A stretch of DNA of 64,000 nt, taken from assembly GCA_030584085.1 (NCBI GenBank), contig CP129490.1, positions 2,079,511 through 2,143,510 on the forward strand, read 5' to 3'. The notes under the pieces are model-generated. The model searched no databases and was not told the origin of the DNA. It saw only the letters and a list, made by a program, of their open reading frames with translations. The translations under genes and the position numbers were made by a program. This document shows, piece by piece, positions 1 through 64,000 of this stretch. Source of the DNA: Melioribacteraceae bacterium. Lineage in GTDB: Bacteria > Bacteroidota > Ignavibacteria > Ignavibacteriales > Melioribacteraceae. How positions within the stretch are numbered: the first letter of the stretch is position 1; each line of letters starts with the position of its first letter.

Positions 1-1377
1 TACGGCGTTGGAGAAATTCACGGTAAGAAACATTTAATAGTCGCCAATGATGCAACAGTAAAAGCCGGTGCATGGTTTCCGCTGACTGCAAAGAAAAATT
101 TACGTGCTCAGGAAATTGCAATGGAAAACCACCTCCCTATCATTTATCTCGTTGATAGCGCAGGAGTTTTTCTTCCTTTACAAGAAGATATCTTTCCCGA
201 TAAAGAACACTTCGGAAGAATTTTTAGGAACAACGCACAAATGAGTGCAATGGGTATTCCTCAGATTGCCGCAATTATGGGTCCGTGCGTTGCCGGCGGT
301 GCTTACTTACCTATAATGAGTGATGAAGCATTAATTGTCGAAGGAGAAGGTTCGGTATTTCTTGCCGGTTCACATCTTGTGAAAGCTGCAATTGGTGAAG
401 TAATCGACAATGAAAGTCTCGGTGGTGCACATGTTCAAACAAACATTTCCGGTGTTACAGATTATGTGATGAAAAACGATGAAGAATGTCTGCAGATGAT
501 TAGAAATTTGGTAGATAAAAAAGGACCAACTCCCCGTTTCGGATTTAACAGAATAAAACCCGTTAAACCAAAGTTCGATCAAAAAGAGATTTACGGTGTA
601 CTTCCCGAAGATCAATTAAAACAATATGATACACACGAACTGCTCGCTAGAATTGTTGATAACTCTGAGATTGATGAATACAAACCGGATTACGGTCAAA
701 CAATAATTTGTGCTTATGCCAGAATTGACGGTTGGTCGGTTGGCATAGTTGCAAACCAACGCAAGATTGTAAAAAGTGCAAAAGGTGAAATGCAAATCGG
801 CGGTGTTATTTATTCGGACAGCGCGGATAAAGCAACACGGTTTATAATGAACTGCAACCAAAAAAACATACCGCTAGTTTTCTTGCAGGATGTAACGGGA
901 TTTATGGTAGGAAGCAAAGCCGAACACGGCGGAATAATTAAAGACGGTGCGAAGATGGTAAACGCTGTAGCAAATTCGACCGTTCCAAAAATTACAATTA
1001 TTGTCGGCAACAGTTTTGGCGCAGGCAATTATGCAATGTGCGGCAAAGCTTACGATCCCCGTTTCATTTATGCATATCCTAATGCAAAAATTTCTGTTAT
1101 GGGTTCTGCACAAGCCGGGGGTGTTTTATTAGATATCAAGATGAAACAACTTCAAAAAGAAGGTAAAGAATTTTCCGATTTTGACAAAAAGAAATTAGAA
1201 GATCAAATTAGAAAAGCTTACGATGACTCAAGTTCCGCACTTTATGCAGCAGCAAGATTATGGGTTGATGAAGTTATCGATCCGGCTAAAACTCGTGAAT
1301 ATATTTCTATGAGTTTGGAAGTAGCTGATCACAATCCTGTAATGCCGAAATTTAATGTCGGTGTAATTCAAACATAG
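1..1377 (+). CDS. acyl-CoA carboxylase carboxyltransferase (beta) subunit, 5' truncated
   Basis: The reading frame is open from base 1 and gives 458 residues, so the gene begins outside the window; about 80 N-terminal residues are probably missing if it has the usual ~535. It would transfer carboxyl from carboxybiotin to an acyl-CoA. Both crotonase-fold halves are visible: an N-terminal half with the stretch VANDATVKAG and CVAGGAYLPIMSDEA, and a C-terminal half with GFMVGSKAEHGG and NSFGAGNYAMCG. These patterns resemble methylcrotonoyl-CoA carboxylase beta more than propionyl-CoA carboxylase beta, so leucine breakdown is the first guess, but the substrate cannot be fixed from this part. The stop codon directly abuts the ATG of rsmI, so the two are probably co-transcribed. 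Confidence 0.9.
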   Translation, partial: YGVGEIHGKKHLIVANDATVKAGAWFPLTAKKNLRAQEIAMENHLPIIYLVDSAGVFLPLQEDIFPDKEHFGRIFRNNAQMSAMGIPQIAAIMGPCVAGGAYLPIMSDEALIVEGEGSVFLAGSHLVKAAIGEVIDNESLGGAHVQTNISGVTDYVMKNDEECLQMIRNLVDKKGPTPRFGFNRIKPVKPKFDQKEIYGVLPEDQLKQYDTHELLARIVDNSEIDEYKPDYGQTIICAYARIDGWSVGIVANQRKIVKSAKGEMQIGGVIYSDSADKATRFIMNCNQKNIPLVFLQDVTGFMVGSKAEHGGIIKDGAKMVNAVANSTVPKITIIVGNSFGAGNYAMCGKAYDPRFIYAYPNAKISVMGSAQAGGVLLDIKMKQLQKEGKEFSDFDKKKLEDQIRKAYDDSSSALYAAARLWVDEVIDPAKTREYISMSLEVADHNPVMPKFNVGVIQT

Positions 1378-2061
1378 ATGCAGCCCGGTAAATTATATAT
1401 TGTTGCAACTCCTATCGGTAATTTGAAAGATATTACTTTTCGTGCAATTGAAACACTCAAAGAAGTCGATTTTGTAATTTGCGAAGATACCCGTGTAACG
1501 GGATTCCTTTTGAAGGAATATGATATCTCAAAAGAGTTATTTTCATTTAATGCTCAATCCGAAGAGAGAAAAATTCCAGCAGTATTGGAGAGAATAAAAA
1601 GCGGGCAAAACGCCGCACTTGTCTCCGATGCGGGAACTCCGACAATTTCAGATCCCGGCATTAGATTAGTCAGTGCCGCAATTAAAGAAGAAATTGAAGT
1701 TGTATCTATCCCTGGTGTGAATGCCGCGATAGCAGCATTGAGTATCGCCGGACTGCCGACTGATTCATTTCTCTTCGAAGGATTTCTCCCACAGAAAAAA
1801 GGAAGACAGAAAAAACTAAAAGAACTTGCGGAAGAAAACCGTACCATAGTTCTGTACGAATCGACTTATAGAATTGAAAAACTTTTAATCGAACTTAACG
1901 AGTACATTCCTGAAAGAATAGTTGTAGTCTGCAGAGAGCTCACAAAAAAATTCGAAGAAACATGGCGCGGAACAGCAAAAGAATTACTTGAGGATTTACC
2001 AAACAAAATTACTAAAGGTGAGTTTGTAGTTTTGATTGCTCCGAAAAATTGGTTATGCTAA
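1378..2061 (+). CDS. rsmI: 16S rRNA (cytidine1402-2'-O)-methyltransferase RsmI
   Basis: SAM-dependent methylase of the tetrapyrrole-methylase fold that modifies C1402 in the 16S rRNA decoding centre. The N-terminus has the family signature YIVATPIGNLKDI, followed by FVICEDTR and LVSDAGTPTISDPG, all typical of RsmI. At 227 residues it is about 50 residues shorter than the common ~280-residue form; it ends after the catalytic fold (FVVLIAP) and lacks the usual C-terminal extension. The ATG touches the stop of the carboxyltransferase gene with no gap, so translation is likely coupled although the two functions are unrelated. Confidence 0.93.
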   Translation: MQPGKLYIVATPIGNLKDITFRAIETLKEVDFVICEDTRVTGFLLKEYDISKELFSFNAQSEERKIPAVLERIKSGQNAALVSDAGTPTISDPGIRLVSAAIKEEIEVVSIPGVNAAIAALSIAGLPTDSFLFEGFLPQKKGRQKKLKELAEENRTIVLYESTYRIEKLLIELNEYIPERIVVVCRELTKKFEETWRGTAKELLEDLPNKITKGEFVVLIAPKNWLC

Positions 2062-2077
2062 TTTTTTAAGGACCTCA

Positions 2078-2110
2078 GGGACTCAAGCGACAATTGCAAT
2101 GTCCCTTTTG
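2078..2110. terminator. possible bidirectional terminator between rsmI and the converging gene
   Basis: GGGAC (2078-2082) can pair with GTCCC (2101-2105), followed by TTTTG. The loop is long (18 nt) but holds the small palindrome ATTGCAAT. It lies between two convergent genes. The stem is short, so this is a weak call. Confidence 0.35.
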
Positions 2111-2113
2111 TCA

Positions 2114-2689
2114 TTAGCGTTCTTTTCTACGCTTGTCATATCTCGATTTAGCCATTCTTTCTTTTATTCCACCTTCATTTAAAAATTCTTGTTCGAGTTT
2201 TGCTATCTGTTTTGTTAATAAATACTTGGCAACTTTTATTAAACCTATTAAAACATTGGCACAAATCTCAGGATTTTCATGTTCAATTCCTTTCTTAAGC
2301 GAATCATAAGTTGCGTCCGGGTCTCTGTTTAATTCTCTTAAACGCTTTGCATAAGGATGATCTTTATGCCACTCACTATATTTATTTGTTCTTAAAAAAT
2401 CCCTATAATCATTTAATAATTCTTCTAGACTAGATCTAGCAACATTCGTCAATTTGATTTCAGCTTCTTTAGAAGTGGCAGAGAACATACTTCCTTCTGC
2501 AATGTTTTGTTTACCAGAACGAGCCGCTTGAATCATTTGCCCAATGGCACGGTCGTATTTAGCAAAAAAACGATGACAAAAATAAACTGTACCGTCATAA
2601 ATGATTTCAGCCTTTTTATACGATAACAGATTCTGATAACCACCATGTTTAGGAATAAAACCATCTTTATTAAATTGCTTCTCTGACAT
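2114..2689 (-). CDS. four-helix-bundle suffix-domain protein (S23/IVP-related)
   Basis: This 191-residue protein resembles the four-helix-bundle family related to proteins encoded in 23S rRNA intervening sequences and to the diversity-generating-retroelement accessory protein Avd. The core is a helical stretch with QMIQAARSGKQNIAEGS (about residues 51-67), the hallmark loop of that fold, followed by LEELLNDYRDFLR. The N-terminal HGGYQNLLSYKKAE and a basic tail (KSRYDKRRKER) flank the bundle. Biochemical function is unknown; members are thought to bind nucleic acid or partner proteins. There is no rRNA gene, reverse transcriptase or template repeat nearby. It stands alone, converging on rsmI. 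Confidence 0.8.
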   Translation of the reverse strand: MSEKQFNKDGFIPKHGGYQNLLSYKKAEIIYDGTVYFCHRFFAKYDRAIGQMIQAARSGKQNIAEGSMFSATSKEAEIKLTNVARSSLEELLNDYRDFLRTNKYSEWHKDHPYAKRLRELNRDPDATYDSLKKGIEHENPEICANVLIGLIKVAKYLLTKQIAKLEQEFLNEGGIKERMAKSRYDKRRKER

Positions 2690-2823
2690 AACTGTTCTAT
2701 TTCACTTTATACCTTTTTAATAAATCAATTAAATGAAGTTTTAAATGCACATTAATGGTAACAGTTCTTTGATTTTTTTAACAAACATGTTCTTACTAAT
2801 TTTACACTTAAAATGTTGGAAAT

Positions 2824-3465
2824 ATGGCTCGCACAAAACACAAAAAATTAAAAGAAGTAACTTCTTTCGAAAATGTTTTTGATTATAAAGCCGGAAAAAC
2901 TGAAGAAGATTTGCTTAAATATTTTGGAAACTCTAATTCAATTTCCTTAGAAATTGGCTGTGGTGAAGGAGATTATATAATTTCGTTAGCTCAACTTTTT
3001 CCAGAAAGGAATTTTATCGGAATTGATTTCAAAGGTGCCAGAATTTATATCGGTGCTAAGAAAGCATTAGAAGAAAATATAACCAACGGGGCTTTTTTAT
3101 GGATCAATGCCAACAAGTTACCCGAGTTTTTTACGAATACCAAGATTGAAGAAATTTTCATCACATTCCCCGAACCTCATGTAAAAAGAAGAGCAGAAAG
3201 AAAAAGATTGGTCTCATCAAGATTTTTGGAAATTTATAAGCAGATTATAATACCGGGCGGACATATTCATCTAAAAACAGATGATGATTTTCTCTACAAT
3301 TATGCTTTGGAAGTTTTACATAAGGTGAAAGCAACCATCTTGTTCAACAGCGATGATCTATATTCTGTAAATGAATTAGATGAAATAAAAAAGATAAAAA
3401 CACGCTACGAAAAATATTACTTGAAAGAAGGAAGAAAAATAAAATATATTGAATTTGTCTTGTAA
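2824..3465 (+). CDS. trmB: tRNA (guanine-N7-)-methyltransferase TrmB
   Basis: Class I SAM methyltransferase forming m7G46 in the tRNA variable loop. SAM-binding motif I is LEIGCGEGDYI (about residues 41-51), followed by NFIGIDFKGARIYIGAKKA. The family block usually written FPDPWPKxRHxKRR appears here as FPEPHVKRRAERKRL, with the Trp replaced by His, and is followed by GGHIHLKTDDDFLYNYAL, in which TD contacts tRNA. Length (213 residues) is normal. No Shine-Dalgarno is obvious before the ATG. The gene converges on doxX with 4 nt between the two stops. Confidence 0.92.
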   Translation: MARTKHKKLKEVTSFENVFDYKAGKTEEDLLKYFGNSNSISLEIGCGEGDYIISLAQLFPERNFIGIDFKGARIYIGAKKALEENITNGAFLWINANKLPEFFTNTKIEEIFITFPEPHVKRRAERKRLVSSRFLEIYKQIIIPGGHIHLKTDDDFLYNYALEVLHKVKATILFNSDDLYSVNELDEIKKIKTRYEKYYLKEGRKIKYIEFVL

Positions 3466-3469
3466 GAAG

Positions 3470-3940
3470 TTACTTTGTTTTTGACTCTCCCCTAACTGTT
3501 GCACCTAATACAAGTCCGGCGCCAATTAATACTAAATTTTTTATAATGTATTGTCCCTCAAGCGTTAAACCAAATGGAAAATTTGTCCAAACGACATCCG
3601 GTAAAACAAGTATTGGTAAAGCAGTTCCCGGCATTTGAAGAAAAAGTAGTAAAAGAGTTAATCTCATATACTTTCCCCAAATTAATCCGATGCCGATCAA
3701 AGTTTCCCAAGCTGCCAAAACAGGTAAAAATAAATCCGGATTTATGAAATAAATTGTGTTACGAACCAATCCTTCTGCGGGACTTAATCCCGGGAAGAAT
3801 TTCAATGCACCGAACCAAAAGAAAACTATTCCTAGTCCAATTCTGAGAACTAAAAGTCCGAAACGGGACATCCAGTTCACCAAAATATTATCGAGATTTT
3901 TTAAGTGTTTGTTTACAAATTTATCTTCATATGTCGTCAT
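3470..3940 (-). CDS. DoxX family membrane protein
   Basis: A 156-residue inner-membrane protein with four predicted helices. The first helix carries the DoxX hallmark [19 protein letters not shown] (about residues 32-50), followed by a short loop and further helices ([18 protein letters not shown] and others). DoxX-type proteins are small quinone- or redox-associated membrane proteins, but most members have no assigned reaction. It is monocistronic here, between trmB and a hairpin upstream of apt. Confidence 0.8.
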
Positions 3941-3967
3941 TTTTATTCCGTTAGTTTATACAAAGAA

Positions 3968-3984
3968 CCCACGATGATCGTGGG
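3968..3984 (-). terminator. hairpin after apt, likely terminator
   Basis: CCCACGA (3968-3974) pairs with TCGTGGG (3978-3984) around a 3-nt loop. On the minus strand it follows the apt stop and is succeeded by TTCTTTG. It could end the MFS-dusB-PAP2-polX-apt transcript; the T tract is poor, and it could instead be a stray palindrome. Confidence 0.45.
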
Positions 3985-4020
3985 CTAATTTTACTACAAA
4001 ATTAAGTTAATGTTTCAAAG

Positions 4021-4542
4021 TTACTCACTTTCGTATTGAATCAGTGAATGAACATCATAATTCTTTAACTTTTCTCTTCCTTTAAGAAAGTTCAACTCAA
4101 TTAAAAAAGAAATTTGAATAATTTCCCCACCCATTTTTTGAATTAATTTTGCTGCGGCTTCCATTGTACCGCCGGTTGCAAGCAGATCATCGTGTAAAAG
4201 AATTTTATCTCCCGGCTCAATAGCATCTTTATGGATTTCAATTTTGTCTTCACCATATTCAAGAGTATAAGTTTCGCTAAGAGTTTCGGCAGGCAGTTTA
4301 CCGGGTTTACGAATCGGGACAAACCCGGCATCTAATTTTTCGGCAAGCAGACATCCAAAAATAAATCCGCGCGATTCGATTCCGACAACTTTATTAATCT
4401 GCTTTCCCTTTGCTAATTCAAATAATTCATCACTTACCGCCTTCAATCCTCTAGCGCTTTTTAATAGCGTAGTAATATCTTTAAAGACAATTCCTTTAAT
4501 CGGGAAATCGGGAACGTCTCTGATTAATGATTTAATATCCAT
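4021..4542 (-). CDS. apt: adenine phosphoribosyltransferase
   Basis: Purine salvage enzyme converting adenine and PRPP to AMP in the cytoplasm. The PRPP-binding loop LLHDDLLATGGT (about residues 115-126) and the upstream GIESRGFIFG block are characteristic, and 173 residues is the usual size. It is the last gene of a close-packed minus-strand operon with polX (12 nt upstream), PAP2-like, dusB and an MFS transporter. Confidence 0.95.
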   Translation of the reverse strand: MDIKSLIRDVPDFPIKGIVFKDITTLLKSARGLKAVSDELFELAKGKQINKVVGIESRGFIFGCLLAEKLDAGFVPIRKPGKLPAETLSETYTLEYGEDKIEIHKDAIEPGDKILLHDDLLATGGTMEAAAKLIQKMGGEIIQISFLIELNFLKGREKLKNYDVHSLIQYESE

Positions 4543-4554
4543 GATAACCTCTTG

Positions 4555-6231
4555 TTAAGTTGTTCTTTTCACTTTCCTGTTTATGAATTTAATAAATTCT
4601 TTTTCTTCATAACAATTTAGTACTTCTGCAGGTTGAACGCCCGCTTTTCTAGCAATCATAATTCCATACTCAATATTACTAACTCCTTCGGTTGAATGCG
4701 CATCCGGATTTATACTAATCAAACATCCTTTTTCGCGCGCGTAATATAGATTTCGCCAATCTAAATCCAACCGATGAGGATTTGCATTTATTTCAATTGC
4801 AACACGATTAGCAACACATGCATCAATAACTTTTTTGATGTTAACTTTATAACCATCACGTGATAAAAGGAGTCGACCGGTTGGATGAGCTAAGATATCA
4901 GTATAAGGATTTTCAACTGCTCTAATTATTCTATTTGTCATCTCAACTTCACTTAGATTAAAAAGAGAATGTATTGAAGCAACAATGAATTGAAATTCAG
5001 ATAAAATATCTTCAGAGTAATCCAAAGAACCATCTTTTAGAATATCACTTTCAATTCCATGATAAACTTTTATTTTACTCGATTTATTGAAATCATCAAT
5101 TTCTTTCCTTTGCTGTAGAATCCGATCTTCTTTCAATCCATTAGCATAAAACGCTGATTTACTGTGATCACAAACCGCTGCATATATAAATCCTTGGCGT
5201 GCCACCTCATCTATCATTTCGGGAAGCGAATTATTCCCGTCCGAATATGTAGTATGAAAATGAAAGAATCCTTTGAAGTGCTCCGCTGATAAATCGCTTT
5301 GCTCCCGCAGCTTCTCTGGAAGATCAAAATAATTTATTTCTCTCATTTCCGGTTGCACATATATCAGATTATTTGAATTGAAATATTCTTTTTCAGTTAT
5401 GTCTTTAATTTTGCTGGGATCATGCATTTTTTGAATAAATTCTAACGATCCGGTTGTGTGGAGCAAGGTAATCTCATAATATTTTTCCGATGTAACATGT
5501 AAAATAAAATCGCCATGTTCTTCGCTCTTCAATTGGTAAAATGAACTTGAGGAAGAGGGGTTTATTTTATTATATTCAAACAACTTAGATATCTCTACAA
5601 TAAATTTTTCTTGATTATCAACTTGACAAATCAACTCAATCTGTGAAATAATTTCTCGAATTCGTCTAAGTTCACCCGTTAATTCCACTTTTTGAATAGA
5701 TTTTAATTGTGAAAGAATCTCAACAATTTGCTTGCTCCGATCCAAGGCTAAGCTTAATAACATGTAACCGCTTGTTCTTTTTAATCGTTTTATTTCCTCC
5801 AAAATCTTTTCGGAAGATTTTTCTCCGAACCCCTTTAGATCAGCAATTCTTCCCGAAGAACAAGCTTGCTCCAATTTTTCTAATGTATCGATTCCCAATT
5901 CATTATATAACGTTTTTACTTTCTTAGCACCAAGCCCTCTTATTTTTAATATATCATAAATTCCAGAGGGAATATTTTTAATTAATTCTTCATATTCTTT
6001 TGCGCTGCCGGTTTCATAAAATTCATATATAACTTGCTGAAGTCCCTTACCTATTCCCTTTACTTCTTGAATTGATTTATTGTTGATTATTTCCTCTATA
6101 TCCCCTTCCAATCTTCTAATAACATTCGCTCCATTACGAAAAGCATTCACCTTAAATCGATTCTGCCCATCGAATTCCATTAATTCGGCCATCTCTTCAA
6201 GTAAATTTATTATTTCTTTTTTGAGAGACAT
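4555..6231 (-). CDS. polX: PolX family protein: HhH + degenerate Pol-beta domain + PHP phosphoesterase
   Basis: 558 residues with bacterial PolX architecture: an N-terminal 8-kDa-like region and helix-hairpin-helix motifs (EVKGIGKGLQ near 56-65, IRGLGAKKVK near 97-106, LKGFGEKSS near 132-140), a Pol-beta-like nucleotidyltransferase domain, and a C-terminal PHP domain. The nucleotidyltransferase signature is damaged: the usual GS is GE (186-187), and the paired metal-binding Asp residues are Q197 and E199. In contrast the PHP metal ligands are all present: HFH 324-326, D331, CDH 354-356, GIESD, ASIHS, LAHPTGR and the final NPDAHS. The likely activity is therefore a Mn-dependent 3'-5' exonuclease or AP-site phosphoesterase in DNA repair without polymerization. 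Catalytically dead bacterial PolX polymerase domains are known. It starts 1 nt from the PAP2-like gene. Confidence 0.9.
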   Translation of the reverse strand: MSLKKEIINLLEEMAELMEFDGQNRFKVNAFRNGANVIRRLEGDIEEIINNKSIQEVKGIGKGLQQVIYEFYETGSAKEYEELIKNIPSGIYDILKIRGLGAKKVKTLYNELGIDTLEKLEQACSSGRIADLKGFGEKSSEKILEEIKRLKRTSGYMLLSLALDRSKQIVEILSQLKSIQKVELTGELRRIREIISQIELICQVDNQEKFIVEISKLFEYNKINPSSSSSFYQLKSEEHGDFILHVTSEKYYEITLLHTTGSLEFIQKMHDPSKIKDITEKEYFNSNNLIYVQPEMREINYFDLPEKLREQSDLSAEHFKGFFHFHTTYSDGNNSLPEMIDEVARQGFIYAAVCDHSKSAFYANGLKEDRILQQRKEIDDFNKSSKIKVYHGIESDILKDGSLDYSEDILSEFQFIVASIHSLFNLSEVEMTNRIIRAVENPYTDILAHPTGRLLLSRDGYKVNIKKVIDACVANRVAIEINANPHRLDLDWRNLYYAREKGCLISINPDAHSTEGVSNIEYGIMIARKAGVQPAEVLNCYEEKEFIKFINRKVKRTT

Positions 6232-6232
6232 A

Positions 6233-6823
6233 TTAGCTCCCGATAAAAATTTTCATTAAAACTAATGTTACGAAAAATCCATAAATAGAACCCATCATAA
6301 TTTGCAATGGTGTGTGAACTTTGAGAATAAATCGAGATAATCCGATTAAGATTAGTATTACAATAAAGTACCCAAATAAATCACTCTCTAACAACCACAA
6401 CAAAGCCAAAAAACCGGCGACACCAATTGCGTGAGCACTGATCTTCCAGTAATAATTTATAATTGTTAATCCTAGTGTAGAAATACCAAGTGTTAACCAG
6501 TAATAGAATGTATATTCATTCTCTGCAAATATTTCGATATAGATCATTCCTAATATACTTAAGGCTATTGACGCATAGTAAGGTATATAACGCTGCTCTT
6601 TTATTAACGCATCGTTATCGTAAATTAAATTTTTCTTTCGCAATATTGTAAAGATCATGATTGGAAGAAGTACACCAAAGATTACAGATGAAAGAATAAT
6701 TGTAATTCTATTTGATGCGAGTTCCTCAGTTTGAAAAGCAATTAGTATAAATCCGAGAAGATTGAAAGTCGGTGGAATGAATAAATCCGATATTATTCTG
6801 GCAGCTTTTTTAAGAATAAGCAA
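6233..6823 (-). CDS. PAP2-like membrane protein
   Basis: A 196-residue polytopic protein with about six hydrophobic helices. It shows weakened type 2 phosphatidic acid phosphatase motifs in the expected order: KEQRYIP (motif 1, canonical KxxxxxxRP), ISAHAIG (motif 2, canonical PSGHA) and SRFILKVHTPLQIMMG (motif 3, canonical SRxxxxxHxxxDxxxG). The two His and the motif 3 Arg are kept, the motif 3 Asp is Gln and the SGH Gly is Ala. It may act on a lipid phosphate or pyrophosphate, or may have lost activity. It lies in the MFS-dusB-PAP2-polX-apt operon with 1-2 nt gaps. Confidence 0.6.
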   Translation of the reverse strand: MLILKKAARIISDLFIPPTFNLLGFILIAFQTEELASNRITIILSSVIFGVLLPIMIFTILRKKNLIYDNDALIKEQRYIPYYASIALSILGMIYIEIFAENEYTFYYWLTLGISTLGLTIINYYWKISAHAIGVAGFLALLWLLESDLFGYFIVILILIGLSRFILKVHTPLQIMMGSIYGFFVTLVLMKIFIGS

Positions 6824-6825
6824 TT

Positions 6826-7824
6826 TTAAACCGCTTGTTCGTAATGAGGAGAGTTTTTAATTTCTTCCAAATAAGTTAATAACAATTCTTCAATCGGTTC
6901 GTAAGATTCATACTTCATAATTTCTTGGCGAATTTTTGAAACGTGATGAAATCCTTTTAGATAACCGGAATAAAATTTTCTAAACGGAATTACAGCCCAT
7001 CTCTCGTTATCTGCTCTTGCGATTTCATATCTAAGATGTTGAAGTGTTACTTTTATTTTGTCTTCTAAAGATGGTTCAGAAGGAAGTTTTCCATTTTCAA
7101 TTAATTCTTTTGTTTGGCTAAAAATCCAAGGATTACCAATTGCTCCGCGTGCTATCATTACAGCATCTGCACCGGTTTGTTCGAATGCAAGTTTTGCATC
7201 TTCTGGAGTCATTATTCCGCCATTTACCGCAACCGGAATATTTACTACTTCTTTTATTTTTGGAATCCAACTCCAATCAGGATCACCTTTATGCCCTTGC
7301 TGCCTGGTTCTGCAATGAATTGTCAAAGCAGCAGCACCAACATCTTCCAATCTTTTAGCTATCTCAAGAATCATAATACTATCTTGATCCCAACCGATTC
7401 TTGTTTTAACTGTTACGGGTATATTTACTGCTTTTACAATTTCATCAACCATTTTTTGCATGTATGGCGGATCCTTAAGAAGTCCGGCACCAGCACCTCT
7501 TCCGGCAACTTTTTTTACCCAGCATCCGGCATTTATATCTATTATATCCGGATTCTCAACTTCAGCTATTTTCGCAGCTTCAATCATCGGTTCTAAATTA
7601 CCACCGTAAATTTGAATGCCAACAGGACGCTCTTCATCACTGATACGAAGTTTTTTATGAGTTTTTTCATTCTTGCGAATCAATCCATCCGAATTTACAA
7701 ACTCCGTATATACGACATCCGCACCGAATTCTTTGCATAACTTTCTGAATCCAATATTGGTGACATCTTCCATTGGAGCGAGAAGCAAAGCATTTTTTAT
7801 TTCCGAATTACCAATTTTCCACAT
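6826..7824 (-). CDS. dusB: tRNA-dihydrouridine synthase (DusB type)
   Basis: FMN-dependent enzyme that reduces specific uridines in tRNA. The 332-residue TIM barrel begins with LLAPMEDVTNIGFRKLC; the catalytic Cys is C101 in DINAGCWVKKV, where most relatives have NMGCPVKK. FMN phosphate contacts are seen in IHCRTRQQGHKG and VAVNGGIMTPEDA, and the ALMIARG-like segment MIARGAIGNPWIF is present. The start ATG overlaps the MFS stop by 1 nt and the stop is 2 nt from the PAP2-like gene. Confidence 0.93.
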   Translation of the reverse strand: MWKIGNSEIKNALLLAPMEDVTNIGFRKLCKEFGADVVYTEFVNSDGLIRKNEKTHKKLRISDEERPVGIQIYGGNLEPMIEAAKIAEVENPDIIDINAGCWVKKVAGRGAGAGLLKDPPYMQKMVDEIVKAVNIPVTVKTRIGWDQDSIMILEIAKRLEDVGAAALTIHCRTRQQGHKGDPDWSWIPKIKEVVNIPVAVNGGIMTPEDAKLAFEQTGADAVMIARGAIGNPWIFSQTKELIENGKLPSEPSLEDKIKVTLQHLRYEIARADNERWAVIPFRKFYSGYLKGFHHVSKIRQEIMKYESYEPIEELLLTYLEEIKNSPHYEQAV

Positions 7825-9014
7825 TATGTTTCTGCAGCTTGTTCAAGTTGTTGTGAATTTAAGAATATTAATACAATCAAAAAAGTTAATAGAGTAAAAA
7901 ATGCACCGGTCAAAAAAGGTGCTTCATACCCTAAAAAGTCATAAGAAAATCCTCCCCAAAGCGGTCCTAATACTCTGGCAAACGCTGACGCAGATTGATT
8001 CAATCCTAATATGGCACCTTGTTCATGATCGGGAGAAAATCTTGATATCATGCTCAGAATTGTTGGTTGAAGCAATCCTGTTCCAATTGCAAGAATTGAA
8101 GCAACGATGGCGACACCAATAAAATTCTGTCCGTAAGGTATCATGCCTAACCCGATCGACATTAGGATAGTACCCCAAAGAACTAAGGAACGATCGGAAA
8201 ACTTGTTGGAAATATAGCGAATTGCGCCACCTTGAATAACCGCTCCAATAATTCCTATTAACCCGAATAAGTATCCGATTTCCTGATCAGTAAAATGATA
8301 AACTTTATATGCAATAATCGAAAATGTTCCGTAAATGTTAGCCATCGAAAAAACGATTATAAAAAAAAGCAAAATCATCGTACCGATTACCGGACGTTTC
8401 ATCGTTTCTTTGGTAAACTTTAAATCAAATAATTTTATTTCGAATTTCTTAGATTCAGTTTTGGCTAAGTTCGATTCCGGTAAAGCAAAGATTGCGAAGA
8501 TAAATGCCAAAAACGAAATCCCGGCAGCACCTAGTCCGGCAATATCGTAACCATATTTGGAAAGAAACCCTCCGATCATAGGCCCGAATACAAAACCGAG
8601 ACCAAAGGCGGCACCGATCAATCCCATTCCCTTTGATCTTTCTTCTTTCGAAGTTATGTCTGCAATATAAGCTTGAGCAACACCAATATTACTTCCGCCA
8701 AATCCGGCTAACAAACGTGAAACGAACAACATTAAAAATGTATCTGAAAAGCTGAACAGTATATATGAGACAACCGTGAATAAAAGTGAACCTAGAATCA
8801 CAGGTCGTCTGCCGATCTTATCTGATAATTTCCCAAGAACAGGATTAAATAAAAATTGAACTAAAGAGAATATCGCGATGATGACACCGATTCCAAAATC
8901 TGATATTGCAAGTTCTTTAGATGCAAATGTTGGCAGAATTGGAATAAGAATTCCAAATCCCATAAGATCTATAAAAACAGTTATAAATATTACACTTAGT
9001 GAAGCTTTTTTCAT
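7824..9014 (-). CDS. MFS transporter, TetA-like
   Basis: About 396 residues with 12 predicted membrane helices. The N-terminus FIDLMGFGILIPILP and motif A GKLSDKIGRRPVI (loop 2-3) place it in the drug:H+ antiporter group that includes TetA. The frame extends 30 nt upstream to a TTG at 9042-9044, but the ATG at 9012-9014 gives the usual MKKASLS N-terminus and is preferred. Substrate is unknown. First gene of the five-gene minus-strand operon ending in apt. Confidence 0.85.
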   Translation of the reverse strand: MKKASLSVIFITVFIDLMGFGILIPILPTFASKELAISDFGIGVIIAIFSLVQFLFNPVLGKLSDKIGRRPVILGSLLFTVVSYILFSFSDTFLMLFVSRLLAGFGGSNIGVAQAYIADITSKEERSKGMGLIGAAFGLGFVFGPMIGGFLSKYGYDIAGLGAAGISFLAFIFAIFALPESNLAKTESKKFEIKLFDLKFTKETMKRPVIGTMILLFFIIVFSMANIYGTFSIIAYKVYHFTDQEIGYLFGLIGIIGAVIQGGAIRYISNKFSDRSLVLWGTILMSIGLGMIPYGQNFIGVAIVASILAIGTGLLQPTILSMISRFSPDHEQGAILGLNQSASAFARVLGPLWGGFSYDFLGYEAPFLTGAFFTLLTFLIVLIFLNSQQLEQAAET

Positions 9015-9078
9015 TTCGCGATTTAATTCCAAAAAGGATTTCAAAAATAAGAAATATTATCCCTTTTTTCAGATTTGA

Positions 9079-10296
9079 TTAGTTTGGGTAGATGTTAATT
9101 CTTTTAAGGTAGTCAAGAAACTCAGAATATGGTGAATAAAATTTTATCTTATTTGAGATTGAACTCAAGATTTCCACTATGTCATAATAACTTTGTTTAA
9201 ATGCCGACCAATCATTTTCTGTCATGAATGGATACAAATCTTTATTAATGACAGAATCAGAAGGAATTATTACATAGTCGAGATTTTCGTTTCGTTTACC
9301 TTTGAAAACCCATGTAGGAATTACTTTTATTTCATGCAGATGAATTGATTTATCAAGATTATTTTTAACAATACTAAAATTTAATATTGGCCCGCTATCG
9401 GAATATCTCCACCGTTGATTAGAAATAAAATTCCCTAATGAATAAGCCACAAATCCTGAATCTAAATTACCGTTATTAGTTTTGAAAAACTCGATTGGTT
9501 GAGGTACATGAGGATGACTCCCGATAATAATATCCGCGCCGTAACTTATAGTTTTATTTACGATATCTTGCTGATACAAAGACGGTTTTGTTTTATACTC
9601 ATCACCAAAATGGAAATAAACCAAAACTAGATCCGGGAATAAATTTTTTGCTTTTTGAATATCATTCTTAATCAAAGTAGTATCAATCAGATTAATTAAA
9701 TATTGCTCCCCTTTTGGAATTTGCATTCCATTGGTACCATAAGAATATGCAAGCAGAGCAAATCTTAAACCTTTCGCTTCATAAATTATTATCGAATCTC
9801 TTTCGAATTGTGATGAAAATGTACCGGTATGATAAATTCCCGATTCTTTAATTTGTTCAATTGTTCTTAATAAACCTTTTTTTCCTTTATCGAGGGAATG
9901 ATTATTTGCGGTAACTAGTAAATCGAATCCGGCATCTTTTATTGCATACAAATATTCATCCGGCGAGTTAAATAAAGGATAACCAGAATAACCAACCTTT
10001 TCGCCGGCAAGAACAGTTTCAAGATTTCCGAAAGTAAAATCAGCATCTTTTAAAAAAGGTTTTATGATTTCAAAATTTTCTGAGAAATCGTATCCACTGT
10101 CACTTTTGGCATATTTATATTGTACAGAGTGACACATTAAATCACCAACAACGCTGAAATTTACTATTGTCACAGAATCTTTAATATTGATTTGATCTAC
10201 TTTATCGTTAGTAGACGGAACGAGCGCCTCAGAGATAAATAAAATTAATATCCCGCACAGAAGAAATATTGAAAAGAATTTGTTATTAAGATTCAT
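9079..10296 (-). CDS. CapA-like metallophosphoesterase-fold protein
   Basis: 405 residues with an N-terminal hydrophobic segment (about residues 8-25) that is a signal or anchor, so the body is expected outside the inner membrane. The CapA/PgsA signature blocks are present in order: VVGDLMCH, FGNLETVL, TANNHSLDKG, LVYFHFGDE and GSHPHVPQPIE, the metal-ligand pattern of the calcineurin-like fold. CapA proteins are tied to poly-gamma-glutamate capsule formation, but no other capsule genes are nearby, so a polymer role cannot be assigned. A strong hairpin separates it from the next minus-strand gene. Confidence 0.82.
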   Translation of the reverse strand: MNLNNKFFSIFLLCGILILFISEALVPSTNDKVDQINIKDSVTIVNFSVVGDLMCHSVQYKYAKSDSGYDFSENFEIIKPFLKDADFTFGNLETVLAGEKVGYSGYPLFNSPDEYLYAIKDAGFDLLVTANNHSLDKGKKGLLRTIEQIKESGIYHTGTFSSQFERDSIIIYEAKGLRFALLAYSYGTNGMQIPKGEQYLINLIDTTLIKNDIQKAKNLFPDLVLVYFHFGDEYKTKPSLYQQDIVNKTISYGADIIIGSHPHVPQPIEFFKTNNGNLDSGFVAYSLGNFISNQRWRYSDSGPILNFSIVKNNLDKSIHLHEIKVIPTWVFKGKRNENLDYVIIPSDSVINKDLYPFMTENDWSAFKQSYYDIVEILSSISNKIKFYSPYSEFLDYLKRINIYPN

Positions 10297-10305
10297 AAAA
10301 AATAA

Positions 10306-10347
10306 AAGACCGTTCGAAGGAAGAAATATAATATATCGAACGGTCTT
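10306..10347 (-). terminator. strong hairpin terminator after the Hc1-like gene
   Basis: A perfect 12-bp inverted repeat, AAGACCGTTCGA (10306-10317) with TCGAACGGTCTT (10336-10347), separated by 18 nt. On the minus strand it is followed by a T-rich run (TTTTATTTTTT). It lies between the Hc1-like gene and capA and probably ends the upstream transcript. Confidence 0.7.
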
Positions 10348-10378
10348 AAACTAAAATAGTCGTAAAAACTTTGTAGAA

Positions 10379-10567
10379 TTAACCTTCCTTACGACTGTTT
10401 TTAAGATCTTGAATTTCGTTTCGCATGTCTTGAGCCATTTTCTTTAATTCACTCAATCCTTTGCGAACTCTTGTACCTGCAGCAGCTTGCCCTTTTACGT
10501 AGAATTTTTCTACGTCCTGCTCAAGTGTTCTTAAATGATCAAAAAGTTTTTGATAAGACTCACTCAT
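10379..10567 (-). CDS. histone H1-like Hc1-family DNA-binding protein
   Basis: A 62-residue, mostly helical protein. The segment GQAAAGTRVRKGLSELKKM (about residues 26-44) matches the Hc1-like histone H1 homologues found across Bacteroidota and Chlorobiota, which bind DNA non-specifically and may compact the nucleoid. A textbook ribosome-binding site AAGGAGGT sits 5 nt before the ATG, suggesting high expression. It begins 29 nt after the stop of the Fe-S oxidoreductase gene and is followed by a strong terminator. Confidence 0.8.
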   Translation of the reverse strand: MSESYQKLFDHLRTLEQDVEKFYVKGQAAAGTRVRKGLSELKKMAQDMRNEIQDLKNSRKEG

Positions 10568-10596
10568 TTAGACCTCCTTAATGAAATGGTAGTTAG

Positions 10597-12597
10597 TTAT
10601 TTTGAATTAGCGAGAATAATTTCCGCAATATCTTTTACATCTACATCTTCTTGCTTACTAAACGATTTAACGCCGTCCGTCATCATCGTCATGCAAAACG
10701 GACAAGCAGAAGCAATTGTGTCAGCACTAGTTTTTAATGCTTCTTCGGTTCTGTTTTCGTTTATTCTTTGTCCCTCGGTTTCTTCTAAAAACATCCTTCC
10801 GCCACCGGCTCCACAGCAAAAACCTTTATCCTTATTTCTTTCCATTTCAACAAGTTCTAAACCTTTTACTTTTTTTAACGGATTACGCGGAGAATCATAA
10901 ATATCATTATATCTTCCAAGATAACAAGAATCATGGAAAGTAACCTTTGATTTAATTTCTTCATCTACTAATTCAATTTTACCTTCATTCAACATTTGTT
11001 CTATCATTTCAGTGTGATGTAATACTTCATAATTTCCACCAAATTGCGGGAATTCATTTTTTATTGAATTATAACAATGCGGGCAACCTGTTACAATTTT
11101 TTTAACATTATAATTATTGAGTGTTTCTATGTTCTCCTGCATCATCATTTGAGCAAGATACTCATTCCCTAGTCTTCGTGCAGTATCCCCATTACATTTT
11201 TCTTCGGTACCTAAAATTCTAAAATTAACTCCGGCTTTCTGCATTAATGATGCAAAAGCTTTTGTTACTTTTTTATATCTATCATCATAAGAACCTGCGC
11301 AACCAACCCAGAATAAAACTTCAGTATCAGAATCTTCAGCCATTGTCTTGATATTCATCCCTTCAGCCCAATTTGCTCTATCTTGATGATTGAAAGCCCA
11401 AGGAGTGAAGTTAGTTTCTAGATTTTTAAATATTGTATTCAATTCACTTGGAAACTGAGATTCCATCAACACTAAATTTCGTCGCATATCAATTATTGAA
11501 TCAACATGTTCAATTGTAACCGGACACTCATACACACAAGCATTACAAGTTGTGCAAGCCCATAATTCTTCATCGGTTATATAATCATGCACCAATGTCT
11601 TATCTGATATGCCCTCTATCTCTGTATTACCAGCTAAGACATATGGCGCCTTTTCTTCTAATCTATGCCTGATATCTACTATAATTTTTCTGGGTGATAA
11701 TTTTTTGCCTGTATTAGCTGCCGGACAAACATCAGTACATCTTCCGCATTCTGTACAAGCATAACCATCTAAAAGTTGTTTCCAAGATAGATGCTCAACA
11801 TCAGCAGCACCAAACTGCTCAATATTTTCGTCTTCCAAATTAAGCGGTTTTACTCTGTATTTTTTATCATCAAGTTTTGTGAAATATACATTTGGGATTG
11901 AACTAAAGACATGGAGATGTTTAGAGTAAGGTAAGTAGTTCATAAAAACAAAAATCACAAGAATGTGAATCCACCAAAATATTTCATATGAAAGATCTGC
12001 ATTTGAACTTCCACTTTCATAAAACATCGATGCTAATTGAGTAGAGATTGGATAAACTTCAAATTCTGCTAATACAAAACCATTTTTTGCAATATGAGCT
12101 GCACTTTGTCCGAACATTGAAAGTACAACAAGTAAGATCATCGATAGAATTATTGTTGCATCAATTTGTCCGCCTTTACCCACGTCAAGTCTATCAACTT
12201 TTTGTATGTACCTTCTATATAAAGCGAATAAAACTGAAAAAACGACTAGCAAACCAAAAATATCTTTTATTAAAGTAATAACTGCCAACAACGGGCCCAA
12301 AAATTCTAAATCAAATGGAGAATAAATACCTTGGATTAATGCTTCTAACACGGCTACAAGGAAAAGCATGAATCCCCAGAATATTAAAAAGTGGATTGTG
12401 CCGGCGATTGGATCTCGCAAAATTTTACTTTGACCAAATGCAATTTTTAAAACATTTTTAAATCTTTCGGAAGGTTTATCAAATCGATCTTCATTCTGAC
12501 CAATCGTAAGATAACTAATCAATCTCTTTACATTATAAACAAGAAATGAGAATGCGGAAATTAATACAATAACAAAGATGATATTTTTTAATTCCAT
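10597..12597 (-). CDS. membrane-bound heterodisulfide-reductase-like Fe-S oxidoreductase
   Basis: 666 residues fusing three parts. Residues 1-225 hold five to six membrane helices like the NarI/HdrE cytochrome b subunit. A ferredoxin domain binds two [4Fe-4S] clusters (C281, C284, C287, C291 and C348, C351, C354, C358). The C-terminal half carries two CCG domains (GCAGSYDD..., then CHDSCYL-like HDSCYLGRYN and FCCGAGGGRMF). Such HdrD/E-type fusions pass electrons between soluble donors, often ETF in fatty-acid oxidation, and membrane quinone. The donor here is not shown by neighbours, though acyl-CoA dehydrogenase is encoded 1.6 kb away. The ATG follows AAGGT. Confidence 0.88.
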   Translation of the reverse strand: MELKNIIFVIVLISAFSFLVYNVKRLISYLTIGQNEDRFDKPSERFKNVLKIAFGQSKILRDPIAGTIHFLIFWGFMLFLVAVLEALIQGIYSPFDLEFLGPLLAVITLIKDIFGLLVVFSVLFALYRRYIQKVDRLDVGKGGQIDATIILSMILLVVLSMFGQSAAHIAKNGFVLAEFEVYPISTQLASMFYESGSSNADLSYEIFWWIHILVIFVFMNYLPYSKHLHVFSSIPNVYFTKLDDKKYRVKPLNLEDENIEQFGAADVEHLSWKQLLDGYACTECGRCTDVCPAANTGKKLSPRKIIVDIRHRLEEKAPYVLAGNTEIEGISDKTLVHDYITDEELWACTTCNACVYECPVTIEHVDSIIDMRRNLVLMESQFPSELNTIFKNLETNFTPWAFNHQDRANWAEGMNIKTMAEDSDTEVLFWVGCAGSYDDRYKKVTKAFASLMQKAGVNFRILGTEEKCNGDTARRLGNEYLAQMMMQENIETLNNYNVKKIVTGCPHCYNSIKNEFPQFGGNYEVLHHTEMIEQMLNEGKIELVDEEIKSKVTFHDSCYLGRYNDIYDSPRNPLKKVKGLELVEMERNKDKGFCCGAGGGRMFLEETEGQRINENRTEEALKTSADTIASACPFCMTMMTDGVKSFSKQEDVDVKDIAEIILANSK

Positions 12598-12635
12598 CGT
12601 ACCTTAATTTATGTGATCAAAAAGAACAAAAACAA

Positions 12636-12663
12636 AAGGGATTCCCATCTTAGGAAATCCCTT
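12636..12663 (-). terminator. terminator after bioY
   Basis: AAGGGATT (12636-12643) pairs with AATCCCTT (12656-12663). On the minus strand it lies just after the bioY stop and is followed by TTTGTTTTTGTTC. Confidence 0.7.
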
Positions 12664-12671
12664 AATAAAAT

Positions 12672-13250
12672 TTATGCCGGAAGTTTTGGATATTTTTTAG
12701 AAAATGCATAATAAATACTTACAGCTGCAGAAATCTTTACAATATCCCAAAGTGAAAAGATTAAGACTCCGGAAAGCAAAGCTTGATTGAAATTCCCATC
12801 AAAGAATAATGAGAGATATGCTGCACCGGAAAGTAAAATGGTTAGAGTTCCGAGAATCATTGCCAAAGAGATTGTTAAAAGTGATCTCTTTTTCTCAAGA
12901 ATTGAACCGACTAAAAATGCTGCTACCGGAAATGCAATCAAATATCCACCGGTAGGACCAAATAATGTTTGGATGCCTAAACTAAAGTTAGCAAATACTG
13001 GAAGTCCAATAGCTCCAACAGTTAAGTATAAAATTTGACTGATTGCACCGTTTCTTGCACCAAGAAATGCGCCTGATAAAATTACTAACATAGTTTGCAA
13101 TGTAAATGGAACCGGTTTTATTGGAATGCTGACTTGTGCAGCAAAAACGGTCAATATTGAAAAACTTACTATCCAGAATAATTGAGTAGTTGTAACTTTA
13201 CTCAATAATTCTACAAACACATTCGGCTTAATTTTCTCTTTTACTAACAT
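12672..13250 (-). CDS. bioY: biotin transporter substrate-binding subunit BioY
   Basis: Membrane S-component of an ECF-type biotin transporter. The 192 residues form about six helices and include the BioY signatures QVSIPIKPVPFTLQTM (about residues 39-54), LSGAFLGARNGAISQILYL and GPTGGYLIAFPVAAFLVG. The start has AGGGG 5 nt upstream. BioM and BioN partners are absent nearby, so it either acts alone or with distant EcfAT. It follows the alpha/beta hydrolase by 12 nt. Confidence 0.92.
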   Translation of the reverse strand: MLVKEKIKPNVFVELLSKVTTTQLFWIVSFSILTVFAAQVSIPIKPVPFTLQTMLVILSGAFLGARNGAISQILYLTVGAIGLPVFANFSLGIQTLFGPTGGYLIAFPVAAFLVGSILEKKRSLLTISLAMILGTLTILLSGAAYLSLFFDGNFNQALLSGVLIFSLWDIVKISAAVSIYYAFSKKYPKLPA

Positions 13251-13262
13251 TTCTACCCCTAA

Positions 13263-14090
13263 CTAATTTAAGTGCTTTTTGAAGAATTTATTTGTTTCGT
13301 TTAATACTTTTTCAAACTTATCGTTACTTCCGGAAAAAGGATGCTGAATATTAAATGTGTGTCCGGCATTATGAACTACAAATATTTCGGTATTATTTTT
13401 ATCAGACCAATTATACAGTAAATTTCCTTCATCTATAGGTACTGCCAAATCTTGATCACCATGCGCAATGAACAAAGGTTTCTTTAATTTTTTAACTGCG
13501 TTCTCAATATTTAATTTGTCATTTTGATTTTGTTCAATATCTATCAGAAAGGTTAAGTTCATTCTCATCATCTGATTGGTTCTGGAATTTAACACTTCAA
13601 AATAACCTTTTTCCTTCCAATCCTTTTTTTGACGATCTGAATATCGATCTAATTTAGCAATTGCAGACCAAGTAGAAACCGCATTAACATTTTCGTTTTG
13701 AGAGGAAGTTAAAATTGATATTGCGCCACCCCTGCTATGTCCTAATAATCCAATTCTTTTAGAAGAAATATTTTCAGTGAAAAAACCATCACGGTAAGAA
13801 CGAATAATTAAATTCAATTCATCGATTTCCCTTGAAAATGTATTCTGTGCAAATTTTTCAAGTTCATCAAATTCTGTTAAACTTTCACCCACACCATTCA
13901 GCGAAAAATTAAATGTAATAACAAAAAAACCTTTCTCCGCAAAAAAGTTTGATAAATATGGTCCAAATCCCCAATCTTTAAAACCTTTAAATCCATGTAC
14001 AAAAATTATACACGGATTTTCACTTTTACCAAATGTCCTAATGCGAATCTTTTCATTGTCATTTGTTTCTAGCACATAATCTTTGCTCAT
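13263..14090 (-). CDS. alpha/beta hydrolase, dienelactone-hydrolase-like
   Basis: About 275 residues from the ATG at 14088-14090; an in-frame TTG at 14124-14126 would add 12. The fold shows the oxyanion region IIFVHGFKGFKDWG, the nucleophile elbow LGHSRGGA (Ser in GHSRG), an acid in AHGDQDLAVP and the catalytic His in VVHNAGHTFN. This is a complete Ser-Asp-His triad. No signal peptide, so cytoplasmic. Substrate unknown. It precedes bioY by 12 nt, and a role as a BioH-like esterase in pimeloyl chain release is possible but not supported by a specific motif. Confidence 0.8.
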   Translation of the reverse strand: MSKDYVLETNDNEKIRIRTFGKSENPCIIFVHGFKGFKDWGFGPYLSNFFAEKGFFVITFNFSLNGVGESLTEFDELEKFAQNTFSREIDELNLIIRSYRDGFFTENISSKRIGLLGHSRGGAISILTSSQNENVNAVSTWSAIAKLDRYSDRQKKDWKEKGYFEVLNSRTNQMMRMNLTFLIDIEQNQNDKLNIENAVKKLKKPLFIAHGDQDLAVPIDEGNLLYNWSDKNNTEIFVVHNAGHTFNIQHPFSGSNDKFEKVLNETNKFFKKHLN

Positions 14091-14227
14091 AGACTTAAAT
14101 ATGCCTATTAGACGCTGAAAAGTCAAGATTTTATATTAAAATAAAAATAATGTCTTTGGATCGATTAAATTTATTTTTTACCTCTTAAATGCTTATTTTT
14201 TGAAAGATTTTAACAATGGAGAAATTA

Positions 14228-15373
14228 ATGAATTATTCCTTTTCTGAAGATCACGAAATTCTAAGAAAAATGGTTCGTGATTTTACAAATGCAGAAATTC
14301 GTCCAATTGCTGCAAAAATTGATCAAAATGAAGAAATTCCTAAAGAATTAATAAAAAAACTAGGTGAAGTTGGAATCCTTGGCACTCCGTTTCCTGAAGA
14401 ATATGGTGGTGGAGGTTTTGGCGAAATTGGATATTGCATAGCTCAAGAAGAAGTAACCCGAGCTTGCGGATCAACTGCGGCTTTTATCGGCGCTCATATT
14501 TCTATTGGTACAAATGCAATATTTATCGGAGGATCGGAAGAATTAAAGCAAAAATATCTCCCCTCTTTGTGTAGCGGTAAAAAAATTGCGGCATTTGCAT
14601 TAACAGAATCTGAAGCGGGTTCTGATGCTATTAATCTTAAGACTTCTGCAAAAAAAGTTGGTGATAAATGGATTTTAAATGGTGAAAAAGTTTGGATAAC
14701 TAATGGTGCGATTGCCGATGTTTTTTCGGTTTTTGCAAAAACGGAAAAAGGTATAACCGGATTTGTGGTCGAGAAAAGTTTCCCCGGTGTCTCAATTGGA
14801 CCTAATGAAAAGAAGCTTGGTATAAAAGGAAGCACAACAAACACTATAAGTTTTGAAAATGTGGAAATTCCTTCTGAAAATATGATTGGAACTGAGGGAC
14901 GTGGATTTTTAATTGCGATGAAAACGCTTGATGCGGGCAGACTTGGTATTGGTGCTTGCTCTGTTGGTGCTGCAAAAGAAATGTTGGAACTTGCAGTTAG
15001 TTACGCTACACAAAGGAAACAATTTGGACAAGAGATTGCAAAATTCCAAGCAATACAATTTATGATTTCTGATATGACAACAAAAATTTACGCTATGGAA
15101 AGTATGTTATTGAGATGTGCTGCAAAATATGAAAGGGATCAAGATATCTCTCAAGAAGCAGCGATCGTAAAATTATTCTGCTCAGAAAATGTCTCAGAGG
15201 TCGCAGATATGGCATTACAAATTCATGGCGGAATGGGATTCTCGCGAGAGATACCAATTGAAAGGTATTACCGTGATGCAAGAATCTTGCGTATATTTGA
15301 AGGTACAAGTGAAATTCAAAAATTAATCATTAGCCGGAAATCGATTAAGAGTGGCGGTAAGTGGAAAATTTAA
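14228..15373 (+). CDS. acyl-CoA dehydrogenase
   Basis: FAD enzyme catalysing alpha,beta-dehydrogenation of an acyl-CoA. Signatures present: FALTESEAGSDA, WITNGAIADVFSVFAKT, GIKGSTTNTISFENVEIP, QRKQFGQEIAKFQAIQF and the C-terminal QIHGGMGFSREIPIERYYRDAR followed by IFEGTSEIQ, in which the Glu of EGTSE is the usual catalytic base. The frame also has an ATG at 14216, but GGAG at 14218-14221 is well placed for the ATG at 14228, giving 381 residues, the normal length. The stop abuts the next ATG. It may pair with an ETF and the membrane Fe-S oxidoreductase nearby. Confidence 0.93.
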   Translation: MNYSFSEDHEILRKMVRDFTNAEIRPIAAKIDQNEEIPKELIKKLGEVGILGTPFPEEYGGGGFGEIGYCIAQEEVTRACGSTAAFIGAHISIGTNAIFIGGSEELKQKYLPSLCSGKKIAAFALTESEAGSDAINLKTSAKKVGDKWILNGEKVWITNGAIADVFSVFAKTEKGITGFVVEKSFPGVSIGPNEKKLGIKGSTTNTISFENVEIPSENMIGTEGRGFLIAMKTLDAGRLGIGACSVGAAKEMLELAVSYATQRKQFGQEIAKFQAIQFMISDMTTKIYAMESMLLRCAAKYERDQDISQEAAIVKLFCSENVSEVADMALQIHGGMGFSREIPIERYYRDARILRIFEGTSEIQKLIISRKSIKSGGKWKI

Positions 15374-16126
15374 ATGCGTAAATTGCTGGTTATACCGAGT
15401 ATAGATATAAAGGACGGTAAAATTGTTAGAGTCGTTCAAGGAATACCGGAACTAAATTGTTCTGCCTACGGAGATGATCCGGTTGAAATGGCAATGATTT
15501 GGAGAGCCGAAAATGCGAAGACGATTCACATTGTGGATTTTGATTCATCACATTTTCATTCACATAAAAATTATAATATTATAAAAAAAATTTGTGAGTC
15601 CGTAGTAATTCCTATTGAATACGGCGGTGGCATTACAAACATCGATGATGCAAAACGAGCATTCGACTTAGGAGTTTTTAGAATAGTAGTCGGCAGTTTA
15701 GCATTTGAAAATGAGGAAGAATTTATTAAAATACTAAATGAATTTGGAATGCTGAAGGTTGCAGCGGCAATTGATGTAATTGATAACGAAGTTGTAATAA
15801 AAGGTCGAACAAAAAGAACCGGTGTCAATCCTATTGAATATGCAAAACATCTTGAATCGTTAGGGGTTTGTAGAGTCATTGTAACTGATGTTAAAACAAA
15901 CGGTATGATGAACGGTCCAAACATTCAGTTATCAAATAAAATTGCGGAAGCCACAAATCTTAAAGTATCATTATCGGGTGGAATTGGCGGATATGAAGAT
16001 TTGAAGAAAGTACAGGACGAGTCGAATGAGAGAGTTGATTCAGTAATAATTGGCCGTGCACTTTATGAGAATAAATTTCCATGTCAAAAAATCTGGCGTG
16101 TTGCCGAATCCGGAATATTTAATTAG
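15374..16126 (+). CDS. HisA/HisF-family TIM-barrel protein, second HisA paralogue
   Basis: 250-residue (beta/alpha)8 barrel closest in pattern to HisA, the ProFAR isomerase. Catalytic-type residues are present: the first Asp in IPSIDIKDG, the second in AAIDVIDNE, and a Thr in VTDVKTNGMMNGPN, although the usual DRDG of HisA is DVKTNG here. Phosphate-binding glycines are seen in YGGGITN, VVGSLAF, LSGGIGG and IIGRALYE. A separate, complete HisA is encoded in the his operon at 57541-58257, so this copy is an extra one and may have another substrate. It abuts the acyl-CoA dehydrogenase gene and is followed after 8 nt by a cyclic-nucleotide-binding protein. Confidence 0.85.
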   Translation: MRKLLVIPSIDIKDGKIVRVVQGIPELNCSAYGDDPVEMAMIWRAENAKTIHIVDFDSSHFHSHKNYNIIKKICESVVIPIEYGGGITNIDDAKRAFDLGVFRIVVGSLAFENEEEFIKILNEFGMLKVAAAIDVIDNEVVIKGRTKRTGVNPIEYAKHLESLGVCRVIVTDVKTNGMMNGPNIQLSNKIAEATNLKVSLSGGIGGYEDLKKVQDESNERVDSVIIGRALYENKFPCQKIWRVAESGIFN

Positions 16127-16134
16127 AGGAACAA

Positions 16135-16671
16135 ATGGATACAACACAAGAATTAATTAAAAGCAAAAGCAGTTTTTGGGCAAACTTATTCAAAACGCCC
16201 GGTGAAAAAAGCGATTTGGAAGAATTGCTTCTTGCAATGCCGCCTTTTGAAAATCTAAGGGGAAAATATATTAAACTCCTTATGCAAATTATCCACAATC
16301 GAGTTTATGAAGCAAATGAATATATCTTTTATCAAGGTGATCCAGGAATCGGATTATATATAGTTAGAGAAGGTTCAGTTGTTATAAAACAATCTATTGA
16401 TGATAAAGAACCAATCGATATGGCAACACTAACTCGAGGTGATTTTTTTGGTGAACTTGCTTTATTAGATGATGAAGTTAGATCGGGTTCTGCAGTTGCC
16501 TTAGAAGCTTGCAGCATAGCTGTCATATTCAAACCGGATTTGGATGAATTTATAGAGCGATATCCTAAAGCTGGTTTAAAAATACTGAAAGGGATTTCTA
16601 CTATTATTTCAACCAGATTACGAAGAGTTAATGACGAGTATTTTTCTCTTTATGTTGAAAAACTAAAATAG
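16135..16671 (+). CDS. cyclic-nucleotide-binding-domain protein without DNA-binding domain
   Basis: 178 residues. After about 40 residues comes a CNMP-binding beta-roll with YIFYQGDPGIGLYIVREGSV and the phosphate-binding cassette RGDFFGELALLDDEVRSGSA (about residues 101-120), which keeps the Gly-Glu and Arg expected to contact a cyclic nucleotide. It ends in a helix (ISTIISTRLRRVNDEY) with no helix-turn-helix, so it is a sensor or adaptor and not a CRP-type regulator. GAGGA precedes the start. Directly followed by a universal stress protein. Confidence 0.87.
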   Translation: MDTTQELIKSKSSFWANLFKTPGEKSDLEELLLAMPPFENLRGKYIKLLMQIIHNRVYEANEYIFYQGDPGIGLYIVREGSVVIKQSIDDKEPIDMATLTRGDFFGELALLDDEVRSGSAVALEACSIAVIFKPDLDEFIERYPKAGLKILKGISTIISTRLRRVNDEYFSLYVEKLK

Positions 16672-16681
16672 GAGGAATAGC

Positions 16682-17149
16682 ATGGCAAACTTTAAAAAAA
16701 TATTAGTCCCAATCGATTTTTCCGACTATTCGAAACGTGCGCTGAGATATGCAATTGATTTTGCAAAACAATTTAATTCGGAGTTGAGTCTTGTATCCGT
16801 AATTGAACCAATGATTTATCCCGCAGATTTTAGCATGGGTCAAGTTGCAATTCCCGCAACGGATCAAAATCTGACAGAAAGAGTGGAGACAGAATTAGAA
16901 ACACTAGAAAAAAATGAAATTGGTAGTGAATTAAAATCAAAAAGAATAATCAAAACCGGTAAACCTTTTTATGAAATAATTGAAACCGCTCGCGAAGAAG
17001 ATGTTGATTTAATAATAATTGCTACACACGGACATACCGGTGTTGAACATTTACTATTCGGAAGTACTGCTGAAAAGGTTGTTCGTAAAGCACCATGCCC
17101 TGTTCTTACTTTGCGTGAACCTATAAAGGGTTTTCGATTTGAAAAATGA
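16682..17149 (+). CDS. universal stress protein (UspA family)
   Basis: 155-residue cytoplasmic protein of the Usp alpha/beta fold. It starts KILVPIDFSDYSKRALRYA and has the ATP-binding block IIATHGHTGVEHLLFGSTAEKVVRKAPCPVL in two parts (GxHGxxG then GSxxEKV), so it is probably the nucleotide-binding type. AGGAGG lies 6 nt before the ATG. The stop overlaps the next start (ATGA). Confidence 0.92.
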   Translation: MANFKKILVPIDFSDYSKRALRYAIDFAKQFNSELSLVSVIEPMIYPADFSMGQVAIPATDQNLTERVETELETLEKNEIGSELKSKRIIKTGKPFYEIIETAREEDVDLIIIATHGHTGVEHLLFGSTAEKVVRKAPCPVLTLREPIKGFRFEK

Positions 17150-17922
17150 GTTTTGATCATTTACCGGAAGAATTAATTAATATCATTTCCGATAATACTT
17201 CGGGAAGCCGTGAATTACTGGATAAAATTTTGCATTATCTAAGAAACAATCATGATAAGATAAATCCAAAATTAATTTCATCTTTACAAAAACACTTTCA
17301 CGATTTTCAAACAATTCAAAATTTCCTTGCTAATCTCGGAGCTGCGTATCAAGAAAATTCAATCAAGGAATTTTTGAATAAATATAATAACGATATTTTA
17401 TTCCACAATATTTACAGATCCTTCAAACCACTCATTTCGGATTTATACTCATTTATAACCATTTCAAATAGCAAAACAATTTTAGAGATATTGAAGTTAA
17501 CTGCTTCAGAGAAAGAATCAATCGAAGTGATTGTTAGTGAAGGCAGACCGATTCTTGAAGGAAGAATTTTAGCAGAAAATTTAAGTTCTCCGAAAATTAA
17601 GACTACATTGATAACAGAAGCACAAATTTATAATGCAGTACAAAATGTTGATTGTGGCATTATCGGGGCTGACAAAGTATTAAAAAATGGTAAAGTAATT
17701 AATAAAGTCGGAAGTAATTTACTAGCATTAGCTTGTAAAGAATTCTGTAAACCCTTTTATGTTATTGCTGATAAAACAAAATTCAGTAAAAACAATTTGA
17801 TCGACAACAATGAGAAGCCTAGTAAAGAAATCTATTCTGGAACAGAGAATAAAATAAAAATTAATAACTATTATTTTGAAGAAATACCTAATGAATATAT
17901 AACGAAAATTATAACCGATTAG
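17146..17922 (+). CDS. eIF2B alpha/beta/delta-family protein (sugar-phosphate isomerase-like)
   Basis: 258 residues. The C-terminal half matches the eIF2B/MtnA/ribose-1,5-bisphosphate isomerase family: IEVIVSEGRPILEGRILAE is broken into EGRPxxEG, then DCGIIGADKVLKNGKVINK (the conserved GAD), and KVGSNLLALACKEFCKPFYV. The N-terminal ~90 residues are a variable helical region. Bacterial members are metabolic isomerases, so a role on a ribose phosphate is likely, but the exact reaction is not readable. It overlaps the universal stress gene by 4 nt and ends this plus-strand run. Confidence 0.8.
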   Translation: MSFDHLPEELINIISDNTSGSRELLDKILHYLRNNHDKINPKLISSLQKHFHDFQTIQNFLANLGAAYQENSIKEFLNKYNNDILFHNIYRSFKPLISDLYSFITISNSKTILEILKLTASEKESIEVIVSEGRPILEGRILAENLSSPKIKTTLITEAQIYNAVQNVDCGIIGADKVLKNGKVINKVGSNLLALACKEFCKPFYVIADKTKFSKNNLIDNNEKPSKEIYSGTENKIKINNYYFEEIPNEYITKIITD

Positions 17923-17983
17923 TCATAGTCATATATGCTATTGATTACTACTTTTATATAAGATAATCAAGACTTCACAACAT

Positions 17984-19585
17984 TTATCTGAATCGTTTAG
18001 TTAAATTAACAAATATTCTTCCAAAACTATCAGTTTCTTCAAACGCACCTTCGTAACTCATGTTTAAGTAAATTGAATCACTAAATTTGACAGATAAATT
18101 CGATTCAAAAATATTTTGTTTTAAATCCGATAACCCGGATGTAAAATTATATACCAAATTTCTATAGCTCAGACCAAGATTTAGTAATCCATCAAATAAA
18201 TCCTTGTATATCCGCACACCAATTATTTTTCCATCTAAATAGTTAGTCATCAAGTAATTACCGCTTACGGTTATGGATGAATTAATAAAGGGCACTCGGG
18301 AATACGTGATGCTTCCATCATAATTTTTTGTCGGTTCATTATCTCCCGGAACATACCTATAACCGGTCCCAAAATTTAACATCAAGTAATTTATAGGTTT
18401 AACTGTAACTCTTAATCTCAAACCCTGCCGGGTTTCGGATTCAAGGATACTATCTGCTACTGATTTATAAGTTTCATAATAAACTACATTTTTTCTTGCA
18501 TCATAAGAGGCTGTAAGAGAAATAAATCGTGATGGTGAATACCGGGAAGAAAAATAAAAACTCGTTAAATCAAATACACTTTTTCCCTCCCCTTTTTCTC
18601 TTTTATATAAATCCACTTCAGTTGAAAAGAATATATCGATATTTTCTATAACATTATTTGAATGCTGGAAGTATAAAAATCTTCTGTCTGTTTTGAAATT
18701 ATTTGTCTGCTGAAATAATGCAAATGAGTTTTTCATTATCTTATTGTTAATCGAATCAGTGCGAGCAATGTATCCTCCGTATTCAAAAAGCTTTGCATTA
18801 TAACCGAAATCCGAAAAATGAGGGCGGGAACCGATCACCAAACCATAATCAAAATAATCTACTTTCGATTCAAACTGAACACCGTCAATTGTACTAATGT
18901 TTGCCAAATTTGAATTGATTCTTCTACCAAACCAGATATTAGTTTCATTATTAAAATCATATTTAAACGCTAGGTTATATATCTTCAATGCAGTCATTAA
19001 ATTATTCTCTACTCTTCGCCATTCGTGAGTACGGTAAGAAAATGTTACATAACTTGTCATAGATAAACTTGAGCCGCCTATATTCTCGTAATTTAATGAA
19101 GACCTATACTTCCACCTTTGAGTGTTAATCGATTTTTCTCTGTTTGTCAGGTTCGAATAAGATGTTACTCCTATTCTCCCATAAAATCTTGATTCCTTTC
19201 CTTCAACTTCTGCTGATATCTCTTGAATTTTAATTTCCTCGGAAGTTTCGGTAATAATAGGTTTATCTATTTCTTTATTTACAATTTTTTCAGGCTGAAT
19301 TTTAGGTTGATACTTACGATAAACAATCGAACCGACATTCAAATCAATTGAAGGCTCAACAGCGCACGAAGTTGAAGAAAGAAATTTTACTGTTCCCGCA
19401 ACCTTATATTGGTTATTTTTTAAAGTAAAAACAGAATCGCCTACTTCCAGCCAATCAAAATTTTCGAATCGAATGTAGATATGCTCCGCAGATTTGTAGG
19501 TCACTTCACCATTAATGTAAGTAACCGTCTGTGCAAGTAACGGTAAAAAAGTTAATATAATTATTAAAACCAGTTTCTTCATCAA
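17984..19585 (-). CDS. outer-membrane beta-barrel protein of the multihaem cytochrome operon
   Basis: 533 residues with a signal peptide (about 1-18, ending LLAQ). Residues 20-85 look like a small SH3-like beta domain (TYINGEVTYKS, DSVFTLKNNQYKVAGTVKF). A linker rich in Glu, Pro and Lys follows, and from about residue 130 to the end there are alternating amphipathic strands rich in Tyr and Phe, closing with FVNLTKRFR. This is a barrel pattern without a family I recognise. It has no CXXCH. It is the last gene of the operon and overlaps the 43-haem cytochrome gene by 4 nt, which suggests that it houses or anchors a cytochrome in the outer membrane, like MtrB or Pcc porins; that is inference. 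Confidence 0.7.
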   Translation of the reverse strand: MMKKLVLIIILTFLPLLAQTVTYINGEVTYKSAEHIYIRFENFDWLEVGDSVFTLKNNQYKVAGTVKFLSSTSCAVEPSIDLNVGSIVYRKYQPKIQPEKIVNKEIDKPIITETSEEIKIQEISAEVEGKESRFYGRIGVTSYSNLTNREKSINTQRWKYRSSLNYENIGGSSLSMTSYVTFSYRTHEWRRVENNLMTALKIYNLAFKYDFNNETNIWFGRRINSNLANISTIDGVQFESKVDYFDYGLVIGSRPHFSDFGYNAKLFEYGGYIARTDSINNKIMKNSFALFQQTNNFKTDRRFLYFQHSNNVIENIDIFFSTEVDLYKREKGEGKSVFDLTSFYFSSRYSPSRFISLTASYDARKNVVYYETYKSVADSILESETRQGLRLRVTVKPINYLMLNFGTGYRYVPGDNEPTKNYDGSITYSRVPFINSSITVSGNYLMTNYLDGKIIGVRIYKDLFDGLLNLGLSYRNLVYNFTSGLSDLKQNIFESNLSVKFSDSIYLNMSYEGAFEETDSFGRIFVNLTKRFR

Positions 19586-22500
19586 AACTCACTATCTTTT
19601 AAACTTGGGAATGTAACGTTACCTGCTTTACCGTCAGGGTGACATTCATAACATGCTACGCTTTCATAAACATACCCACTTACATCATTGTGTTTACTAT
19701 CCATTTCAGTCTGATTATGCTCGTGACAATCAATACATGAGAATACTGAATAATTTGCTGCATTCGTATGACAATCGCTGCACGAATTCCACTCATTTTG
19801 ATGTTCGCCGGAATAAATCGGGAAATACTGTCCATCGTGATTAAACGTAGATGGCTCCCATGCATTTTGAGAATGACATTGCTCACAATCGGTTGGAAAT
19901 TGCGCTGCCGAGTGAGACGGATCAGTTGTTGAATTATAATCACTTTGATGACATTGAAAACATGTGTTTGGCGTATTATTGTAATCACCGTTGTGACAAT
20001 CAATACAGTTACTACTAATTGCAGCATGTGCACCTATCAACTGATAGAAATTATCATGAACAGGAAATTCAGCCGGACTCCAATCAGGGTTAGTCGTGTG
20101 ACAATCATCGCATTGAGTTCCTAATCCGATTTGTTGATGGTCCGGATTGGATGATAAGTTAAAATCATTCGTGTGGCAATCATAACAAACTGTGCTTGTT
20201 CCTGAAAATCCATCGCTATGGCAGCTAGCGCAACTCTCACCAATATGCGCGCCGGTTAAAGGAAAATTTGTACCGTTATGATCAAACGTGGTTTCTTGCC
20301 AACTAGTTGTTACGTGGCATTGTTCACAAGCGGTAGGATAACCTAAAGACGAATGATCAGGAGCGATTGAGTAATCATTTTCATGGCAAGCAAAACAAAT
20401 ATTTTGAGTTGTTGAGACATCGGTTGTATGACAACTCGAACAATCGGGAATCTGATGCCCACCAATTAATTCAAATCCAGTTGTTGAGTGATTAAAAGTA
20501 GAAGGAATCCATACATCTGTTGAGTGACATTCTTCACAGGTTTGCGATAGAACTAATATTGAGTGAGAAGGATTTTGGCTTGAATTGTAATTATTATTAT
20601 GGCAATCAAAGCACAAACTTGAAGTGCCGAGATAACCGTTCTGATGACAATCTTCGCACAGAAGATTTGTATGTGCACCGGTTAAAGGAAAGTTTGAATT
20701 TGCGTGATTGAAAGCCCCTTCTGCTGTTCCGTTAGGGTGGCAGGCAAAACATTCTTGACTTAGAAAAACATAACCTTCAACTCCTGTATGTTCGTTATCC
20801 ATATCAGTTTTATTGTGCTCGTGACAATTAGTACAAACAAATTCACTATAATTATTTTGATTTGTATGACAATCCGAACATGCATTCCATTCACCATTAT
20901 GCTCACCGGAATATATTGGGAAGAATTGAGCATCATGGTCAAATGTTGCTGGTGTCCAAGAAGTTTCATTATGACAAACTTCGCAATCAGTAGTAAAACC
21001 TGCAGATCGATGTGCAGGGTCAGTTGTTGAATCATAATCAGATTCATGACAACCGATACATTGATTTGGTGTAGTATTATAATCAATTGTATGACAATCG
21101 GCGCAACTTGGAACAGTGAGATGAGCTCCTAATAAAACAAAATAATCATTGTGATTTGGAAACTGAGCAGGGCTCCAACCAGGATCCGTCGTATGGCATT
21201 CATCACATTGATTTGATAAACCTAAATTTTGATGATTAGGATTCATTGCGGAATTGAATTCATCCGTGTGACAATAAAAACATAAAGTAGAAGTTCCTTC
21301 AAATCCGGCAGAATGACAATCGCTACAAATTTGAGTAACATGTGCACCTGTTAGCGGGAAATTAGTATTACTATGATTAAATGTCGATACTTCCCAAGCT
21401 GTTGTTGAATGACATCGTTCGCAATCCATCGGATAACCTAACGATGTGTGATCAGGTGCGTTTAAATAATCATCTTGATGACAATCTTCGCAAAGTATCG
21501 ATGTACCTTGATAACCTGAAATATGACAAGCCTGACAATCAACTGTTATATGTGAACCGGTGAGTGGGAAATTGGTAGTATTATGGTTGAATCCCCCCTC
21601 ACCCGAACCCGTCGGATGACATGATAGACAAGCAGAACTTTCATAGATATAACCGTTTATTCCAATATGCTCGTCATCCATATCTGTTTTGTTATGTTCA
21701 TGACAATTGGTACAGCTAAACACGGCATAATTGTTTGCATCTATGTGACAATCCGAACATGCACTCCATTCACCGTTATGTTCACCAGAATATATTGGGA
21801 AGAATTGTGCATCATGGTCAAACGTTGCCGGTGTCCAGGCATTTTGAGAATGACATTCTTCACAATTGGTTGAAAAATTTAATGTAATGTGCGATGGATT
21901 AGTCGTTGAATTATAATCAGATTCATGACATCCAATACATTGGTTAGGAGTATTGTTATAACCCGTTGAGTGACATTGATTACAATCCGAAGCGATAGCA
22001 GCATGAGCCCCTATTAAAGGATAAATATCATTGTGATTTGCAAAAGTGGCCGGACTCCATCCGGGATTTAATGAATGACAAATTGAACAATCAGTATCAA
22101 ATCCTAAAGCAACGTGGTTAATTATTTGTGCATTTTCATAATCAGCTTGATGACATTGAAAGCATTCCGAATTTAACTCGCTAAAGGTATTTTGTGAATG
22201 ACATTCAAAACAATTGCTTATCTGATGTCCACCTATTAACGGAAAAAATTCGTGTGCAAATGCAGCCACCGACCATTCAGAATCCGTTAAACTATGGCAT
22301 TCTTCACAATCGGTTGAAAAACCAGACAAAGCATGATTTGGATTCAGTGTACTGTTGTAATCCACTTTATGGCAATCATAACAAGCTGAACCAAGCGGTT
22401 CAAATCGTAGATCTGAAACGGATATATGACAATCTTCACAATCAGCAATCGCATGATTGCCAACTAAAGGGAATCTACCTAAGTCATGAATTTCCTTAAT

Positions 22501-22830
22501 ATTTGTTACTACCCAACTATTATTATTATGACAAACTTCACACTCAGTTCCTACTGTCGTTTCATGAATATCAAAATGACATTCGAAACAATTATTATTT
22601 ACATTCTTAAATACAAGCGATTCATGACAGTCGGTACAATTTACAATTTTATGCTGTCCCAATAATTCAAATTTGGTTTGAGAATGGTCAAAGGAAATTT
22701 TATCAAAGTCAACCTTCCAGCTTTGTGCAGTATGACATATGCTGCAATCGAGAGAAAAGCCATCGCCGTGCGGCGCTTGTGCCATTAGAGAAAGTGAAAA
22801 CAGCACTAAGATGAATGACAGTTTATACAT
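19582..22830 (-). CDS. giant multihaem c-type cytochrome (about 43 haem motifs)
   Basis: 1082 residues with a signal peptide (about 1-18, ending SLMAQ). I count 43 CXXCH haem-attachment motifs, roughly one per 25 residues, with interspersed distal His (FDH, GAH, NH). The protein is modular: units with FPLTGAH...CxxCH...CxxCHxxDY...CExCH...WxPxxF repeat along its length, and a longer block containing IYSGEHN...CSDCH...CHEHN occurs three times. No lipobox and no membrane segment beyond the signal peptide. It should be exported through Sec, receive haem in the periplasm, and form a long electron-conducting wire. It overlaps the neighbouring 20-haem gene by 25 nt and the barrel gene by 4 nt. Confidence 0.9.
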   Translation of the reverse strand: MYKLSFILVLFSLSLMAQAPHGDGFSLDCSICHTAQSWKVDFDKISFDHSQTKFELLGQHKIVNCTDCHESLVFKNVNNNCFECHFDIHETTVGTECEVCHNNNSWVVTNIKEIHDLGRFPLVGNHAIADCEDCHISVSDLRFEPLGSACYDCHKVDYNSTLNPNHALSGFSTDCEECHSLTDSEWSVAAFAHEFFPLIGGHQISNCFECHSQNTFSELNSECFQCHQADYENAQIINHVALGFDTDCSICHSLNPGWSPATFANHNDIYPLIGAHAAIASDCNQCHSTGYNNTPNQCIGCHESDYNSTTNPSHITLNFSTNCEECHSQNAWTPATFDHDAQFFPIYSGEHNGEWSACSDCHIDANNYAVFSCTNCHEHNKTDMDDEHIGINGYIYESSACLSCHPTGSGEGGFNHNTTNFPLTGSHITVDCQACHISGYQGTSILCEDCHQDDYLNAPDHTSLGYPMDCERCHSTTAWEVSTFNHSNTNFPLTGAHVTQICSDCHSAGFEGTSTLCFYCHTDEFNSAMNPNHQNLGLSNQCDECHTTDPGWSPAQFPNHNDYFVLLGAHLTVPSCADCHTIDYNTTPNQCIGCHESDYDSTTDPAHRSAGFTTDCEVCHNETSWTPATFDHDAQFFPIYSGEHNGEWNACSDCHTNQNNYSEFVCTNCHEHNKTDMDNEHTGVEGYVFLSQECFACHPNGTAEGAFNHANSNFPLTGAHTNLLCEDCHQNGYLGTSSLCFDCHNNNYNSSQNPSHSILVLSQTCEECHSTDVWIPSTFNHSTTGFELIGGHQIPDCSSCHTTDVSTTQNICFACHENDYSIAPDHSSLGYPTACEQCHVTTSWQETTFDHNGTNFPLTGAHIGESCASCHSDGFSGTSTVCYDCHTNDFNLSSNPDHQQIGLGTQCDDCHTTNPDWSPAEFPVHDNFYQLIGAHAAISSNCIDCHNGDYNNTPNTCFQCHQSDYNSTTDPSHSAAQFPTDCEQCHSQNAWEPSTFNHDGQYFPIYSGEHQNEWNSCSDCHTNAANYSVFSCIDCHEHNQTEMDSKHNDVSGYVYESVACYECHPDGKAGNVTFPSLKDSEF
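19677..21830. repeat. three long homologous repeats inside the 43-haem gene
   Basis: The segments 19677-19853, 20775-20951 and 21654-21830 align without gaps at their core (offsets 1098 and 879 nt, both multiples of three). Copies 2 and 3 are close at DNA level; for instance TATATTGGGAAGAATTG is identical at 20912 and 21791. They encode the block ending CHEHNKTDMD. The third copy is more diverged. Confidence 0.8.
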
Positions 22831-24383
22831 TTTATCTCTTCAAATTTATATTTGACAAATTTTCCTACCGGTGTTTCAATTTGCTTATGGCATTCTTGGC
22901 AATTGACTTTTGAATGTGCGCCCCCTAAAGGAAACAAAGTATTCGAATGATCGAATTTTTTAGGAAGCCAGCTATAAGAAGTATGGCATCTTTCACAATT
23001 TGTTTTACCCTCAACTTTAAACTGATTAAAATGCACATCATTATGACAGCTTTCACAAGCCATTTGTAAATTTTCAAAATTTTGCTTGAATTCTTTATCA
23101 CTTTTCTCAAAATGACAATCTGAACATAAAATTTCTTTATGCTTCCCTTCTAACCTAAAATTTGTTCTACTATGATCAAATTCAACATCGCTCCATAGTG
23201 TCGTATTATGACATTGTTCGCAATTTTCATCAGTTAAAAACTTTGTTTGCATGAATCCTTTATGAATATTTTCATGACATTGGATACAATTTACATTTGT
23301 AAATCGAAATTGATGGACTTCATTTTTCTTATGGCAAAAGAAACAGGGTAAAGCAAGATGGCTTCCGTTTAATGGGAATCGAGTTTTTTGATGAAGTTCC
23401 AAAGTAAAAGTAGAAGGCATGAATCCAAGTTCTGTATGGCACTGCGAACAATCTTTGGTTTGTCCGTTCGCAGAAAATTCACCTTTATGATAATCATTAT
23501 GGCAATCAATACATTTTTCATGCTTCGGTTTAGTTGACAGAGTAGTCTTATGACAATCTTTGCATCCAACCAATTGATGACGACCAATTAATGGGAAATT
23601 TGTCTTTGCGTGGTCAAAATTATCTATGTTTTTTATTTTGGTAAAAGAAACGGTTGAATGGCAATCTTCGCAAGTTTGTCCAAATTTTCCCTTGTGAGTA
23701 TCTTCATGACAATCAATACATCTATCAAACTGCAATCCAGCGAATAGTTGGAAACTAGAATTATTCCTAATTTCAATTTTATGGCAGTCCTTACACTGAA
23801 CATTAATGTGAGCACCCGTCAGTTTGAATTTTGCAGTATCGTGATTAAATTTTTGTGCAGGTATAAACTTTTCGGTATTATGACACGTTTCACAGTTACG
23901 ACTTAATGTACCTTGATGATAATCATTGTGACAAGTGATGCAGTTTTGTGATAAACCAAAAAAGGTCCCCTTTTTATTCTTGTAATCCTCAAGTAGGATA
24001 AATTTTGTAGTATGACAATCACCACATTCTATGGAAGAATGTTTACCGGTCAAATTAAATCCAGTTGCCGAATGATCGAATGTATTTCTATCAAAACGAA
24101 TTATTTCAAATTTTCTTCCGTGATGCTCGCTGTGGCATGTATAGCATTTTTCTGGTTTTACCATCGGATGAGAGTGATAACCGGAATTGGTTTGCAGAGA
24201 ATTTCTTATATCCGAATGACAATCCAGACACTTCTCATTTTTAACCTCTTCTCCCAGCTCATGGCACTTTGTGCAATTGCTAATTCCTTCGAGGTGCTTG
24301 TGTGCCTCAGTCAAATCTCCCGGTGAAATTTGTGCTAATAGGGAGACGGAAAACACTAATAATATATATAAATACTTTTTCAC
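22806..24383 (-). CDS. multihaem c-type cytochrome (about 20 haem motifs)
   Basis: 525 residues with a signal peptide (about 1-18, ending LLAQ). I count 20 CXXCH motifs from C37 (CTKCH) to the last residues (CINCHSS). Spacer units such as FDHSATGFNLTGKH and FPLGGAHSKVNCQECH match those of the 43-haem neighbour, so the two share ancestry. This one is richer in Lys and looks basic. Likely a periplasmic electron carrier between the membrane cytochrome b and the larger cytochrome; the direction of flow is inferred. It overlaps the oxidoreductase gene upstream by 4 nt (ATGA) and the 43-haem gene by 25 nt. Confidence 0.9.
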   Translation of the reverse strand: MKKYLYILLVFSVSLLAQISPGDLTEAHKHLEGISNCTKCHELGEEVKNEKCLDCHSDIRNSLQTNSGYHSHPMVKPEKCYTCHSEHHGRKFEIIRFDRNTFDHSATGFNLTGKHSSIECGDCHTTKFILLEDYKNKKGTFFGLSQNCITCHNDYHQGTLSRNCETCHNTEKFIPAQKFNHDTAKFKLTGAHINVQCKDCHKIEIRNNSSFQLFAGLQFDRCIDCHEDTHKGKFGQTCEDCHSTVSFTKIKNIDNFDHAKTNFPLIGRHQLVGCKDCHKTTLSTKPKHEKCIDCHNDYHKGEFSANGQTKDCSQCHTELGFMPSTFTLELHQKTRFPLNGSHLALPCFFCHKKNEVHQFRFTNVNCIQCHENIHKGFMQTKFLTDENCEQCHNTTLWSDVEFDHSRTNFRLEGKHKEILCSDCHFEKSDKEFKQNFENLQMACESCHNDVHFNQFKVEGKTNCERCHTSYSWLPKKFDHSNTLFPLGGAHSKVNCQECHKQIETPVGKFVKYKFEEIKCINCHSS

Positions 24384-25720
24384 TCCTTTCGATGGGTTAA
24401 AACGGTTTCTCCATACTTTTTCGTAATTTCTATTCCAATCGATTCTAAAAACTTATTAGGTAATTCACCACCAACAAAAACATAAACCAAGTTGTTGTTA
24501 ATTTCCAGGACTTTTTCATCATTAGAAGTAACAAGTAAAACCGAATCATCTTTAATCTCTTTAACGTTTGAATTTAGAATCACATCAATTGATTTTTCTT
24601 TCAAGGCACTCTCCAATTTTTCAAGATTACGTGGCTTTAATCTGTTAAACGAATCACCTCGATAAGAAAGAGTAACTTTGTTATTTTCTTCAGAAAGTAG
24701 CAAAGCTGATTCTATTGCAGAATCGCCCCCTCCAACAATCAAAATATTTTTATTGTGTATATGTTCAGGTTCCAATAAACGATAATAAACTTTCGGTTTG
24801 TTTTCTCCAGGTACACCTAATTTGCGAGGACTGCCTCTTCTTCCAATGGCTAGTAAAATTGTGGCCACACTAAATTTTCCTTTTGATGTTTCTATATCAA
24901 AAATTTCATTTTTTTTTAGGATCGACTGAACTTTTTCTTCCTCGCTGATTGTAATCTTGTTTTTTATGAGTACATTTTTCCAAAGTTCTAAAAGTTCATC
25001 TTTGCTTGTTTCTACAAGTTTGATTTTACCATAGAGTGGTAAATCCATTGGAGAAGTCATAATAATTTTTGCCCTAGGGAATGAATAAATTGTCCCACCT
25101 AAAGTATCTTGTTCGACAGTCTTATATTTTAATCCAAGTTCCTGAGCTTTTAATGTTGCCGATATACCGGCAGGACCTGCACCAACTATTAGCAAATCAT
25201 ATTCTGCCTTATGCTTTTTATTGAGAGAATAATAAATATTTTCAACAGCTTGTTTCCCCTGTTCTACTGCATTTTTAATTAAGCCCATTCCGCCGAGTTC
25301 ACCAGCAATGTAAACGTTTTCAACATTGGTCATAAATTTTTGGGAAACGTGAGGAAGTTCGACACCCCGCTTTTCAGTTCCCATCACGAGAGATATAGCC
25401 TCGACAGGGCAAGAGTGGAAACAAGCACCGTGACCAACGCATCTAGATGCATTAACCGGATTTCCCTTGCCGTTAACCAACCCAAGGATATCTAGTTCGG
25501 GACAAGCTTTCACGCAAGCACCGCTACCGATGCAAATATCATAATCTATAACTGGATGCAATGAAACAGGATCATGAAAACCAAGTGCTTTTGCCCGTTC
25601 AATCTTTTTTTCAACAACTTGTGATTTCTTTTTATTCTGACTTAGATAGAAATATATTATGCCACTGGCTAGAATAATTACAAATAGATACGCTGCGGTA
25701 TTTTCTAATATAACTTCCAA
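24380..25720 (-). CDS. membrane-anchored Fe-S / FAD-NAD(P) oxidoreductase
   Basis: 446 residues: an N-terminal membrane helix (about 9-27), a two-cluster ferredoxin-like domain, then a thioredoxin-reductase-like FAD/NAD(P) module. The FAD site is LLIVGAGPAGISA (about 176-188) and the NAD(P) site is ILIVGGGDSAIES. There is no CxxC redox pair, so it resembles YpdA or ferredoxin-NADP reductase, not thioredoxin reductase. Both ferredoxin motifs lack their second Cys: C63-S66-C69-C73 and C94-H97-C100-C104. It probably exchanges electrons between NAD(P)H and the cytochrome b or quinone pool for the operon. 4 nt after the TPR gene. Confidence 0.85.
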   Translation of the reverse strand: MEVILENTAAYLFVIILASGIIYFYLSQNKKKSQVVEKKIERAKALGFHDPVSLHPVIDYDICIGSGACVKACPELDILGLVNGKGNPVNASRCVGHGACFHSCPVEAISLVMGTEKRGVELPHVSQKFMTNVENVYIAGELGGMGLIKNAVEQGKQAVENIYYSLNKKHKAEYDLLIVGAGPAGISATLKAQELGLKYKTVEQDTLGGTIYSFPRAKIIMTSPMDLPLYGKIKLVETSKDELLELWKNVLIKNKITISEEEKVQSILKKNEIFDIETSKGKFSVATILLAIGRRGSPRKLGVPGENKPKVYYRLLEPEHIHNKNILIVGGGDSAIESALLLSEENNKVTLSYRGDSFNRLKPRNLEKLESALKEKSIDVILNSNVKEIKDDSVLLVTSNDEKVLEINNNLVYVFVGGELPNKFLESIGIEITKKYGETVLTHRKE

Positions 25721-25724
25721 TTTC

Positions 25725-26318
25725 TCAATTCAAGTTTTGTAAAGAAGAGCTAGCAATTTTTGCAGCTTCACTCGTGGGATACTCAGTCATTACTTTTTCC
25801 CAAATCTCTTTTGCTTTGACTAGATTACCAAGTGCTGCTTCAATAGCACCTAAATTATATTGAACATCGGGTGAGTCCGGTTCTTTTGCCAGAACTGCTT
25901 CCATTTGTTTTTTCGCTTCGGTAAAGTTTTGCATATTGTAGTAAACTGTGGCAACTTCGAGTCGGATATCTGTTCTTCCTGAATCAAATTCTAATATTTT
26001 ATTATATACCTCCAATGCTTCATCTGGCTGATGTGCTGCCGCTAATAACCGTGCATATTCAAGAGCATTTAGAGTATCGGAAGGATTATTCTCATATCCT
26101 GCTTTTAGACGAGCCATGTTCTCTTTAAATTCACTTGAAACATTTCCGCTGCCCGGTGCATTCCCGAGATTTTGATGAATATCATCCTGCGGTAATTGAG
26201 ATTGGTTTGTATTCCCTTGAAATGAAGAAGATGAGGTATCTTCCGAAGTTATTAATACTAGTGAAATAATAATAATTATAAAAGCACCAAGATATATGTG
26301 AATAGGTCTTATTTTCAT
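25725..26318 (-). CDS. TPR-repeat protein with N-terminal membrane anchor
   Basis: 197 residues: a membrane helix or signal anchor (about 6-24), a low-complexity Ser/Gln/Asn linker, then about three tetratricopeptide repeats (YENNPSDTLNALEYARLLA, VYNKILEFDSG, PDSPDVQYNLGAIEAALGN). It has no catalytic motif and is likely a periplasmic or membrane-surface scaffold. Its place inside the cytochrome operon suggests a job in assembling or maturing the complex, like the TPR protein CcmH/NrfG family, but that is inference. 12 nt after the cytochrome b gene. Confidence 0.75.
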   Translation of the reverse strand: MKIRPIHIYLGAFIIIIISLVLITSEDTSSSSFQGNTNQSQLPQDDIHQNLGNAPGSGNVSSEFKENMARLKAGYENNPSDTLNALEYARLLAAAHQPDEALEVYNKILEFDSGRTDIRLEVATVYYNMQNFTEAKKQMEAVLAKEPDSPDVQYNLGAIEAALGNLVKAKEIWEKVMTEYPTSEAAKIASSSLQNLN

Positions 26319-26330
26319 TTTTACTCCTTT

Positions 26331-27203
26331 TTAGAAAATCCATTTATAACCGAATGCCAATGTTACTCCAACATGAACTAACATTATTATTAACATAATT
26401 ATTGCAAACGGTAAATGAAAGATGTGCCAATACCTAAAGATACTTTGCATTGATCTCAAAAGTTTTATCCTTCTATTGAGAGTCAGTTTAGTTTTGGTAA
26501 GCTTTAAAATTGTTTTTTTGTTTTGTTTTGAAACTTTATTGTAGGTTAAATTTTTATTCACTTTATAAAGTATTTTTGAAGTTATCCAATATCCTTTCAG
26601 AAGAAATGTAAAAATACCGCTCTCGGATTTCATATAATTTTTAAAATCAAAATTATTTATTTCATCTTTTAGATCTTGAGAAAGACCTTTTTCCCCTTCT
26701 AATTTCTCAGCCATTTCTTCATCAATTAATCTGAGTTCGTTCAACGATAATTCTTTACCCGAAATACTTCGAGGAATTTGAATATAAATATATCTTCCAA
26801 TAACACCACTTAAAACAACGGCGATCATACTCCAAAAGCTTACAGCAACAATTCCACCGAACTTGAATGCAGTATGAAATAAAACAAACATAGGACCAAC
26901 ACTGCACAAAAAAATGTGAAATTCGAGCCAATGTTTTAACAAACCAATTCTTCCGAATTGTCTTATTCTTTTTCTAGCAATATAAACTCCAACTCCGATG
27001 AGCATCATTAATGAACCAATAATTCCAAGACCGTGCCCTACTGAACCGCTCGGTTTTAAAGAAGTGTGTGAAGGATTAAAAAATCTTTCTTCTAGAGAGG
27101 TGGTATAGTAATCAAATCCGTTATAAATTAACAAGACAAACGAGGCAACACCTGCTAAAATGAAAACTCCAACATAAAGATTATGCTGCGTCTTAGTCAT
27201 CAA
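26331..27203 (-). CDS. putative dihaem b-type membrane cytochrome
   Basis: 290 residues with five hydrophobic helices (about 9-29, 55-76, 90-113, 118-142 and 258-286) and a cytoplasmic basic stretch at 205-250. Two helices each carry a His pair spaced 14 residues apart, H96/H110 and H263/H277, the usual geometry for two bis-His haem b stacked across the membrane. Extra His at 57, 91 and 260 sit near membrane edges. I do not recognise a named family, so cytochrome b is a structural inference. As first gene of the operon it would be the quinone-linked membrane module feeding the multihaem proteins. Confidence 0.6.
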   Translation of the reverse strand: MMTKTQHNLYVGVFILAGVASFVLLIYNGFDYYTTSLEERFFNPSHTSLKPSGSVGHGLGIIGSLMMLIGVGVYIARKRIRQFGRIGLLKHWLEFHIFLCSVGPMFVLFHTAFKFGGIVAVSFWSMIAVVLSGVIGRYIYIQIPRSISGKELSLNELRLIDEEMAEKLEGEKGLSQDLKDEINNFDFKNYMKSESGIFTFLLKGYWITSKILYKVNKNLTYNKVSKQNKKTILKLTKTKLTLNRRIKLLRSMQSIFRYWHIFHLPFAIIMLIIMLVHVGVTLAFGYKWIF

Positions 27204-27406
27204 AAAAACTCCTGTTGAAACTTTCCTTTCTTCAGAATGTTAAATTAATTCTGTTTATGCATTTGAATTTACTGATAAAATAAATATTTTCCAGATATAA
27301 GGTTATAAAAACTTGTATAGATTATACTGTCGATCCTAAACATAAATAAATTGTTAGTATTTTTATTTTTATTGTAACGTAAAAAAGATTATATTATTCT
27401 ATTGCT

Positions 27407-27850
27407 ATGATCAAGAAAAAACTATCTATATTATTTCTAATTTCTCTCTTTACAATATCCACAACAGGAATGCCAGTAATAGCTCATTTCTGCGGTTCGA
27501 TGGATTCAATCAGTTTCTGGGACTCGATTCAATTTGGGGAAGAATGTGCAATGCATTCTCCAAAGGTTGAAGAAGTTTCTTGCTGTGAGTCTGAAACTGA
27601 TGAACTTTCCACACTGATGAAGTATATAGACAATTGCTGCCAAGATTTGATTGTTGATAATTCGATAAAAGACACATTCCTTTCTTCCAAAACTCAACTG
27701 AATATTGCAAACGAAGTTTTTTCATTGCTTTCATCTGAAAGTTTTGATACTGAGTTAAACTTAACAAGAAATGAATTTTTTAATGTTCACTCTCCCCCAC
27801 TGATTTCAAGTAATAAAATCTATCTCTCCATTTCCGTATTTCTAATTTGA
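27407..27850 (+). CDS. HYC_CC_PP-type small exported protein of the copper locus
   Basis: 147 residues with a signal peptide (about 1-25). It carries the ordered signature of the HYC_CC_PP family: HFC at 27-29 (Phe in place of Tyr), CC at 59-60, a second CC at 77-78, and PP at 130-131 in SPPLISSNKIYL near the end. Such proteins occur beside heavy-metal efflux genes in Bacteroidota, and the paired Cys suggest Cu or Ag binding, but no biochemical role is established. Here it opens the copper cluster. Confidence 0.75.
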   Translation: MIKKKLSILFLISLFTISTTGMPVIAHFCGSMDSISFWDSIQFGEECAMHSPKVEEVSCCESETDELSTLMKYIDNCCQDLIVDNSIKDTFLSSKTQLNIANEVFSLLSSESFDTELNLTRNEFFNVHSPPLISSNKIYLSISVFLI

Positions 27851-28082
27851 TACTTACACAATTATAACTGCTTAGTATTAAGTAAGTAAGAATTATTTAT
27901 TCCGATTGACTTAATGAGTGTATTCTAGTTTTTAATCGCTATTCAGAGCATAATCTTAGTAAATTGATTAAGTCTTTATGTTAATCATAATCTTACTCTT
28001 AATCCTAATCTCAATTAATTTTTAAAATTACTTGCCTAAGCGGTTATCAATCAAACATACATTAACAATCAAACTAAATAAA

Positions 28083-28088
28083 AAGGAG
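28083..28088 (+). promoter_or_regulatory. ribosome-binding site of the HMA protein
   Basis: AAGGAG at 28083-28088 lies 7 nt before the ATG at 28096, a good Shine-Dalgarno that fixes this start. Confidence 0.7.
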
Positions 28089-28095
28089 TATCACC

Positions 28096-28497
28096 ATGAA
28101 AACTATAAATAAATCTATCGTTCTGTTTTTATCATTATTAATGTTGTCATTTATAAATGTCTCTGCACAAGAAGAAGTTGCAAAGGTTACCACAGAGTTT
28201 AAAGTCTTTGGTAATTGCGGGATGTGTGAAAAAAGAATCGAGAAAGCCTTAATGGTCGATGGAGTTGAATCGGCTGACTGGGATAAAGAATCCAAGATGG
28301 CAACTGTTGTTTATCTCAAAGGAAAAATTAGCGAAGATCAACTACATAAAAACGTTGTAGAAGTCGGACATGATACAGAAAAATATAAAGCTTCAGATGA
28401 AGTTTACTCAAAGCTTCCAAACTGCTGCAAATTCGATAGAGAAGAACTAAAATCAGATGAGAAAAAGGAAAGTAAAAGTAAACAAGAAGAAAACTAA
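28096..28497 (+). CDS. exported heavy-metal-associated (HMA) domain protein
   Basis: 133 residues: signal peptide (about 1-24, ending NVSAQ), then one HMA ferredoxin-like domain with the metal site GNCGMCEKRIEKAL (C41, C44), then LPNCCKF with two more Cys and a charged tail of Lys, Glu and Ser. The Cys pair suits Cu(I), Ag(I) or Hg(II) binding. As a periplasmic metallochaperone it could hand metal to the CusA pump encoded 27 nt downstream. Confidence 0.87.
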   Translation: MKTINKSIVLFLSLLMLSFINVSAQEEVAKVTTEFKVFGNCGMCEKRIEKALMVDGVESADWDKESKMATVVYLKGKISEDQLHKNVVEVGHDTEKYKASDEVYSKLPNCCKFDREELKSDEKKESKSKQEEN

Positions 28498-28524
28498 TCG
28501 TTTATATATTTAACTAAGAAGACA

Positions 28525-31500
28525 ATGATAAATACACTAATAAAATTCTTTCTCGAAAATAAGCTTGTTACGGTGCTGCTTCTCATTTTGTTTGTGGGAT
28601 GGGGCATCGTAACGGCTCCTTTTAATTGGGATATTGAACTTCTTCCACGTGATCCAGTTCCTGTAGATGCAATTCCGGATATTGGTGAAAACCAGCAAAT
28701 CGTATTTACCGAATGGATGGGAAGAAGTCCCCAAGATGTCGAAGACCAAATTACATATCCGTTAACAACTTCTCTTCTTGGTTTGCCTTCAGTTAAAAGT
28801 ATAAGAAGTACATCGATGTTCGGCTTCTCAAGTATTTATATAATCTTTGATGAAGATGTTGAATACTATTGGAGTAGAACTCGTGTGCTCGAAAAATTAA
28901 ATTCGCTCTCAAGTGATTTGCTGCCAGAAGGAGTTTCCCCTACATTGGGCCCGGATGCAACTGCATTGGGACAAATATTTTGGTACACACTCGAAGGAAG
29001 AGATCAAGATGGGAACCCAATTGGCGGTTGGGATCCTCACGAATTGAGAACAATACAAGACTACTATGTTCGTTACTCATTGACAGCATCGGAAGGTGTT
29101 TCAGAAGTTGCATCAATTGGCGGATTTATAAAAGAATATCAAGTAGATCTTGATCCCGTTGCACTAAAAGCACACAATGTAAGCATGATGCATGTTGTTG
29201 ACGCAATTAAACAAAGCAATCTTGATGTCGGTGCAAACACTATCGAGTTAAACTTGGCTGAATATTATGTGCGCGGATTGGGTTATGTAAAATCTTTAGA
29301 AGATATTGAGCAGGCAGTAGTAAAGGTAACAGATAACATTCCCATTAGAATAATTGATGTTGCTAAAGTAAACATTGGGCCAGCACCGCGAGGTCATAGC
29401 GGATTCTTGGACAAAGGCGGCGCCGAAGCGGTTGGCGGAGTTGTTGTTGCTCGTTATGGTGATAATCCGCTTAAGATTATTCAGAATGTTAAAGAGAAAA
29501 TAAAAGAAATTTCTCCGGGACTTCCCTCTAAAAAACTTGATGACGGAAGAATATCAAAAGTTACAATAGTTCCATTCTACGATCGCACCGATTTAATATA
29601 TGAAACACTCGGTACGTTAAATGAAGCAATTAGTCTTCAAATTCTAATAACAATTATAGTAATCATTATTATGGTAATGCATCTGCGAGCTTCTTTAATG
29701 ATTTCTGCCCTGCTCCCTATTGCAGTGTTGATGGTCTTTATAATGATGAAATATTTTAATGTAGATGCCAACATTGTTGCACTTTCCGGTATTGCTATCG
29801 CGATAGGTACAATGGTTGATCTCGGTATTATTCTTAGTGAAAATATTCTTCGGCATAAAGACGAAGCCCCTCCGGGACAATCAATGTTGATGACTGTTTA
29901 CAATGCATCGGCTGAAGTATCATCGGCAATAATTACTGCTGTATCAACAACAATTGTTAGTTTTCTTCCGGTGTTCACATTGCAAGCAGCAGAAGGAAAA
30001 TTATTCGGACCACTCGCTTTCACAAAAACATTTGCATTGGTCGCGGCTCTAATTATAACATTATTTATGATGCCGGCATTTGCTCATTGGTTATTTTCGT
30101 TAAGGACACGTAAAAATGTTCATCGAGTTTATCTTAACATCGCATTGATTGTATTCGGATTTATTTCATTATTCTGGATCACTTGGGCAGGTGTTGTTTT
30201 AATTTTACTTGGATTAAACAATACTCTCTACAATCTATTTAATGATGAGGAAATAAAAGAAAATCCATTTTACAAAAAATATAATCTTTCCCGATACCGT
30301 TTATACATTGACTTTCTAATAAAACATCACGAAAAAATTACAGTAGCAATAATTACTGGTGCTGTTGCTTGGCTACTTGCCGGAGAGTGGATGCCGCTAG
30401 GTGTGAAGAATCCTTTGTTAATTAATTTCTTTTTTATAATTCTCATTATTGCTCTCGTGCTTGGCATCTTCAAAGTATTCATAAATTATTATCCCAAGAT
30501 TTTAAAATGGTGTCTTGATAATAAAAAGATATTCTTAACAATTCCGATCTTTATAATTTTGTTCGGGATAAATATTTGGCTCGGATTCGACAAATTTTTT
30601 GGAATCATTCCCAAAGGGTTTGATGCAGTTGGATTAAACATTCGCACTACAACTCTTTGGAGTACTCTATCACATTCATTTCCCGGAATGGGAAAAGAAT
30701 TTATGCCCTCTCTTGATGAAGGTTCGTTTTTATTGATGCCTACTTCAATGCCGCATTCCGGGGTTGAAGCAAACCAAAAATATTTGCAACAACTTGATAT
30801 GCGTGTACAAGCAATTCCGGAAGTAGAAACAGTTGTTGGTAAAGCCGGTAGGGTTGAAAGTGCACTTGACCCAGCACCTCTTTCGATGTTTGAAAATGTT
30901 ATCCTTTATAAAAACGAATATATAACTGATGAAAACGGTTATCCTATCCGTTTCAAGATTGACGACAACGACGAATTCGTTAGAGATGAAAAAGATAATT
31001 TAATCGAAGATAATAATGGTAGATACTTTCGTCAATGGCGTGATCACATTAAATCACCGGATGATATTTGGGACGAAATTGTAAAAGCTACAAATGATAT
31101 TCCCGGTGTAACTTCAGCGCCTAAATTGCAGCCGATTGAAACTCGACTTGTAATGCTGCAAACCGGTATGCGTGCCCCGATGGGAATTAAAGTTTATGGT
31201 CCAGACTTAAAAACTATTGAAGACTTCAGTCTAAAATTAGAATCGCTTCTTAAAGAAGTTCCTTCAGTTAAACCCGAAGCAGTATTTGCTGACCGAAGTT
31301 TAGGTAAGCCTTATCTTGAAATTGATCTTGATCGTACGGAAATGTCTCGTTACGGATTAAGTATCGGTGATGTTCAAATGTATATCGAAGTTGCGATCGG
31401 TGGTATTCCTTTAACACAGACGGTTGAAGGACGTGAACGTTTTAATATACGAGCAAGATATGCAAGAGAATGGCGAGATAATCCCGAAATGATTAGACGA

Positions 31501-32352
31501 ATTTTAATTCCCACACCAACCGGTTCGCAAATTCCGCTTGCACAAATTGCAAAGATCGAATTTCGCCAAGGTCCGGCAATGATAAGGGGTGAAGATACAT
31601 TCCTTGTCGGTTATGTTTTGTTGGATAAAAATCCCGGCTATGCAGAAGTAACAGTTGTTGAAGAAGCTCAGAAATACCTTGAGTCTAAAATTGCCTCCGG
31701 TGAATTGGAAATACCGGCGGGAGTTAGTTATAAATTTTCCGGAAGTTATGAAAATCAACTTCGTGCTGAAAAGCGTTTAAGCATCATTGTTCCGCTTGTT
31801 CTTGCTGTTATCTTCTTGATATTATATTTCCAATTTAGATCATCTACCACATCTCTCATGATTTTTACAGCAATAGCACTTGCATTTGCTGGTGGCTTTG
31901 TAATGCTTTGGTTTTATGGACAAAACTGGTTTATGGATTTCTCATTATTCGGGACTAACATGAGAGAATTATTCCAAATGCGAACATTTAACTTAAGTGT
32001 CGCTGTTTGGGTCGGTTTTATTGCATTGTTTGGAATTGCTACCGACGACGGAGTAGTAATTGCAACTTACTTGAAGCAGAGTTTTCAAAAAAATAAACCT
32101 GAAAGCTTAGAAGAAATTCATACCGCAGTATTAGAAGCGGGAATTAAAAGAGTTCGTCCTTGTTTGATGACAACTGCAACAACATTGTTAGCGCTGTTAC
32201 CTGTTTTAACGTCAAGCGGAAGAGGTTCGGATATTATGATACCTATGGCAATACCGGCTTTCGGCGGAATGACGATTGCGTTGATTACATTGTTTGTTGT
32301 ACCCGTACTTTATTCTGCCCGTGAAGAATTTTTATTAAGGAAGAATCAATAA
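28525..32352 (+). CDS. cusA: heavy-metal efflux RND pump, CusA-like
   Basis: Inner-membrane proton-driven trimeric pump that exports Cu(I)/Ag(I). RND hallmarks include IPDIGENQQIVFTEWMGRSP split around the pore, GIAIAIGTMVDLGIIL and the C-terminal IATDDGVVIATYL. The three Met known to form the Cu/Ag site of E. coli CusA all have counterparts: FLLMPTSMP, APLSMFENV and LVMLQTGMRAP. At 1275 residues it is about 230 longer than typical; extra sequence lies at about 523-690, adding membrane helices after the first half, and at about 790-845, a charged Asp/Asn-rich loop. The stop overlaps the TolC start by 1 nt. Confidence 0.93.
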   Translation: MINTLIKFFLENKLVTVLLLILFVGWGIVTAPFNWDIELLPRDPVPVDAIPDIGENQQIVFTEWMGRSPQDVEDQITYPLTTSLLGLPSVKSIRSTSMFGFSSIYIIFDEDVEYYWSRTRVLEKLNSLSSDLLPEGVSPTLGPDATALGQIFWYTLEGRDQDGNPIGGWDPHELRTIQDYYVRYSLTASEGVSEVASIGGFIKEYQVDLDPVALKAHNVSMMHVVDAIKQSNLDVGANTIELNLAEYYVRGLGYVKSLEDIEQAVVKVTDNIPIRIIDVAKVNIGPAPRGHSGFLDKGGAEAVGGVVVARYGDNPLKIIQNVKEKIKEISPGLPSKKLDDGRISKVTIVPFYDRTDLIYETLGTLNEAISLQILITIIVIIIMVMHLRASLMISALLPIAVLMVFIMMKYFNVDANIVALSGIAIAIGTMVDLGIILSENILRHKDEAPPGQSMLMTVYNASAEVSSAIITAVSTTIVSFLPVFTLQAAEGKLFGPLAFTKTFALVAALIITLFMMPAFAHWLFSLRTRKNVHRVYLNIALIVFGFISLFWITWAGVVLILLGLNNTLYNLFNDEEIKENPFYKKYNLSRYRLYIDFLIKHHEKITVAIITGAVAWLLAGEWMPLGVKNPLLINFFFIILIIALVLGIFKVFINYYPKILKWCLDNKKIFLTIPIFIILFGINIWLGFDKFFGIIPKGFDAVGLNIRTTTLWSTLSHSFPGMGKEFMPSLDEGSFLLMPTSMPHSGVEANQKYLQQLDMRVQAIPEVETVVGKAGRVESALDPAPLSMFENVILYKNEYITDENGYPIRFKIDDNDEFVRDEKDNLIEDNNGRYFRQWRDHIKSPDDIWDEIVKATNDIPGVTSAPKLQPIETRLVMLQTGMRAPMGIKVYGPDLKTIEDFSLKLESLLKEVPSVKPEAVFADRSLGKPYLEIDLDRTEMSRYGLSIGDVQMYIEVAIGGIPLTQTVEGRERFNIRARYAREWRDNPEMIRRILIPTPTGSQIPLAQIAKIEFRQGPAMIRGEDTFLVGYVLLDKNPGYAEVTVVEEAQKYLESKIASGELEIPAGVSYKFSGSYENQLRAEKRLSIIVPLVLAVIFLILYFQFRSSTTSLMIFTAIALAFAGGFVMLWFYGQNWFMDFSLFGTNMRELFQMRTFNLSVAVWVGFIALFGIATDDGVVIATYLKQSFQKNKPESLEEIHTAVLEAGIKRVRPCLMTTATTLLALLPVLTSSGRGSDIMIPMAIPAFGGMTIALITLFVVPVLYSAREEFLLRKNQ

Positions 32353-33881
32353 TGAAAAAAATAACTTATAAACCGTTGAAACGGTTCTTAAACTTAATTT
32401 ACCTCTTATTAACCAACGGATTAATCCGTTGGGTAATTGAACAAAAAAAACATAATTCCAACTGTTTCAACAGTTTTAATCCTTATAAATCTTTCAGATG
32501 GTCAATTTCTGCTATTATAATATTTTCAGTAAATGTTATTACTGTTCATTCACAAACTCTTAATGATTACCTGAATATTGCGGCTGAAAATAACCCCGGA
32601 TTAAAATCAAAATTTTATTCATACCAAGCTTCATTAGAAAAAATCAATCAAGTTGGTAGCCTGCCTGATCCACAACTTACTTTCGGTTACTTCCTTGAAC
32701 CGATGGAAAGATATATGGGCAACCAGGTAGCAGATATTTCTCTTATGCAAATGTTTCCATGGTTTGGTACACTTGGAGCTGCTGAGGAAGAAGCCGCTCT
32801 TATGGCTAAAGCTAAATATGAAGCATTCAACGATGCAAAAAGTATGTTATTCTTTGAAGTTAAGTCAACTTGGTATGAACTTTACCTGCTTCAGGAAGAA
32901 ATAAGAATAACCGAAGAGAATTTAGAGATCCTTCAAACATTGGAAAAGCTTGCAATCAATAGATTAAAAAGCGGTGGAACAAGTCAAACAAGAAGTTCAA
33001 AAACCCCGTCAATGAATTCCAAACAATCTTCTGCTTCATCAAACGGTATGGGTGGAATGAGTATGAGTAATCAAAGTTCCAGCTCAACGCCCACTTCCGG
33101 TAAATCAAGTATGAGTAGTATGTCTGCGATGAATGCTGATAATTCAATGATTGATGTACTTCGTGTGCAGCTTGAAATAAACGAATTACAAAATAAATTA
33201 GAACTAATGCACGATAGTATGCACCCACTAATGGTACGGTTTAATAATTTATTAAACCGGTCAGAAGATGAATTTGTAAATATTCCCGATACACTCCAAC
33301 CTTCTCAATTACCCGGGAAGGATAATGAATTAGCAAACAATATTCGCTCTCTAAATCCGATGATTCGCATGCTTCAAAAAGAAGAAGAAGCATTAATTGC
33401 AAAAGAGGAAATGAATAAAAAAATGGGTTACCCGATGATTGGTCTGGGTTTGCAATATTCTATTTTTCAACAGAGACCCGGATCGATGATGGAACCGAAT
33501 AATATGGTAATGCCGATGGCGACAATTAGTATTCCTCTATGGCGAGGCAAGTACGATGGAGCTATCGATGAATCAGTAATTCGACAGAAAGAAATCTCTC
33601 AACTTAGACTTGAAACAAGTAATCAATTAATTTCGAGCTATGAAAACATCATAAAATATTTCAATGATGCAGAAAGACGAATGACATTGTATCAAAAACA
33701 AAGGGATATTGCACAACAAACTCTTGATTTACTTATTGTTCAATATTCAACATCGGGTACACAGTTTGAAGAAGTACTAAGAATACAGCAACAGATATTA
33801 GATTATCGTTTACGAAGTTTAAATGCTATTGTTGATCAAAAAAAAGCTGTGGCAATGCTTGAAAGGTTGTTGGGAAGATAA
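32352..33881 (+). CDS. TolC-family outer-membrane channel with REP-derived N-terminus
   Basis: 509 residues; the outer-membrane exit duct for the CusA/CusB system. Coiled-coil and barrel repeats of the family are seen from TLNDYLNIAAENNPGLK (about 69-85), through MFPWFGTLGAAEEEA, to the second half (MATISIPLWRGKYDGA). Two oddities. First, the hydrophobic signal core (about 50-66, ending VHSQ) is preceded by about 45 residues, most encoded by a palindromic element at 32371-32475. Second, residues 207-265 are a Ser/Met-rich insert between helices. The ATG shares 1 nt with the cusA stop and no closer in-frame start exists before the signal core. Confidence 0.88.
   Translation: MKKITYKPLKRFLNLIYLLLTNGLIRWVIEQKKHNSNCFNSFNPYKSFRWSISAIIIFSVNVITVHSQTLNDYLNIAAENNPGLKSKFYSYQASLEKINQVGSLPDPQLTFGYFLEPMERYMGNQVADISLMQMFPWFGTLGAAEEEAALMAKAKYEAFNDAKSMLFFEVKSTWYELYLLQEEIRITEENLEILQTLEKLAINRLKSGGTSQTRSSKTPSMNSKQSSASSNGMGGMSMSNQSSSSTPTSGKSSMSSMSAMNADNSMIDVLRVQLEINELQNKLELMHDSMHPLMVRFNNLLNRSEDEFVNIPDTLQPSQLPGKDNELANNIRSLNPMIRMLQKEEEALIAKEEMNKKMGYPMIGLGLQYSIFQQRPGSMMEPNNMVMPMATISIPLWRGKYDGAIDESVIRQKEISQLRLETSNQLISSYENIIKYFNDAERRMTLYQKQRDIAQQTLDLLIVQYSTSGTQFEEVLRIQQQILDYRLRSLNAIVDQKKAVAMLERLLGR
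32371..32475. repeat. REPIN-like palindromic element inside the TolC coding region
   Basis: Three palindromes in a symmetric array: AACCGTTGAAACGGTT (32371-32386), CCAACGGATTAATCCGTTGG (32413-32432, perfect) and AACTGTTTCAACAGTT (32460-32475). The outer two share the core GTTGAAAC in opposite orientation, so the element reads as an inverted pair around a central palindrome. It is in frame with no stop. Confidence 0.7.
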
Positions 33882-34003
33882 ACTTACTAATGAAAAATTG
33901 TTGATGGGAAATGGAATCAAAGATATTTGGAATTTGTTTTTTGTGTTTTTGAATAAGGGTTTTTCTAAAGAATTAATTTGTGTTTTTAATTAAGGAGAAT
34001 TAT

Positions 34004-36097
34004 ATGGACGAACATAATCATAAAGACAGTGGTCATGAACATCATCCTCATAATAAAGAACCAGAAAAACACACACATCATAAGAAACATGATGAACATG
34101 ATATGCAAGAGCATAACAAAAAACAAAATGGACATGATCATGGCGGACATGATAAACACGCCGGTCATTCGGTGGAAGGTTTTTTGAAAAAATTTATTAT
34201 CAACACTATCGTAACAATACCGGTTCTTGCATTATCGCATATGATACAACAATGGCTTGGTTTTGAATTGACATTCATCGGTGATAAATATGTTTTGAGT
34301 GCTCTTGCAACTTTCATATTCTTTTACGGCGGATTTCCTTTCTTAAAGGGATTGTATGATGAAGTCCGAACAAAAAGTATCGGGATGATGACTTTAATTG
34401 GAGTTGCTATAACCGCAGCCTGGGCTTACAGCTTTGCAGTTACACTCGGACTTACAGGGATGGATTTTTACTGGGAGATGGCAACTTTGATTGATATTAT
34501 GCTTCTCGGTCATTGGCTTGAAATGAAATCAGTTAAAAGTGCATCGCGTGCGTTGGAACTTCTAGTTAAAATGATGCCTTCGAATGCTCACCTTGTATTA
34601 AATGGTGAGATGAAAGACGTTCCGGTTGAAGATTTAAAAGAAAATGACATTGTAGCAGTTAAACCGGGAGAAAAAATTCCAGTTGACGGAGTTGTAATTG
34701 ACGGCGAAAGTCACCTCGATGAAAGTATGTTAACAGGTGAAAGCAAACCGGTTAAAAAGAAAAAAGATGATCACGTTATCGGTGGTTCAGTCAACGGTAA
34801 CGGTTCTTTAAAAATAAAAGTTTTGCATACAGGTAAAGACAGCTACCTCAATAAAGTAATAAAGCTCGTTGAAGATGCGCAAAAAGTAAAATCGAAAACT
34901 CAAAATCTTGCCGATCGTGCTGCAAAAATTTTAACATTTGTAGCTCTAATCGGTGGTGTTATCACTTTGATTGTATGGCTTGCACTTGGATTTGAATTTG
35001 TTTATGCACTGGAAAGGATGGTAACTGTTATGGTTATCTCATGTCCGCATGCACTAGGGCTTGCTGTGCCTTTGGTAGTTGCAATCTCAACAACAATGTC
35101 TGCAAAAAAAGGATTGCTTATCCGTAACCGCACTGCATTCGAAAATGCACGGCTAATTAATACAATAGTTTTTGATAAGACCGGAACTTTAACTAAAGGT
35201 TCACACGAATTATCTGGAATAATAGTGATTGATAATCAATATGATGAGAAAGAACTCCTCAAATTTGCATCAGGAATTGAAAAACACTCTGAACATTATA
35301 TAGCAAGAGGATTCATGAATAAAATTAAAGAAGAAGGAATTAAAGTTCCTGAATCCGAAAAATTCGATAGTATTCCGGGCAAAGGCATTGAAGGAATTGT
35401 TGAAGGTAAAGAAATAAAAGTTGTTGGACCAAATTACCTAAAAGAGAAGGAAATTGAGATACCGGATTCTGCGAAAAACGCAACCGCAGCAACAATCGTA
35501 TATATCTTGATTAGTAACAAACTTGTCGGTTATTTCACATTTGCAGACCAGATACGTGAGGAATCTTTCGATGCAATAAAAACTCTAAAGAGCGAGGGAA
35601 TTAAAAACTTATTACTTACTGGTGATAATGAAAAAGTTGCGAAGAAAGTCAGTGATGAATTAAAAATGGATGGATTTATGGCAAATGTCCTGCCTCATCA
35701 AAAACTTGAAAAAGTTAAGGAACTTCAGAACAATGGTGAGTTTGTTGCAATGACAGGCGATGGTGTAAATGATGCACCTGCACTTGCACAGGCAGATGTT
35801 GGTATAGCTGTTGGTTCGGGAACTGATGTGGCTGCCGAAACAGCCGATATAATTCTTGTAAACTCAAATCCGAAAGATATAGCTGATCTTATTTTATTCG
35901 GCAGAGCGACTTATAAAAAGATGATGCAAAACCTAGTCTGGGCTACAGGTTATAATATTATTGCTATTCCTTTGGCTGCAGGTGTGTTGTATAACTTTGG
36001 AATAGTTTTAAGTCCGGCTATCGGAGCAGTATTAATGAGCATGAGTACTATCATCGTTGCAATTAATGCTCAGCTATTAAAAAAATCAATGAAATGA
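34004..36097 (+). CDS. copB: copper-exporting P1B-type ATPase, CopB-like
   Basis: 697 residues. The N-terminal 55 residues are extremely His-rich (for example [27 protein letters not shown]), and there is no CXXC HMA domain. The membrane metal site is CPH ([13 protein letters not shown]), the P1B-3/CopB type, in contrast to the CPC of CopA. ATPase motifs are complete: [17 protein letters not shown] and [12 protein letters not shown]. The frame is open 24 nt upstream to a GTG at 33980, but AAGGAG at 33992-33997 supports the ATG at 34004. It exports Cu or Ag from the cytoplasm and sits between the tolC and cusB genes. Confidence 0.92.
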
Positions 36098-36120
36098 ATT
36101 AAATAAGTGAGAAAAAAATT

Positions 36121-37905
36121 ATGAAAACAATATTTAAAAACCGGATATTCCAATTTTTTCTGGTGCTATCGGCAGGACTTTTAATCGGCTGGTTTCTGTT
36201 TGGCGGCAATAATTCTGAAACTCATCTGCATAATAATGAAGTTGCTGAAGAAACAATATGGACTTGCTCAATGCATCCACAAATTAGGCAAAATGAACCG
36301 GGCAAATGTCCAATCTGTGGAATGGATTTGATTCCCCTATCCAATAATAATCAAGAGGTTCAAAATAATTTTACTTATTCAATGTCACCGGAAGCAGCAG
36401 CTTTAGCAAATGTCCAAACAAAAAAAGTAACTTACAATATTCCTGAATATGAAATAGCATTAACAGGTAAAGTATTTCCCGATGAAAGAAAACTTGTTTC
36501 AATAACTGCCGACTTTTCCGGTAGAATTGAAAAATTATTTGTTGATTTCACCGGGCAAACAGTACAAAAAGATGAAAAACTAGGAACGATCTATTCACCT
36601 GAATTAGTAAGCGCACAAAAAGAACTTCTTGAAGCTGCAAAGAACAAAGAAAGCAATCCTTCTATTTATTCAGCAGTTAAAGAAAAGCTTCGTTTATGGA
36701 AAATGACAGAAAAACAGATTTCTTATATTGAATCTGCAGGCGAAGTATTTACAGAATTAGATATTTATGCTGATGTTTCCGGGATTGTCACAAAAAGAAA
36801 TATTTCAACTGGAGACTATACAAATAAAGGAGATATTCTTTTTGAAATTGCAGACCTGAGTTCTGTATGGATTATGCTTGATGCTTATGAAAGTGATCTT
36901 CCTTGGATTAATCTTGGAAGTAAAGTGAATTTTAATGTAGCTTCGCTACCCGGTAAAGAATTTAGTTCGACTGTTACATTCGTTGATCCGTTAATCAATC
37001 TTCAAACAAGAACAGCTTCTGTAAGAACCGAAACCAGTAATCCCGGTTTATTGTTGAAGCCGGGCATGTTTGTTAATGCAATTTTGAAATCAACTTCATC
37101 AAATTTAACAATGTCCAGGAACAGTGGATCAAAATCATTGATGATTCCTAAAACATCTGTGTTGTGGACTGGCAAGCGTTCGGTAGTTTATGTAAAAACA
37201 CCAAGAGCCGAATCCCCTACTTTTGAAATGCGTGAAGTAATTTTAGGTCCACAAGCCGGGAATAATTACATAGTCGAAAAAGGTTTAACCGATGGTGAAG
37301 AAATAGTTGTTAATGGAGTCTTCGCCGTCGATGCTGCAGCGCAGCTCAGTGGCAAACATAGTATGATGAATCAACCTGAAAGCAAACGTCTTGAAGTTAA
37401 TAATACATTCAAAACACAATTAACAGATGTTGTAAATAATTACTTTCTTCTTAAAAATGCCTTTGTAGAAAGCGATGTGGCTAAAGTAAAAAAAGAAGCA
37501 CAAAAAGTTAACCGTTCTCTAAAAAATGTAAATATGAGTTTACTTGAAGACGAGCCGCATCATCAATGGATGGAAATAGAAAATAATGTAAGTAGTTCAC
37601 TTTCTTCTGTAATAGAAACCAACGAAATAGAAGAACAAAGAAAACATTTTGAAATAGTTTCAGAAGCATTAATTAAAGCTACAGAATTATTTGGAGTTAA
37701 CATTGATTGGGTATACGTTCAATACTGTCCTATGGCTTTTGACGATAAAGGTGCATATTGGTTAAGTGAATCTGAAGAAATAAGAAATCCATATTTTGGT
37801 GATATGATGTTAACTTGTGGAGAAGTTACAAAAAAAATTAGTGCAATAGATAGCTATAAAACTTCTGAAGAAAAAACTAACCGGCAATCGGAACATCAAC
37901 ATTGA
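36121..37905 (+). CDS. cusB: RND periplasmic adaptor, CusB-like, with HMBD and DUF3347-type domains
   Basis: 594 residues: membrane anchor (about 10-28), a heavy-metal-binding domain WTCSMHPQIRQNEPG with C49, C63 and C66 (the CPICGMDL pattern), the adaptor body with lipoyl-like (AEFSGRIEKLFV-like, GTIYSPELVSAQKELLEA) and beta-barrel regions, and a C-terminal helical domain of the DUF3347 kind (about 430-575) ending in YCPMAFDDKGAYW and MMLTCGEV. The protein finishes with a His-rich tail. It joins CusA and TolC and may present metal to the pump. 23 nt after copB. Confidence 0.9.
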   Translation: MKTIFKNRIFQFFLVLSAGLLIGWFLFGGNNSETHLHNNEVAEETIWTCSMHPQIRQNEPGKCPICGMDLIPLSNNNQEVQNNFTYSMSPEAAALANVQTKKVTYNIPEYEIALTGKVFPDERKLVSITADFSGRIEKLFVDFTGQTVQKDEKLGTIYSPELVSAQKELLEAAKNKESNPSIYSAVKEKLRLWKMTEKQISYIESAGEVFTELDIYADVSGIVTKRNISTGDYTNKGDILFEIADLSSVWIMLDAYESDLPWINLGSKVNFNVASLPGKEFSSTVTFVDPLINLQTRTASVRTETSNPGLLLKPGMFVNAILKSTSSNLTMSRNSGSKSLMIPKTSVLWTGKRSVVYVKTPRAESPTFEMREVILGPQAGNNYIVEKGLTDGEEIVVNGVFAVDAAAQLSGKHSMMNQPESKRLEVNNTFKTQLTDVVNNYFLLKNAFVESDVAKVKKEAQKVNRSLKNVNMSLLEDEPHHQWMEIENNVSSSLSSVIETNEIEEQRKHFEIVSEALIKATELFGVNIDWVYVQYCPMAFDDKGAYWLSESEEIRNPYFGDMMLTCGEVTKKISAIDSYKTSEEKTNRQSEHQH

Positions 37906-37954
37906 TTATATTAACATTCTCTAAATAATTAATTTTTCATTTTATTGTGAAAAC

Positions 37955-39850
37955 ATGGCTAATGATGTAACTGAGGTCATTCTAACTGCGCTGGAATTAA
38001 AAGTTCACTTTGGTGAGCATATAATTCTAGATCAAGCTTCTCTAAGTGTACATGAAGGAGACCGCATCGGTTTAATTGGTAAGAATGGTGCCGGGAAATC
38101 TACTTTCTTAAAGATCATTACCGGTTTAATTGAACCGGATTCCGGATTTGTAAGTAAAAAGAAAGAGCTTAATGTTAGTTTCCTTTCTCAAGACTTTACC
38201 CTTGATGAAGACAAAAATGTTTATGAAAATATTTTAGCCGGTGCAGAAAACGAATTGAATTTAATTAAAAGGTATGAAGAAACTCCATTCGATTCGCCAA
38301 AGAAACATTTGCTTGAAGAAATTATTATTCAAAAAGACTCTTGGAATCTTAATAAGCGTATAGAATACTTAATTAAAACATTGGGAGCTCCGGCAAAAGA
38401 AATTTTAATAACAAATCTATCCGGTGGTGAAAAACGTCGTATCGCTTTATGCCGTGCGCTTATCTCAAATCCGGATTTACTTATTCTTGATGAACCAACA
38501 AATCATCTTGATACCGAATCGATTGAATGGATTGAAGACTTTCTAGCTGCCTATAGCGGAACTTGTATTTTTGTTACACACGACCGTTACTTTCTTGATA
38601 GAATTGCAAATAGAATTGTTGAACTCTCCTCGGGAAAATTTATTTCTCATCAAGGCAATTACACTGCATACTTAATTAATAAAGCTGAACGCCAAAAGCT
38701 GCTGGAAATTGAGGAAAGAAAACGCCAAAACTTTTTAAAACGTGAGCTTGATTGGATAAGAACGGGACCGAAAGCAAGACGAACTAAAGCGAAAAGCCGT
38801 ATTGATAATTTTTATGAGGTTGCGTCAAATTCAAACTTTGAACCGGAACTTGAAGTTGATTTGATCATTCCCCCTTCAGAAAGATTAGGTAACAAAGTTG
38901 TTGAGCTAAAGGATGTCGGAGTTAAGTTTGGTGACAAAATTCTATTTCAAGGATTTGATCACATTTTCCAACCAAAAAGCAAGATAGGAATTGTCGGAAG
39001 AAACGGAACCGGAAAAACGACTTTATTAAAATTAATTTTAGGTGAAATAACTACTTATCATGGTAAGGTCGAGATTGGCGAGACAACTAAGTTCAACTAT
39101 ATTGATCAAGCCAGACTCCTTCTTAATGATGAAGAAACTGTTGTCGAAGCAATTGGTGAAGGAAGTGATTCTATCTTATTTGGCAAACAACAATTATCAA
39201 TCTGGTCTTATCTCAAGCGTTTTCTTTTCACTGATGATAGGATTAACACACTTGTTGGACGTTTATCCGGTGGTGAAAAAAGTCGACTAACACTTGCAAA
39301 AATTTTAAGCAAAGGCGGCAACTTTATTATGCTGGATGAACCAACGAATGATTTGGATCTTCCAACCCTTAGAATGTTGGAAGAAGCTTTAATCTCATTC
39401 GAAGGATGTGTTTTAATAGTCAGTCATGATCGCTATTTCTTAAATCGAGTATGTAATGGAATAATTGCTCTCGAAGGAAATGGAAAGATTTATTATAGTG
39501 AAGGCGATTATAATTATTACATTCAAAAACGTAGCAATCGTAAAAGTGAACATGAATCAGCCAAAATAGACTCTACAAAAAAAGTAGTCCGTGAAAAACC
39601 AAAACGAAAAAAACTTAGTTATAAAGATGCAATGGAACTTGAACAAATTGAACAAAAGATAGTATTAGCAGAAAGTGAAGTTGAAGAGATTGAAAGAATA
39701 TTTTCTTCACCCAATTTTTATGAAGAATATAGCAACCGGATAAATGAGTTAAAGGACAAACTCACGATCTCACAAGAAAAAGTAAAAACTCTTTACGAAA
39801 GATGGGTTGAACTTGATAAAATTAAAGAAGATTTGACTAATCAAGAGTGA
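37955..39850 (+). CDS. ABC-F family ATP-binding protein (Uup/YheS type)
   Basis: 631 residues with two ATP-binding cassettes and no membrane helices. Cassette 1: GLIGKNGAGKST and LSGGEKRRIALCRA; cassette 2: GIVGRNGTGKTT and LSGGEKSRLTLA. The interdomain linker has the basic stretch RTGPKARRTKAKSR typical of ribosome-associated ABC-F factors, and residues from about 545 onward form a charged coiled coil like Uup. Members act on ribosomes or on DNA replication intermediates; which applies here is open. Monocistronic and ending at a bidirectional terminator. Confidence 0.92.
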   Translation: MANDVTEVILTALELKVHFGEHIILDQASLSVHEGDRIGLIGKNGAGKSTFLKIITGLIEPDSGFVSKKKELNVSFLSQDFTLDEDKNVYENILAGAENELNLIKRYEETPFDSPKKHLLEEIIIQKDSWNLNKRIEYLIKTLGAPAKEILITNLSGGEKRRIALCRALISNPDLLILDEPTNHLDTESIEWIEDFLAAYSGTCIFVTHDRYFLDRIANRIVELSSGKFISHQGNYTAYLINKAERQKLLEIEERKRQNFLKRELDWIRTGPKARRTKAKSRIDNFYEVASNSNFEPELEVDLIIPPSERLGNKVVELKDVGVKFGDKILFQGFDHIFQPKSKIGIVGRNGTGKTTLLKLILGEITTYHGKVEIGETTKFNYIDQARLLLNDEETVVEAIGEGSDSILFGKQQLSIWSYLKRFLFTDDRINTLVGRLSGGEKSRLTLAKILSKGGNFIMLDEPTNDLDLPTLRMLEEALISFEGCVLIVSHDRYFLNRVCNGIIALEGNGKIYYSEGDYNYYIQKRSNRKSEHESAKIDSTKKVVREKPKRKKLSYKDAMELEQIEQKIVLAESEVEEIERIFSSPNFYEEYSNRINELKDKLTISQEKVKTLYERWVELDKIKEDLTNQE

Positions 39851-39886
39851 TCGGAATTTACTTATATATTTTACAAATAAAATAAT

Positions 39887-39925
39887 ATTGGGAGCATAAT
39901 TAGCCCCCAATTATTTATTTTTTGC
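39887..39925. terminator. terminator between convergent ABC-F and DUF2892 genes
   Basis: ATTGGG (39887-39892) pairs with CCCAAT (39906-39911), followed on the plus strand by TATTTATTTTTTG; A-rich sequence on the other side lets it work both ways. Confidence 0.6.
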
Positions 39926-40112
39926 TGTCACTTGTTTTGCAAGTAGATGCTCCGATCAAATAGTATAAACCACAACGATTAACTAAACCGGTAAGTAGCG
40001 GAATAATTCCTATTAATCCCCACCATGATTCGTAGATATATCCAACAATAAGAATTACAACTCCGATTGCAATTCTTAAATACTTATCAAATCCACCAAC
40101 ATTTTCTTTCAT
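39915..40112 (-). CDS. DUF2892-family small membrane protein
   Basis: 65 residues starting KENVGGFDKYLRIAIGVVIL, the usual N-terminus of the DUF2892 (YgaP-like) family, with two membrane helices and Cys near the end (NRCGLYYLIGASTCK). Family members are integral membrane proteins, some fused to rhodanese, with no firm function. GGAGG precedes the ATG. Confidence 0.82.
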   Translation of the reverse strand: MKENVGGFDKYLRIAIGVVILIVGYIYESWWGLIGIIPLLTGLVNRCGLYYLIGASTCKTSDSKK

Positions 40113-40163
40113 ACAACCTCCGTTTATGATGAATATGTGATGAGAAAGAATAAAAAAAGATTC

Positions 40164-40562
40164 TCATTTAAAACCATATTTTGAAATATGCGCGATAGCC
40201 ATTAAAACAACTGCAAATGTTTGAGCGTAACCGAGGTACTTACCAAAATCACCAAGATCATAATTTGGAATTAGTGTTTGTCTGCGTTTAAGATATTCGG
40301 TCATCTCCAATTTTAATTCCGTTATACTTTTTGAATCTGATAACCTGCCTGCAAATTTATCAATGTAGAAACTTTCTTCTTCATAAATTTCGAATTCATC
40401 TTGACCTAAAAAAAGCTTATGTTGGTTAAGTAAAGGATTAATATATAATTGATAAATGCTTTCGTCTGGATCATTTTGTAACGAATTTGTAGTATCCGTC
40501 TGTGCGGAAATTGTTATTGCTGACAAAAGAAGAATTACGAAAAAAATATTTATCTTAAACAT
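40164..40562 (-). CDS. hypothetical exported protein with C-terminal membrane helix
   Basis: 132 residues from the ATG at 40560-40562, which gives a clean signal peptide (MFKINIFFVILLLSAITISAQ split here as about 1-20). The ORF is open further to 40589, but that start would place nine polar residues ahead. The middle is acidic (DPDESIYQLY, EIYEEESFYIDKFAG), and a hydrophobic segment near the end (about 108-125) may be a membrane anchor. I do not recognise a family. Divergent from the glycerophosphodiester phosphodiesterase gene. Confidence 0.6.
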   Translation of the reverse strand: MFKINIFFVILLLSAITISAQTDTTNSLQNDPDESIYQLYINPLLNQHKLFLGQDEFEIYEEESFYIDKFAGRLSDSKSITELKLEMTEYLKRRQTLIPNYDLGDFGKYLGYAQTFAVVLMAIAHISKYGFK

Positions 40563-40604
40563 TAAAACAATCTCTTTTACCGGAATCAATTTACAAAATT
40601 AACT

Positions 40605-41354
40605 ATGAATTTTCAGTCTACTTTAAATTGGATAAAAGAAACTCCGATTGCACACCGTGGGTTACATAATACTACTGACAAACCGGAAAATTCATTTTCA
40701 GCTTTTGATGCGGCACTCAAAAATAATTTACCCATCGAAATTGATTTACAAATTACTTCTGACAATAAATTAATTGTTTTTCACGATGATAATTTTCTTC
40801 GCATGGTTGGTTTGGATAAACAAGTCAACCAAGTAACTTCTGAAGAAATTAGAAAATTTCAATTGGTAAATACGTCCGAAAAGATTCCTTTCTTTCTTGA
40901 ATTTCTGGAATATATTAATGGCAGAGTTCCAATACTAATAGAAATAAAAAATTTCGCACGCCCGGGAAAATTTGAAGAAATTGTAATAGAGACCTTGAGT
41001 AATTACCAAGGTCAATATGCGCTTCAATCTTTCAATCCGCTGACGATTAGGTGGCTAAAAATTAATAAACCGGAAATTCCGCGCGGACAAATTTCATCAA
41101 GATTTAGAGAGATGCCGGTTCCTTTACATTACAAATACATGTTGAGGAATCTCACTCTTAACTTTTCGGCGAAACCACATTTCATAAATTATAATATTGA
41201 TGATCTTCCCTATTTACCGGTGGAATTATACCGAAATTACGGAATTCCGATACTAGCATGGACAATCAAAACTGAGTCGCAATTAGCTAAAGCCAAAGAT
41301 CTAGCAGATAATTTTGTGTTCGAAAAAATCCCCCTAGAAAAAATTCTTGGATAA
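40605..41354 (+). CDS. glycerophosphodiester phosphodiesterase
   Basis: 249 residues of the GDPD TIM-barrel family, hydrolysing glycerophosphodiesters to glycerol-3-phosphate and an alcohol. Active-site residues are visible: PIAHRGLHNTTDKPENS (His and Arg of HRG, PEN), IEIDLQ (Glu-Asp metal ligands) and VFHDD (second His). A later conserved EIK (LIEIKNF) and ILAWT fit the barrel. No signal peptide, so cytoplasmic. Single gene. Confidence 0.9.
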   Translation: MNFQSTLNWIKETPIAHRGLHNTTDKPENSFSAFDAALKNNLPIEIDLQITSDNKLIVFHDDNFLRMVGLDKQVNQVTSEEIRKFQLVNTSEKIPFFLEFLEYINGRVPILIEIKNFARPGKFEEIVIETLSNYQGQYALQSFNPLTIRWLKINKPEIPRGQISSRFREMPVPLHYKYMLRNLTLNFSAKPHFINYNIDDLPYLPVELYRNYGIPILAWTIKTESQLAKAKDLADNFVFEKIPLEKILG

Positions 41355-41430
41355 AAGTTAATAAACTCTGAATCCTTTTCTTTTTTCTTTCATCAAACTC
41401 ATTAAAATCACAAAAAATGGAGTTGTATTA

Positions 41431-41799
41431 ATGACTGAGCATTTAACAAAACAAACTTTCCTCGAAAAAGTTTTTGATTTTGAAAACAATAAAGAATGGA
41501 AATACCAAGGTGAACTACCTGCATTAATAGATTTTTACGCTGACTGGTGCGGTCCATGCAAAATGGTTGCTCCTGTTTTAGAAGAATTATCCGAAGAATA
41601 TGCCGGTAAAATTAATATCTATAAAATAGATACAGAAGTTGAACAAGAATTAGCCGCTGCATTTGGTATAAGAAGTATTCCTTCCTTACTTTTTATCCCA
41701 AAAGATGATCAACCACAAATGGCTCAAGGAGCATTACCAAAAGATGCACTAAAAGAAGCCATTGACAATGTTTTATTAAAAGAAGAAACAGTTAACTAA
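41431..41799 (+). CDS. trxA: thioredoxin
   Basis: 122-residue thioredoxin fold with the redox site DWCGPCKMVAPVLEEL and cis-Pro loop IRSIPSLLF. The N-terminus has an extension of about 20 residues before the fold compared with the usual 105-110. No signal peptide. GGAG stands before the ATG and a strong terminator follows. Confidence 0.92.
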   Translation: MTEHLTKQTFLEKVFDFENNKEWKYQGELPALIDFYADWCGPCKMVAPVLEELSEEYAGKINIYKIDTEVEQELAAAFGIRSIPSLLFIPKDDQPQMAQGALPKDALKEAIDNVLLKEETVN

Positions 41800-41827
41800 A
41801 ATTTCTTCTTGTTTGGGGAAACAAAAA

Positions 41828-41850
41828 CCCGTCCTTGGACGGGTTTTTTT
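41828..41850 (+). terminator. intrinsic terminator of thioredoxin gene
   Basis: CCCGTCC (41828-41834) pairs with GGACGGG (41837-41843), directly followed by seven further T. A classic Rho-independent terminator. Confidence 0.88.
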
Positions 41851-41913
41851 ATTTTTATGAATGTTAAGAAATCATTAAGTTTGCTGAAATCTTGATAAAT
41901 TTAACGGTAAACT

Positions 41914-43017
41914 ATGGTATTCAACAGATTTCTGTTTCTACTCATTTTTTTTCTACTCAGTATCAACATTTCACTCGCTCAGGTAAATTCTGATTCAACT
42001 GCAATCTCAAAAATTTTGCAGCATTTAGAGGACATTAATATTTCTGGACAGTGGTTCTTAGGTTTTCAATCCAATGATATAAACAATAAAAAAAGTAATG
42101 AGTTCTTACTCAAACGTGGCTACATAACTTTCGAGAAAAAGTTTTCTAATAATTTCATTGGTAGAATTACTCAAGATATTTCCGTAGATCAGGAAGGTGA
42201 TGGTGAAGGCGATGTAGAATTAAGACTTAAGTACGGTTACCTAAGATATTATGCCGATGACTTTTTCATATTCACAAAACCATTTATTGAGTTTGGTCTT
42301 GTACATCGCCCATGGATTGATTTTGAACAAAAAATAAATCGATATCGAGTTCAAGGTTCAATGTTCCTCGATAGAAATGACATACTTAGTTCAGCGGATT
42401 ATGGGATTACAATTACATCATTATTAGGTGGCGAAGTTGATGCCGATTACAAAAAGAAAGTAAACAAAGATTACCCCGGTAAATATGGCAGTTTAACGAT
42501 TGGTATTTATAACGGCGGTGGTTACCATGCAATCGAGAAAAATCAAAATAAACTTTTTGAAGGAAGATTATCAATAAGACCGCTTCCGGAATTTTTAACC
42601 GGATTACAATTGAGCTATACAAAAGTATTTGGTAAAGGTAATATTGAATTATCGCCAAATTTCAATTTAGACTTGGGCAGCATGTCCTTTGAAAATGAAT
42701 TTATTACTTTGTTATTTTCTTATATGAAAGGCGAAGGAGATCAATCTGGTAAATTGTACTTGGTAAACAATAATAGTGTCACCACCGATGGCTATTCTTT
42801 ATTCAGCGAGATAAAAATCGCACCTCTTTCATCAAGTTTAATCGCCAGATATGATTTTTTTTCTCATCTCTATGAAGAAAAGAGATTGATTTTTGGAATA
42901 GTTTATCATTTTCTCGGTAGTAATAAAATATTGATTGATTATGATATCAACTCTTTCAATGGTATTGATCTTCCATCAGAAAAATCTATAGAACTCGCAA
43001 TTGAGTTAAGATTTTGA
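41914..43017 (+). CDS. putative outer-membrane porin-like beta-barrel protein
   Basis: 367 residues: signal peptide (about 1-22, ending LAQ), a short helical stretch, then alternating beta strands to the last residue, ending LAIELRF with the terminal Phe typical of outer-membrane barrels. Segments such as FLLKRGYITFEKKF and RLKYGYLRYYAD resemble phosphate-selective or OprO-like porins, but the match is loose. Substrate unknown. It stands alone after the thioredoxin terminator. Confidence 0.65.
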   Translation: MVFNRFLFLLIFFLLSINISLAQVNSDSTAISKILQHLEDINISGQWFLGFQSNDINNKKSNEFLLKRGYITFEKKFSNNFIGRITQDISVDQEGDGEGDVELRLKYGYLRYYADDFFIFTKPFIEFGLVHRPWIDFEQKINRYRVQGSMFLDRNDILSSADYGITITSLLGGEVDADYKKKVNKDYPGKYGSLTIGIYNGGGYHAIEKNQNKLFEGRLSIRPLPEFLTGLQLSYTKVFGKGNIELSPNFNLDLGSMSFENEFITLLFSYMKGEGDQSGKLYLVNNNSVTTDGYSLFSEIKIAPLSSSLIARYDFFSHLYEEKRLIFGIVYHFLGSNKILIDYDINSFNGIDLPSEKSIELAIELRF

Positions 43018-43042
43018 GAGGAGCATAACTCCTCTCATTTAA

Positions 43043-44122
43043 CTAAAGTGTAGACAAAATCTGATCGATTCTTGCTTTTTGACTTTCCGGCGCAAGTGAT
43101 TTTGCTTTCTTGTAAGCATCTCTAGATTTTTCAATTTCACCTTTATTCTTAAGCGCTTCTCCCAAACTATCATAAACATTCCATGATTCCGGATTTCGAT
43201 CAATATTATATTCAAATATTTCAATTGCCTTATCGATATTTCCTTGAGCCAACAACTGATAACCGTACATATTAACTTCATTTTCTGATCCGATTTGTAA
43301 CGCTTCGTCAACCAGTTTGTCTGCTTCTTCTTCCTTGCCGGAAGCAGCTAGAATTCTGGATTTAGTAATCAATGTCGGCAGTGTTCTGTTTAACGAAATC
43401 GCCTTATCCGCCCAAACCATTGCTTTATCCAAATACACATTATTATTAATGCAATACGTTGCTGCTTGATTATATGCATTCCAAAAAAATCCGGCAGAAC
43501 CGATTAACTCATCCTCAAAACTTTCAATAACTATCTTGTGAAGATCAAACTCAATTTTAAAAGGGATCATTAAATTTTCCCAACGTAAAGAAGCGATAAC
43601 CGAATTTGAGGTGATATCATCGAAAGTGTAAGTCAACCATTCGGTAAAATCTGTCTCTTGCGGTGACACATTAAATCGAAGATAATCTTCGGCTTCATCG
43701 TAAAAGTAACTACCCCAAGCGGTTGTCTGGTTGGAAAAAATTATTGTCCATTCACCTTTTGAAGGAATCATGTGAAGTCCATAAGTTCCGGCATCAACTT
43801 TGTTTCCATTTACCATTGCATCATGCGAAAATGAGATTGTCGTATTTTCATTAGCTCCGGCTCGCCAAGGTGCAGGATTCCCGTTTCCGAACCCAAGATT
43901 TGTTAAACCATAAGGGACTAAATTCCCCCAGACCTCTCTTTCGTTCACAGCAGGACGGTGATAATCAACCGTGATAGTTGAAAGTCCAATTGTTTGAGTT
44001 ATTGACGCATGTGGGCTAACTCTGGGAACGGTTAACTGATTTTGAGCCAAAACTACGGTATTTATGACGAGTATAAGAATAAATAAAACTGATGTAAATC
44101 TATGGAATGATCTGGTAACCAT
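43043..44122 (-). CDS. DUF2911 protein with C-terminal TPR repeats
   Basis: 359 residues with a signal peptide (about 1-26). The first part matches DUF2911: ASITQTIGLSTITVDYHRP, VNEREVWGNLVPYG, WRAGANENTTISFSHD and TYGLHMIPSKGEWTIIF, a beta domain common in Bacteroidota. From about residue 215 there are TPR-like repeats (NPESWNVYDSLGEALKNKGE). Expected in the periplasm or outer face; no enzymatic function is known. The ATG is preceded by GGGGG and diverges from rpoD. Confidence 0.85.
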   Translation of the reverse strand: MVTRSFHRFTSVLFILILVINTVVLAQNQLTVPRVSPHASITQTIGLSTITVDYHRPAVNEREVWGNLVPYGLTNLGFGNGNPAPWRAGANENTTISFSHDAMVNGNKVDAGTYGLHMIPSKGEWTIIFSNQTTAWGSYFYDEAEDYLRFNVSPQETDFTEWLTYTFDDITSNSVIASLRWENLMIPFKIEFDLHKIVIESFEDELIGSAGFFWNAYNQAATYCINNNVYLDKAMVWADKAISLNRTLPTLITKSRILAASGKEEEADKLVDEALQIGSENEVNMYGYQLLAQGNIDKAIEIFEYNIDRNPESWNVYDSLGEALKNKGEIEKSRDAYKKAKSLAPESQKARIDQILSTL

Positions 44123-44348
44123 ATATCCCCCTAATTTAATGGATGTTTTGTCGCCTGAATGAAATTTACAAAATTTTCTGTTTCATTTTAAGAAAATTTT
44201 TACATATATTTAGTGTTTGTAAATTTTGAAGTTCCGCAGAAATAACCTTCAAAAATAATCGGAACAAAGATAAAATCGAATTGTTTCACACAAACTACGA
44301 ACAAAGAAATAACATTTTCACTAACTCATTAAATTGGAGAGGTGAAGC

Positions 44349-45209
44349 TTGAAAATTACTAAGCAATTCACGAACCGAGAAAGTAAATCATTAGATCAGT
44401 ATTTGCAAGAAATTGGTAAGGTTGATCTCCTTCATCCTGACGAAGAAATTGAACTTGCGATAAAAATAAAAAAAGGCGACGAAGCCGCACTTGAGAAATT
44501 AGTTAAAGCCAATTTAAGATTCGTTGTCAGTGTTGCCAAGCAATACCAAAATCAAGGCCTACCGTTGGTTGATTTAATTAACGAAGGAAATCTTGGTTTA
44601 ATTAAAGCAGGTAAAAGATTCGATGAAACTCGTGGATTCAAATTTATCTCTTATGCCGTTTGGTGGATTCGTCAATCGATTATGCAGGCAATTGCCGAAC
44701 AATCTAGAATTGTTCGTCTTCCTTTAAATCGTGTTGGTGCTTTAACTAAAGTCGGTAAAACCGCAAGCAAGCTTGAACAAGATTACGAAAGAAATGCTAG
44801 CCCCGAAGAAATTGCTAAAGAACTTGATATGGATGTTGAAGAAGTTGCAGCAGCTATGCAAATGGCAGGCCGACACATTTCAATGGATGCACCCTTCTCT
44901 CAAAGTGATGATGGTAAAAACAGTTTGTTAGATGTTCTTGAAAATAAAGAACAACCAAAACCGGATCACGCACTTAACGATGAATCATTAAAAAACGATA
45001 TTGAACGTGCACTTTCTACTTTAACTGATAGAGAAGCCGAAGTTGTAAAATTATATTTCGGTTTGAACTCCGAACATCCCGCAACTCTAGAAGAAATTGG
45101 TGAAAGATTAAATTTAACTCGTGAAAGAGTTCGTCAGATTAAAGAAAAAGCTTTACAACGATTGCGTCATGCATCTCGAAGTAAAGCTCTCAAAGCTTAT
45201 TTAGGATAA
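44349..45209 (+). CDS. rpoD: primary sigma-70 factor RpoD/SigA, Bacteroidota-type short form
   Basis: 286 residues with regions 1.2 ([15 protein letters not shown]), 2.1-2.4 ([52 protein letters not shown]), 3 and 4.2 ([19 protein letters not shown]). Region 1.1 is missing, as in the sigma-ABfr group that reads TTG/TAnnTTTG promoters. The start is TTG at 44349; GGAGAGG stands about 7 nt upstream and no closer ATG exists. The product recruits RNA polymerase to housekeeping promoters. A strong terminator follows. Confidence 0.94.
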
Positions 45210-45215
45210 CCACGA

Positions 45216-45239
45216 CCCCGACTTTCGTCGGGGTTTTTT
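45216..45239 (+). terminator. intrinsic terminator of rpoD
   Basis: CCCCGAC (45216-45222) pairs with GTCGGGG (45227-45233), then TTTTTT. Confidence 0.9.
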
Positions 45240-45242
45240 GTT

Positions 45243-45512
45243 TTATTTCTTTTTCAAAGTTGCCTTTGCTTCATCCATTAATTCTTCAACTCGTTTTTTC
45301 CCTTCTTCTAAAATCTCCTCTGCTTTATCTCTGCTGTATTTTGCATAATCAACAACATCGTCCATTAGTTCGTCCGATTTTCGTTGTATTTTTTTACGAG
45401 TTCTTTTACCGCTATCCGGTGCAAAAAGCAACCCAACAACTGAACCAATAACTGCACCTAATAAAATTCCGCTTGCAAAATAACCGAACTTGTCATTTTC
45501 GTGATTGTGCAT
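45243..45512 (-). CDS. YtxH domain-containing protein
   Basis: 89 residues with the YtxH hallmark GILLGAVIGSVVGLLFAPDSGKRTRKKI near the N-terminus (membrane helix then APDSGKRTR), followed by a long charged helix (DYAKYSRDKAEEILEEGKKR). These are membrane-tethered helical proteins linked to stress in some bacteria. AGGAGG precedes the start, 9 nt after the gldC stop, so the two are co-transcribed. Confidence 0.85.
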   Translation of the reverse strand: MHNHENDKFGYFASGILLGAVIGSVVGLLFAPDSGKRTRKKIQRKSDELMDDVVDYAKYSRDKAEEILEEGKKRVEELMDEAKATLKKK

Positions 45513-45521
45513 ATATCCTCC

Positions 45522-45857
45522 TTATTTGTTCAAAAGTTTCAATTTGTTAGCTACATCCGACGCACATTTATAGATAATATCAGCAACCTCCGGATCATTA
45601 GTCGCGTTTGAATATGTATCAGCGAGTTTCTTTATACTTTGGTAAATAAATATGTTCATATCATCGATAAGCATGTTTTTTGTCCACAGATCGATACCTA
45701 ATGTGTTTTTAACTTGGCTATCCCAGAGAGAAATTAACATCGCTTCACAATATTTTGTTCCGGGATTCTCGGCATCGGTTGCATCCCATTGAATTTGTGA
45801 AGGCATTTTATCGTCATCAAGATTGATTCTAAAATTAATTTCTGCTTGCCTTTTCAT
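45522..45857 (-). CDS. gldC: gliding motility protein GldC
   Basis: 111 residues matching GldC over the full length: INLDDDKMPSQIQWDATDAE, MLISLWDSQVKNTLGIDLWT and DDMNIFIYQSIKKLADTYSNATND are family landmarks. The frame is open upstream to 45953, but GAGGG 7 nt before the ATG at 45855-45857 and the usual family length favour this shorter form. GldC is a cytoplasmic accessory of Bacteroidota gliding and type 9 secretion, of unclear role, and is also kept in non-gliding relatives. No other gld genes are near. Confidence 0.88.
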   Translation of the reverse strand: MKRQAEINFRINLDDDKMPSQIQWDATDAENPGTKYCEAMLISLWDSQVKNTLGIDLWTKNMLIDDMNIFIYQSIKKLADTYSNATNDPEVADIIYKCASDVANKLKLLNK

Positions 45858-46027
45858 ATAATCCCTCAAAAAATTTTGTATCTTTTTTTGTTGTATGTTT
45901 CTGATAGATACGAATTTTTTATATAAATTGTCAAATAAAGTTAAGTCTTTCAAATAGGATTAATGTTCAAAATATCTTTTAATTGCCTATATTTCCCTAT
46001 CTGACAAATGATTTTAATGTAATAAAT

Positions 46028-47491
46028 ATGAATCTACAAAATTATTTCAAAGCTTTTAGATCAAACATAATCGGAATAGACCAAGAATTTACCACTTCTT
46101 ATGGAAAACAAAAACTAATCTACGCCGATTGGATTGCAAGCGGAAGATTGTATAAACCGATTGAAGAAAAGTTAATAAACGATTTTTACCCCAATGTAGG
46201 AAACACACATTCGGAATCTAGTTTTACCGGCACATCCATGACATTAGCTTATCATCATGCAAAAGAAATTATAAAAAAGCATGTCAACGCCGCAGATGAT
46301 GACGTAATAATTACTCAAGGTACCGGTATGACCGGTATGGTAAATAAACTTCAAAGAATTTTAGGTTTACGTGTATGCGAACAACTTGAAACTTATCTCA
46401 ACTTTCCAAAGGAAGACAAACCCGTTGTTTTCATTACACACATGGAACATCATTCCAATCATACTTCTTGGCTGGAAACTATATGTGATGTCGTAATTAT
46501 TGAACCGGATGATAGAAGTTATATTGACTTAAAACATCTTGAAGAACAATTAGAAGTTTATAAAGATAGAAAACTAAAAATCGGTTCATTTACTGCCTCA
46601 TCAAATGTTACCGGTGTGCAAACCAATTACCACAAGATGGCAAAGATAATGCATCAACATGGTGGATTATGTTTTATTGATTTCGCTGCTGCAGCTCCTT
46701 ACGTTGATATGAATATGCATCCTAAAGATCCCGAAGAAAAACTTGATGCAATTTTCTTTTCACCTCATAAATTCTTAGGCGGACCAGGAACTAGCGGAGT
46801 TCTTGTATTCAACTCATCTCTTTACAAAAGAAAAATTCCGGATCATCCAGGAGGTGGAACGGTAGATTGGACTAATCCTTGGGGTGAACATAAATATGTA
46901 AATGATATTGAATTACGCGAAGATGGCGGTACTCCCGGTTTTCTTCAAACTATCAAAACAGCTTTAGCAATTAAACTGAAAGAAGAAATGGGTACTAAAA
47001 ATATTCTCGAACGTGAACATGAGTTACTAAAAATTGCGTTTGAAGAATTTCATAATTTACCGAGTGTCCATATCCTTGCCCCGGAATTTGAAAACAGACT
47101 TGGTGTTATTTCTTTTTATGTTGAAGATATTCACTACAATCTCATGGTAAAACTTCTTAATGACAGATTCGGTATACAAGTTCGCGGTGGATGTTCTTGT
47201 GCCGGAACTTATGGTCACTATTTACTTCACGTTGATCCAACACGTTCAAAAAGAATCACCGACAAAATTAACCATGGTGATCTTTCAGAAAAACCAGGTT
47301 GGGTTCGTTTATCACTTCATCCAACTATGACAAACGATGAATTGTACTTTATTCTCAATGCAATTAAAGAGATAATCGATAATGTTAATACGTGGGAACA
47401 GGATTATACTTATTCTCCCAAAACAAATGAGTACTATCATATCTCAGGTAACAATCAGCACAAAGTAATTGAGAAGTGGTTTGAGATTTAG
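46028..47491 (+). CDS. aminotransferase class V-fold PLP enzyme (cysteine desulfurase-like)
   Basis: 487 residues from the ATG at 46028; an in-frame TTG at 45983 would add 15. Fold type I PLP enzyme: the cofactor Lys lies in FFSPHKFLGGPGTSGVLVF, preceded by CFIDFAAAAPYVDM (Asp contacting the pyridine N) and THMEHHSNHTSWLE. A Cys-rich loop VRGGCSCAGTYGHY stands where NifS-type desulfurases have their active-site Cys, so sulfur transfer is possible, though substrate is open; the length exceeds the usual ~400. No Shine-Dalgarno is obvious. Confidence 0.82.
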   Translation: MNLQNYFKAFRSNIIGIDQEFTTSYGKQKLIYADWIASGRLYKPIEEKLINDFYPNVGNTHSESSFTGTSMTLAYHHAKEIIKKHVNAADDDVIITQGTGMTGMVNKLQRILGLRVCEQLETYLNFPKEDKPVVFITHMEHHSNHTSWLETICDVVIIEPDDRSYIDLKHLEEQLEVYKDRKLKIGSFTASSNVTGVQTNYHKMAKIMHQHGGLCFIDFAAAAPYVDMNMHPKDPEEKLDAIFFSPHKFLGGPGTSGVLVFNSSLYKRKIPDHPGGGTVDWTNPWGEHKYVNDIELREDGGTPGFLQTIKTALAIKLKEEMGTKNILEREHELLKIAFEEFHNLPSVHILAPEFENRLGVISFYVEDIHYNLMVKLLNDRFGIQVRGGCSCAGTYGHYLLHVDPTRSKRITDKINHGDLSEKPGWVRLSLHPTMTNDELYFILNAIKEIIDNVNTWEQDYTYSPKTNEYYHISGNNQHKVIEKWFEI

Positions 47492-47503
47492 GTTTTGAAT
47501 ATG

Positions 47504-47660
47504 GGGCTAAAGCCCAAATGTTTTTGTGGTTTTAGTTGTCCGTCGCTTAAAAGCGACGGCAATAATGAAGAGAGATTTTGATTTTTATTGCCGTCCACTT
47601 CAGTGGACGGCTGAATAGACAAGCTAGAACAAGAGCTTTAACCACATCAAACATTTTATT
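47504..47660. repeat. REPIN-like element: inverted pair of palindromes upstream of trp
   Basis: Contains GGGCTAAAGCCC (47504-47515), CCGTCGCTTAAAAGCGACGG (47540-47559) and GCCGTCCACTTCAGTGGACG plus GC (47590-47611). The second and third face each other with matching outer GGCAATAA / TTATTGCC. The ends are also imperfect inverted repeats: AAATGTTTTTGTGGTTTTAG on the left and its near complement around 47636-47658. The region is otherwise non-coding. Confidence 0.7.
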
Positions 47661-47680
47661 TGATTCGGGAAAATTAGTCC

Positions 47681-47712
47681 TTGACAAAAAAGAGATTAAT
47701 TCTCTATCTTTG
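47681..47712 (+). promoter_or_regulatory. trp operon promoter, TTG-N21-TAnnTTTG type
   Basis: TTGACA at 47681-47686 and TATCTTTG at 47705-47712, with 21 nt between TTG and TA, fit the Bacteroidota -33/-7 consensus. The start of transcription is expected about 4-6 nt after the last G, only a few bases before the leader ATG at 47721. Confidence 0.75.
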
Positions 47713-47720
47713 CAGTCAAC

Positions 47721-47801
47721 ATGATGAAGAACAAAAATAAATATTTCGGTTTTACTTGGGCTTGGTTTTGGTTTAATAAAAGCTGCGGGACTCCTGTGTA
47801 A
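47721..47801 (+). CDS. trpL: trp operon leader peptide
   Basis: A 26-codon ORF (ATG ATG AAG ... GTG TAA). Codons 8-18 encode YFGFTWAWFWF: three Trp, four Phe and one Tyr among eleven residues. It lies between the promoter and an intrinsic terminator ahead of trpE, and the Trp codons form the 5' arm of an alternative RNA pairing. It would sense charged tRNA-Trp, and probably tRNA-Phe, by ribosome stalling. It has a second in-frame ATG immediately after the first and no Shine-Dalgarno. Confidence 0.85.
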   Translation: MMKNKNKYFGFTWAWFWFNKSCGTPV

Positions 47802-47861
47802 AACTGAGCAAATAAAATTTTTAAGAACCCTTCTCAGTCAAGCACTGGGAAGGGTTTTTTT
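47760..47861 (+). promoter_or_regulatory. trp attenuator (segments 1-4)
   Basis: Segment 1 GCTTGGTTTT (47760-47769, inside the Trp codons) pairs over 10 nt, with two wobble pairs, with segment 2 AAAACTGAGC (47800-47809). Segment 2 (ACTGAG) can instead pair with CTCAGT (47833-47838) in segment 3. Segment 3 AACCCTTCTCAGT (47826-47838) pairs with segment 4 ACTGGGAAGGGTT (47844-47856), followed by more T to form the terminator. Confidence 0.85.
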
Positions 47862-47877
47862 ATTATATGGATATTAA

Positions 47878-49359
47878 ATGACAATTGAGGAATTCAAAAT
47901 ACTTGCACTACAACATAATGTAATTCCGGTTTACAAAAGAATCACTGCTGATTTACTTACACCGGTATTAGCTTATATAAAACTGCGTACGTTAAGTGAA
48001 TCATCATTTCTTCTTGAATCTGTTGAAGGTATCGGTAGACTTGCGCGTTATTCTTTCATTGGAAAGAATCCACATCAAATAATTTCAAACGTAGGGAATG
48101 AATTAACTATTACAACCGAAAATAAAATCGAATCGCGTAAAGAAAACATTCTCGATTATTTACAATCTTTGATCAAAAAATATAATTGCACCAAGATTGA
48201 TGATTTGCCCGATTTCAGTGGTGGTATTGTTGGTTATTTTGGTTATGAAAACATTGCATTAATTGAAGACGTTCTGAATTTCACCGGTAAAAAAGACTAC
48301 GATTCACCCGATTCAATATTTGGTATTTATAAAAACATAGTTGCTTTCGATCATTATAAACATCAGATAATTATAATCAGCAATGTATTTGTTGAAGATG
48401 ATTCCAATATCGAACAATTATTTAAAGAAGCTAATCAAGAAATTGATCTCCTTCATAAACAATTATTAAAGACAGTTGAATATTCCGAATCATTCAAAAT
48501 AATAAATGAATCGTACTTTGAAGAAGACAAATCAGATTTCGAAAAATTAGTTACAAAAGCAAAAGAAAACATATACAATGGCGATGTATTTCAAATAGTT
48601 TTATCAAAGAGATTCAACACAGAATTCGAAGGCGACTTACTGAATGTTTACCGTGCACTTAGAATCATCAACCCTTCGCCTTATATGTATTATATGGAAT
48701 TTCCAGAATCGAAAGTCGTAATCGGGACTTCGCCGGAAGATTTGTTAAAAGTAAAAAATAGAACCGCTGAAATATTGCCAATCGCCGGTACACGCAAACG
48801 AGGAAAAACTTTAGAAGAAGATATCGAATTAGAAAAAGATTTACTTTCCGATCCAAAAGAAATTGCAGAACATACAATGCTTGTCGATTTAGCAAGAAAC
48901 GATCTCGGCAGAGTATGTGATTACGGTTCAATAAATATTACAGAAAATATGAAAGTAAACCGATTCTCTCACGTTATGCATATCGTTTCGAGAGTTGCGG
49001 GTAAATTGCAAAAAGATAAAGACTGTATCGATGCACTCAAAGCAAGTTTTCCTGCCGGAACGGTTACCGGTGCACCGAAAATTAGAGCAATGCAATTAAT
49101 TAACGAATACGAAAATTTAATTCGAAATGTTTATGCCGGTGCGGTCGGTTACATTGACTTTAACGGCAATCTAGATTTGTGCATTGCAATACGTACACTC
49201 TTTTCAAAAGGTTCGATAATTTATTGGCAGGCCGGAGCTGGAATTGTAGCCGACAGTATTCCTGAAAATGAATTCTATGAAATTCAAAATAAATCAGCCG
49301 CATTAAAGAAAGCGTTAAAGTTTGCAGAGGACTTGGATGAAGATATTAGTAATAGATAA
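47878..49359 (+). CDS. trpE: anthranilate synthase component I
   Basis: Converts chorismate and ammonia to anthranilate with TrpG. 493 residues. The N-terminal Trp-binding element LLES occurs in SFLLESVEG (about 39-47), so feedback inhibition is expected. The catalytic half has FQIVLSKRF, PSPYMYYMEFPE, IGTSPEDLLKV, PIAGTRKRG, EKDLLSDPKEIAEHTMLVDL in parts, and ASFPAGTVTGAPKIRAM. First structural gene after the attenuator; it overlaps trpG by 23 nt. Confidence 0.97.
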   Translation: MTIEEFKILALQHNVIPVYKRITADLLTPVLAYIKLRTLSESSFLLESVEGIGRLARYSFIGKNPHQIISNVGNELTITTENKIESRKENILDYLQSLIKKYNCTKIDDLPDFSGGIVGYFGYENIALIEDVLNFTGKKDYDSPDSIFGIYKNIVAFDHYKHQIIIISNVFVEDDSNIEQLFKEANQEIDLLHKQLLKTVEYSESFKIINESYFEEDKSDFEKLVTKAKENIYNGDVFQIVLSKRFNTEFEGDLLNVYRALRIINPSPYMYYMEFPESKVVIGTSPEDLLKVKNRTAEILPIAGTRKRGKTLEEDIELEKDLLSDPKEIAEHTMLVDLARNDLGRVCDYGSINITENMKVNRFSHVMHIVSRVAGKLQKDKDCIDALKASFPAGTVTGAPKIRAMQLINEYENLIRNVYAGAVGYIDFNGNLDLCIAIRTLFSKGSIIYWQAGAGIVADSIPENEFYEIQNKSAALKKALKFAEDLDEDISNR

Positions 49360-49903
49360 TTATGATTCGTTTACGTTTAATCTCGTTCAACTTATCGGAA
49401 GTTTTACGAACGATATTATCGTAAAAAGAAACGACAAAACAACGGTTAGTGAGATTCGCAAAATGGATGTTGATAAAATTGTAATCTCCCCCGGTCCCGG
49501 TAAACCGGAAGACTCCAAAATTTCTCTCGATGTAATAAAAGAATTGGGAAAAGAAATTCCAATACTCGGTGTTTGTCTCGGTCATCAAGCAATTGGAATA
49601 ACATTCGGCGGCATAGTAACAAACGCACCTACTTTAATGCACGGCAAAACATCAACAATTATTCACGATAATCAAAGTATTTATAAGAACATTCCGCAAA
49701 ATTTTGAAGCTGGACGTTATCATTCACTCGCAATAAAAAATCATTCACTATCAGATGATATAATAATAACGTCCCATACAAGTGATAATGTAATAATGGG
49801 AATTCGACACAAAGAATACCCGATAGAAGGAATTCAATTTCATCCAGAATCGGTTTTAACTCCACAAGGCTACAATCTAATTAAAAATTGGTTGGAATTA
49901 TGA
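49337..49903 (+). CDS. trpG: anthranilate synthase component II (glutamine amidotransferase)
   Basis: Class I glutaminase supplying ammonia to TrpE. The ATG at 49337 gives MKILVIDNYDSFTFNLVQ, the family N-terminus, with AGAGGA before it; a longer frame to 49322 is less likely. 188 residues. The nucleophile Cys is in GVCLGHQAIG, the oxyanion PGPGKPEDS is clear, and the His-Glu pair lies in GIQFHPESVLT. It overlaps trpE and, by ATGA, trpD. Confidence 0.96.
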   Translation: MKILVIDNYDSFTFNLVQLIGSFTNDIIVKRNDKTTVSEIRKMDVDKIVISPGPGKPEDSKISLDVIKELGKEIPILGVCLGHQAIGITFGGIVTNAPTLMHGKTSTIIHDNQSIYKNIPQNFEAGRYHSLAIKNHSLSDDIIITSHTSDNVIMGIRHKEYPIEGIQFHPESVLTPQGYNLIKNWLEL

Positions 49904-50919
49904 AAGTAGAATTAGAAAAAGTAATTGATGGACACAACTTAACATTCGATGAAGCTTACGAAGTTATGTATTCTATAATGAGCGGCAATGAAAACAATTC
50001 AAAAATTGCTTCTCTTTTAACTGCACTTAAAATAAAAGGTGAAACTTCTGAAGAAGTTGCAGGCTTCGTAAAGGCAATGCGCGAAAAAGTGATTAAGATT
50101 AAATGTGAAAACGAAAGAGTAATCGACGTATGCGGTACAGGCGGAGACGGCTCCGGAACGTTTAATATTTCAACCGCCGTTTCATTTGTTGTTGCCGGTG
50201 CAGGAGTAAGTGTTGCAAAACACGGCAACCGTTCTATTTCAAGTAAAAGCGGTAGTTCGGATGTACTTCACGAACTCGGTGTTGATGTGCAGTTGAATCC
50301 TGAACTTTCCGAAAAAGCTTTGAACGAAATCGGAATTGCATTCTTGTTTGCACCTCTATATCATCCCGCAATGAAACATGTTGCACCGATAAGAAAAGAA
50401 TTAGAGTTCCGCTCAATTTTTAATATACTCGGTCCGCTTACAAATCCAGCCGGAGTTAAGCGCCAGTTAATCGGAACATTCAATGATGATGTTGCCAGAT
50501 TAATGACCGATGCTATCAGATTATTGGAAATGGAAAAAGTTGCATTTCTCTGCACAAGCAATCAATATGATGAAATTACACTTACCGACATAACAAAAGT
50601 TTACGAAGTTAATCGTGACCATTCAATGTATTTCTATTCATTGACGAACGAAAACTTCGGTTATCCGAAAGCAACGCTCGAGCAGCTTCAAGGAGGTTCT
50701 GCAAAAGAAAACGCCGAAATAATTTATAAAGTATTTAGCAGCGAAACTAACGGGGCAGCATATGAAGTAGTAGTTGCAAATGCTGCAATGGCATTGAAAA
50801 CTTCCGGCATGTCGGATGATTTAGCGGAGTGTAAAAATCTTGCTGAAGATTCTATAAAATCCGGAGCTACTTTGAGAAAGTTAAAAGAGTTAAGAGAATT
50901 CGGTGAGAATCACAAATGA
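49900..50919 (+). CDS. trpD: anthranilate phosphoribosyltransferase
   Basis: Joins anthranilate with PRPP. 339 residues from the ATG at 49900, which overlaps the trpG stop; a TTG at 49888 is unlikely. Signature glycine-rich loop VCGTGGDGSGTFNIST, then KHGNRSISSKSGSSDVLHELG and FLFAPLYHPAMKHVAPIRKEL in parts. The stop overlaps trpC (ATGA). Confidence 0.96.
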   Translation: MKVELEKVIDGHNLTFDEAYEVMYSIMSGNENNSKIASLLTALKIKGETSEEVAGFVKAMREKVIKIKCENERVIDVCGTGGDGSGTFNISTAVSFVVAGAGVSVAKHGNRSISSKSGSSDVLHELGVDVQLNPELSEKALNEIGIAFLFAPLYHPAMKHVAPIRKELEFRSIFNILGPLTNPAGVKRQLIGTFNDDVARLMTDAIRLLEMEKVAFLCTSNQYDEITLTDITKVYEVNRDHSMYFYSLTNENFGYPKATLEQLQGGSAKENAEIIYKVFSSETNGAAYEVVVANAAMALKTSGMSDDLAECKNLAEDSIKSGATLRKLKELREFGENHK

Positions 50920-51710
50920 CAATTCTTGATGAAATAGTTGAAGTCAAAAAAGAGGAAGTGAAAAAACTTCGAAGGGAATTTACGCTCTCCCGTTTTTCGG
51001 ATTTTCAATTTTTTGAAAGTGAAACAATGAGTTTGTATAAAAGAATTTCTTCCGACAAAAACCTTTCAATCATTGCAGAAATAAAAAAAGCATCTCCGTC
51101 AAAAGGAATTATTAGAGAATATTTTAATCACACAGATATTGCAAAAATTTATTTTGAAAACGAAGTTTCCGGAATCTCTGTTTTAACAGATAATAACTTT
51201 TTCAAAGGTTCGATAGAATACTTAAACAGCATTGCAAAAATCAAATCTGCTCCCCTTCTCCGTAAAGATTTTATAATTGATGAATATCAAGTGTACGAAG
51301 CAAAAGCAAACGGGGCAGATGTTATTCTTTTAATTTGTGAAATTTTATCCGAAGAACAAGTAAGAGAATTAACACACGCTGCAAACGAATTAAATTTAGA
51401 AGTGCTTCTTGAACTTCACTCGGAAGAACAATTAAATAAAGTTGATTTCGAGATTCATAATATAGTTGGAATAAATAATCGTAATCTCAAAACTTTTGAA
51501 GTTGACATCAATAATTCAATCGACATATGCAAACAAATTCCGAGAAATGTTTGTGTTGTCGCGGAAAGCGGATTTAGTGATAAAACTTCTGTCGACAAAG
51601 TTAAGAATGAGAAAATCGATGCTCTCTTAGTCGGCGAACATTTTATGCGAGCGGAAAATATTTCAGATGAACTAAGAAAATTTAAAGATTGGTGCAATCG
51701 TGAAAGTTAA
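50916..51710 (+). CDS. trpC: indole-3-glycerol phosphate synthase
   Basis: 264-residue TIM barrel closing the indole ring. Catalytic Lys and Glu are in IIAEIKKASPSKG and later LLRKDFIIDEYQ; GINNRNLKTFEVD and VAESGF are also typical. Monofunctional, with trpF separate downstream. It overlaps trpD by 4 nt and trpF by 11 nt. Confidence 0.96.
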   Translation: MTILDEIVEVKKEEVKKLRREFTLSRFSDFQFFESETMSLYKRISSDKNLSIIAEIKKASPSKGIIREYFNHTDIAKIYFENEVSGISVLTDNNFFKGSIEYLNSIAKIKSAPLLRKDFIIDEYQVYEAKANGADVILLICEILSEEQVRELTHAANELNLEVLLELHSEEQLNKVDFEIHNIVGINNRNLKTFEVDINNSIDICKQIPRNVCVVAESGFSDKTSVDKVKNEKIDALLVGEHFMRAENISDELRKFKDWCNRES

Positions 51711-52317
51711 GGTATGCGGAATAACAAATATAGACGATGCAAAAGTTTGCGTTGAGTGCGGAGCGGATGCGCTTGGATTTATTTTTTATAATAAAAGCAA
51801 AAGATACATCGAACCTGATAAAGCAAAACAGATAATTGACAGACTGCCCTTCTTAGTTATGAAAGTTGGTGTGTTCGTTAATGAGAATTTTGAAAAGGTT
51901 GATTCCATTGCAAAAGAAATCGGTTTGAGTGCTGTTCAATTACACGGTGATGAAAATTTGGACCATCGCGAAAAAATAAATTTTCCGGTTATTAAAGCAA
52001 TACGAGTTGATGAAAAATTGAATGAGAATCTAGAAAAATATTCAAACTATACAATTCTTCTTGATTCAAAAGATGAGAAAGAATATGGTGGAACTGGGAA
52101 ACGTTTCAATTGGGAACTTATTCCGGAAAATTATCGGGACAAAATTATTTTAGCCGGCGGAGTTTCGGAAGAAAATATCGACTATATTTTTAACAGAGTT
52201 AAACCACAGGCGGTTGATCTTTCTTCATCGATTGAAAAAGAACTTGGAATTAAAGATCACGAAAAAGTTAAATCATTTTTCTTAAAAATTAATAAACTGA
52301 GGAACCATCAATGTTAG
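51700..52317 (+). CDS. trpF: phosphoribosylanthranilate isomerase
   Basis: 205-residue TIM barrel. It starts at GTG (51700) inside the end of trpC, giving VKVCGITNIDDA with the catalytic Cys, and has LDSKDEKEYGGTGKRFNW with the catalytic Asp, then ILAGGVSEENI. It overlaps the aroF start by 7 nt. Confidence 0.95.
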   Translation: MKVKVCGITNIDDAKVCVECGADALGFIFYNKSKRYIEPDKAKQIIDRLPFLVMKVGVFVNENFEKVDSIAKEIGLSAVQLHGDENLDHREKINFPVIKAIRVDEKLNENLEKYSNYTILLDSKDEKEYGGTGKRFNWELIPENYRDKIILAGGVSEENIDYIFNRVKPQAVDLSSSIEKELGIKDHEKVKSFFLKINKLRNHQC

Positions 52318-53327
52318 TCGTAATGGATTTGAATGCACCGCGTGAGAATATAGAAAAAGTAAAAAAGAAAGTTAAACAATTGAATTGTACACCACACGAA
52401 ATTCCGGGTGCGACAAAACTGGCAATCGGGATTACAGGTCCAACTCACAAATTAAAACAAGAGGATTTCAGCTTGATGCCTTCAGTTGAAGATGTGGTTA
52501 GGGTTTCGAAAAAATACAAGCTCGTCTCTCGAATGATGAAAAGCGAAGATACCATAATTGATTTCGGAGATAAATCGATCGGTGGAAATAAATTACAGAT
52601 TATCGCCGGACCCTGCTCGGTTGAATCACGCGATCAGATTTTTGAAATTGCAGAAATATTGAAAAGTATGGGAATCAACTTTTTGCGTGCCGGTGCTTAT
52701 AAACCCCGTTCAAGTCCCTATTCATTTCAAGGTCTGAAGGAAGAGGGACTTAAATATCTCGAAGAAGTAAAAAAGGAATTTGATTTAAAGATTGTCACGG
52801 AACTCTTAAATCAGCATACGGTTGATGCTGTTGCCGAAGTTGCCGATATAATTCAACTTGGAGCACGAAATATGCAGAACTTTACCTTGCTCGAGGAAGC
52901 CGGTAAGACACAAAAACCGATTCTACTTAAACGCGGTATGTCTGCCACGGTTGAAGATTTGCTGTTGAGCGCTGAGTACATTATCTCACAAGATAATTAT
53001 AATATAATACTATGTGAACGAGGTATAAGAACTTTTGAAACTGCAACACGTAATACACTTGATTTAAATGCAGTTCCCGTTCTTAAAAAAGAAAGTCATC
53101 TTCCCGTTTTTGTAGATCCTTCACACGGTGTCGGTATTTGGGATAAAATTCCGCCGATGGCTTTGGCTTCAATTGCTGCCGGTGCCGACGGACTAATGAT
53201 TGAAGTCCATCAACGTCCGGATGAAGCATTATCGGACGGTTATCAATCGCTTGACCCGAAAAGATTTAAATCATTACTCGAAAAAATAAAAGAACTCGCT
53301 CCGATAGTCGGAAAGGAGCTAGCATAA
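52311..53327 (+). CDS. aroF: 3-deoxy-7-phosphoheptulonate (DAHP) synthase, type I-beta
   Basis: First enzyme of the shikimate pathway, condensing PEP and erythrose-4-phosphate. 338 residues: an N-terminal ferredoxin-like domain of about 70 residues ([15 protein letters not shown], then [12 protein letters not shown]), the kind that mediates feedback by Tyr or Phe in Thermotoga DAHP synthase, then the barrel with [42 protein letters not shown] and FVDPSHGVG. Its place between trpF and trpB puts the pathway entry under trp control. Confidence 0.95.
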
Positions 53328-54538
53328 TGAATGAACAAAAATCTAAATATGCTTTTCCAAATGAAAAAGGTAAGTATGGAATTTACGGCGGTAAGTTCGT
53401 TCCGGAAACTTTAATGACGGCTCTTTATGAATTGGAAACCATGTATCATGAGTTGCGAAATGATGATAACTTTTTAAAAGAGTTAAGTGTAATTCAGAGA
53501 GATTACAATGGTCGTCCCACTCCCCTCACATACGCAAAAAGGTTAACCGAACATTTCGGCAGAGGTAAAATATATTTGAAGCGTGAAGACCTTTGCCATA
53601 CCGGAGCTCATAAATTAAATAATGCAATTGGACAAATACTTTTAGCAAAGAAGTTAGGTAAGAAAAGAATAATTGCCGAAACCGGTGCCGGTCAGCACGG
53701 AGTTGCTACTGCTACTGTTTGTGCAAAGTTCGGATTGAAATGTATTGTTTATATGGGTGAAGTTGATGTTGAACGACAGAGTTTAAATGTATTTCGAATG
53801 AAGTTGCTTGGGGCTGAAGTCAGAACAGTTAAATCGGGAAGCCGTACTTTAAAAGATGCAACAAATGAAGCGATTCGTGATTGGGTAACAAATGTTCACG
53901 ATACTCATTACATCATAGGGTCAGTTGTGGGACCGCATCCTTATCCGATGATAGTACGTGACTTTCAATCAATCATTGGTGAAGAAACTAAGCAGCAATT
54001 ACAAGAAAAAGAAAATAAATTACCGACTCACATTCTTGCTTGCGTTGGCGGCGGTTCTAATGCGATCGGAATATTTTATCCTTTTGTAAATGATGATTCG
54101 GTTAAATTAATCGGCGTTGAAGCCGAAGGTTATGGAATTGATTCGGGTAAACACTGTGCCACTTTAACTGTTGGCTCTCAAGGAATTTTCCAAGGGATGC
54201 ATACTTATCTTCTGCAGGATGATAACGGACAGATTTCCGAAGTTCATTCTATTTCAGCCGGATTAGATTATCCCGGTGTCGGTCCGGAACACGCATTACT
54301 AAAAGATATTAAACGTGCAGAGTACTACTCCGTTACGGATGATGAAGCTCTTGAAGGAATTAAACTGCTGACAAAAACTGAGGGAATACTTCCCGCTCTT
54401 GAAACGGCTCACGCAGTCGCTTATTTGAATGAATTGATGCCGAAGACAAAAAAAGATGACATTATTGTGATAAATATTAGCGGACGCGGTGATAAAGATA
54501 TCAATACTATTATGAAAAATATCGGTGAAGAAAAATGA
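53327..54538 (+). CDS. trpB: tryptophan synthase beta chain
   Basis: 403 residues, PLP enzyme joining indole and serine. The PLP Lys is in [14 protein letters not shown]; also [17 protein letters not shown], the phosphate loop [12 protein letters not shown] and GVEAEG. Standard TrpB1 length. The ATG shares 1 nt with the aroF stop and the stop overlaps trpA. Confidence 0.97.
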
Positions 54539-55317
54539 TAAGAGAAACTATTGAAAAAATTAATGATAATAATCAAAAAGCATTATCAATTTATTTAACA
54601 GCCGGTTATCCCAAAGTCGATTCTTTCGTTGATTTGGTATGCAAAGTTTACGAAGCCGGAGCGGATTTAATCGAACTCGGTATTCCCTTCAGCGATCCGC
54701 TAGCAGATGGACCCGTAATTCAAAAATCTTCTGAAGCAGCATTATCAAACGGTGTATCGATTAGCTCGGTTCTTGAGATGACATCTAAAATAAAAGAAAG
54801 AGTTGATAAACCTCTAATACTCATGGGTTATGCTAATCCAATTCTGCATTACGGAATTGAAAATTTTATTAATGATGCAAAGGAAGCAAAAGTAGATGGA
54901 TTAATAATTCCCGATATTCCTCTTGAAGAATATGAAGATTTCTTCAAAAATAAATTCAAAGATTTTGAGATAATAATGCTAACCACTCCAACTTCATCGG
55001 AAGAAAGAATTAAAAAAATAGATGAATTAAGTACGGGATTCGTTTACTGCGTAAGTGTAACAGGAACAACAGGCGTGCGAAATAATTTCGGTGATGAGGT
55101 AAAACATAATCTCGAGAGAACTTATAATATCATTTCCAAAAATAAGATGATGCTGGGATTTGGAATTTCTTCTCCCCAGAACATAAAAGAATTTAGAGAG
55201 TATACAGATGGATTTATTGTTGGAAGTGCTGTTGTGAAGTCACTTTCTGAAAATGATAATAATTATTCAGAAACATTAGACTTGATCACAAATCTTTCAA
55301 TCGCTTGCAAAAGTTAA
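54535..55317 (+). CDS. trpA: tryptophan synthase alpha chain
   Basis: 260-residue barrel cleaving indole-3-glycerol phosphate. Catalytic Glu in [19 protein letters not shown], Asp in [10 protein letters not shown], and the Gly-rich [10 protein letters not shown] and GFGISSPQN phosphate site. Last gene of the trp operon (E-G-D-C-F-aroF-B-A); no strong terminator is seen downstream. Confidence 0.96.
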
Positions 55318-55395
55318 TCAAATGAATTATTTATTCATATTCATCATATTATTTTCTAGAGAAATTAACTCAGTTAAAATAGGTTAAATTAGAAC

Positions 55396-55884
55396 ATGAC
55401 AAGAATATTCAGAGAAGGTCCCGTCGGCGCTTTGATGGACGAATATGAACGAGCTGCTAATGAACTAAAATATTTAATAAAAGAAATTGACCAACACGAC
55501 TACATCAAAATTGTCGATAATGAAACTACCGATCCCGACTGTAAATCAATTCAGACAATCATGAATCATGTAGTTAGATCGGGATATGCATATGCAAACT
55601 ATATTAGAAAGAAGTTCGGAGAATCTTTAACTGAACGTAAAGATATTTATGAAGTAAGTACACCTTCCTCAGCTTGTGATGAAATTGATCATATGATGAA
55701 TTATACTACCGACACTCTAATAAACAAAATAGAATTTACTTTTGAAGAGATGGCAAGTATTAAAATTAATTCGAACTGGGGACAGGAATACGATCTTGAA
55801 CAACTGCTTGAACATGCTATTGTTCATATTCTCAGACATCGAAGACAAATTGAAAAGTTTTTAGCAATGATACGGACCAAATAA
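55396..55884 (+). CDS. DinB-family protein
   Basis: 162 residues, all-helical. The layout fits the DinB/YfiT four-helix fold: TIMNHVVRSGYAYANYIRK with a His in the second helix, and a C-terminal LEQLLEHAIVHILRHRRQIEKF with a HxxxH-like arrangement for metal. DinB proteins are thiol-dependent or metal-dependent transferases in some bacteria, with most members uncharacterised. It follows trpA by 78 nt and may be read through. Confidence 0.78.
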   Translation: MTRIFREGPVGALMDEYERAANELKYLIKEIDQHDYIKIVDNETTDPDCKSIQTIMNHVVRSGYAYANYIRKKFGESLTERKDIYEVSTPSSACDEIDHMMNYTTDTLINKIEFTFEEMASIKINSNWGQEYDLEQLLEHAIVHILRHRRQIEKFLAMIRTK

Positions 55885-56081
55885 AATTATCACCATATGC
55901 AATTTTCCCAAGGATTTCAGTAAGAATAATTTTAACGCAAAAATATTTCTTAACTAACTAAACTTTATTAGAGTAAAAGAATTACAGAATGACGAGATTG
56001 AATCTGAAATCAGCAAACTCATTTAATCCAAGAAAATGGATCGCTTAATTTGAAAATTTATTGAACTGGAATGAAGCAATA

Positions 56082-56690
56082 CTATTTAGTTGAATGTCTT
56101 TTTTCTAACTCTGTTATCACTTCATTTAAGGAGATATTTTTTTCATTCAACATAACAAGTAAGTGAAAAAGTAAGTCAGCTGTTTCATTTATAATTTCAT
56201 TACGATCATTATTTTTTCCAGCGATAACCGTTTCAATTGCTTCTTCCCCGACTTTCTGAATAATTCTACTCTCACCTTGCTTGAATAATTTAGTGGTGTA
56301 AGAATTTTCTGGAAGATCTTCTTTTCTTTTTTTAACTAGATTATCTAAGTACTTGAGAAAAAGGAAATTCTCTTTTTCAATTCCGAAGCAAGAATATTGA
56401 TCTAAATGACAAGTGTTACCTTCCGGATTCGCTTTAATGAGCAATGTATCATTATCGCAATCATTTTTAATATCAACGAGATTCAAATAATTACCGGAAG
56501 TTTCACCTTTCGTCCATAATCTCTTTTTTGAGCGACTGTAAAAAGTTACTTTCTTTTCGTTGATGGTTTTTTGGACTGCTTCTCTGTTCATAAATCCAAG
56601 CATCAATACTTGTCCGGTGAAATTATCTGTAATGACCGCCGGAACAAGACCGTTCATTTTATCAAAATCAATTTTGTTTATATCAATCAT
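56082..56690 (-). CDS. hisIE: phosphoribosyl-AMP cyclohydrolase / phosphoribosyl-ATP pyrophosphatase
   Basis: Bifunctional histidine-pathway enzyme for steps 2 and 3. The ATG at 56690 with GAGG upstream gives 202 residues; a longer frame reaches 56705. The HisI part (about 1-110) has FMNREAVQKT, the Trp of LWTKGETSGN and the Zn site CDNDTLL...NTCHLDQYSCF. The HisE part has RIIQKVGEEAIETVIA and NETADLLFHLLVML. Last gene of the his operon; separated from hisF by a 100-nt gap that holds a repeat. Confidence 0.96.
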   Translation of the reverse strand: MIDINKIDFDKMNGLVPAVITDNFTGQVLMLGFMNREAVQKTINEKKVTFYSRSKKRLWTKGETSGNYLNLVDIKNDCDNDTLLIKANPEGNTCHLDQYSCFGIEKENFLFLKYLDNLVKKRKEDLPENSYTTKLFKQGESRIIQKVGEEAIETVIAGKNNDRNEIINETADLLFHLLVMLNEKNISLNEVITELEKRHSTK

Positions 56691-56730
56691 TAAATCCTCT
56701 TCCAAATTTTATTTAACCTTCTCAGCATCT

Positions 56731-56786
56731 TCTAGTCTTTGCGGTTGTTTTTCATTACTTCACCGCAAAGACGCTAAGGCGCAAAG
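56731..56786. repeat. intergenic inverted repeat with CCGCAAAGACGC-type sequence
   Basis: CTTTGCGGT (56737-56745) faces ACCGCAAAG (56762-56770), followed by ACGCTAAGGCGCAAAG. This kind of CGCAAAGACGCTAAGGCGCAAAG sequence occurs as a dispersed repeat in many genomes. It is the only break in an otherwise tightly packed operon. Confidence 0.55.
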
Positions 56787-56792
56787 TATCTA

Positions 56793-57548
56793 TTAAAACC
56801 TAACCTCTACTCCCTTTTCGCGTAAATACATTTTTAAATTACTTATCTCTAATTCTTGGTAATGAAATAAACTTGCGGCTAAGCATGCATCAACTTCAGA
56901 ATTTTTAAAAGCTTCGAGAAAATGTTCTTTCGTTCCTGCTCCGCCGGATGCAATTACCGGTGTAGAAACCATTTTAGTAAGCTTTGATAAAAATTCTAAA
57001 TCATAACCGCTTTTTGTTCCGTCTTTATCCATTGATGTAAGTAATATCTCTCCTACTCCCCTTTCGCAAACTTCTTTACACCATGCATAACCTTCAAGTT
57101 CGGTTTCTTCTCTTCCGCCTTTTATAAAAACTTTATAAGCATCATCAATCTTTTTAATATCGATCGCCGCTACAATAGCTTGACTTCCGAATTGTTTGGA
57201 TGCATCATTTATTAAATGAGGATTTTTGACAATTGCTGTATTCAACGAGACTTTATCTGCTCCGGCTTTCAAGAGCATATCAATATCGTTTAACTCAGAA
57301 ATACCACCACCGACCGTGAATGGAATACGTATAACTTTGGCGACATCTTTAACAAGATCAAATAATATTTTTCTTTTATCAAAAGAAGCGGTTATATCAA
57401 GAAAGACAAGTTCATCAGCACCTTCATGGTAATATCTTTCTGCTAGTTCAACTGCCGATCCGGCATCGCGAAGATTGACAAAGTTTGTTCCCTTTACAAC
57501 ACGGCCATCTTTCACATCTAGACAAGGTATTATTCTTTTACTAAGCAA
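56793..57548 (-). CDS. hisF: imidazole glycerol phosphate synthase cyclase subunit
   Basis: 251-residue barrel making IGP and AICAR with HisH. First catalytic Asp in [17 protein letters not shown], second in VAAIDIKK; phosphate loops VGGGISE and [11 protein letters not shown]. Overlaps hisA by 8 nt. Confidence 0.97.
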
Positions 57549-58257
57549 ATTTACTTAACTCCTCTATTGATATTCTTCCTTCATAAAACGCTTTCCCAAC
57601 AACGGCATACTTTATCTGATGTTCCTGCAAGTTGTGAATATCTTCTATCCTACTGATACCCCCAGAGGCAATCAAGTTAATATTTGGGAACTTGCTTATT
57701 GTCTTTTTATACAGATTAGTGTTTGGTCCTTTCAGCATTCCATCTTTGTTGATGTCGGTACATAAATAATTAAGTATATGTTTCTCACTCCATTTTTGAA
57801 TGTACTCATTCAAAGAAATGTTTGTTGATTCAGTCCAACCGCTAACTTTGATTTTATCATCCAATACATCCGCTGCAAAAATGAATCTACTTTTATCATA
57901 TAAATCAATCATCGATTTAACAACCGCTTCATCTTTTATGGTTATTGAACCTAAGATGAAGTAATCAATACCAATTTTATCTAACTGTTTTAGATCATCT
58001 AATTTTCTAATTCCTCCGCCGAATTCAACTTTAATTTCAAAACTAGATTTTATTTTTTCTAAAAGATTCAAACAAGTAAATGAACCGGTTTTTGATGCTT
58101 CTAAATCGACTATATGAATCCTCTTAAAGCCGGCATCATAAAATTGTCTTACAACTTCTAAAGGATTTTCTGAGTATTGTTTTGCTGAATTGAAATCACC
58201 TTTGCTTAATCTAACAGCTTTGTTTTCGATTATATCTATAGCTGGTATAACTAACAT
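57541..58257 (-). CDS. hisA: ProFAR isomerase
   Basis: 238-residue barrel for the fourth step of the pathway. Catalytic Asp residues in IPAIDIIENKAVRLSKGDF and FAADVLDDK, Thr in CTDINKDGMLKGPN, phosphate loops FGGGIRK and ASGGISR. This copy sits in the operon between hisH and hisF, so it is the pathway enzyme, in contrast to the paralogue at 15374-16126. Confidence 0.95.
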   Translation of the reverse strand: MLVIPAIDIIENKAVRLSKGDFNSAKQYSENPLEVVRQFYDAGFKRIHIVDLEASKTGSFTCLNLLEKIKSSFEIKVEFGGGIRKLDDLKQLDKIGIDYFILGSITIKDEAVVKSMIDLYDKSRFIFAADVLDDKIKVSGWTESTNISLNEYIQKWSEKHILNYLCTDINKDGMLKGPNTNLYKKTISKFPNINLIASGGISRIEDIHNLQEHQIKYAVVGKAFYEGRISIEELSKFA

Positions 58258-58838
58258 AGTTCAACAAAGTTTTTTAATAATTGAAGTCCCGCTTCACCCG
58301 ATTTTTCCGGGTGGAATTGAACACCATAAAAATTATCTTTTTCTAAAACTGCACAAAATTCTAAATCATGTTCCGTTGTTGCTATTGTAGAATCATTTTT
58401 AGGAATATAATATGAGTGAGCAAAATAGAAATAAGACTTATCATCAATATTGTTAAATAACTTACTATCCTTACTTATATTCACATTGTTCCATCCCATA
58501 TGCGGGACTTTAACTTTTGTCGTATCAAACTTTTTTGCTTCTCCGTTTATGACGCCAAGGCAGGCAACGTCACCCTCTTCGGAACGATCGCATAAAATGT
58601 GCATGCCAAGGCAAATTCCTAGCATTGGCTTTTTGATGACACGTAATAAAGAAAACAGATTTAATAAGTGTAATTTTTTGACAGCCGAGGACGCTTCACC
58701 AACTCCCGGGAAAATTATCTTATCAGCTTCACTTATATCTTTTTCATTTTTTGAGATTATGTGTTCAACACCAATCTCTTTTAACGCATTTGATACCGAT
58801 GCTGTATTACCGGCTCCGTATTCTATTAATGCTATCAT
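58251..58838 (-). CDS. hisH: imidazole glycerol phosphate synthase glutaminase subunit
   Basis: 195 residues. Class I amidotransferase with the nucleophile in LGICLGMHILCD, oxyanion-like PGVGEASSA and His-Glu in VQFHPEKSGEAG. Channels ammonia to HisF. It overlaps hisB by 4 nt (ATGA) and hisA by 7 nt. Confidence 0.96.
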   Translation of the reverse strand: MIALIEYGAGNTASVSNALKEIGVEHIISKNEKDISEADKIIFPGVGEASSAVKKLHLLNLFSLLRVIKKPMLGICLGMHILCDRSEEGDVACLGVINGEAKKFDTTKVKVPHMGWNNVNISKDSKLFNNIDDKSYFYFAHSYYIPKNDSTIATTEHDLEFCAVLEKDNFYGVQFHPEKSGEAGLQLLKNFVELC

Positions 58839-59737
58839 AATCTTCCCTTCGTAGTAGGTAATTTATTTTCGCTTCTTTCATCAAATCGAACTGCTTCATT
58901 AAGCGTTTTTGCAAATGACTTGAATATTGCTTCAATTTTATGATGATCATTCTTTCCCGAAGCTTTTATGTAAATATTTGCCTTTAATCCTATAGTTAAA
59001 CCTCTGAAAAATTCCTCTACAAGTTCTGTTGGAAACTCACCAACCTTATCTCTTGTAAACTTAGTTTTGAAATTTAAGTAAGGTCTGCCGCTTAAATCCA
59101 GAGTTGTCTCTGCAATCGAATCATCCATCGGAAGCATAAAGCCAAATCTTTTTATTCCCTTTTTGTCTCCCAGTGCTTTGACTAAACATTCACCTAAAGT
59201 AATGCCGGTATCCTCAACTGTATGATGATAATCTACCTGCAAATCGCCCTTTACATTAAGCATGATATCAATATTTGAATGTTTGCTCAACTGTTCGAGC
59301 ATATGGTCAAAGAATCCGATACCTGTATTTATCTTAAATTTACCTGAACCGTCAAGATTTAGTTTTACATTTACTTTCGTTTCATTCGTATTACGAATTT
59401 GCTGAGATGATCTAGTTTGAGATAGAACAAATTCAATCGCTTCTGAAATATTTTTACTTTTTCCATTCTTACCGACCAGTATTTGTTTAGCTTTTACTTT
59501 TTGGTTTTTCTTATCCGTTATAAAATAATTTGTTTGATAATCATTCTTACTCTCGGATTCAAAGTTAATTGCTTCCAATTCCATTAATCTTTGAATAATC
59601 GGGTCCGAGAAAGTTGGTGTTGGATAAAGTGAAACAGCTATTCCACGATTAACTAACTTTTTCAAGGAACTTATCATTCCATTAGAAAGATCGGAATGCA
59701 GATTTAATAAACTTTTATTTATTATAACTCTTGTCAT
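58835..59737 (-). CDS. hisB: imidazoleglycerol-phosphate dehydratase with remnant HAD-like N-terminus
   Basis: 300 residues. The C-terminal ~190 form a complete dehydratase with Mn ligands in GFFDHMLEQLSKHS, VDYHHTVEDTGITLGE and KNDHHKIEAIFKSF. The first ~105 residues look like a shrunken HAD phosphatase: hydrophobic strand VIINKSLLNLH where the catalytic DxDGT should be, then SLKKLVNRGIAVSLYP resembling the KLxxxGYxLVxxTN strand. No DxD remains, and the domain is about 60 residues shorter than in bifunctional HisB. Histidinol phosphatase activity is therefore unlikely and must come from elsewhere. Confidence 0.93.
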   Translation of the reverse strand: MTRVIINKSLLNLHSDLSNGMISSLKKLVNRGIAVSLYPTPTFSDPIIQRLMELEAINFESESKNDYQTNYFITDKKNQKVKAKQILVGKNGKSKNISEAIEFVLSQTRSSQQIRNTNETKVNVKLNLDGSGKFKINTGIGFFDHMLEQLSKHSNIDIMLNVKGDLQVDYHHTVEDTGITLGECLVKALGDKKGIKRFGFMLPMDDSIAETTLDLSGRPYLNFKTKFTRDKVGEFPTELVEEFFRGLTIGLKANIYIKASGKNDHHKIEAIFKSFAKTLNEAVRFDERSENKLPTTKGRL

Positions 59738-60783
59738 AATACAACTCTCAATTCTTGAATAAACTTTTGATTTTGTTCACGTGTACCAACAGTAACTCTT
59801 AAACATCCTTCCAAGTTCAATTGATTCGATCTATTTCTAATAATTATTCCTTTCTCTATTAACTTCTCATGAACCTTATCAGCCTTACTAACCTTAAATA
59901 AAATATAATTCGCATCAGAAGGATAAACGTTTATAATACCTTTTATTGATTTCAATTCTTCCGTAAGATAATCTCTTTCGATTTTAATTTTTTCTAGGAT
60001 ATCATTTTTATGATCAATCTTGTTCAAAGATCTAAGCACAATATTTTCAGTTAATTTATTGATGTTATAAGGTGATTTAATATTCATCAATAATTTCACA
60101 ATAAATGAATCTGAGACTGCAAAACCAAAACGAGCTCCGGCTAAGCCCCATGCTTTAGAAAATGTCCGAAGTAATACAATGTTAGAATGTTTACTTATTT
60201 CATCCAACAATTCTCTTTCATCATAAAAATCAATATACGCTTGGTCAATAACGACAATGCCGTTAAAGTTTTCGGATAAACGAATGATATCTATTTTATT
60301 TATAATATTAGCTGTCGGATTATTTGGTGAGCAGATAAAAATAATTTTTATTGACTCCAATTCCTGCTTTAGAAATTGTTCTACATTAATTTGAAAGTCG
60401 TTGTCCAATTCATAAATAATTGTCTCAACATCTTGAATATTGCAAACTACTTTATACATACCATATGTTGGTTCAAAGATTGCTGCTTTATCTTTCCCCG
60501 GTTCACAAAATATTCTTATTAATAAATCAATTATTTCATCGGAACCGACACCACAGAAAATATTATCCGGATTGATCTTTAAATAACCCCCAATGCTTTG
60601 CCTCAGTTTTAGTTGAGTTGGATCGGGATATCTATTTAACTCTAGATCATCATTGTCAATTACTGATCCGAAAGCATTTTCATTGGCATCTAAAAGTAAT
60701 CCGTTAATATGCTGACTTCGCGCAGATGTGTATGGTTTCAGTTTTAGAATATTTGGTCTAACAAGTTTTTCTAAGTCAATCAT
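59734..60783 (-). CDS. hisC: histidinol-phosphate aminotransferase
   Basis: 349 residues, fold type I PLP enzyme. LLLDANENAFGS at the start, GVGSDEIIDLLIR, CSPNNPTAN, VVIDQAYIDF and the PLP Lys in LRTFSKAWGLAGARFGF are all diagnostic. It overlaps hisB by 4 nt and hisD by 8 nt. Confidence 0.96.
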   Translation of the reverse strand: MIDLEKLVRPNILKLKPYTSARSQHINGLLLDANENAFGSVIDNDDLELNRYPDPTQLKLRQSIGGYLKINPDNIFCGVGSDEIIDLLIRIFCEPGKDKAAIFEPTYGMYKVVCNIQDVETIIYELDNDFQINVEQFLKQELESIKIIFICSPNNPTANIINKIDIIRLSENFNGIVVIDQAYIDFYDERELLDEISKHSNIVLLRTFSKAWGLAGARFGFAVSDSFIVKLLMNIKSPYNINKLTENIVLRSLNKIDHKNDILEKIKIERDYLTEELKSIKGIINVYPSDANYILFKVSKADKVHEKLIEKGIIIRNRSNQLNLEGCLRVTVGTREQNQKFIQELRVVL

Positions 60784-62050
60784 TCAATCTTACCTCCACT
60801 GCATTTGCATGAGCTTTTAAACCTTCTGCATTTGCCATATCTATGACAGTTTTACCAATGTTTATAATTCCTTCTTTTGATAGTGACTGATAGGTAATTC
60901 CTTTCATGAAAGAAAGTAAATTTACACCGCTGAAAGTTTTTGCGAAACCATATGTTGGAAGCGAGTGATTTGTACCGGAAGCATAATCTCCCGCACTTTC
61001 GGGAGTGTAATTACCGAGAAACACTGAACCGGCATTTTGAACTTGTTTAAGAAAAGAGTTTGCATTTTCTATTTGCAGAATTAAATGTTCGGGTGCATAA
61101 TTATTACTAAAACTTATTGCATTCTCAATTGAATCACATTTCAATAGTAACGATTTCTCCAATGCTTTCTCAGCTATTTCTTTTCGAGGTAATTTTTCCA
61201 ATTGCTTGATTACTTCCAATTCAACTTCATCGATTATCTTTTGGCTAGTCGAAATAAGAATTACTTGAGAATCAATTCCATGTTCAGCTTGTGACAACAA
61301 GTCAGCGGCAGCGTACTTAGGATTTGCATTCTCATCTGCAATAATAATCACTTCACTCGGTCCAGCCGGCATATCTATTGCACATCCATCGGGATCAATA
61401 CTAACTAAACTTTTTGCAGCGGTTACAAATTGATTACCGGGACCAAAAACTTTATCAACTTTTTTTACTTCCTCAGTACCGTATGCCATAAAACCAATTG
61501 CTTGAGCACCACCCAAGTCATAGACTTCATCGATCCCAAGAACTTGAGAACAATAAAGAACTTCATTTGATGGTTTTGGTGAACAAACTACAATTCTTTT
61601 GCATCCTGTTATCTTTGCGGGAATTGCAAGCATTAATAAAGTAGAGAACAGTGAAGCAGTTCCACCGGGAATGTAAAGTCCAACATTTTCAATAGCTCTG
61701 TAAACTCTCCCGCATTTAACACCTTTCATTGTCTCAATTTCATAGTCTTTTGGAAACTGTACTTCATGAAATTTTGTGATGTTTGCGATAGCTGATTTAA
61801 TCGCTTGCTTCAAATCGGAATCAATAGATTGTTCCGCTTCATCAATGTCTTTTTGTTTTACTCTCAAATCGGAATCTTTTAGTTCGTCATATTCTTTGGC
61901 GAATTTAATAATTGCATTCATTCCTTCGTTTTTAATTTCACTTAAAATTGGTTGTACAATTCCAAATACTTTTTCATTATCAATCGCCGGTCTTTTGAGA
62001 AGCGGTTGATAATCCTCCTTTGAAATATTTTTTAGATTTACTTTTTTCAT
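60776..62050 (-). CDS. hisD: histidinol dehydrogenase
   Basis: Zn-dependent NAD enzyme for the last two steps. 424 residues from the ATG at 62050, which overlaps the hisG stop (ATGA); a 25-residue longer frame inside hisG is not used. Catalytic pair in LLSQAEHGIDSQ (Glu-His), with VPGGTASLFSTLLM-like YIPGGTASLF, FGPGNQFVTAAK, MPAGPSEVIIIAD and the C-terminal AEGLKAHANAVEVR. Confidence 0.96.
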   Translation of the reverse strand: MKKVNLKNISKEDYQPLLKRPAIDNEKVFGIVQPILSEIKNEGMNAIIKFAKEYDELKDSDLRVKQKDIDEAEQSIDSDLKQAIKSAIANITKFHEVQFPKDYEIETMKGVKCGRVYRAIENVGLYIPGGTASLFSTLLMLAIPAKITGCKRIVVCSPKPSNEVLYCSQVLGIDEVYDLGGAQAIGFMAYGTEEVKKVDKVFGPGNQFVTAAKSLVSIDPDGCAIDMPAGPSEVIIIADENANPKYAAADLLSQAEHGIDSQVILISTSQKIIDEVELEVIKQLEKLPRKEIAEKALEKSLLLKCDSIENAISFSNNYAPEHLILQIENANSFLKQVQNAGSVFLGNYTPESAGDYASGTNHSLPTYGFAKTFSGVNLLSFMKGITYQSLSKEGIINIGKTVIDMANAEGLKAHANAVEVRLND

Positions 62051-62907
62051 AATATCATATTCTCTATTGGTAACAAAATTATTCCGGTAGCACCGATAGA
62101 TTTTAATTCGCCAACTATCGACCAAAATTTTTCCTTAGGAATTACAGCATGGACCGCCACTAAATTTTCTTCAGCCAATGGTACTACTGTAGGACTTTTT
62201 AATGAAGGAATGATTTTCTGAATTTTTTCTAAACTCTCTTTTGCAACATTCATCATTAAGTACTTAGAATTTTTTGCTAGCAGAACGGAATCGATTCGTG
62301 CCTTGAACTCATTCAATAAATTTTGCTTGGTAGGATTAAAATCTTTACTCTTAATTATAACTGCTTCCGATTCAAAAACAGTAAATGATTCTTTAAGTTT
62401 ATTGGACTTGAGCGTGTTGCCGGTTGATACAATATCGCATATATAATCCGCTACTCCGAGTGAAGGCGCTATTTCAACAGAACCGCTAATATCAATTACT
62501 CTTGAGTTAAGTAAATTTTCGTCTAAAAATTTCTTAAGTAATTGAGGGTGGGATGTCGCAATTCTCTTTTCATTAAGAGAAATTAAATCTGAGATATCTT
62601 CTTCTTCGGGGACACCTATCATCAATTTACACTTCCCGAATCCAAGTTTTTTAATTATCTCTGCCTTAGCACCGCGTTCAATTAATACATTCTCACCAAC
62701 AATACCGATATCGGCTACACCGTCTTGAACATATTCGGGAATATCATCATCACGTAAAAAAAGAATATCTAATTTGAAATTATTAGCCGAGATAAATAAT
62801 CTTTCGGAATAATTTTCAATATCGAATCCGCATGATTTAAGGAGTTCGAGAGATTTATCAGACAACCTCCCTTTTTTCTGGATTGCTAGTTTTAGATTAC
62901 CGTTCAT
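62047..62907 (-). CDS. hisG: ATP phosphoribosyltransferase, long form
   Basis: First step of histidine synthesis, 286 residues from the ATG at 62907 with AAGGAG at 62914-62919. LAIQKKGRLSDKSLELL, VADIGIVGENVL and the PRPP loop DIVSTGNTLKSNKL are characteristic. The C-terminal ~80 residues are the regulatory ACT-like domain of the long form, so no HisZ is needed and feedback by histidine is expected. First structural gene, just after the attenuator; an upstream in-frame ATG at 62940 lies inside the terminator hairpin. Confidence 0.96.
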   Translation of the reverse strand: MNGNLKLAIQKKGRLSDKSLELLKSCGFDIENYSERLFISANNFKLDILFLRDDDIPEYVQDGVADIGIVGENVLIERGAKAEIIKKLGFGKCKLMIGVPEEEDISDLISLNEKRIATSHPQLLKKFLDENLLNSRVIDISGSVEIAPSLGVADYICDIVSTGNTLKSNKLKESFTVFESEAVIIKSKDFNPTKQNLLNEFKARIDSVLLAKNSKYLMMNVAKESLEKIQKIIPSLKSPTVVPLAEENLVAVHAVIPKEKFWSIVGELKSIGATGIILLPIENMIL

Positions 62908-62920
62908 TATATTCTCCTTT

Positions 62921-63027
62921 AAAACAAAAAACCCCGGCATGCGCCGGGGTTCTTATTAATTTTTATAAAATTATTTAAATCACATCGACGCTTTCATCAG
63001 AAAGATTAAATGATGATGAGCGTGATG
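62921..63027 (-). promoter_or_regulatory. his attenuator (segments 1-4)
   Basis: On the minus strand, segment 1 CATCACGC (63027-63020, within the His codons) pairs with segment 2 GCGTCGATG (62991-62983) apart from one bulged C. GCGTCG of segment 2 can instead pair, with one G-U, with CGGCGC (62946-62941) in segment 3. Segment 3 ACCCCGGC (62950-62943) pairs with segment 4 GCCGGGGT (62938-62931), then a T run, forming the terminator before hisG. Confidence 0.87.
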
Positions 63028-63048
63028 TAATGTTAAATTGATTTTCAT
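62980..63048 (-). CDS. hisL: his operon leader peptide
   Basis: A 22-codon ORF starting at the ATG 63048-63046. Residues 8-13 are HHAHHH, five His codons in six (63027-63010). It ends TGA at 62982-62980, about 30 nt before the terminator. A ribosome stalled here for lack of charged tRNA-His would cover segment 1 of the attenuator. Too short for standard gene finding. Confidence 0.88.
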   Translation of the reverse strand: MKINLTLHHAHHHLIFLMKASM

Positions 63049-63074
63049 TTCTTTGTCACAACTAAATTGATCCG

Positions 63075-63104
63075 CAAATATAATCAAATATTTTATTCTG
63101 TCAA
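63075..63104 (-). promoter_or_regulatory. his operon promoter, TTG-N19-TAnnTTTG type
   Basis: TTGACA starting at 63104 and TATATTTG at 63082-63075, with exactly 19 nt between TTG and TA, match the Bacteroidota -33/-7 consensus. The start site would be near 63070, giving a leader of about 22 nt before hisL. Confidence 0.8.
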
Positions 63105-63301
63105 GTTTGAGAACGTGTTCATATTGTTTAATGTTCCGAAGACTTCTTAAAGGAAAATCAGGGTGAAAACCTCGATAAAAAGAGCCTCTTTCTCTTATTT
63201 ATTCTTAAAAAAGTACGATTTTACTTAAAAAATTATCCTTTTTTGTCGGTTTTCATTTTTTGTAATATAAATAATCACTAAGTTTCATTAGCAAATTAAG
63301 T

Positions 63302-64000
<699 letters not shown>

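Follow-up and report, generated by a model that had tools for sequence, protein, structure and literature searches.

A conserved Bacteroidota operon of PCC3-like layout: a candidate trans-envelope electron conduit with a dedicated flavoprotein

Introduction

The products of a conserved operon, analysed here in a Melioribacteraceae bacterium, probably form a trans-envelope electron conduit. Its core consists of five recurring genes, encoding a dihaem cytochrome b with five transmembrane (TM) helices, a flavoprotein, a cytochrome of about 20 haems, a giant cytochrome and an outer-membrane barrel. In gene content and order, in haem numbers and in the motifs of the inner-membrane protein, four of the five agree with PCC3 as published, and for these the composition is not the unprecedented one that the initial annotation had taken it to be. 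The fifth, the flavoprotein, is an obligate partner that is absent from published PCC3 and new here; it makes the Bacteroidota operon distinct. With moderate confidence, the operon is read as a complete conduit laid out like PCC3, to which the Bacteroidota version would add a cytoplasmic redox enzyme of its own.

Although Bacteroidota abound in soil, sediment, wastewater and marine habitats, they have seldom been credited with a defined extracellular electron pathway. The flavoprotein bears on a question raised by PCC3 itself, namely the electron entry or exit point at the inner membrane.

The operon and its boundaries

The window, that is the whole stretch of DNA analysed, covers 64,000 nucleotides of contig CP129490.1 (positions 2,079,511 to 2,143,510), the single contig of a 3.74 Mb genome. 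Six neighbouring open reading frames (ORFs), all on the minus strand, had been described in it, and their coordinates were checked to the base:

26331..27203, minus strand: inner-membrane dihaem cytochrome b (IMP) with five TM helices (74-sequence alignment, model helices)
25725..26318, minus strand: TPR protein, membrane-anchored, accessory and separable (Pfam; survival alone in genome G062)
24380..25720, minus strand: flavoprotein with an N-terminal TM anchor, a two-cluster ferredoxin and a circularly permuted TrxR/YpdA-like FAD-NAD(P) domain (Pfam, NCBIfam, permutation tests, motif survey of 94 homologues)
22806..24383, minus strand: 20-haem cytochrome c with a signal peptide, presumed periplasmic (motif counts, homologues)
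19582..22830, minus strand: 43-haem cytochrome c of 1 + 14 triheme units (motif counts, haem spacing, homologues)
17984..19585, minus strand: outer-membrane beta-barrel with a signal peptide (AlphaFold2 model)

Recomputed from the coordinates, the spacings are exactly those first given, with gaps of +12 and +4 nt followed by overlaps of 4, 25 and 4 nt. The likely starts of cytochrome b and of the barrel are the ATG codons at 27200 and 19582, not the TTG codons upstream, in agreement with the family alignments. The operon is an isolated directional unit, since it is bounded by a divergent gene at 27407 (+) and a convergent gene ending at 17922 (+). The spacing suggests that the six genes are co-transcribed. 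Consensus scans for a promoter or terminator at the operon gave nothing above chance; the Bacteroidota promoter consensus occurs at chance level in the window, with no match upstream of the operon.

The unit had been proposed to comprise all six genes. Five of them are indeed conserved together, but the TPR gene proved separable. It is absent from most Bacteroidia clusters and, in a genome of the same genus (G062, contig C10, locus L181), it is the only one left: the site is kept, with flanks 72 to 91% identical, all five redox genes are missing, and an intact TPR gene stands alone between about 5704 and 6447. This pattern implies two losses, or a single one that spared the TPR gene. The TPR protein was accordingly dropped as an obligate part, and is best described as an assistant to a unit of five genes. 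Its profile matches (TPR_19, 3.7e-20; TPR_CcmH_CycH, 4.8e-6, below the Pfam cut-off) make it weakly CcmH/NrfG-like, so that it perhaps assists in cytochrome c assembly. A fused CcsBA-type assembly gene lies nearby in some clusters.

Conservation across Bacteroidota

Confidence in the gene set and in its conservation is very high. The search for synteny suggested in the initial annotation showed that the same order is widespread in related genomes: it recurs in independent genomes at 37-67% protein identity, far above chance. A flavoprotein match was found in 35 of the 79 family genomes, one of which has a distant paralogue only (38% identity), leaving 34. All family neighbourhoods uncut by a contig end have the order IMP-(TPR)-flavoprotein-MHC20-MHCbig-barrel, MHC standing for multihaem cytochrome. 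A scan of 84,980 species returned at least 577 relatives, and the best 80 of these, from Ignavibacteria, Bacteroidales, Saprospiraceae, Cytophagia and similar groups, nearly all show the same order. The exceptions are few, one locus having no giant cytochrome following (L105) and three having altered or extra cytochromes (L087, L118, L119). A barrel unrelated to the cytochromes had been named as fatal to the conduit reading; the barrel of this operon type is in fact always linked to them.

A wider sample of 392 phylum genomes, drawn around the lineage of the source genome, contains the IMP in 39, the flavoprotein in 34 (strict cut-off) and the barrel in 34. The five-gene set, found in about one in ten of these genomes, can serve as a marker. 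Among the five IMP genomes without a strict flavoprotein match, four have a divergent copy adjoining the cluster and the fifth (G202) is decayed. The idea that these four use another partner was rejected, each carrying a more divergent copy of the same flavoprotein. This protein accompanies the intact IMP in 38 of 38 genomes. A second gene order, seen in about 12 fetched loci, places the flavoprotein last instead of second while keeping the same five genes. Co-occurrence together with retention through two gene orders argues strongly for the flavoprotein as a part of the conduit.

Some individual loci deserve mention. The decaying remnant in G202 (contig C56, locus L171, 8017-9136) consists of an IMP with internal stops beside a 94-residue barrel end. 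The apparent absence of the operon from a genome of the same species (G060) is an assembly gap and not a real loss; the barrel and 43-haem genes are present on one contig of that assembly, as is a fragment of the 20-haem gene. Directly after the barrel, about 10 loci (for example L114:19105-19839) have a conserved gene for a lipoprotein-like product of about 245 residues, which is seen in this place in many Bacteroidia clusters.

Relation to PCC3 and other conduits

PCC3 was proposed by He et al. in 2017 as a four-gene cluster of Proteobacteria, and its function is still hypothetical (PMC5566968). It is also treated in a study of the Gallionellaceae pangenome (PMC10734462). The order IMP, periplasmic MHC, extracellular MHC, porin is that of Slit_1446-1449 (PMC12016527). 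The PCC3 periplasmic MHC has a median of 21 haems, and the extracellular one a median of 34 with up to 85. The Bacteroidota cytochromes, with 20 or 23 and 13 to at least 90 haems, stand in the PCC3 order, the flavoprotein being inserted or last. The IMP likewise shows the PCC3 features, i.e., about 300 residues, five TM helices, SGxxG on TM4 and two Wx3Hx13H motifs on TM3 and TM5. PCC3 differs in that neither a flavoprotein nor a TPR protein is reported, and in that it is reported from Proteobacteria only; no report of PCC3 in Bacteroidota was found in the literature. The PCC3 porins are predicted to have up to 42 strands by topology predictions, whereas 22 are seen here in one model with a pTM of 0.61. 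Compared with PCC3 by its published description, the Bacteroidota operon is likely to be a member.

An outer-membrane barrel combined with multihaem cytochromes also recalls MtrCAB/MtoAB and the Geobacter OmbB-OmaB-OmcB conduit. However, the haems number 20 and 43 here, not 10, 8 or 12, and dedicated inner-membrane and cytoplasmic enzymes are encoded in the same operon. The MtrB-type barrel with decahaem MtrA that defines MtrAB/MtoAB is not seen, the 20-haem protein scoring 43.8 bits against the DmsE/MtrA family, whose cut-off is 192.2 bits. Ignavibacteria have been reported to possess OmbB-like complexes and one MtrB-like complex.

The flavoprotein

The TM anchor occupies about the first 30 residues of the flavoprotein and is followed by a ferredoxin domain (55-112), then by the FAD/NAD(P) domain. 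The TrxR-fold iron-sulphur flavoprotein recognised at the outset is supported by this layout. Motif I of the ferredoxin domain reads CxxSxxCxxxCP and motif II CxxHxxCxxxCP. The latter is found in 94 of 94 homologues; in motif I, proteins of the window type mostly have S or T, and 8 of the 14 distant or additional homologues have C. A missing second cysteine is known from [3Fe-4S] ferredoxins. The two Fe-S clusters would thus be unusual, as judged from the motifs through which they are presumably bound. The FAD and NAD(P) motifs are kept in 92 and 93 of the 94 homologues, respectively, and the redox-active CxxC of thioredoxin reductase is absent from all 94.

The FAD/NAD(P) domain resembles YpdA/Bdr and other TrxR-type reductases, with TIGR04018 as its best profile. 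It differs from them in its fusion with a TM anchor and a ferredoxin domain, in the absence of CxxC and in its domain order. Thioredoxin reductase has the order FAD, NAD(P), FAD C-terminal segment. The flavoprotein departs from this order, its GxGxxG motif coming only after the C-terminal FAD segment (about 125-165, TNVENVYIAGELGG...). When this segment is moved to the C terminus, the TIGR04018 match, which had covered profile positions 1-268, reaches 1-314 of 316, and that to TrxR grows from 1-251 to 1-294 of 300; the score gains from restoring the usual order are only 8 and 3 bits, respectively. A profile search of Bdr found the same two blocks in swapped order. Aligned with the C-terminal end of a normal TrxR-like protein encoded in the same genome, the segment scores 62, compared with a mean of 22.6 (sd 4.5) and a best value of 55 in 5000 shuffles; an earlier control had given one tie in 2000. 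On the evidence of its sequence, the protein is thus circularly permuted. A limited literature search found no ferredoxin fused to a permuted TrxR-like protein.

An 834-residue paralogue (L151:7527-10028) has a similar FAD/NAD(P) domain, apparently also permuted, fused to Fer4_5 and Fer4 iron-sulphur domains.

The inner-membrane cytochrome b

The IMP matched no Pfam family, and the assignment as a dihaem cytochrome b, made from the start, is supported by its conserved histidines. The ligand candidates are H95 and H109 on TM3 and H262 and H276 on TM5, with SGxxG on TM4. Over 74 homologues, the invariant positions include H95, H109, S131, G132, G135, W258, H259, H262 and H276, and W91 is nearly invariant. 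Two Wx3Hx13H motifs (W91/H95/H109 and W258/H262/H276) together with SGxxG (S131-G135) occur in 73 of the 74, and the corresponding helices are present in the model. Judging by positively charged stretches at residues 76-90 and 150-250, the loops joining TM2 to TM3 and TM4 to TM5 are probably cytoplasmic. H95 and H262 would then hold the inner haem, and H109 and H276 the outer one.

He et al. likened the PCC3/PCC4 IMP signature to ferric reductases and NADPH oxidases (NOX) (PMC5566968). Two Hx13H pairs on TM3 and TM5 are indeed shared with the NADPH oxidase/ferric reductase family (FRD, PF01794), as would be a cytoplasmic NAD(P)H flavoprotein as electron source. The differences are that the IMP has no match to PF01794 at E 0.1, that the flavoprotein is of the TrxR type with Fe-S clusters and not of the FNR type, and that the acceptor is a c-haem chain. 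Foldseek gave no match to the IMP model at E 0.001, and the top rows of VIA-align are ABC transporters (Z about 10), aligned over cytoplasmic helices. Assignment of the fold by structure search was thus abandoned: no convincing cytochrome b was retrieved, a result that neither supports nor excludes a NOX or bc1 relationship. A NOX-like or bc1-like architecture is argued from histidine spacing and topology only, since the model matched no known cytochrome b. A sequence search of solved structures gave nothing useful.

Shorter homologous IMPs, with 24-34% identity, are encoded on Proteobacterial plasmids. They directly follow a FAD_binding_6/NAD_binding_1/Fer2 protein and directly precede a c-type cytochrome gene; the Acetobacter neighbourhood is similar by annotation, with an unannotated next gene. 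The position next to this membrane protein is therefore taken by two unrelated types of NAD(P)H flavoprotein, a pattern that suggests an NAD(P)H-coupled, NOX-like inner-membrane step.

On a plasmid of Alteromonas macleodii (L144), the IMP, an FNR-type reductase and a c3-family cytochrome adjoin a NiFe hydrogenase cluster. This context suggests a role for the IMP module as a transmembrane adaptor for NAD(P)H that can be reused.

The multihaem cytochromes and the barrel

Recounting confirmed 20 and 43 CxxCH motifs in the two cytochromes, and none in the other four operon genes. As the cysteines number 40 and 86, every one of them sits in a haem motif. The description of both proteins as giant repeat cytochromes is also supported. 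Haem spacing in the larger one follows 1 + 14 x (31-35, 15-19, 23-28 residues), the first unit being irregular, and this regularity is far above chance. Among complete homologues, 41 of 43 have 3n+1 haems (C(x2-4)CH motifs; one third would be expected by chance, and p is about 1e-17 without correction for relatedness). Complete ORFs range from 13 to 82 haems, the maximum being that of Phaeodactylibacter xiamenensis, and one truncated ORF has at least 90. The smaller cytochrome has 20 or 23 haems in most homologues. The giant cytochrome thus appears to vary by copy number of a triheme module. The module principle is known, module-wise change having been noted before for Burkholderiales and Chloroflexi MHCs; a strict 3n+1 rule across a phylum is, as far as can be told, new, and provides a natural length series for haem-wire studies.

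The two cytochromes would lie in the periplasm and outside the cell, respectively. Surface exposure of the giant cytochrome is assumed, since neither a lipobox nor another surface-export signal was recognised in it. A sequence search of solved structures with either cytochrome gave nothing useful, and no match to a solved cytochrome nanowire.

The same genome contains a second cytochrome/barrel locus (L146, G000 contig 1, about 692.7-703.9 kb), with 7-, 14-, 4-, 16- and 19-haem proteins, a 421-residue barrel candidate and a cytochrome b561-type protein. It includes a 16-haem/cytochrome b561 fusion, a type of protein that serves in quinol oxidation, and is a probable quinol-linked extracellular electron pathway.

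At E 0.1, neither Pfam nor NCBIfam gave a match for the barrel. Its AlphaFold2 model (mean pLDDT 80.6, pTM 0.61) shows a small N-terminal beta domain (about 21-91), a linker and a 22-stranded barrel (about 131-531). The model aligns best with outer-membrane barrels, including 22-stranded TonB-dependent receptors (best alignment Z 19.0, rmsd 4.6, 329 residues), and MtrB stands at rank 39 of its Foldseek list. At the level of the model, this likeness is one of shared shape and indicates no function.

Proposed electron route and alternatives

Electrons would pass from NAD(P)H to FAD and then to the two Fe-S clusters of the membrane-anchored flavoprotein, from these to the pair of b haems that the IMP would stack across the inner membrane, and on to the 20-haem cytochrome spanning the periplasm. 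The last carrier, facing an extracellular partner, would be the giant cytochrome of triheme repeats, lodged in the 22-stranded barrel or attached to it. The protein-protein contacts along this route are putative, and the wire spanning the whole envelope looks as if it holds about 65 haems. The inner-membrane step would be NOX/ferric-reductase-like, in that a dihaem membrane domain with bis-histidine ligation would receive electrons from a cytoplasmic NAD(P)H flavoprotein, with the difference that this flavoprotein is unrelated to the NOX type and of the permuted TrxR type. The length of the giant cytochrome would shift by whole triheme modules while the rest of the conduit stays fixed, so that its reach or charge capacity can vary.

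The flavoprotein, as an extra cytoplasmic enzyme, may join the wire directly to NAD(P)H. As far as its sequence goes, it points to an NAD(P)H rather than a quinone link, and NAD(P)H coupling is somewhat favoured as the main entry or exit point. The broader proposal of a phylum-wide wire from NAD(P)H to the surface that bypasses the quinone pool, combining a NOX-like IMP, a permuted ferredoxin-TrxR flavoprotein and a surface cytochrome tuned by triheme number, is put forward tentatively. For PCC3/PCC4 IMPs, He et al. proposed quinone exchange, by analogy to cytochrome bc1 (PMC5566968), and the Sideroxydans PCC3 clusters have four genes with no flavoprotein. On that model the IMP would be quinone-active here as well, and the flavoprotein an auxiliary in regulation, repair or side entry. 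This seems rather unlikely in view of a flavoprotein that is present in every intact Bacteroidota cluster and follows it through rearrangement, of Proteobacterial IMPs paired with a different NAD(P)H reductase, and of the separate 16-haem/cytochrome b561 fusion locus in the same genome.

As regards direction, outward flow from NAD(P)H is slightly preferred because the inside-negative membrane potential would favour it, with no energy input needed. An energy-conserving role is not obvious, since such export would dissipate the membrane potential. The operon is found in cultured Cytophagia and Saprospiria genera such as Emticicia, Lacihabitans and Phaeodactylibacter, which are mainly aerobic and in which extracellular respiration is less expected. 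This fact, together with the proposal of PCC3 for Fe(II) oxidisers (PMC5566968), would suit electron uptake, in which electrons taken from Fe(II), minerals or partner cells would flow inwards to NAD(P)+ and draw on the membrane potential. Published Melioribacteraceae physiology mentions Fe(III) reduction, and uptake is considered improbable.

Giant haem proteins of Saprospiraceae have been noted as undescribed, with very many haem motifs, and a capacitor role was suggested for them; the portions of that study dealing with these proteins count motifs and treat neither operon nor partner genes (PMC11495043). That the giant cytochrome serves chiefly to store charge or to wire cells together, and is exported or anchored by the barrel instead of spanning the outer membrane, would fit this suggestion and the range of haem numbers among unchanged partner genes, but has little probability given a barrel that nearly always adjoins the giant cytochrome and, at the modelled 22 strands, would be wide enough for a plug-sized domain.

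Cultured hosts suitable for tests of the conduit include Emticicia oligotrophica, Phaeodactylibacter xiamenensis, Lacihabitans and Maribellus luteus. In E. oligotrophica, the 100-kb plasmid pEMTOL02 (L141) carries the whole operon, with 23 and 40 haems; upstream of it lies a fused CcsA/ResB assembly gene, and downstream a gene for a GW-domain protein.

Follow-up and report, generated by a model that had tools for sequence, protein, structure and literature searches.

A 43-haem cytochrome of a probable PCC3-type conduit belongs to a Bacteroidota family built from whole triheme modules between fixed ends

We consider it likely that the 43-haem protein encoded in the 64,000-nt stretch of DNA analysed here (the window) is the outer, surface-exposed cytochrome of a PCC3-type conduit, that its family grows by whole modules between fixed ends, and that the layout found in this particular gene is old.

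The gene must lie on the minus strand, since the plus-strand reading of 19582-22830 holds 62 stops. The original prediction had reported 43 CXXCH motifs in the 1082 residues of this ORF without giving the strand, and a recount agrees with this number; neither CX3CH nor CX4CH motifs occur. With 25.2 aa per haem (1082/43) the protein is repeat-rich, and its 46 histidines outside the CxxCH motifs fit a bis-His ligation of the 43 haems. That the ORF might not be a gene at all was rejected, as it is 98% identical in a metagenome-assembled genome (MAG) of the same species (L007), as the gene order is conserved, and as dN is far below dS. The match to the Pfam family Cytochrome_C7 (PF14522; 112.4 bits, gathering cut-off 24.8) is a sum over weak repeats, no stretch of which passes alone, and the score with the DmsE/MtrA decahaem family (TIGR03508) is below the curated cut-off (39.1 versus 192.2 bits). 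The nanowire_3heme model TIGR04257 does not appear in the list of matches, which extends to an E of 10, phmmer gave no match in the PDB at E 0.01, and profile searches returned weak matches only, among them the 16-haem HmcA, the nine-haem cytochrome, NrfB, GSU1996 and MtrF. The cytochrome fold could not be modelled, as the full-length AlphaFold2 model has a pLDDT of 36.6 and is unusable.

The single first haem is followed by 14 triheme units of 68-78 aa with a period of about 73 aa, in which the haem spacing recurs as about 32-35, 15 and 25 residues (Table 1). Above this triheme period there is a higher-order period of 12 or 15 haems, in which C-type units (4/8/13) and D-type units (5/9/14) recur. 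The three blocks on which the original prediction was based (19677-19853, 20775-20951 and 21654-21830) do align at offsets of 1098 and 879 nt; as they correspond to the D-type units 14, 9 and 5, it was the larger period that had been seen, and the triheme period was missed. Internal repetition is above chance, with a longest exact repeat of 20 nt where 200 codon shuffles gave 12 nt on average and 18 nt at most, and the 14-unit array with its unit copies at whole-unit offsets supports the view that this cytochrome has grown by internal duplication. The unit consensus, derived from 612 units of 56 proteins, contains three CxxCH motifs and three distal histidines that are conserved at 99, 99 and 91%, and in these c3/c7-like modules a bis-histidine ligation of most or all haems is therefore likely.

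Table 1. Features of the 43-haem cytochrome gene and its operon (positions in the window)
Feature	Position	Strand	Remarks
Inner-membrane protein (IMP), 290 aa, ferric-reductase/cytochrome-b-like	26331..27203	-	WX3HX13H at residues 92 and 259, SGXXG at 132
TPR protein, membrane-anchored, 197 aa	25725..26318	-	TPR families
Fe-S flavoprotein, membrane-anchored, Fer4 + thioredoxin-reductase-like NAD(P)/FAD domain, 446 aa	24380..25720	-	Pyr_redox_3 E=7e-47, Fer4_10 E=2e-10
20-haem cytochrome, inferred periplasmic, 525 aa	22806..24383	-	20 CxxCH
43-haem cytochrome gene	19582..22830	-	encodes 1082 aa; an export signal at the N-terminus (by eye) is followed by the single haem and the 14 triheme units
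Haem motif 1, single haem ahead of units	22732..22746	-	protein position 29
Triheme unit 1	22528..22731	-	terminus conserved between genera
Triheme unit 2	22294..22527	-	terminus conserved between genera
Triheme unit 3	22075..22293	-	terminus conserved between genera
Triheme unit 4, C type	21850..22074	-	60-61% aa identity to units 8 and 13
Triheme unit 5, D type, contains block 21654-21830	21616..21849	-	72% aa, 76% DNA to unit 9
Triheme unit 6	21409..21615	-	
Triheme unit 7	21193..21408	-	
Triheme unit 8, C type	20971..21192	-	
Triheme unit 9, D type, contains block 20775-20951	20737..20970	-	
Triheme unit 10	20524..20736	-	
Triheme unit 11	20314..20523	-	
Triheme unit 12	20098..20313	-	
Triheme unit 13, C type	19873..20097	-	
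Triheme unit 14, D type, fixed C-terminal cap, contains block 19677-19853	19639..19872	-	identity 0.77 to last unit of other genera, 0.65 to best copy within own protein
Outer-membrane beta-barrel (porin), 533 aa	17984..19585	-	AlphaFold2 model, pLDDT 85.2

The same architecture is reflected in the haem numbers of the family. In 105 regions (31 + 74) we found 100 outer-cytochrome ORFs, 23 of them cut by contig ends and 77 complete, and 56 of the complete ORFs lie between the genes for the partner, i.e. the counterpart of the 20-haem cytochrome, and the barrel. The counting rule was derived from these 56 proteins alone. They carry 10 to 70 haems in 17 distinct values, and the raw CxxCH count equals 3k+1 in 48 of them. 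The eight raw exceptions (24, 24, 24, 29, 30, 38, 39 and 39) each have one or two CX3CH motifs, one of them having in addition a motif with a lost first Cys, and once the CX3CH motifs and this one decayed motif are counted, all 56 conform to 3k+1. One or two CX3CH motifs, mostly near the C-terminus, are present in the outer cytochromes of L058, L059, L061, L096, L098, L106, L110 and L113, seven of which come from one genus by their genome labels and L098 from another. Irrespective of flanking genes, 61 of the 77 complete ORFs are raw 3k+1, and the remainder includes the eight exceptions, genes split between frames, second cytochromes that are short and have 9 haems, a gene for 38 haems in which two CX3CH motifs occur, and a non-fitting tandem pair. 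This pair (L116, 4121-8209) consists of two tandem outer cytochromes with 32 and 20 CxxCH motifs between partner and barrel, which are off 3k+1 even with CX3CH. Three distant relatives (L142, 5112-6092; L144, 5637-6527; L145, 9200-10180) have a second, short cytochrome with 9 haems, encoded between the long cytochrome and the barrel, and at two loci (L053, 1-4322; L087, 4480-7399) the outer-cytochrome gene is present in two overlapping frames, due to either frameshift mutations or assembly errors in the repeats. The partner, counted in complete ORFs of at least 470 aa with shorter or split ORFs left out, has exactly 20 haems in 74 of 80 cases, 19 in three and 23 in three. On the partner's tree, which covers 55 of the 56 clusters (one partner is split), at least 37 changes of the outer haem count are needed. 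Among four pairs with 20-haem partners of >80% identity, three differ in their outer cytochromes (43/31, 40/34 and 37/31), and the fourth, a same-species pair, has 43/43.

Where in the array does this growth take place? To answer this, we compared 567 units from the 47 proteins, other than that of L007, that have six or more of them. Among the units at the first three positions and at the last, only 7 of 188 are nearest to another unit of their own protein, as compared to 147 of 379 middle units. Within-protein permutation gives an expectation of 46.9 for the ends, and none of 5000 permutations was as low as 7. By this measure, the gene expands in its middle, between fixed termini of the array. 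Eleven of the 56 outer cytochromes have a unit pair with at least 90% DNA identity, including two with 100%, and exact internal repeats of 367, 360, 255 and 189 nt exist elsewhere in the family. The offsets of exact repeats (216, 432-438, 672, 885-897 and 1098 nt) correspond to 1 to 5 modules, and as judged by them these proteins become longer or shorter when complete triheme modules, between one and five per event, are duplicated or deleted within the middle part of the gene. Recombination between module copies would be the molecular cause.

While this duplication mechanism fits the wider family, the dating given by the original prediction is wrong for the 43-haem gene. The expansion had been called recent, with copies near-identical in places at the DNA level, but the three blocks, in their order along the window, are identical at 67.2% (1-2), 65.0% (1-3) and 80.2% (2-3), the longest stretches without a mismatch measuring 13, 8 and 20 nt, respectively, and the best copies reach whole-unit DNA identities of 66-76% (best pair 75.6%). 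Synonymous sites between the copies are saturated: pS is 0.60-0.92 in ten unit pairs, compared to 0.049 to the ortholog of the same species. For 11 of the 14 units, the closest relative beyond the same-species MAG is a unit in the protein of another genus and not a copy in the own protein, and for units 5, 9 and 12 the two are tied within 0.01. On these distances, the duplications predate the genera compared, and the layout of 14 modules is old. A recent origin of the copies, with haem numbers that differ between strains today, would agree with the exact whole-unit offsets and with the recent copies that relatives do have, but we regard it as hardly credible in view of the saturation, the longest exact repeat of only 20 nt, the closer relationship of units 4, 13 and 14 to other genera than to each other, and the identical count in the only same-species genome (L007, which shares its coordinates with G151 and was taken as one genome with it). 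The expected variation between strains thus was not seen in this single pair, with 43 haems in both, whereas close species do differ. It could also be argued that differences among relatives are artefacts of collapsed repeats, as most genomes of the family are drafts, whose assembly can collapse repeats, and as such a collapse would remove whole units and keep the 3k+1 pattern. Contig ends indeed occur 15 times per 139 kb (0.108/kb) in the outer-cytochrome gene, about three times the rate in the flavoprotein and partner genes (3 per 90 and 3 per 95 kb; 0.033 and 0.032/kb), with none in the barrel gene; this excess is consistent with repeats at which assemblies break, and the haem number may be underestimated in some of the drafts. 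As a general explanation, however, collapse is very improbable: long exact repeats are absent from many proteins (with 15 nt in L040 and 44 nt in L039, for example), which makes collapse unlikely in them, and genomes in a single contig differ as well, with 43 (G000), 37 (G049), 28 (G046) and 34 (G048) haems.

The 43-haem gene is the fifth of a six-gene operon on one strand, whose genes are close or overlapping and encode, in this order, the IMP, the TPR protein, the Fe-S flavoprotein, the 20-haem cytochrome, the 43-haem cytochrome and the barrel. A scan of the operon for promoters and terminators found sites no more numerous than in shuffles. Among the 56 complete clusters, with L007 being cut by its contig end, the flavoprotein is present in 54, the IMP in 53 and the TPR protein in 29. 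The IMP has no match in Pfam or NCBIfam; its hydropathy windows form five groups, H96/H110 and H263/H277 are invariant across 15 diverse homologues, and of 96 homologues, 88 carry the complete signature and 95 the two HX13H motifs. The TPR protein matches a CcmH/CycH-type TPR model weakly (E=4.8e-6), below the cut-off of that model, and could possibly be a helper of cytochrome-c maturation. In the flavoprotein, as read by eye, a lysine-rich stretch comes directly after the hydrophobic N-terminus, and its soluble part is therefore probably cytosolic. The 20-haem cytochrome scored 18.1 bits with TIGR04257, below the cut-off of 40. The barrel model has a small N-terminal beta domain and 22 long strands from residue 133 on. 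It resembles PirA (Z=20.0, rmsd 4.6 over 348 residues), with other large outer-membrane barrels also matching, and Foldseek lists MtrB (6r2q_B) at rank 17 (E=1.6e-7); MtrB was not among the 50 matches listed in the comparison that gave PirA, which says nothing against a likeness to MtrB. No sequence was found with the barrel's sequence profile in the PDB. Near the operon, a probable heavy-metal efflux set occupies 28525-37905 of the plus strand, with an RND efflux gene, an outer-membrane efflux protein, a P-type ATPase and a CusB-like fusion protein in succession.

Of 58 genomes searched for relatives of the 43-haem protein, 34 have one. Searches for the IMP were positive in 78 of the 164 genomes from the order and in 39 of 395 sampled from the phylum, the two samples overlapping. 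At the limits used, both IMP and barrel are missing from G001 and G002, two genomes of the same genus, and the cluster is thus patchy. The whole set, together with a CcsA-type haem lyase gene, is found on the plasmid pEMTOL02 of Emticicia oligotrophica (L066; NC_018749.1, 78197-89995), where the partner has 23 and the outer cytochrome 40 haems. Plasmid searches with the IMP gave 15 records beyond Emticicia, and in the seven regions of these that were read, proteobacterial or other, no barrel or giant MHC is annotated; there, the IMP is accompanied by a 2Fe-2S protein or an FAD oxidoreductase, mostly plus a small cytochrome. A distant IMP relative lies on an Alteromonas macleodii plasmid (L068, 6974-13693) beside a 2Fe-2S protein, a cytochrome c3-like protein and hydrogenase genes.

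How might such a conduit function? In the path that we propose from the gene set, NAD(P)H would reduce the membrane-anchored Fe-S flavoprotein, and electrons would pass on to two b haems of the IMP and from there to the 20-haem periplasmic cytochrome, which would be held by the barrel. This cytochrome would deliver them to the N-terminal modules of the 43-haem wire, along which they would reach an extracellular partner, and the path may also run in reverse. Docking to the conduit and capping of the tip are probably what keeps the first three and the last modules fixed. A different view is that the protein mainly stores charge, so that more modules mean more stored electrons. Capacitors of this kind have been proposed in the literature on PCC3 cytochromes (PMC10734462) as well as on large triheme arrays of the periplasm (GSU1996; PMC10138318), and free variation in module number suits capacity as well as reach, but the fixed termini and the constant partner suggest a connected element with two special ends; this argument is not decisive, and we consider a mainly storing function possible, albeit on the unlikely side. 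A conduit that takes up electrons by metal or mineral oxidation, instead of exporting them, appears somewhat less probable still: PCC3 was described from Fe(II) oxidisers (PMC5566968), but an NAD(P)-type flavoprotein in nearly all clusters fits export of electrons from NAD(P)H as well or better. If the protein is a wire, one may tentatively go further and think of it as length-adjustable across Bacteroidota, with a conserved, perhaps NAD(P)H-linked conduit and a nearly constant 20-haem partner, and with an outer length (10 to 70 haems) that is reset by single triheme modules between fixed docking and tip modules, fast enough for near sister species to differ. In that case, reach or charge capacity would be a rapidly evolving and perhaps selected trait. 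As natural length variants share the partner, the effect of wire length on electron transfer is testable.

Haem-rich PCC3 clusters, their repeats, variable outer cytochromes and differences in haem number between near relatives are already in print. In the literature consulted on these systems we did not find the 3k+1 rule, the fixed ends or the constant partner, nor a spread through Bacteroidota. A literature search gave no paper that joins PCC3 with Ignavibacteria or with Bacteroidota, although other wordings or subscription papers could hold one. The findings would extend PCC3-type conduits to Ignavibacteria and other Bacteroidota, with the flavoprotein suggesting a route of electron entry. 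In the published descriptions, PCC3 consists of a barrel, an extracellular MHC with a median of 34 haems, a periplasmic MHC with about 21 haems and an IMP of about 300 aa with five TM helices (He et al. 2017, PMC5566968), and the IMP of PCC3/PCC4 has two WX3HX13H motifs and SGXXG (PMC5566968); the MHCs are described as repeat-rich and haem-dense, with outer MHCs that vary in number (PMC5566968; Gallionellaceae survey, PMC10734462). Going by these descriptions, the barrel, the giant MHC, the second MHC, here with 20 haems, and the IMP motifs resemble PCC3 of Proteobacteria, whereas the Bacteroidota host and the Fe-S flavoprotein that is added in 54 of 56 clusters do not. The partner has 20, sometimes 23 haems, in contrast to 21, 24 and 27 in Gallionellaceae, and the outer counts are locked to 3k+1, which the printed Gallionellaceae counts (10-16, 18, 26, 28, 29, 33, 35) are not. 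With the GSU1996-type nanowires of Geobacter (12 and 27 haems; PMC10138318) the 43-haem protein shares the single chain of triheme modules, but it has only a weak sequence similarity (3OV0, E=0.002) and no match to TIGR04257; according to that account, GSU1996 is periplasmic and has one His-Met haem per module, whereas three distal His are conserved here. MtrCAB and MtrAB (6r2q; PMC7198977) are similar in their cytochrome-in-barrel logic and in the barrel fold, but MtrB is described with 26 strands, in contrast to the 22 of our model, and its partners are decahaem. A further related study is that of Arbour et al. (2020, PMC7399161), which reports varying haem numbers in large MHCs of Burkholderiales and Anaerolineales, 33- and 40-haem MHCs in Ignavibacteria, and gain or loss of haem domains between near relatives, suspected to occur in pairs or multiples. 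The parts of that paper available to us contain no triheme quantum, fixed ends or operon-wide comparison, and its authors regard haem-number variation in homologous cytochromes as an exciting unexplored area. In the present family, this variation follows a rule (3k+1) and has a module as its unit, while the ends stay fixed and the partner is nearly constant.

Follow-up and report, generated by a model that had tools for sequence, protein, structure and literature searches.

How does this Melioribacteraceae bacterium match expression of its histidine biosynthesis genes to the supply of histidine? The window examined here, a stretch of 64,000 nucleotides (contig CP129490.1, positions 2,079,511 to 2,143,510), includes a his operon for which the initial annotation proposed an attenuator with an HHAHHH leader peptide at 62921-63104. 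All of the proposed elements are present in that region, on the minus strand ahead of hisG. We conclude, with a probability of about 0.92, that the his leader controls the his operon by classical ribosome-mediated transcription attenuation and senses charged tRNA-His. The features concerned are:

63356-64000, plus strand: divergent glutamate dehydrogenase gene (NCBIfam GDH matches), extending past the window edge
63075-63104, minus strand: promoter, TTGACA ... TATATTTG (TTG-N19-TATATTTG)
62980-63048, minus strand: ORF of the leader peptide MKINLTLHHAHHHLIFLMKASM (hisL-like), of a His-rich kind kept in 41 of the order's 42 hisG genomes
63010-63039, minus strand: segment 1, the partner of segment 2, which holds the His codons (63027-63010)
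62972-63000, minus strand: segment 2, with a GCCGG-like core kept in relatives; the antiterminator strand is 62992-62981 (AGCGTCGATGTG)
62940-62951, minus strand: segment 3, comprising the terminator 5' arm and loop bases, with the antiterminator partner AACCCCGGCGCA; its duplex with segment 2 shows covariation
62921-62954, minus strand: intrinsic terminator, a 12-pair stem (62954-62927) plus a U tract, with stem covariation in 37 aligned order members
62047-62907, minus strand: hisG, the first structural gene (TIGR00070, 194.9 bits, cut-off 75.75), with GGAG at 62917-62914 and ATG at 62907
56082-62053, minus strand: the remaining operon (hisD, hisC, hisB, hisH, hisA, hisF, hisIE), contiguous ORFs with NCBIfam matches

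NCBIfam assignments give the gene order hisGDCBHAF-IE. As the glutamate dehydrogenase gene is divergent, an attenuator and terminator at this position can serve the his operon only. No tRNA was detected by ARAGORN within 62000-64000. Among the his genes themselves, HisB (58835-59737, minus strand) has an N-terminal extension of ~106 residues before the dehydratase domain; this extension may be a shrunken phosphatase half, because the bifunctional HisB model matches the protein only from residue 62. A second HisA-like gene, recognized by eye from its translation, lies outside the operon at 15374-16126 (plus strand).

The promoter had been described as a consensus one. This description stands in that TTGACA (63104-63099), a 16-nt spacer and TATATT match the sigma-70 consensus at 11 of 12 positions; it has to be amended in that TATATT runs on as TATATTTG from 63082, which fits TAnnTTTG, the -7 box of Bacteroidota-type promoters. 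By sequence, the his promoter matches this box at least as well as it does the sigma-70 consensus. Upstream of the leader, TTG-N17..21-TAnnTTTG is found in 23 of 39 relatives, compared with 0.9% of shuffled copies.

The leader ORF extends from the ATG at 63048 to the TGA at 62980 and has, as originally proposed, 22 sense codons, with His at codons 8, 9, 11, 12 and 13 (five in six, giving HHAHHH). In the genome of 3,742,376 bases the HHxHHH codon pattern (CAYCAYNNNCAYCAYCAY) has 2 sites, and the reversed pattern, used as a control, has 1. The other HHxHHH site was considered as a second leader and rejected, since it lies within a long transporter-like ORF, in antisense orientation.

The initial annotation had named the absence of His-codon leader ORFs before hisG in close relatives as the observation that would refute the attenuator. 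A search for HisG (PF01634) was positive in 128 of 148 genomes from the GTDB phylum and in 112 of 294 from the class, and upstream regions were taken for all 112 class genomes with hisG. Leaders were recognized as short ORFs upstream of hisG in which a stretch of 7 residues contains 3 or more His. Within the same GTDB order such a leader is present in 41 of 42 hisG genomes, directly before the gene: 25/25 in the window's own family (f1), 14/15 in f2 and 2/2 in f34. The refuting observation is thus not borne out by the relatives. The same criterion was satisfied by 1/42 reverse complements, 1/42 segments taken further upstream and 12/840 shuffles. When a terminator downstream of the ORF was required as well, the detector scored 39/42 in the order and none in any of the three controls. 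It missed L076 and L102, in which the terminator stems contain a mismatch; on reading the sequences, leader and terminator are present in both, folded between hand-picked limits. Full leader and terminator anatomy is therefore kept in 40/42 genomes, 38 by the detector and two by eye. In L085 the leader is present, the antiterminator is poor (-3.7) and the terminator is atypical. The sole order member without a leader is L050 (G363). The hisG region of this genome looks GC-rich, unlike those of other order members, and is possibly a stray contig in the assembly.

Among the remaining members of the class, a leader directly precedes hisG in 6 of 67 usable genomes (3 further genomes had incomplete upstream regions). 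A long ORF closely precedes hisG in all genomes of families f4 (7/7) and f7 (12/12) and in 11/12 of f9, so any leader would sit elsewhere. A leader is found where hisG comes first in its transcription unit, and is mostly missing where the gene closely follows a long ORF. Family f3 (e.g., L058, L067, L086) has no leader in 18 genomes, and a long ORF precedes hisG in 4/18 only; judging from these upstream regions, control has apparently been lost or replaced.

The leader region of the window folds at -48.6 kcal/mol, compared with a shuffle mean of -30.2 (z = -4.7), and both pairings anticipated in the initial annotation are recovered. The duplex of segment 1, where the His codons lie, with segment 2 (63039-63010 with 63000-62972) has -24.9 kcal/mol, and the alternative duplex of segment 2 with the 5' arm and loop bases of the terminator (AGCGTCGATGTG at 62992-62981 with AACCCCGGCGCA at 62951-62940) has -11.3 kcal/mol. 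In neither case did any of 200 segment 2 shuffles reach the value, and the alternative helices are mutually exclusive. The terminator hairpin is GC-rich and ends ~20 nt 5' of the hisG ATG, leaving the start codon outside the hairpin. It is conceivable that a stalled ribosome alters structure near the hisG start and acts on translation with no termination at all, as the leader is near hisG, some attenuators act on the ribosome-binding site (excerpt of PMC9413887), and the His leaders of Sphingobacteriaceae, discussed below, lack a recognizable terminator. However, a GC-rich hairpin with a U tract stands in front of the hisG start codon, in an anatomy kept in 40/42 genomes, and we regard translation-level control as unlikely here.

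The duplex, permutation and nascent-RNA tests were carried out on 39 genomes of the order (L050, L076 and L102 were skipped). Shuffling of segment 2 gave p<=0.05 for the 2:3 duplex in 35/39 genomes and for the 1:2 duplex in 26/39. When each segment was paired with its own partner or with partners swapped between genomes, mean energies were -13.2 vs -11.1 kcal/mol for 2:3 and -14.2 vs -10.4 kcal/mol for 1:2. An own-partner advantage of this size was matched in 0 of 20,000 permutations for either duplex; these permutations ignore phylogeny, and the outcome was again 0/20,000 for both duplexes when each genus was represented by a single genome (25 genomes). Among these representatives the own partner outranks every other in just 2/25 (2:3) and 6/25 (1:2), because GCCGG/CCGGC cores are shared.

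Compensatory changes were counted on a MAFFT alignment of 37 of the 39 order members found by the detector, leaving out L085, whose anatomy does not match, and L098, whose leader is identical to that of L096. The antiterminator is paired in 80.3% of cells, and 5 of its 8 pairs have changed on both sides. Such two-sided changes amount to 27 cells, compared with 15.4 +/- 3.3 in shuffles (0/500 as high), whereas the count of pairs affected by them is not distinctive against the same shuffles (138/500). Antiterminator covariation is 0.245, compared with 0.049-0.080 for slid versions of the helix. The terminator is paired in 90.7% of cells, and two-sided changes affect 5 of its 9 pairs. The locus thus combines an ORF with end-product codons between promoter and first gene, an intrinsic terminator between that ORF and hisG, an antiterminator that uses the terminator 5' arm and covaries with it, and a 1:2 helix that competes with the antiterminator.

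In a single genome, a gene for a small functional peptide followed by its own terminator, with no regulation of hisG, would look identical. The relatives argue strongly against this. Apart from the His run, the leader peptide is poorly conserved. In L061, L075 and L100 segment 2 is located 3' of the leader stop codon, outside the ORF, and the conserved GCCGG is therefore an RNA signal and not a peptide signal. Moreover, the unit tracks hisG, which is the next gene after the terminator. A free-standing peptide gene is consequently very improbable, and the RNA anatomy is better read as an attenuator of the his operon.

No Rfam family matches in the window at gathering scores. At a permissive threshold the scores are 36.8 bits for RF00514 His_leader, where gathering is at 49, and 36.3 bits for Leu_leader, and these sub-threshold matches are unspecific; membership in RF00514 was rejected on this score. 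Membership among T-box leaders was rejected as well, no T-box covariance model having matched at gathering or sub-threshold scores. His operons of other phyla do use T-boxes (excerpt of PMC9413887), which lends some support to the idea that the region is a T-box or another tRNA- or ligand-binding leader in which the His codons are incidental. Yet the His ORF is kept throughout the order with the one exception, and segments 1 and 2 covary. Given this, and the Rfam result, such a leader is hardly credible.

Nascent RNA was modelled up to the terminator loop together with a ribosome footprint, and the terminator 5' arm was scored as engaged upstream at P>0.5. This is the case in 39/39 genomes with the ribosome stalled at an early His codon, in 37/39 with a stall at a late His codon, in 4/39 when the ribosome has reached the stop codon, and in 23/39 with no ribosome. 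In the window genome the corresponding values are 0.71 (early), 0.71 (late), 0.30 (stop) and 0.20 (no ribosome); a codon-by-codon calculation with a slightly different measure gave 0.47-0.48 at the stop. As the antiterminator has P>0.5 in 23/39 genomes without a ribosome, 1:2 does not dominate by default in all of them. Once the leader transcript is complete, the terminator belongs to the minimum-energy structure wherever the ribosome is placed in the model. This is what one would expect if the mechanism relies on prior formation of the antiterminator. Antitermination then requires a kinetic commitment ahead of the synthesis of segment 4, a step that we infer.

Leader translation, ribosome stalling, transcription-translation coupling, termination itself and a histidine response would then be connected as follows. 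RNA polymerase would start near 63069, with a ribosome translating the 22-codon leader behind it. With ample charged tRNA-His, the ribosome would reach the stop codon and cover segment 2, allowing the 3:4 terminator to form before hisG. With charged tRNA-His scarce, it would stall on the HHAHHH codons and mask segment 1, leaving segment 2 to pair with the terminator 5' arm and loop, and transcription would read through into hisGDCBHAF-IE. Without translation, 1:2 would form and termination would be favoured in the window genome, less clearly in others. On this scheme the his genes are very probably made only under histidine shortage.

The initial annotation also recorded trp attenuation in the same window, and this is borne out by the following feature:

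47681-47856, plus strand: trp attenuator before trpE, with promoter, WAWFW leader (47721-47801) and terminator (47826-47856)

The trp promoter (TTGACA at 47681, TATCTTTG at 47705) is Bacteroidota-type, and the leader MMKNKNKYFGFTWAWFWFNKSCGTPV is followed by a strong terminator and then by trpE. In the window genome the 1:2 duplex has -20.9 kcal/mol, the 2:3 duplex -8.5 kcal/mol and the fold a z of -3.8. As judged from these sequence features, the trp attenuator is anatomically real.

A further claim was that the locus follows enterobacterial logic in an organism far from that group. The elements are confirmed, as described above; within the phylum the arrangement is nothing unusual. Beyond the class, the survey covered 42 of 108 hisG genomes, which are not a fair sample because 22 of them were the best-scoring HisG matches; a His-rich ORF was found in 21 of these 22 and in 6 of the 20 further genomes (one of them, L144, doubtful). 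Among 80 named HisG loci (GTDB 220), which include Ignavibacteriales, Melioribacteraceae, a Melioribacter roseus MAG, Pedobacter, Mucilaginibacter and Kordia, a His-rich ORF is present in 76, and 33 of the 80 also have a canonical terminator downstream of it. His leaders are thus widespread in Bacteroidota, and that of the window is a well-supported further case. Published work points the same way: a Flavobacterium psychrophilum transcriptome gave clues to leader-peptide attenuation of amino-acid operons (excerpt of PMC9723704).

A side observation concerns loci of the Sphingobacteriaceae type. In L171-L231 (including Pedobacter, Mucilaginibacter and Sphingobacterium loci) an HHLHLHHR-like His leader lies ~60-160 nt before hisG. 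In 19 aligned loci, an AUCGCC/GGCGAU hairpin inside the leader, after the His run, is conserved; there is also a small UUU(C/G)UAC..(G/C)AAA hairpin, and the hairpins show G-C to A-U and C-G to G-C swaps. A scan downstream of the leader found no intrinsic terminator in these loci, by a search that needs three G-C pairs and a T-rich tail and that a weak terminator could escape. If real, this pattern would mean the same sensor with a different output.

These observations lead us to propose, tentatively and at somewhat less than even odds, that leader-peptide histidine attenuation might be an old, phylum-wide trait of Bacteroidota and not a proteobacterial invention with rare transfer. The His-run sensor would have been kept while the output changed, from a canonical terminator in the order and several other families to a conserved small hairpin pair, with no recognizable intrinsic terminator, in Sphingobacteriaceae. 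If this were true, Sphingobacteriaceae would convert ribosome stalling into his control by a different route.

Literature searches found no his attenuator for the class of the window, so that the locus provides a complete, covariation-supported one, conserved across an order, in a class for which none was found. Attenuation candidates from Bacteroidetes/Chlorobi are reportedly listed in the large survey of bacterial attenuation by Lopatovskaya et al. of 2010, and relatives of the window element may already be among them. This survey is cited in PMC4833913, which, like PMC7366714 and PMC6429828, treats leader genes or uORFs in general terms in the excerpts drawn on here. An account of the his genes of the superphylum mentions attenuation for E. 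coli and S. enterica only, as far as its excerpt goes (PMC8305728). A possible gamma-proteobacterial origin of amino-acid attenuators, followed by few transfers, has been suggested (excerpt of PMC3766115); the window attenuator speaks against an origin of this kind, and Rfam models miss such leaders. Because ribosome-mediated attenuation depends on a ribosome that follows closely behind RNA polymerase, its conservation is also indirect evidence for coupling in this lineage. The element could serve as a ready reporter for both attenuator origin and transcription-translation coupling.

The nearest published counterpart by taxonomy is a hisG 5' element conserved in Flavobacteriaceae, which has no Rfam match (excerpt of PMC9723704). 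It shares the GTDB phylum and the position before hisG with the window leader; the excerpt gives neither a His-leader sequence nor a mechanism for hisG, and the class of the window is unmentioned there. Predicted His-leader attenuators of some Firmicutes are similar in having three to five His codons, a terminator and an antiterminator, and no RF00514 match, whereas they belong to another phylum and differ from the window leader in sequence (excerpt of PMC9413887). The window leader resembles the enterobacterial his attenuator (RF00514) in its short ORF with a run of His codons, its alternative antiterminator and terminator, and its location directly before hisG; it is unlike RF00514 in scoring below the gathering threshold and in its Bacteroidota-type promoter. 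The layout of the enterobacterial his attenuator is longer than a three-way 1:2 / 2:3 / 3:4 arrangement. In this respect the window leader differs from the enterobacterial his attenuator, and its three-way layout is like that of trp.
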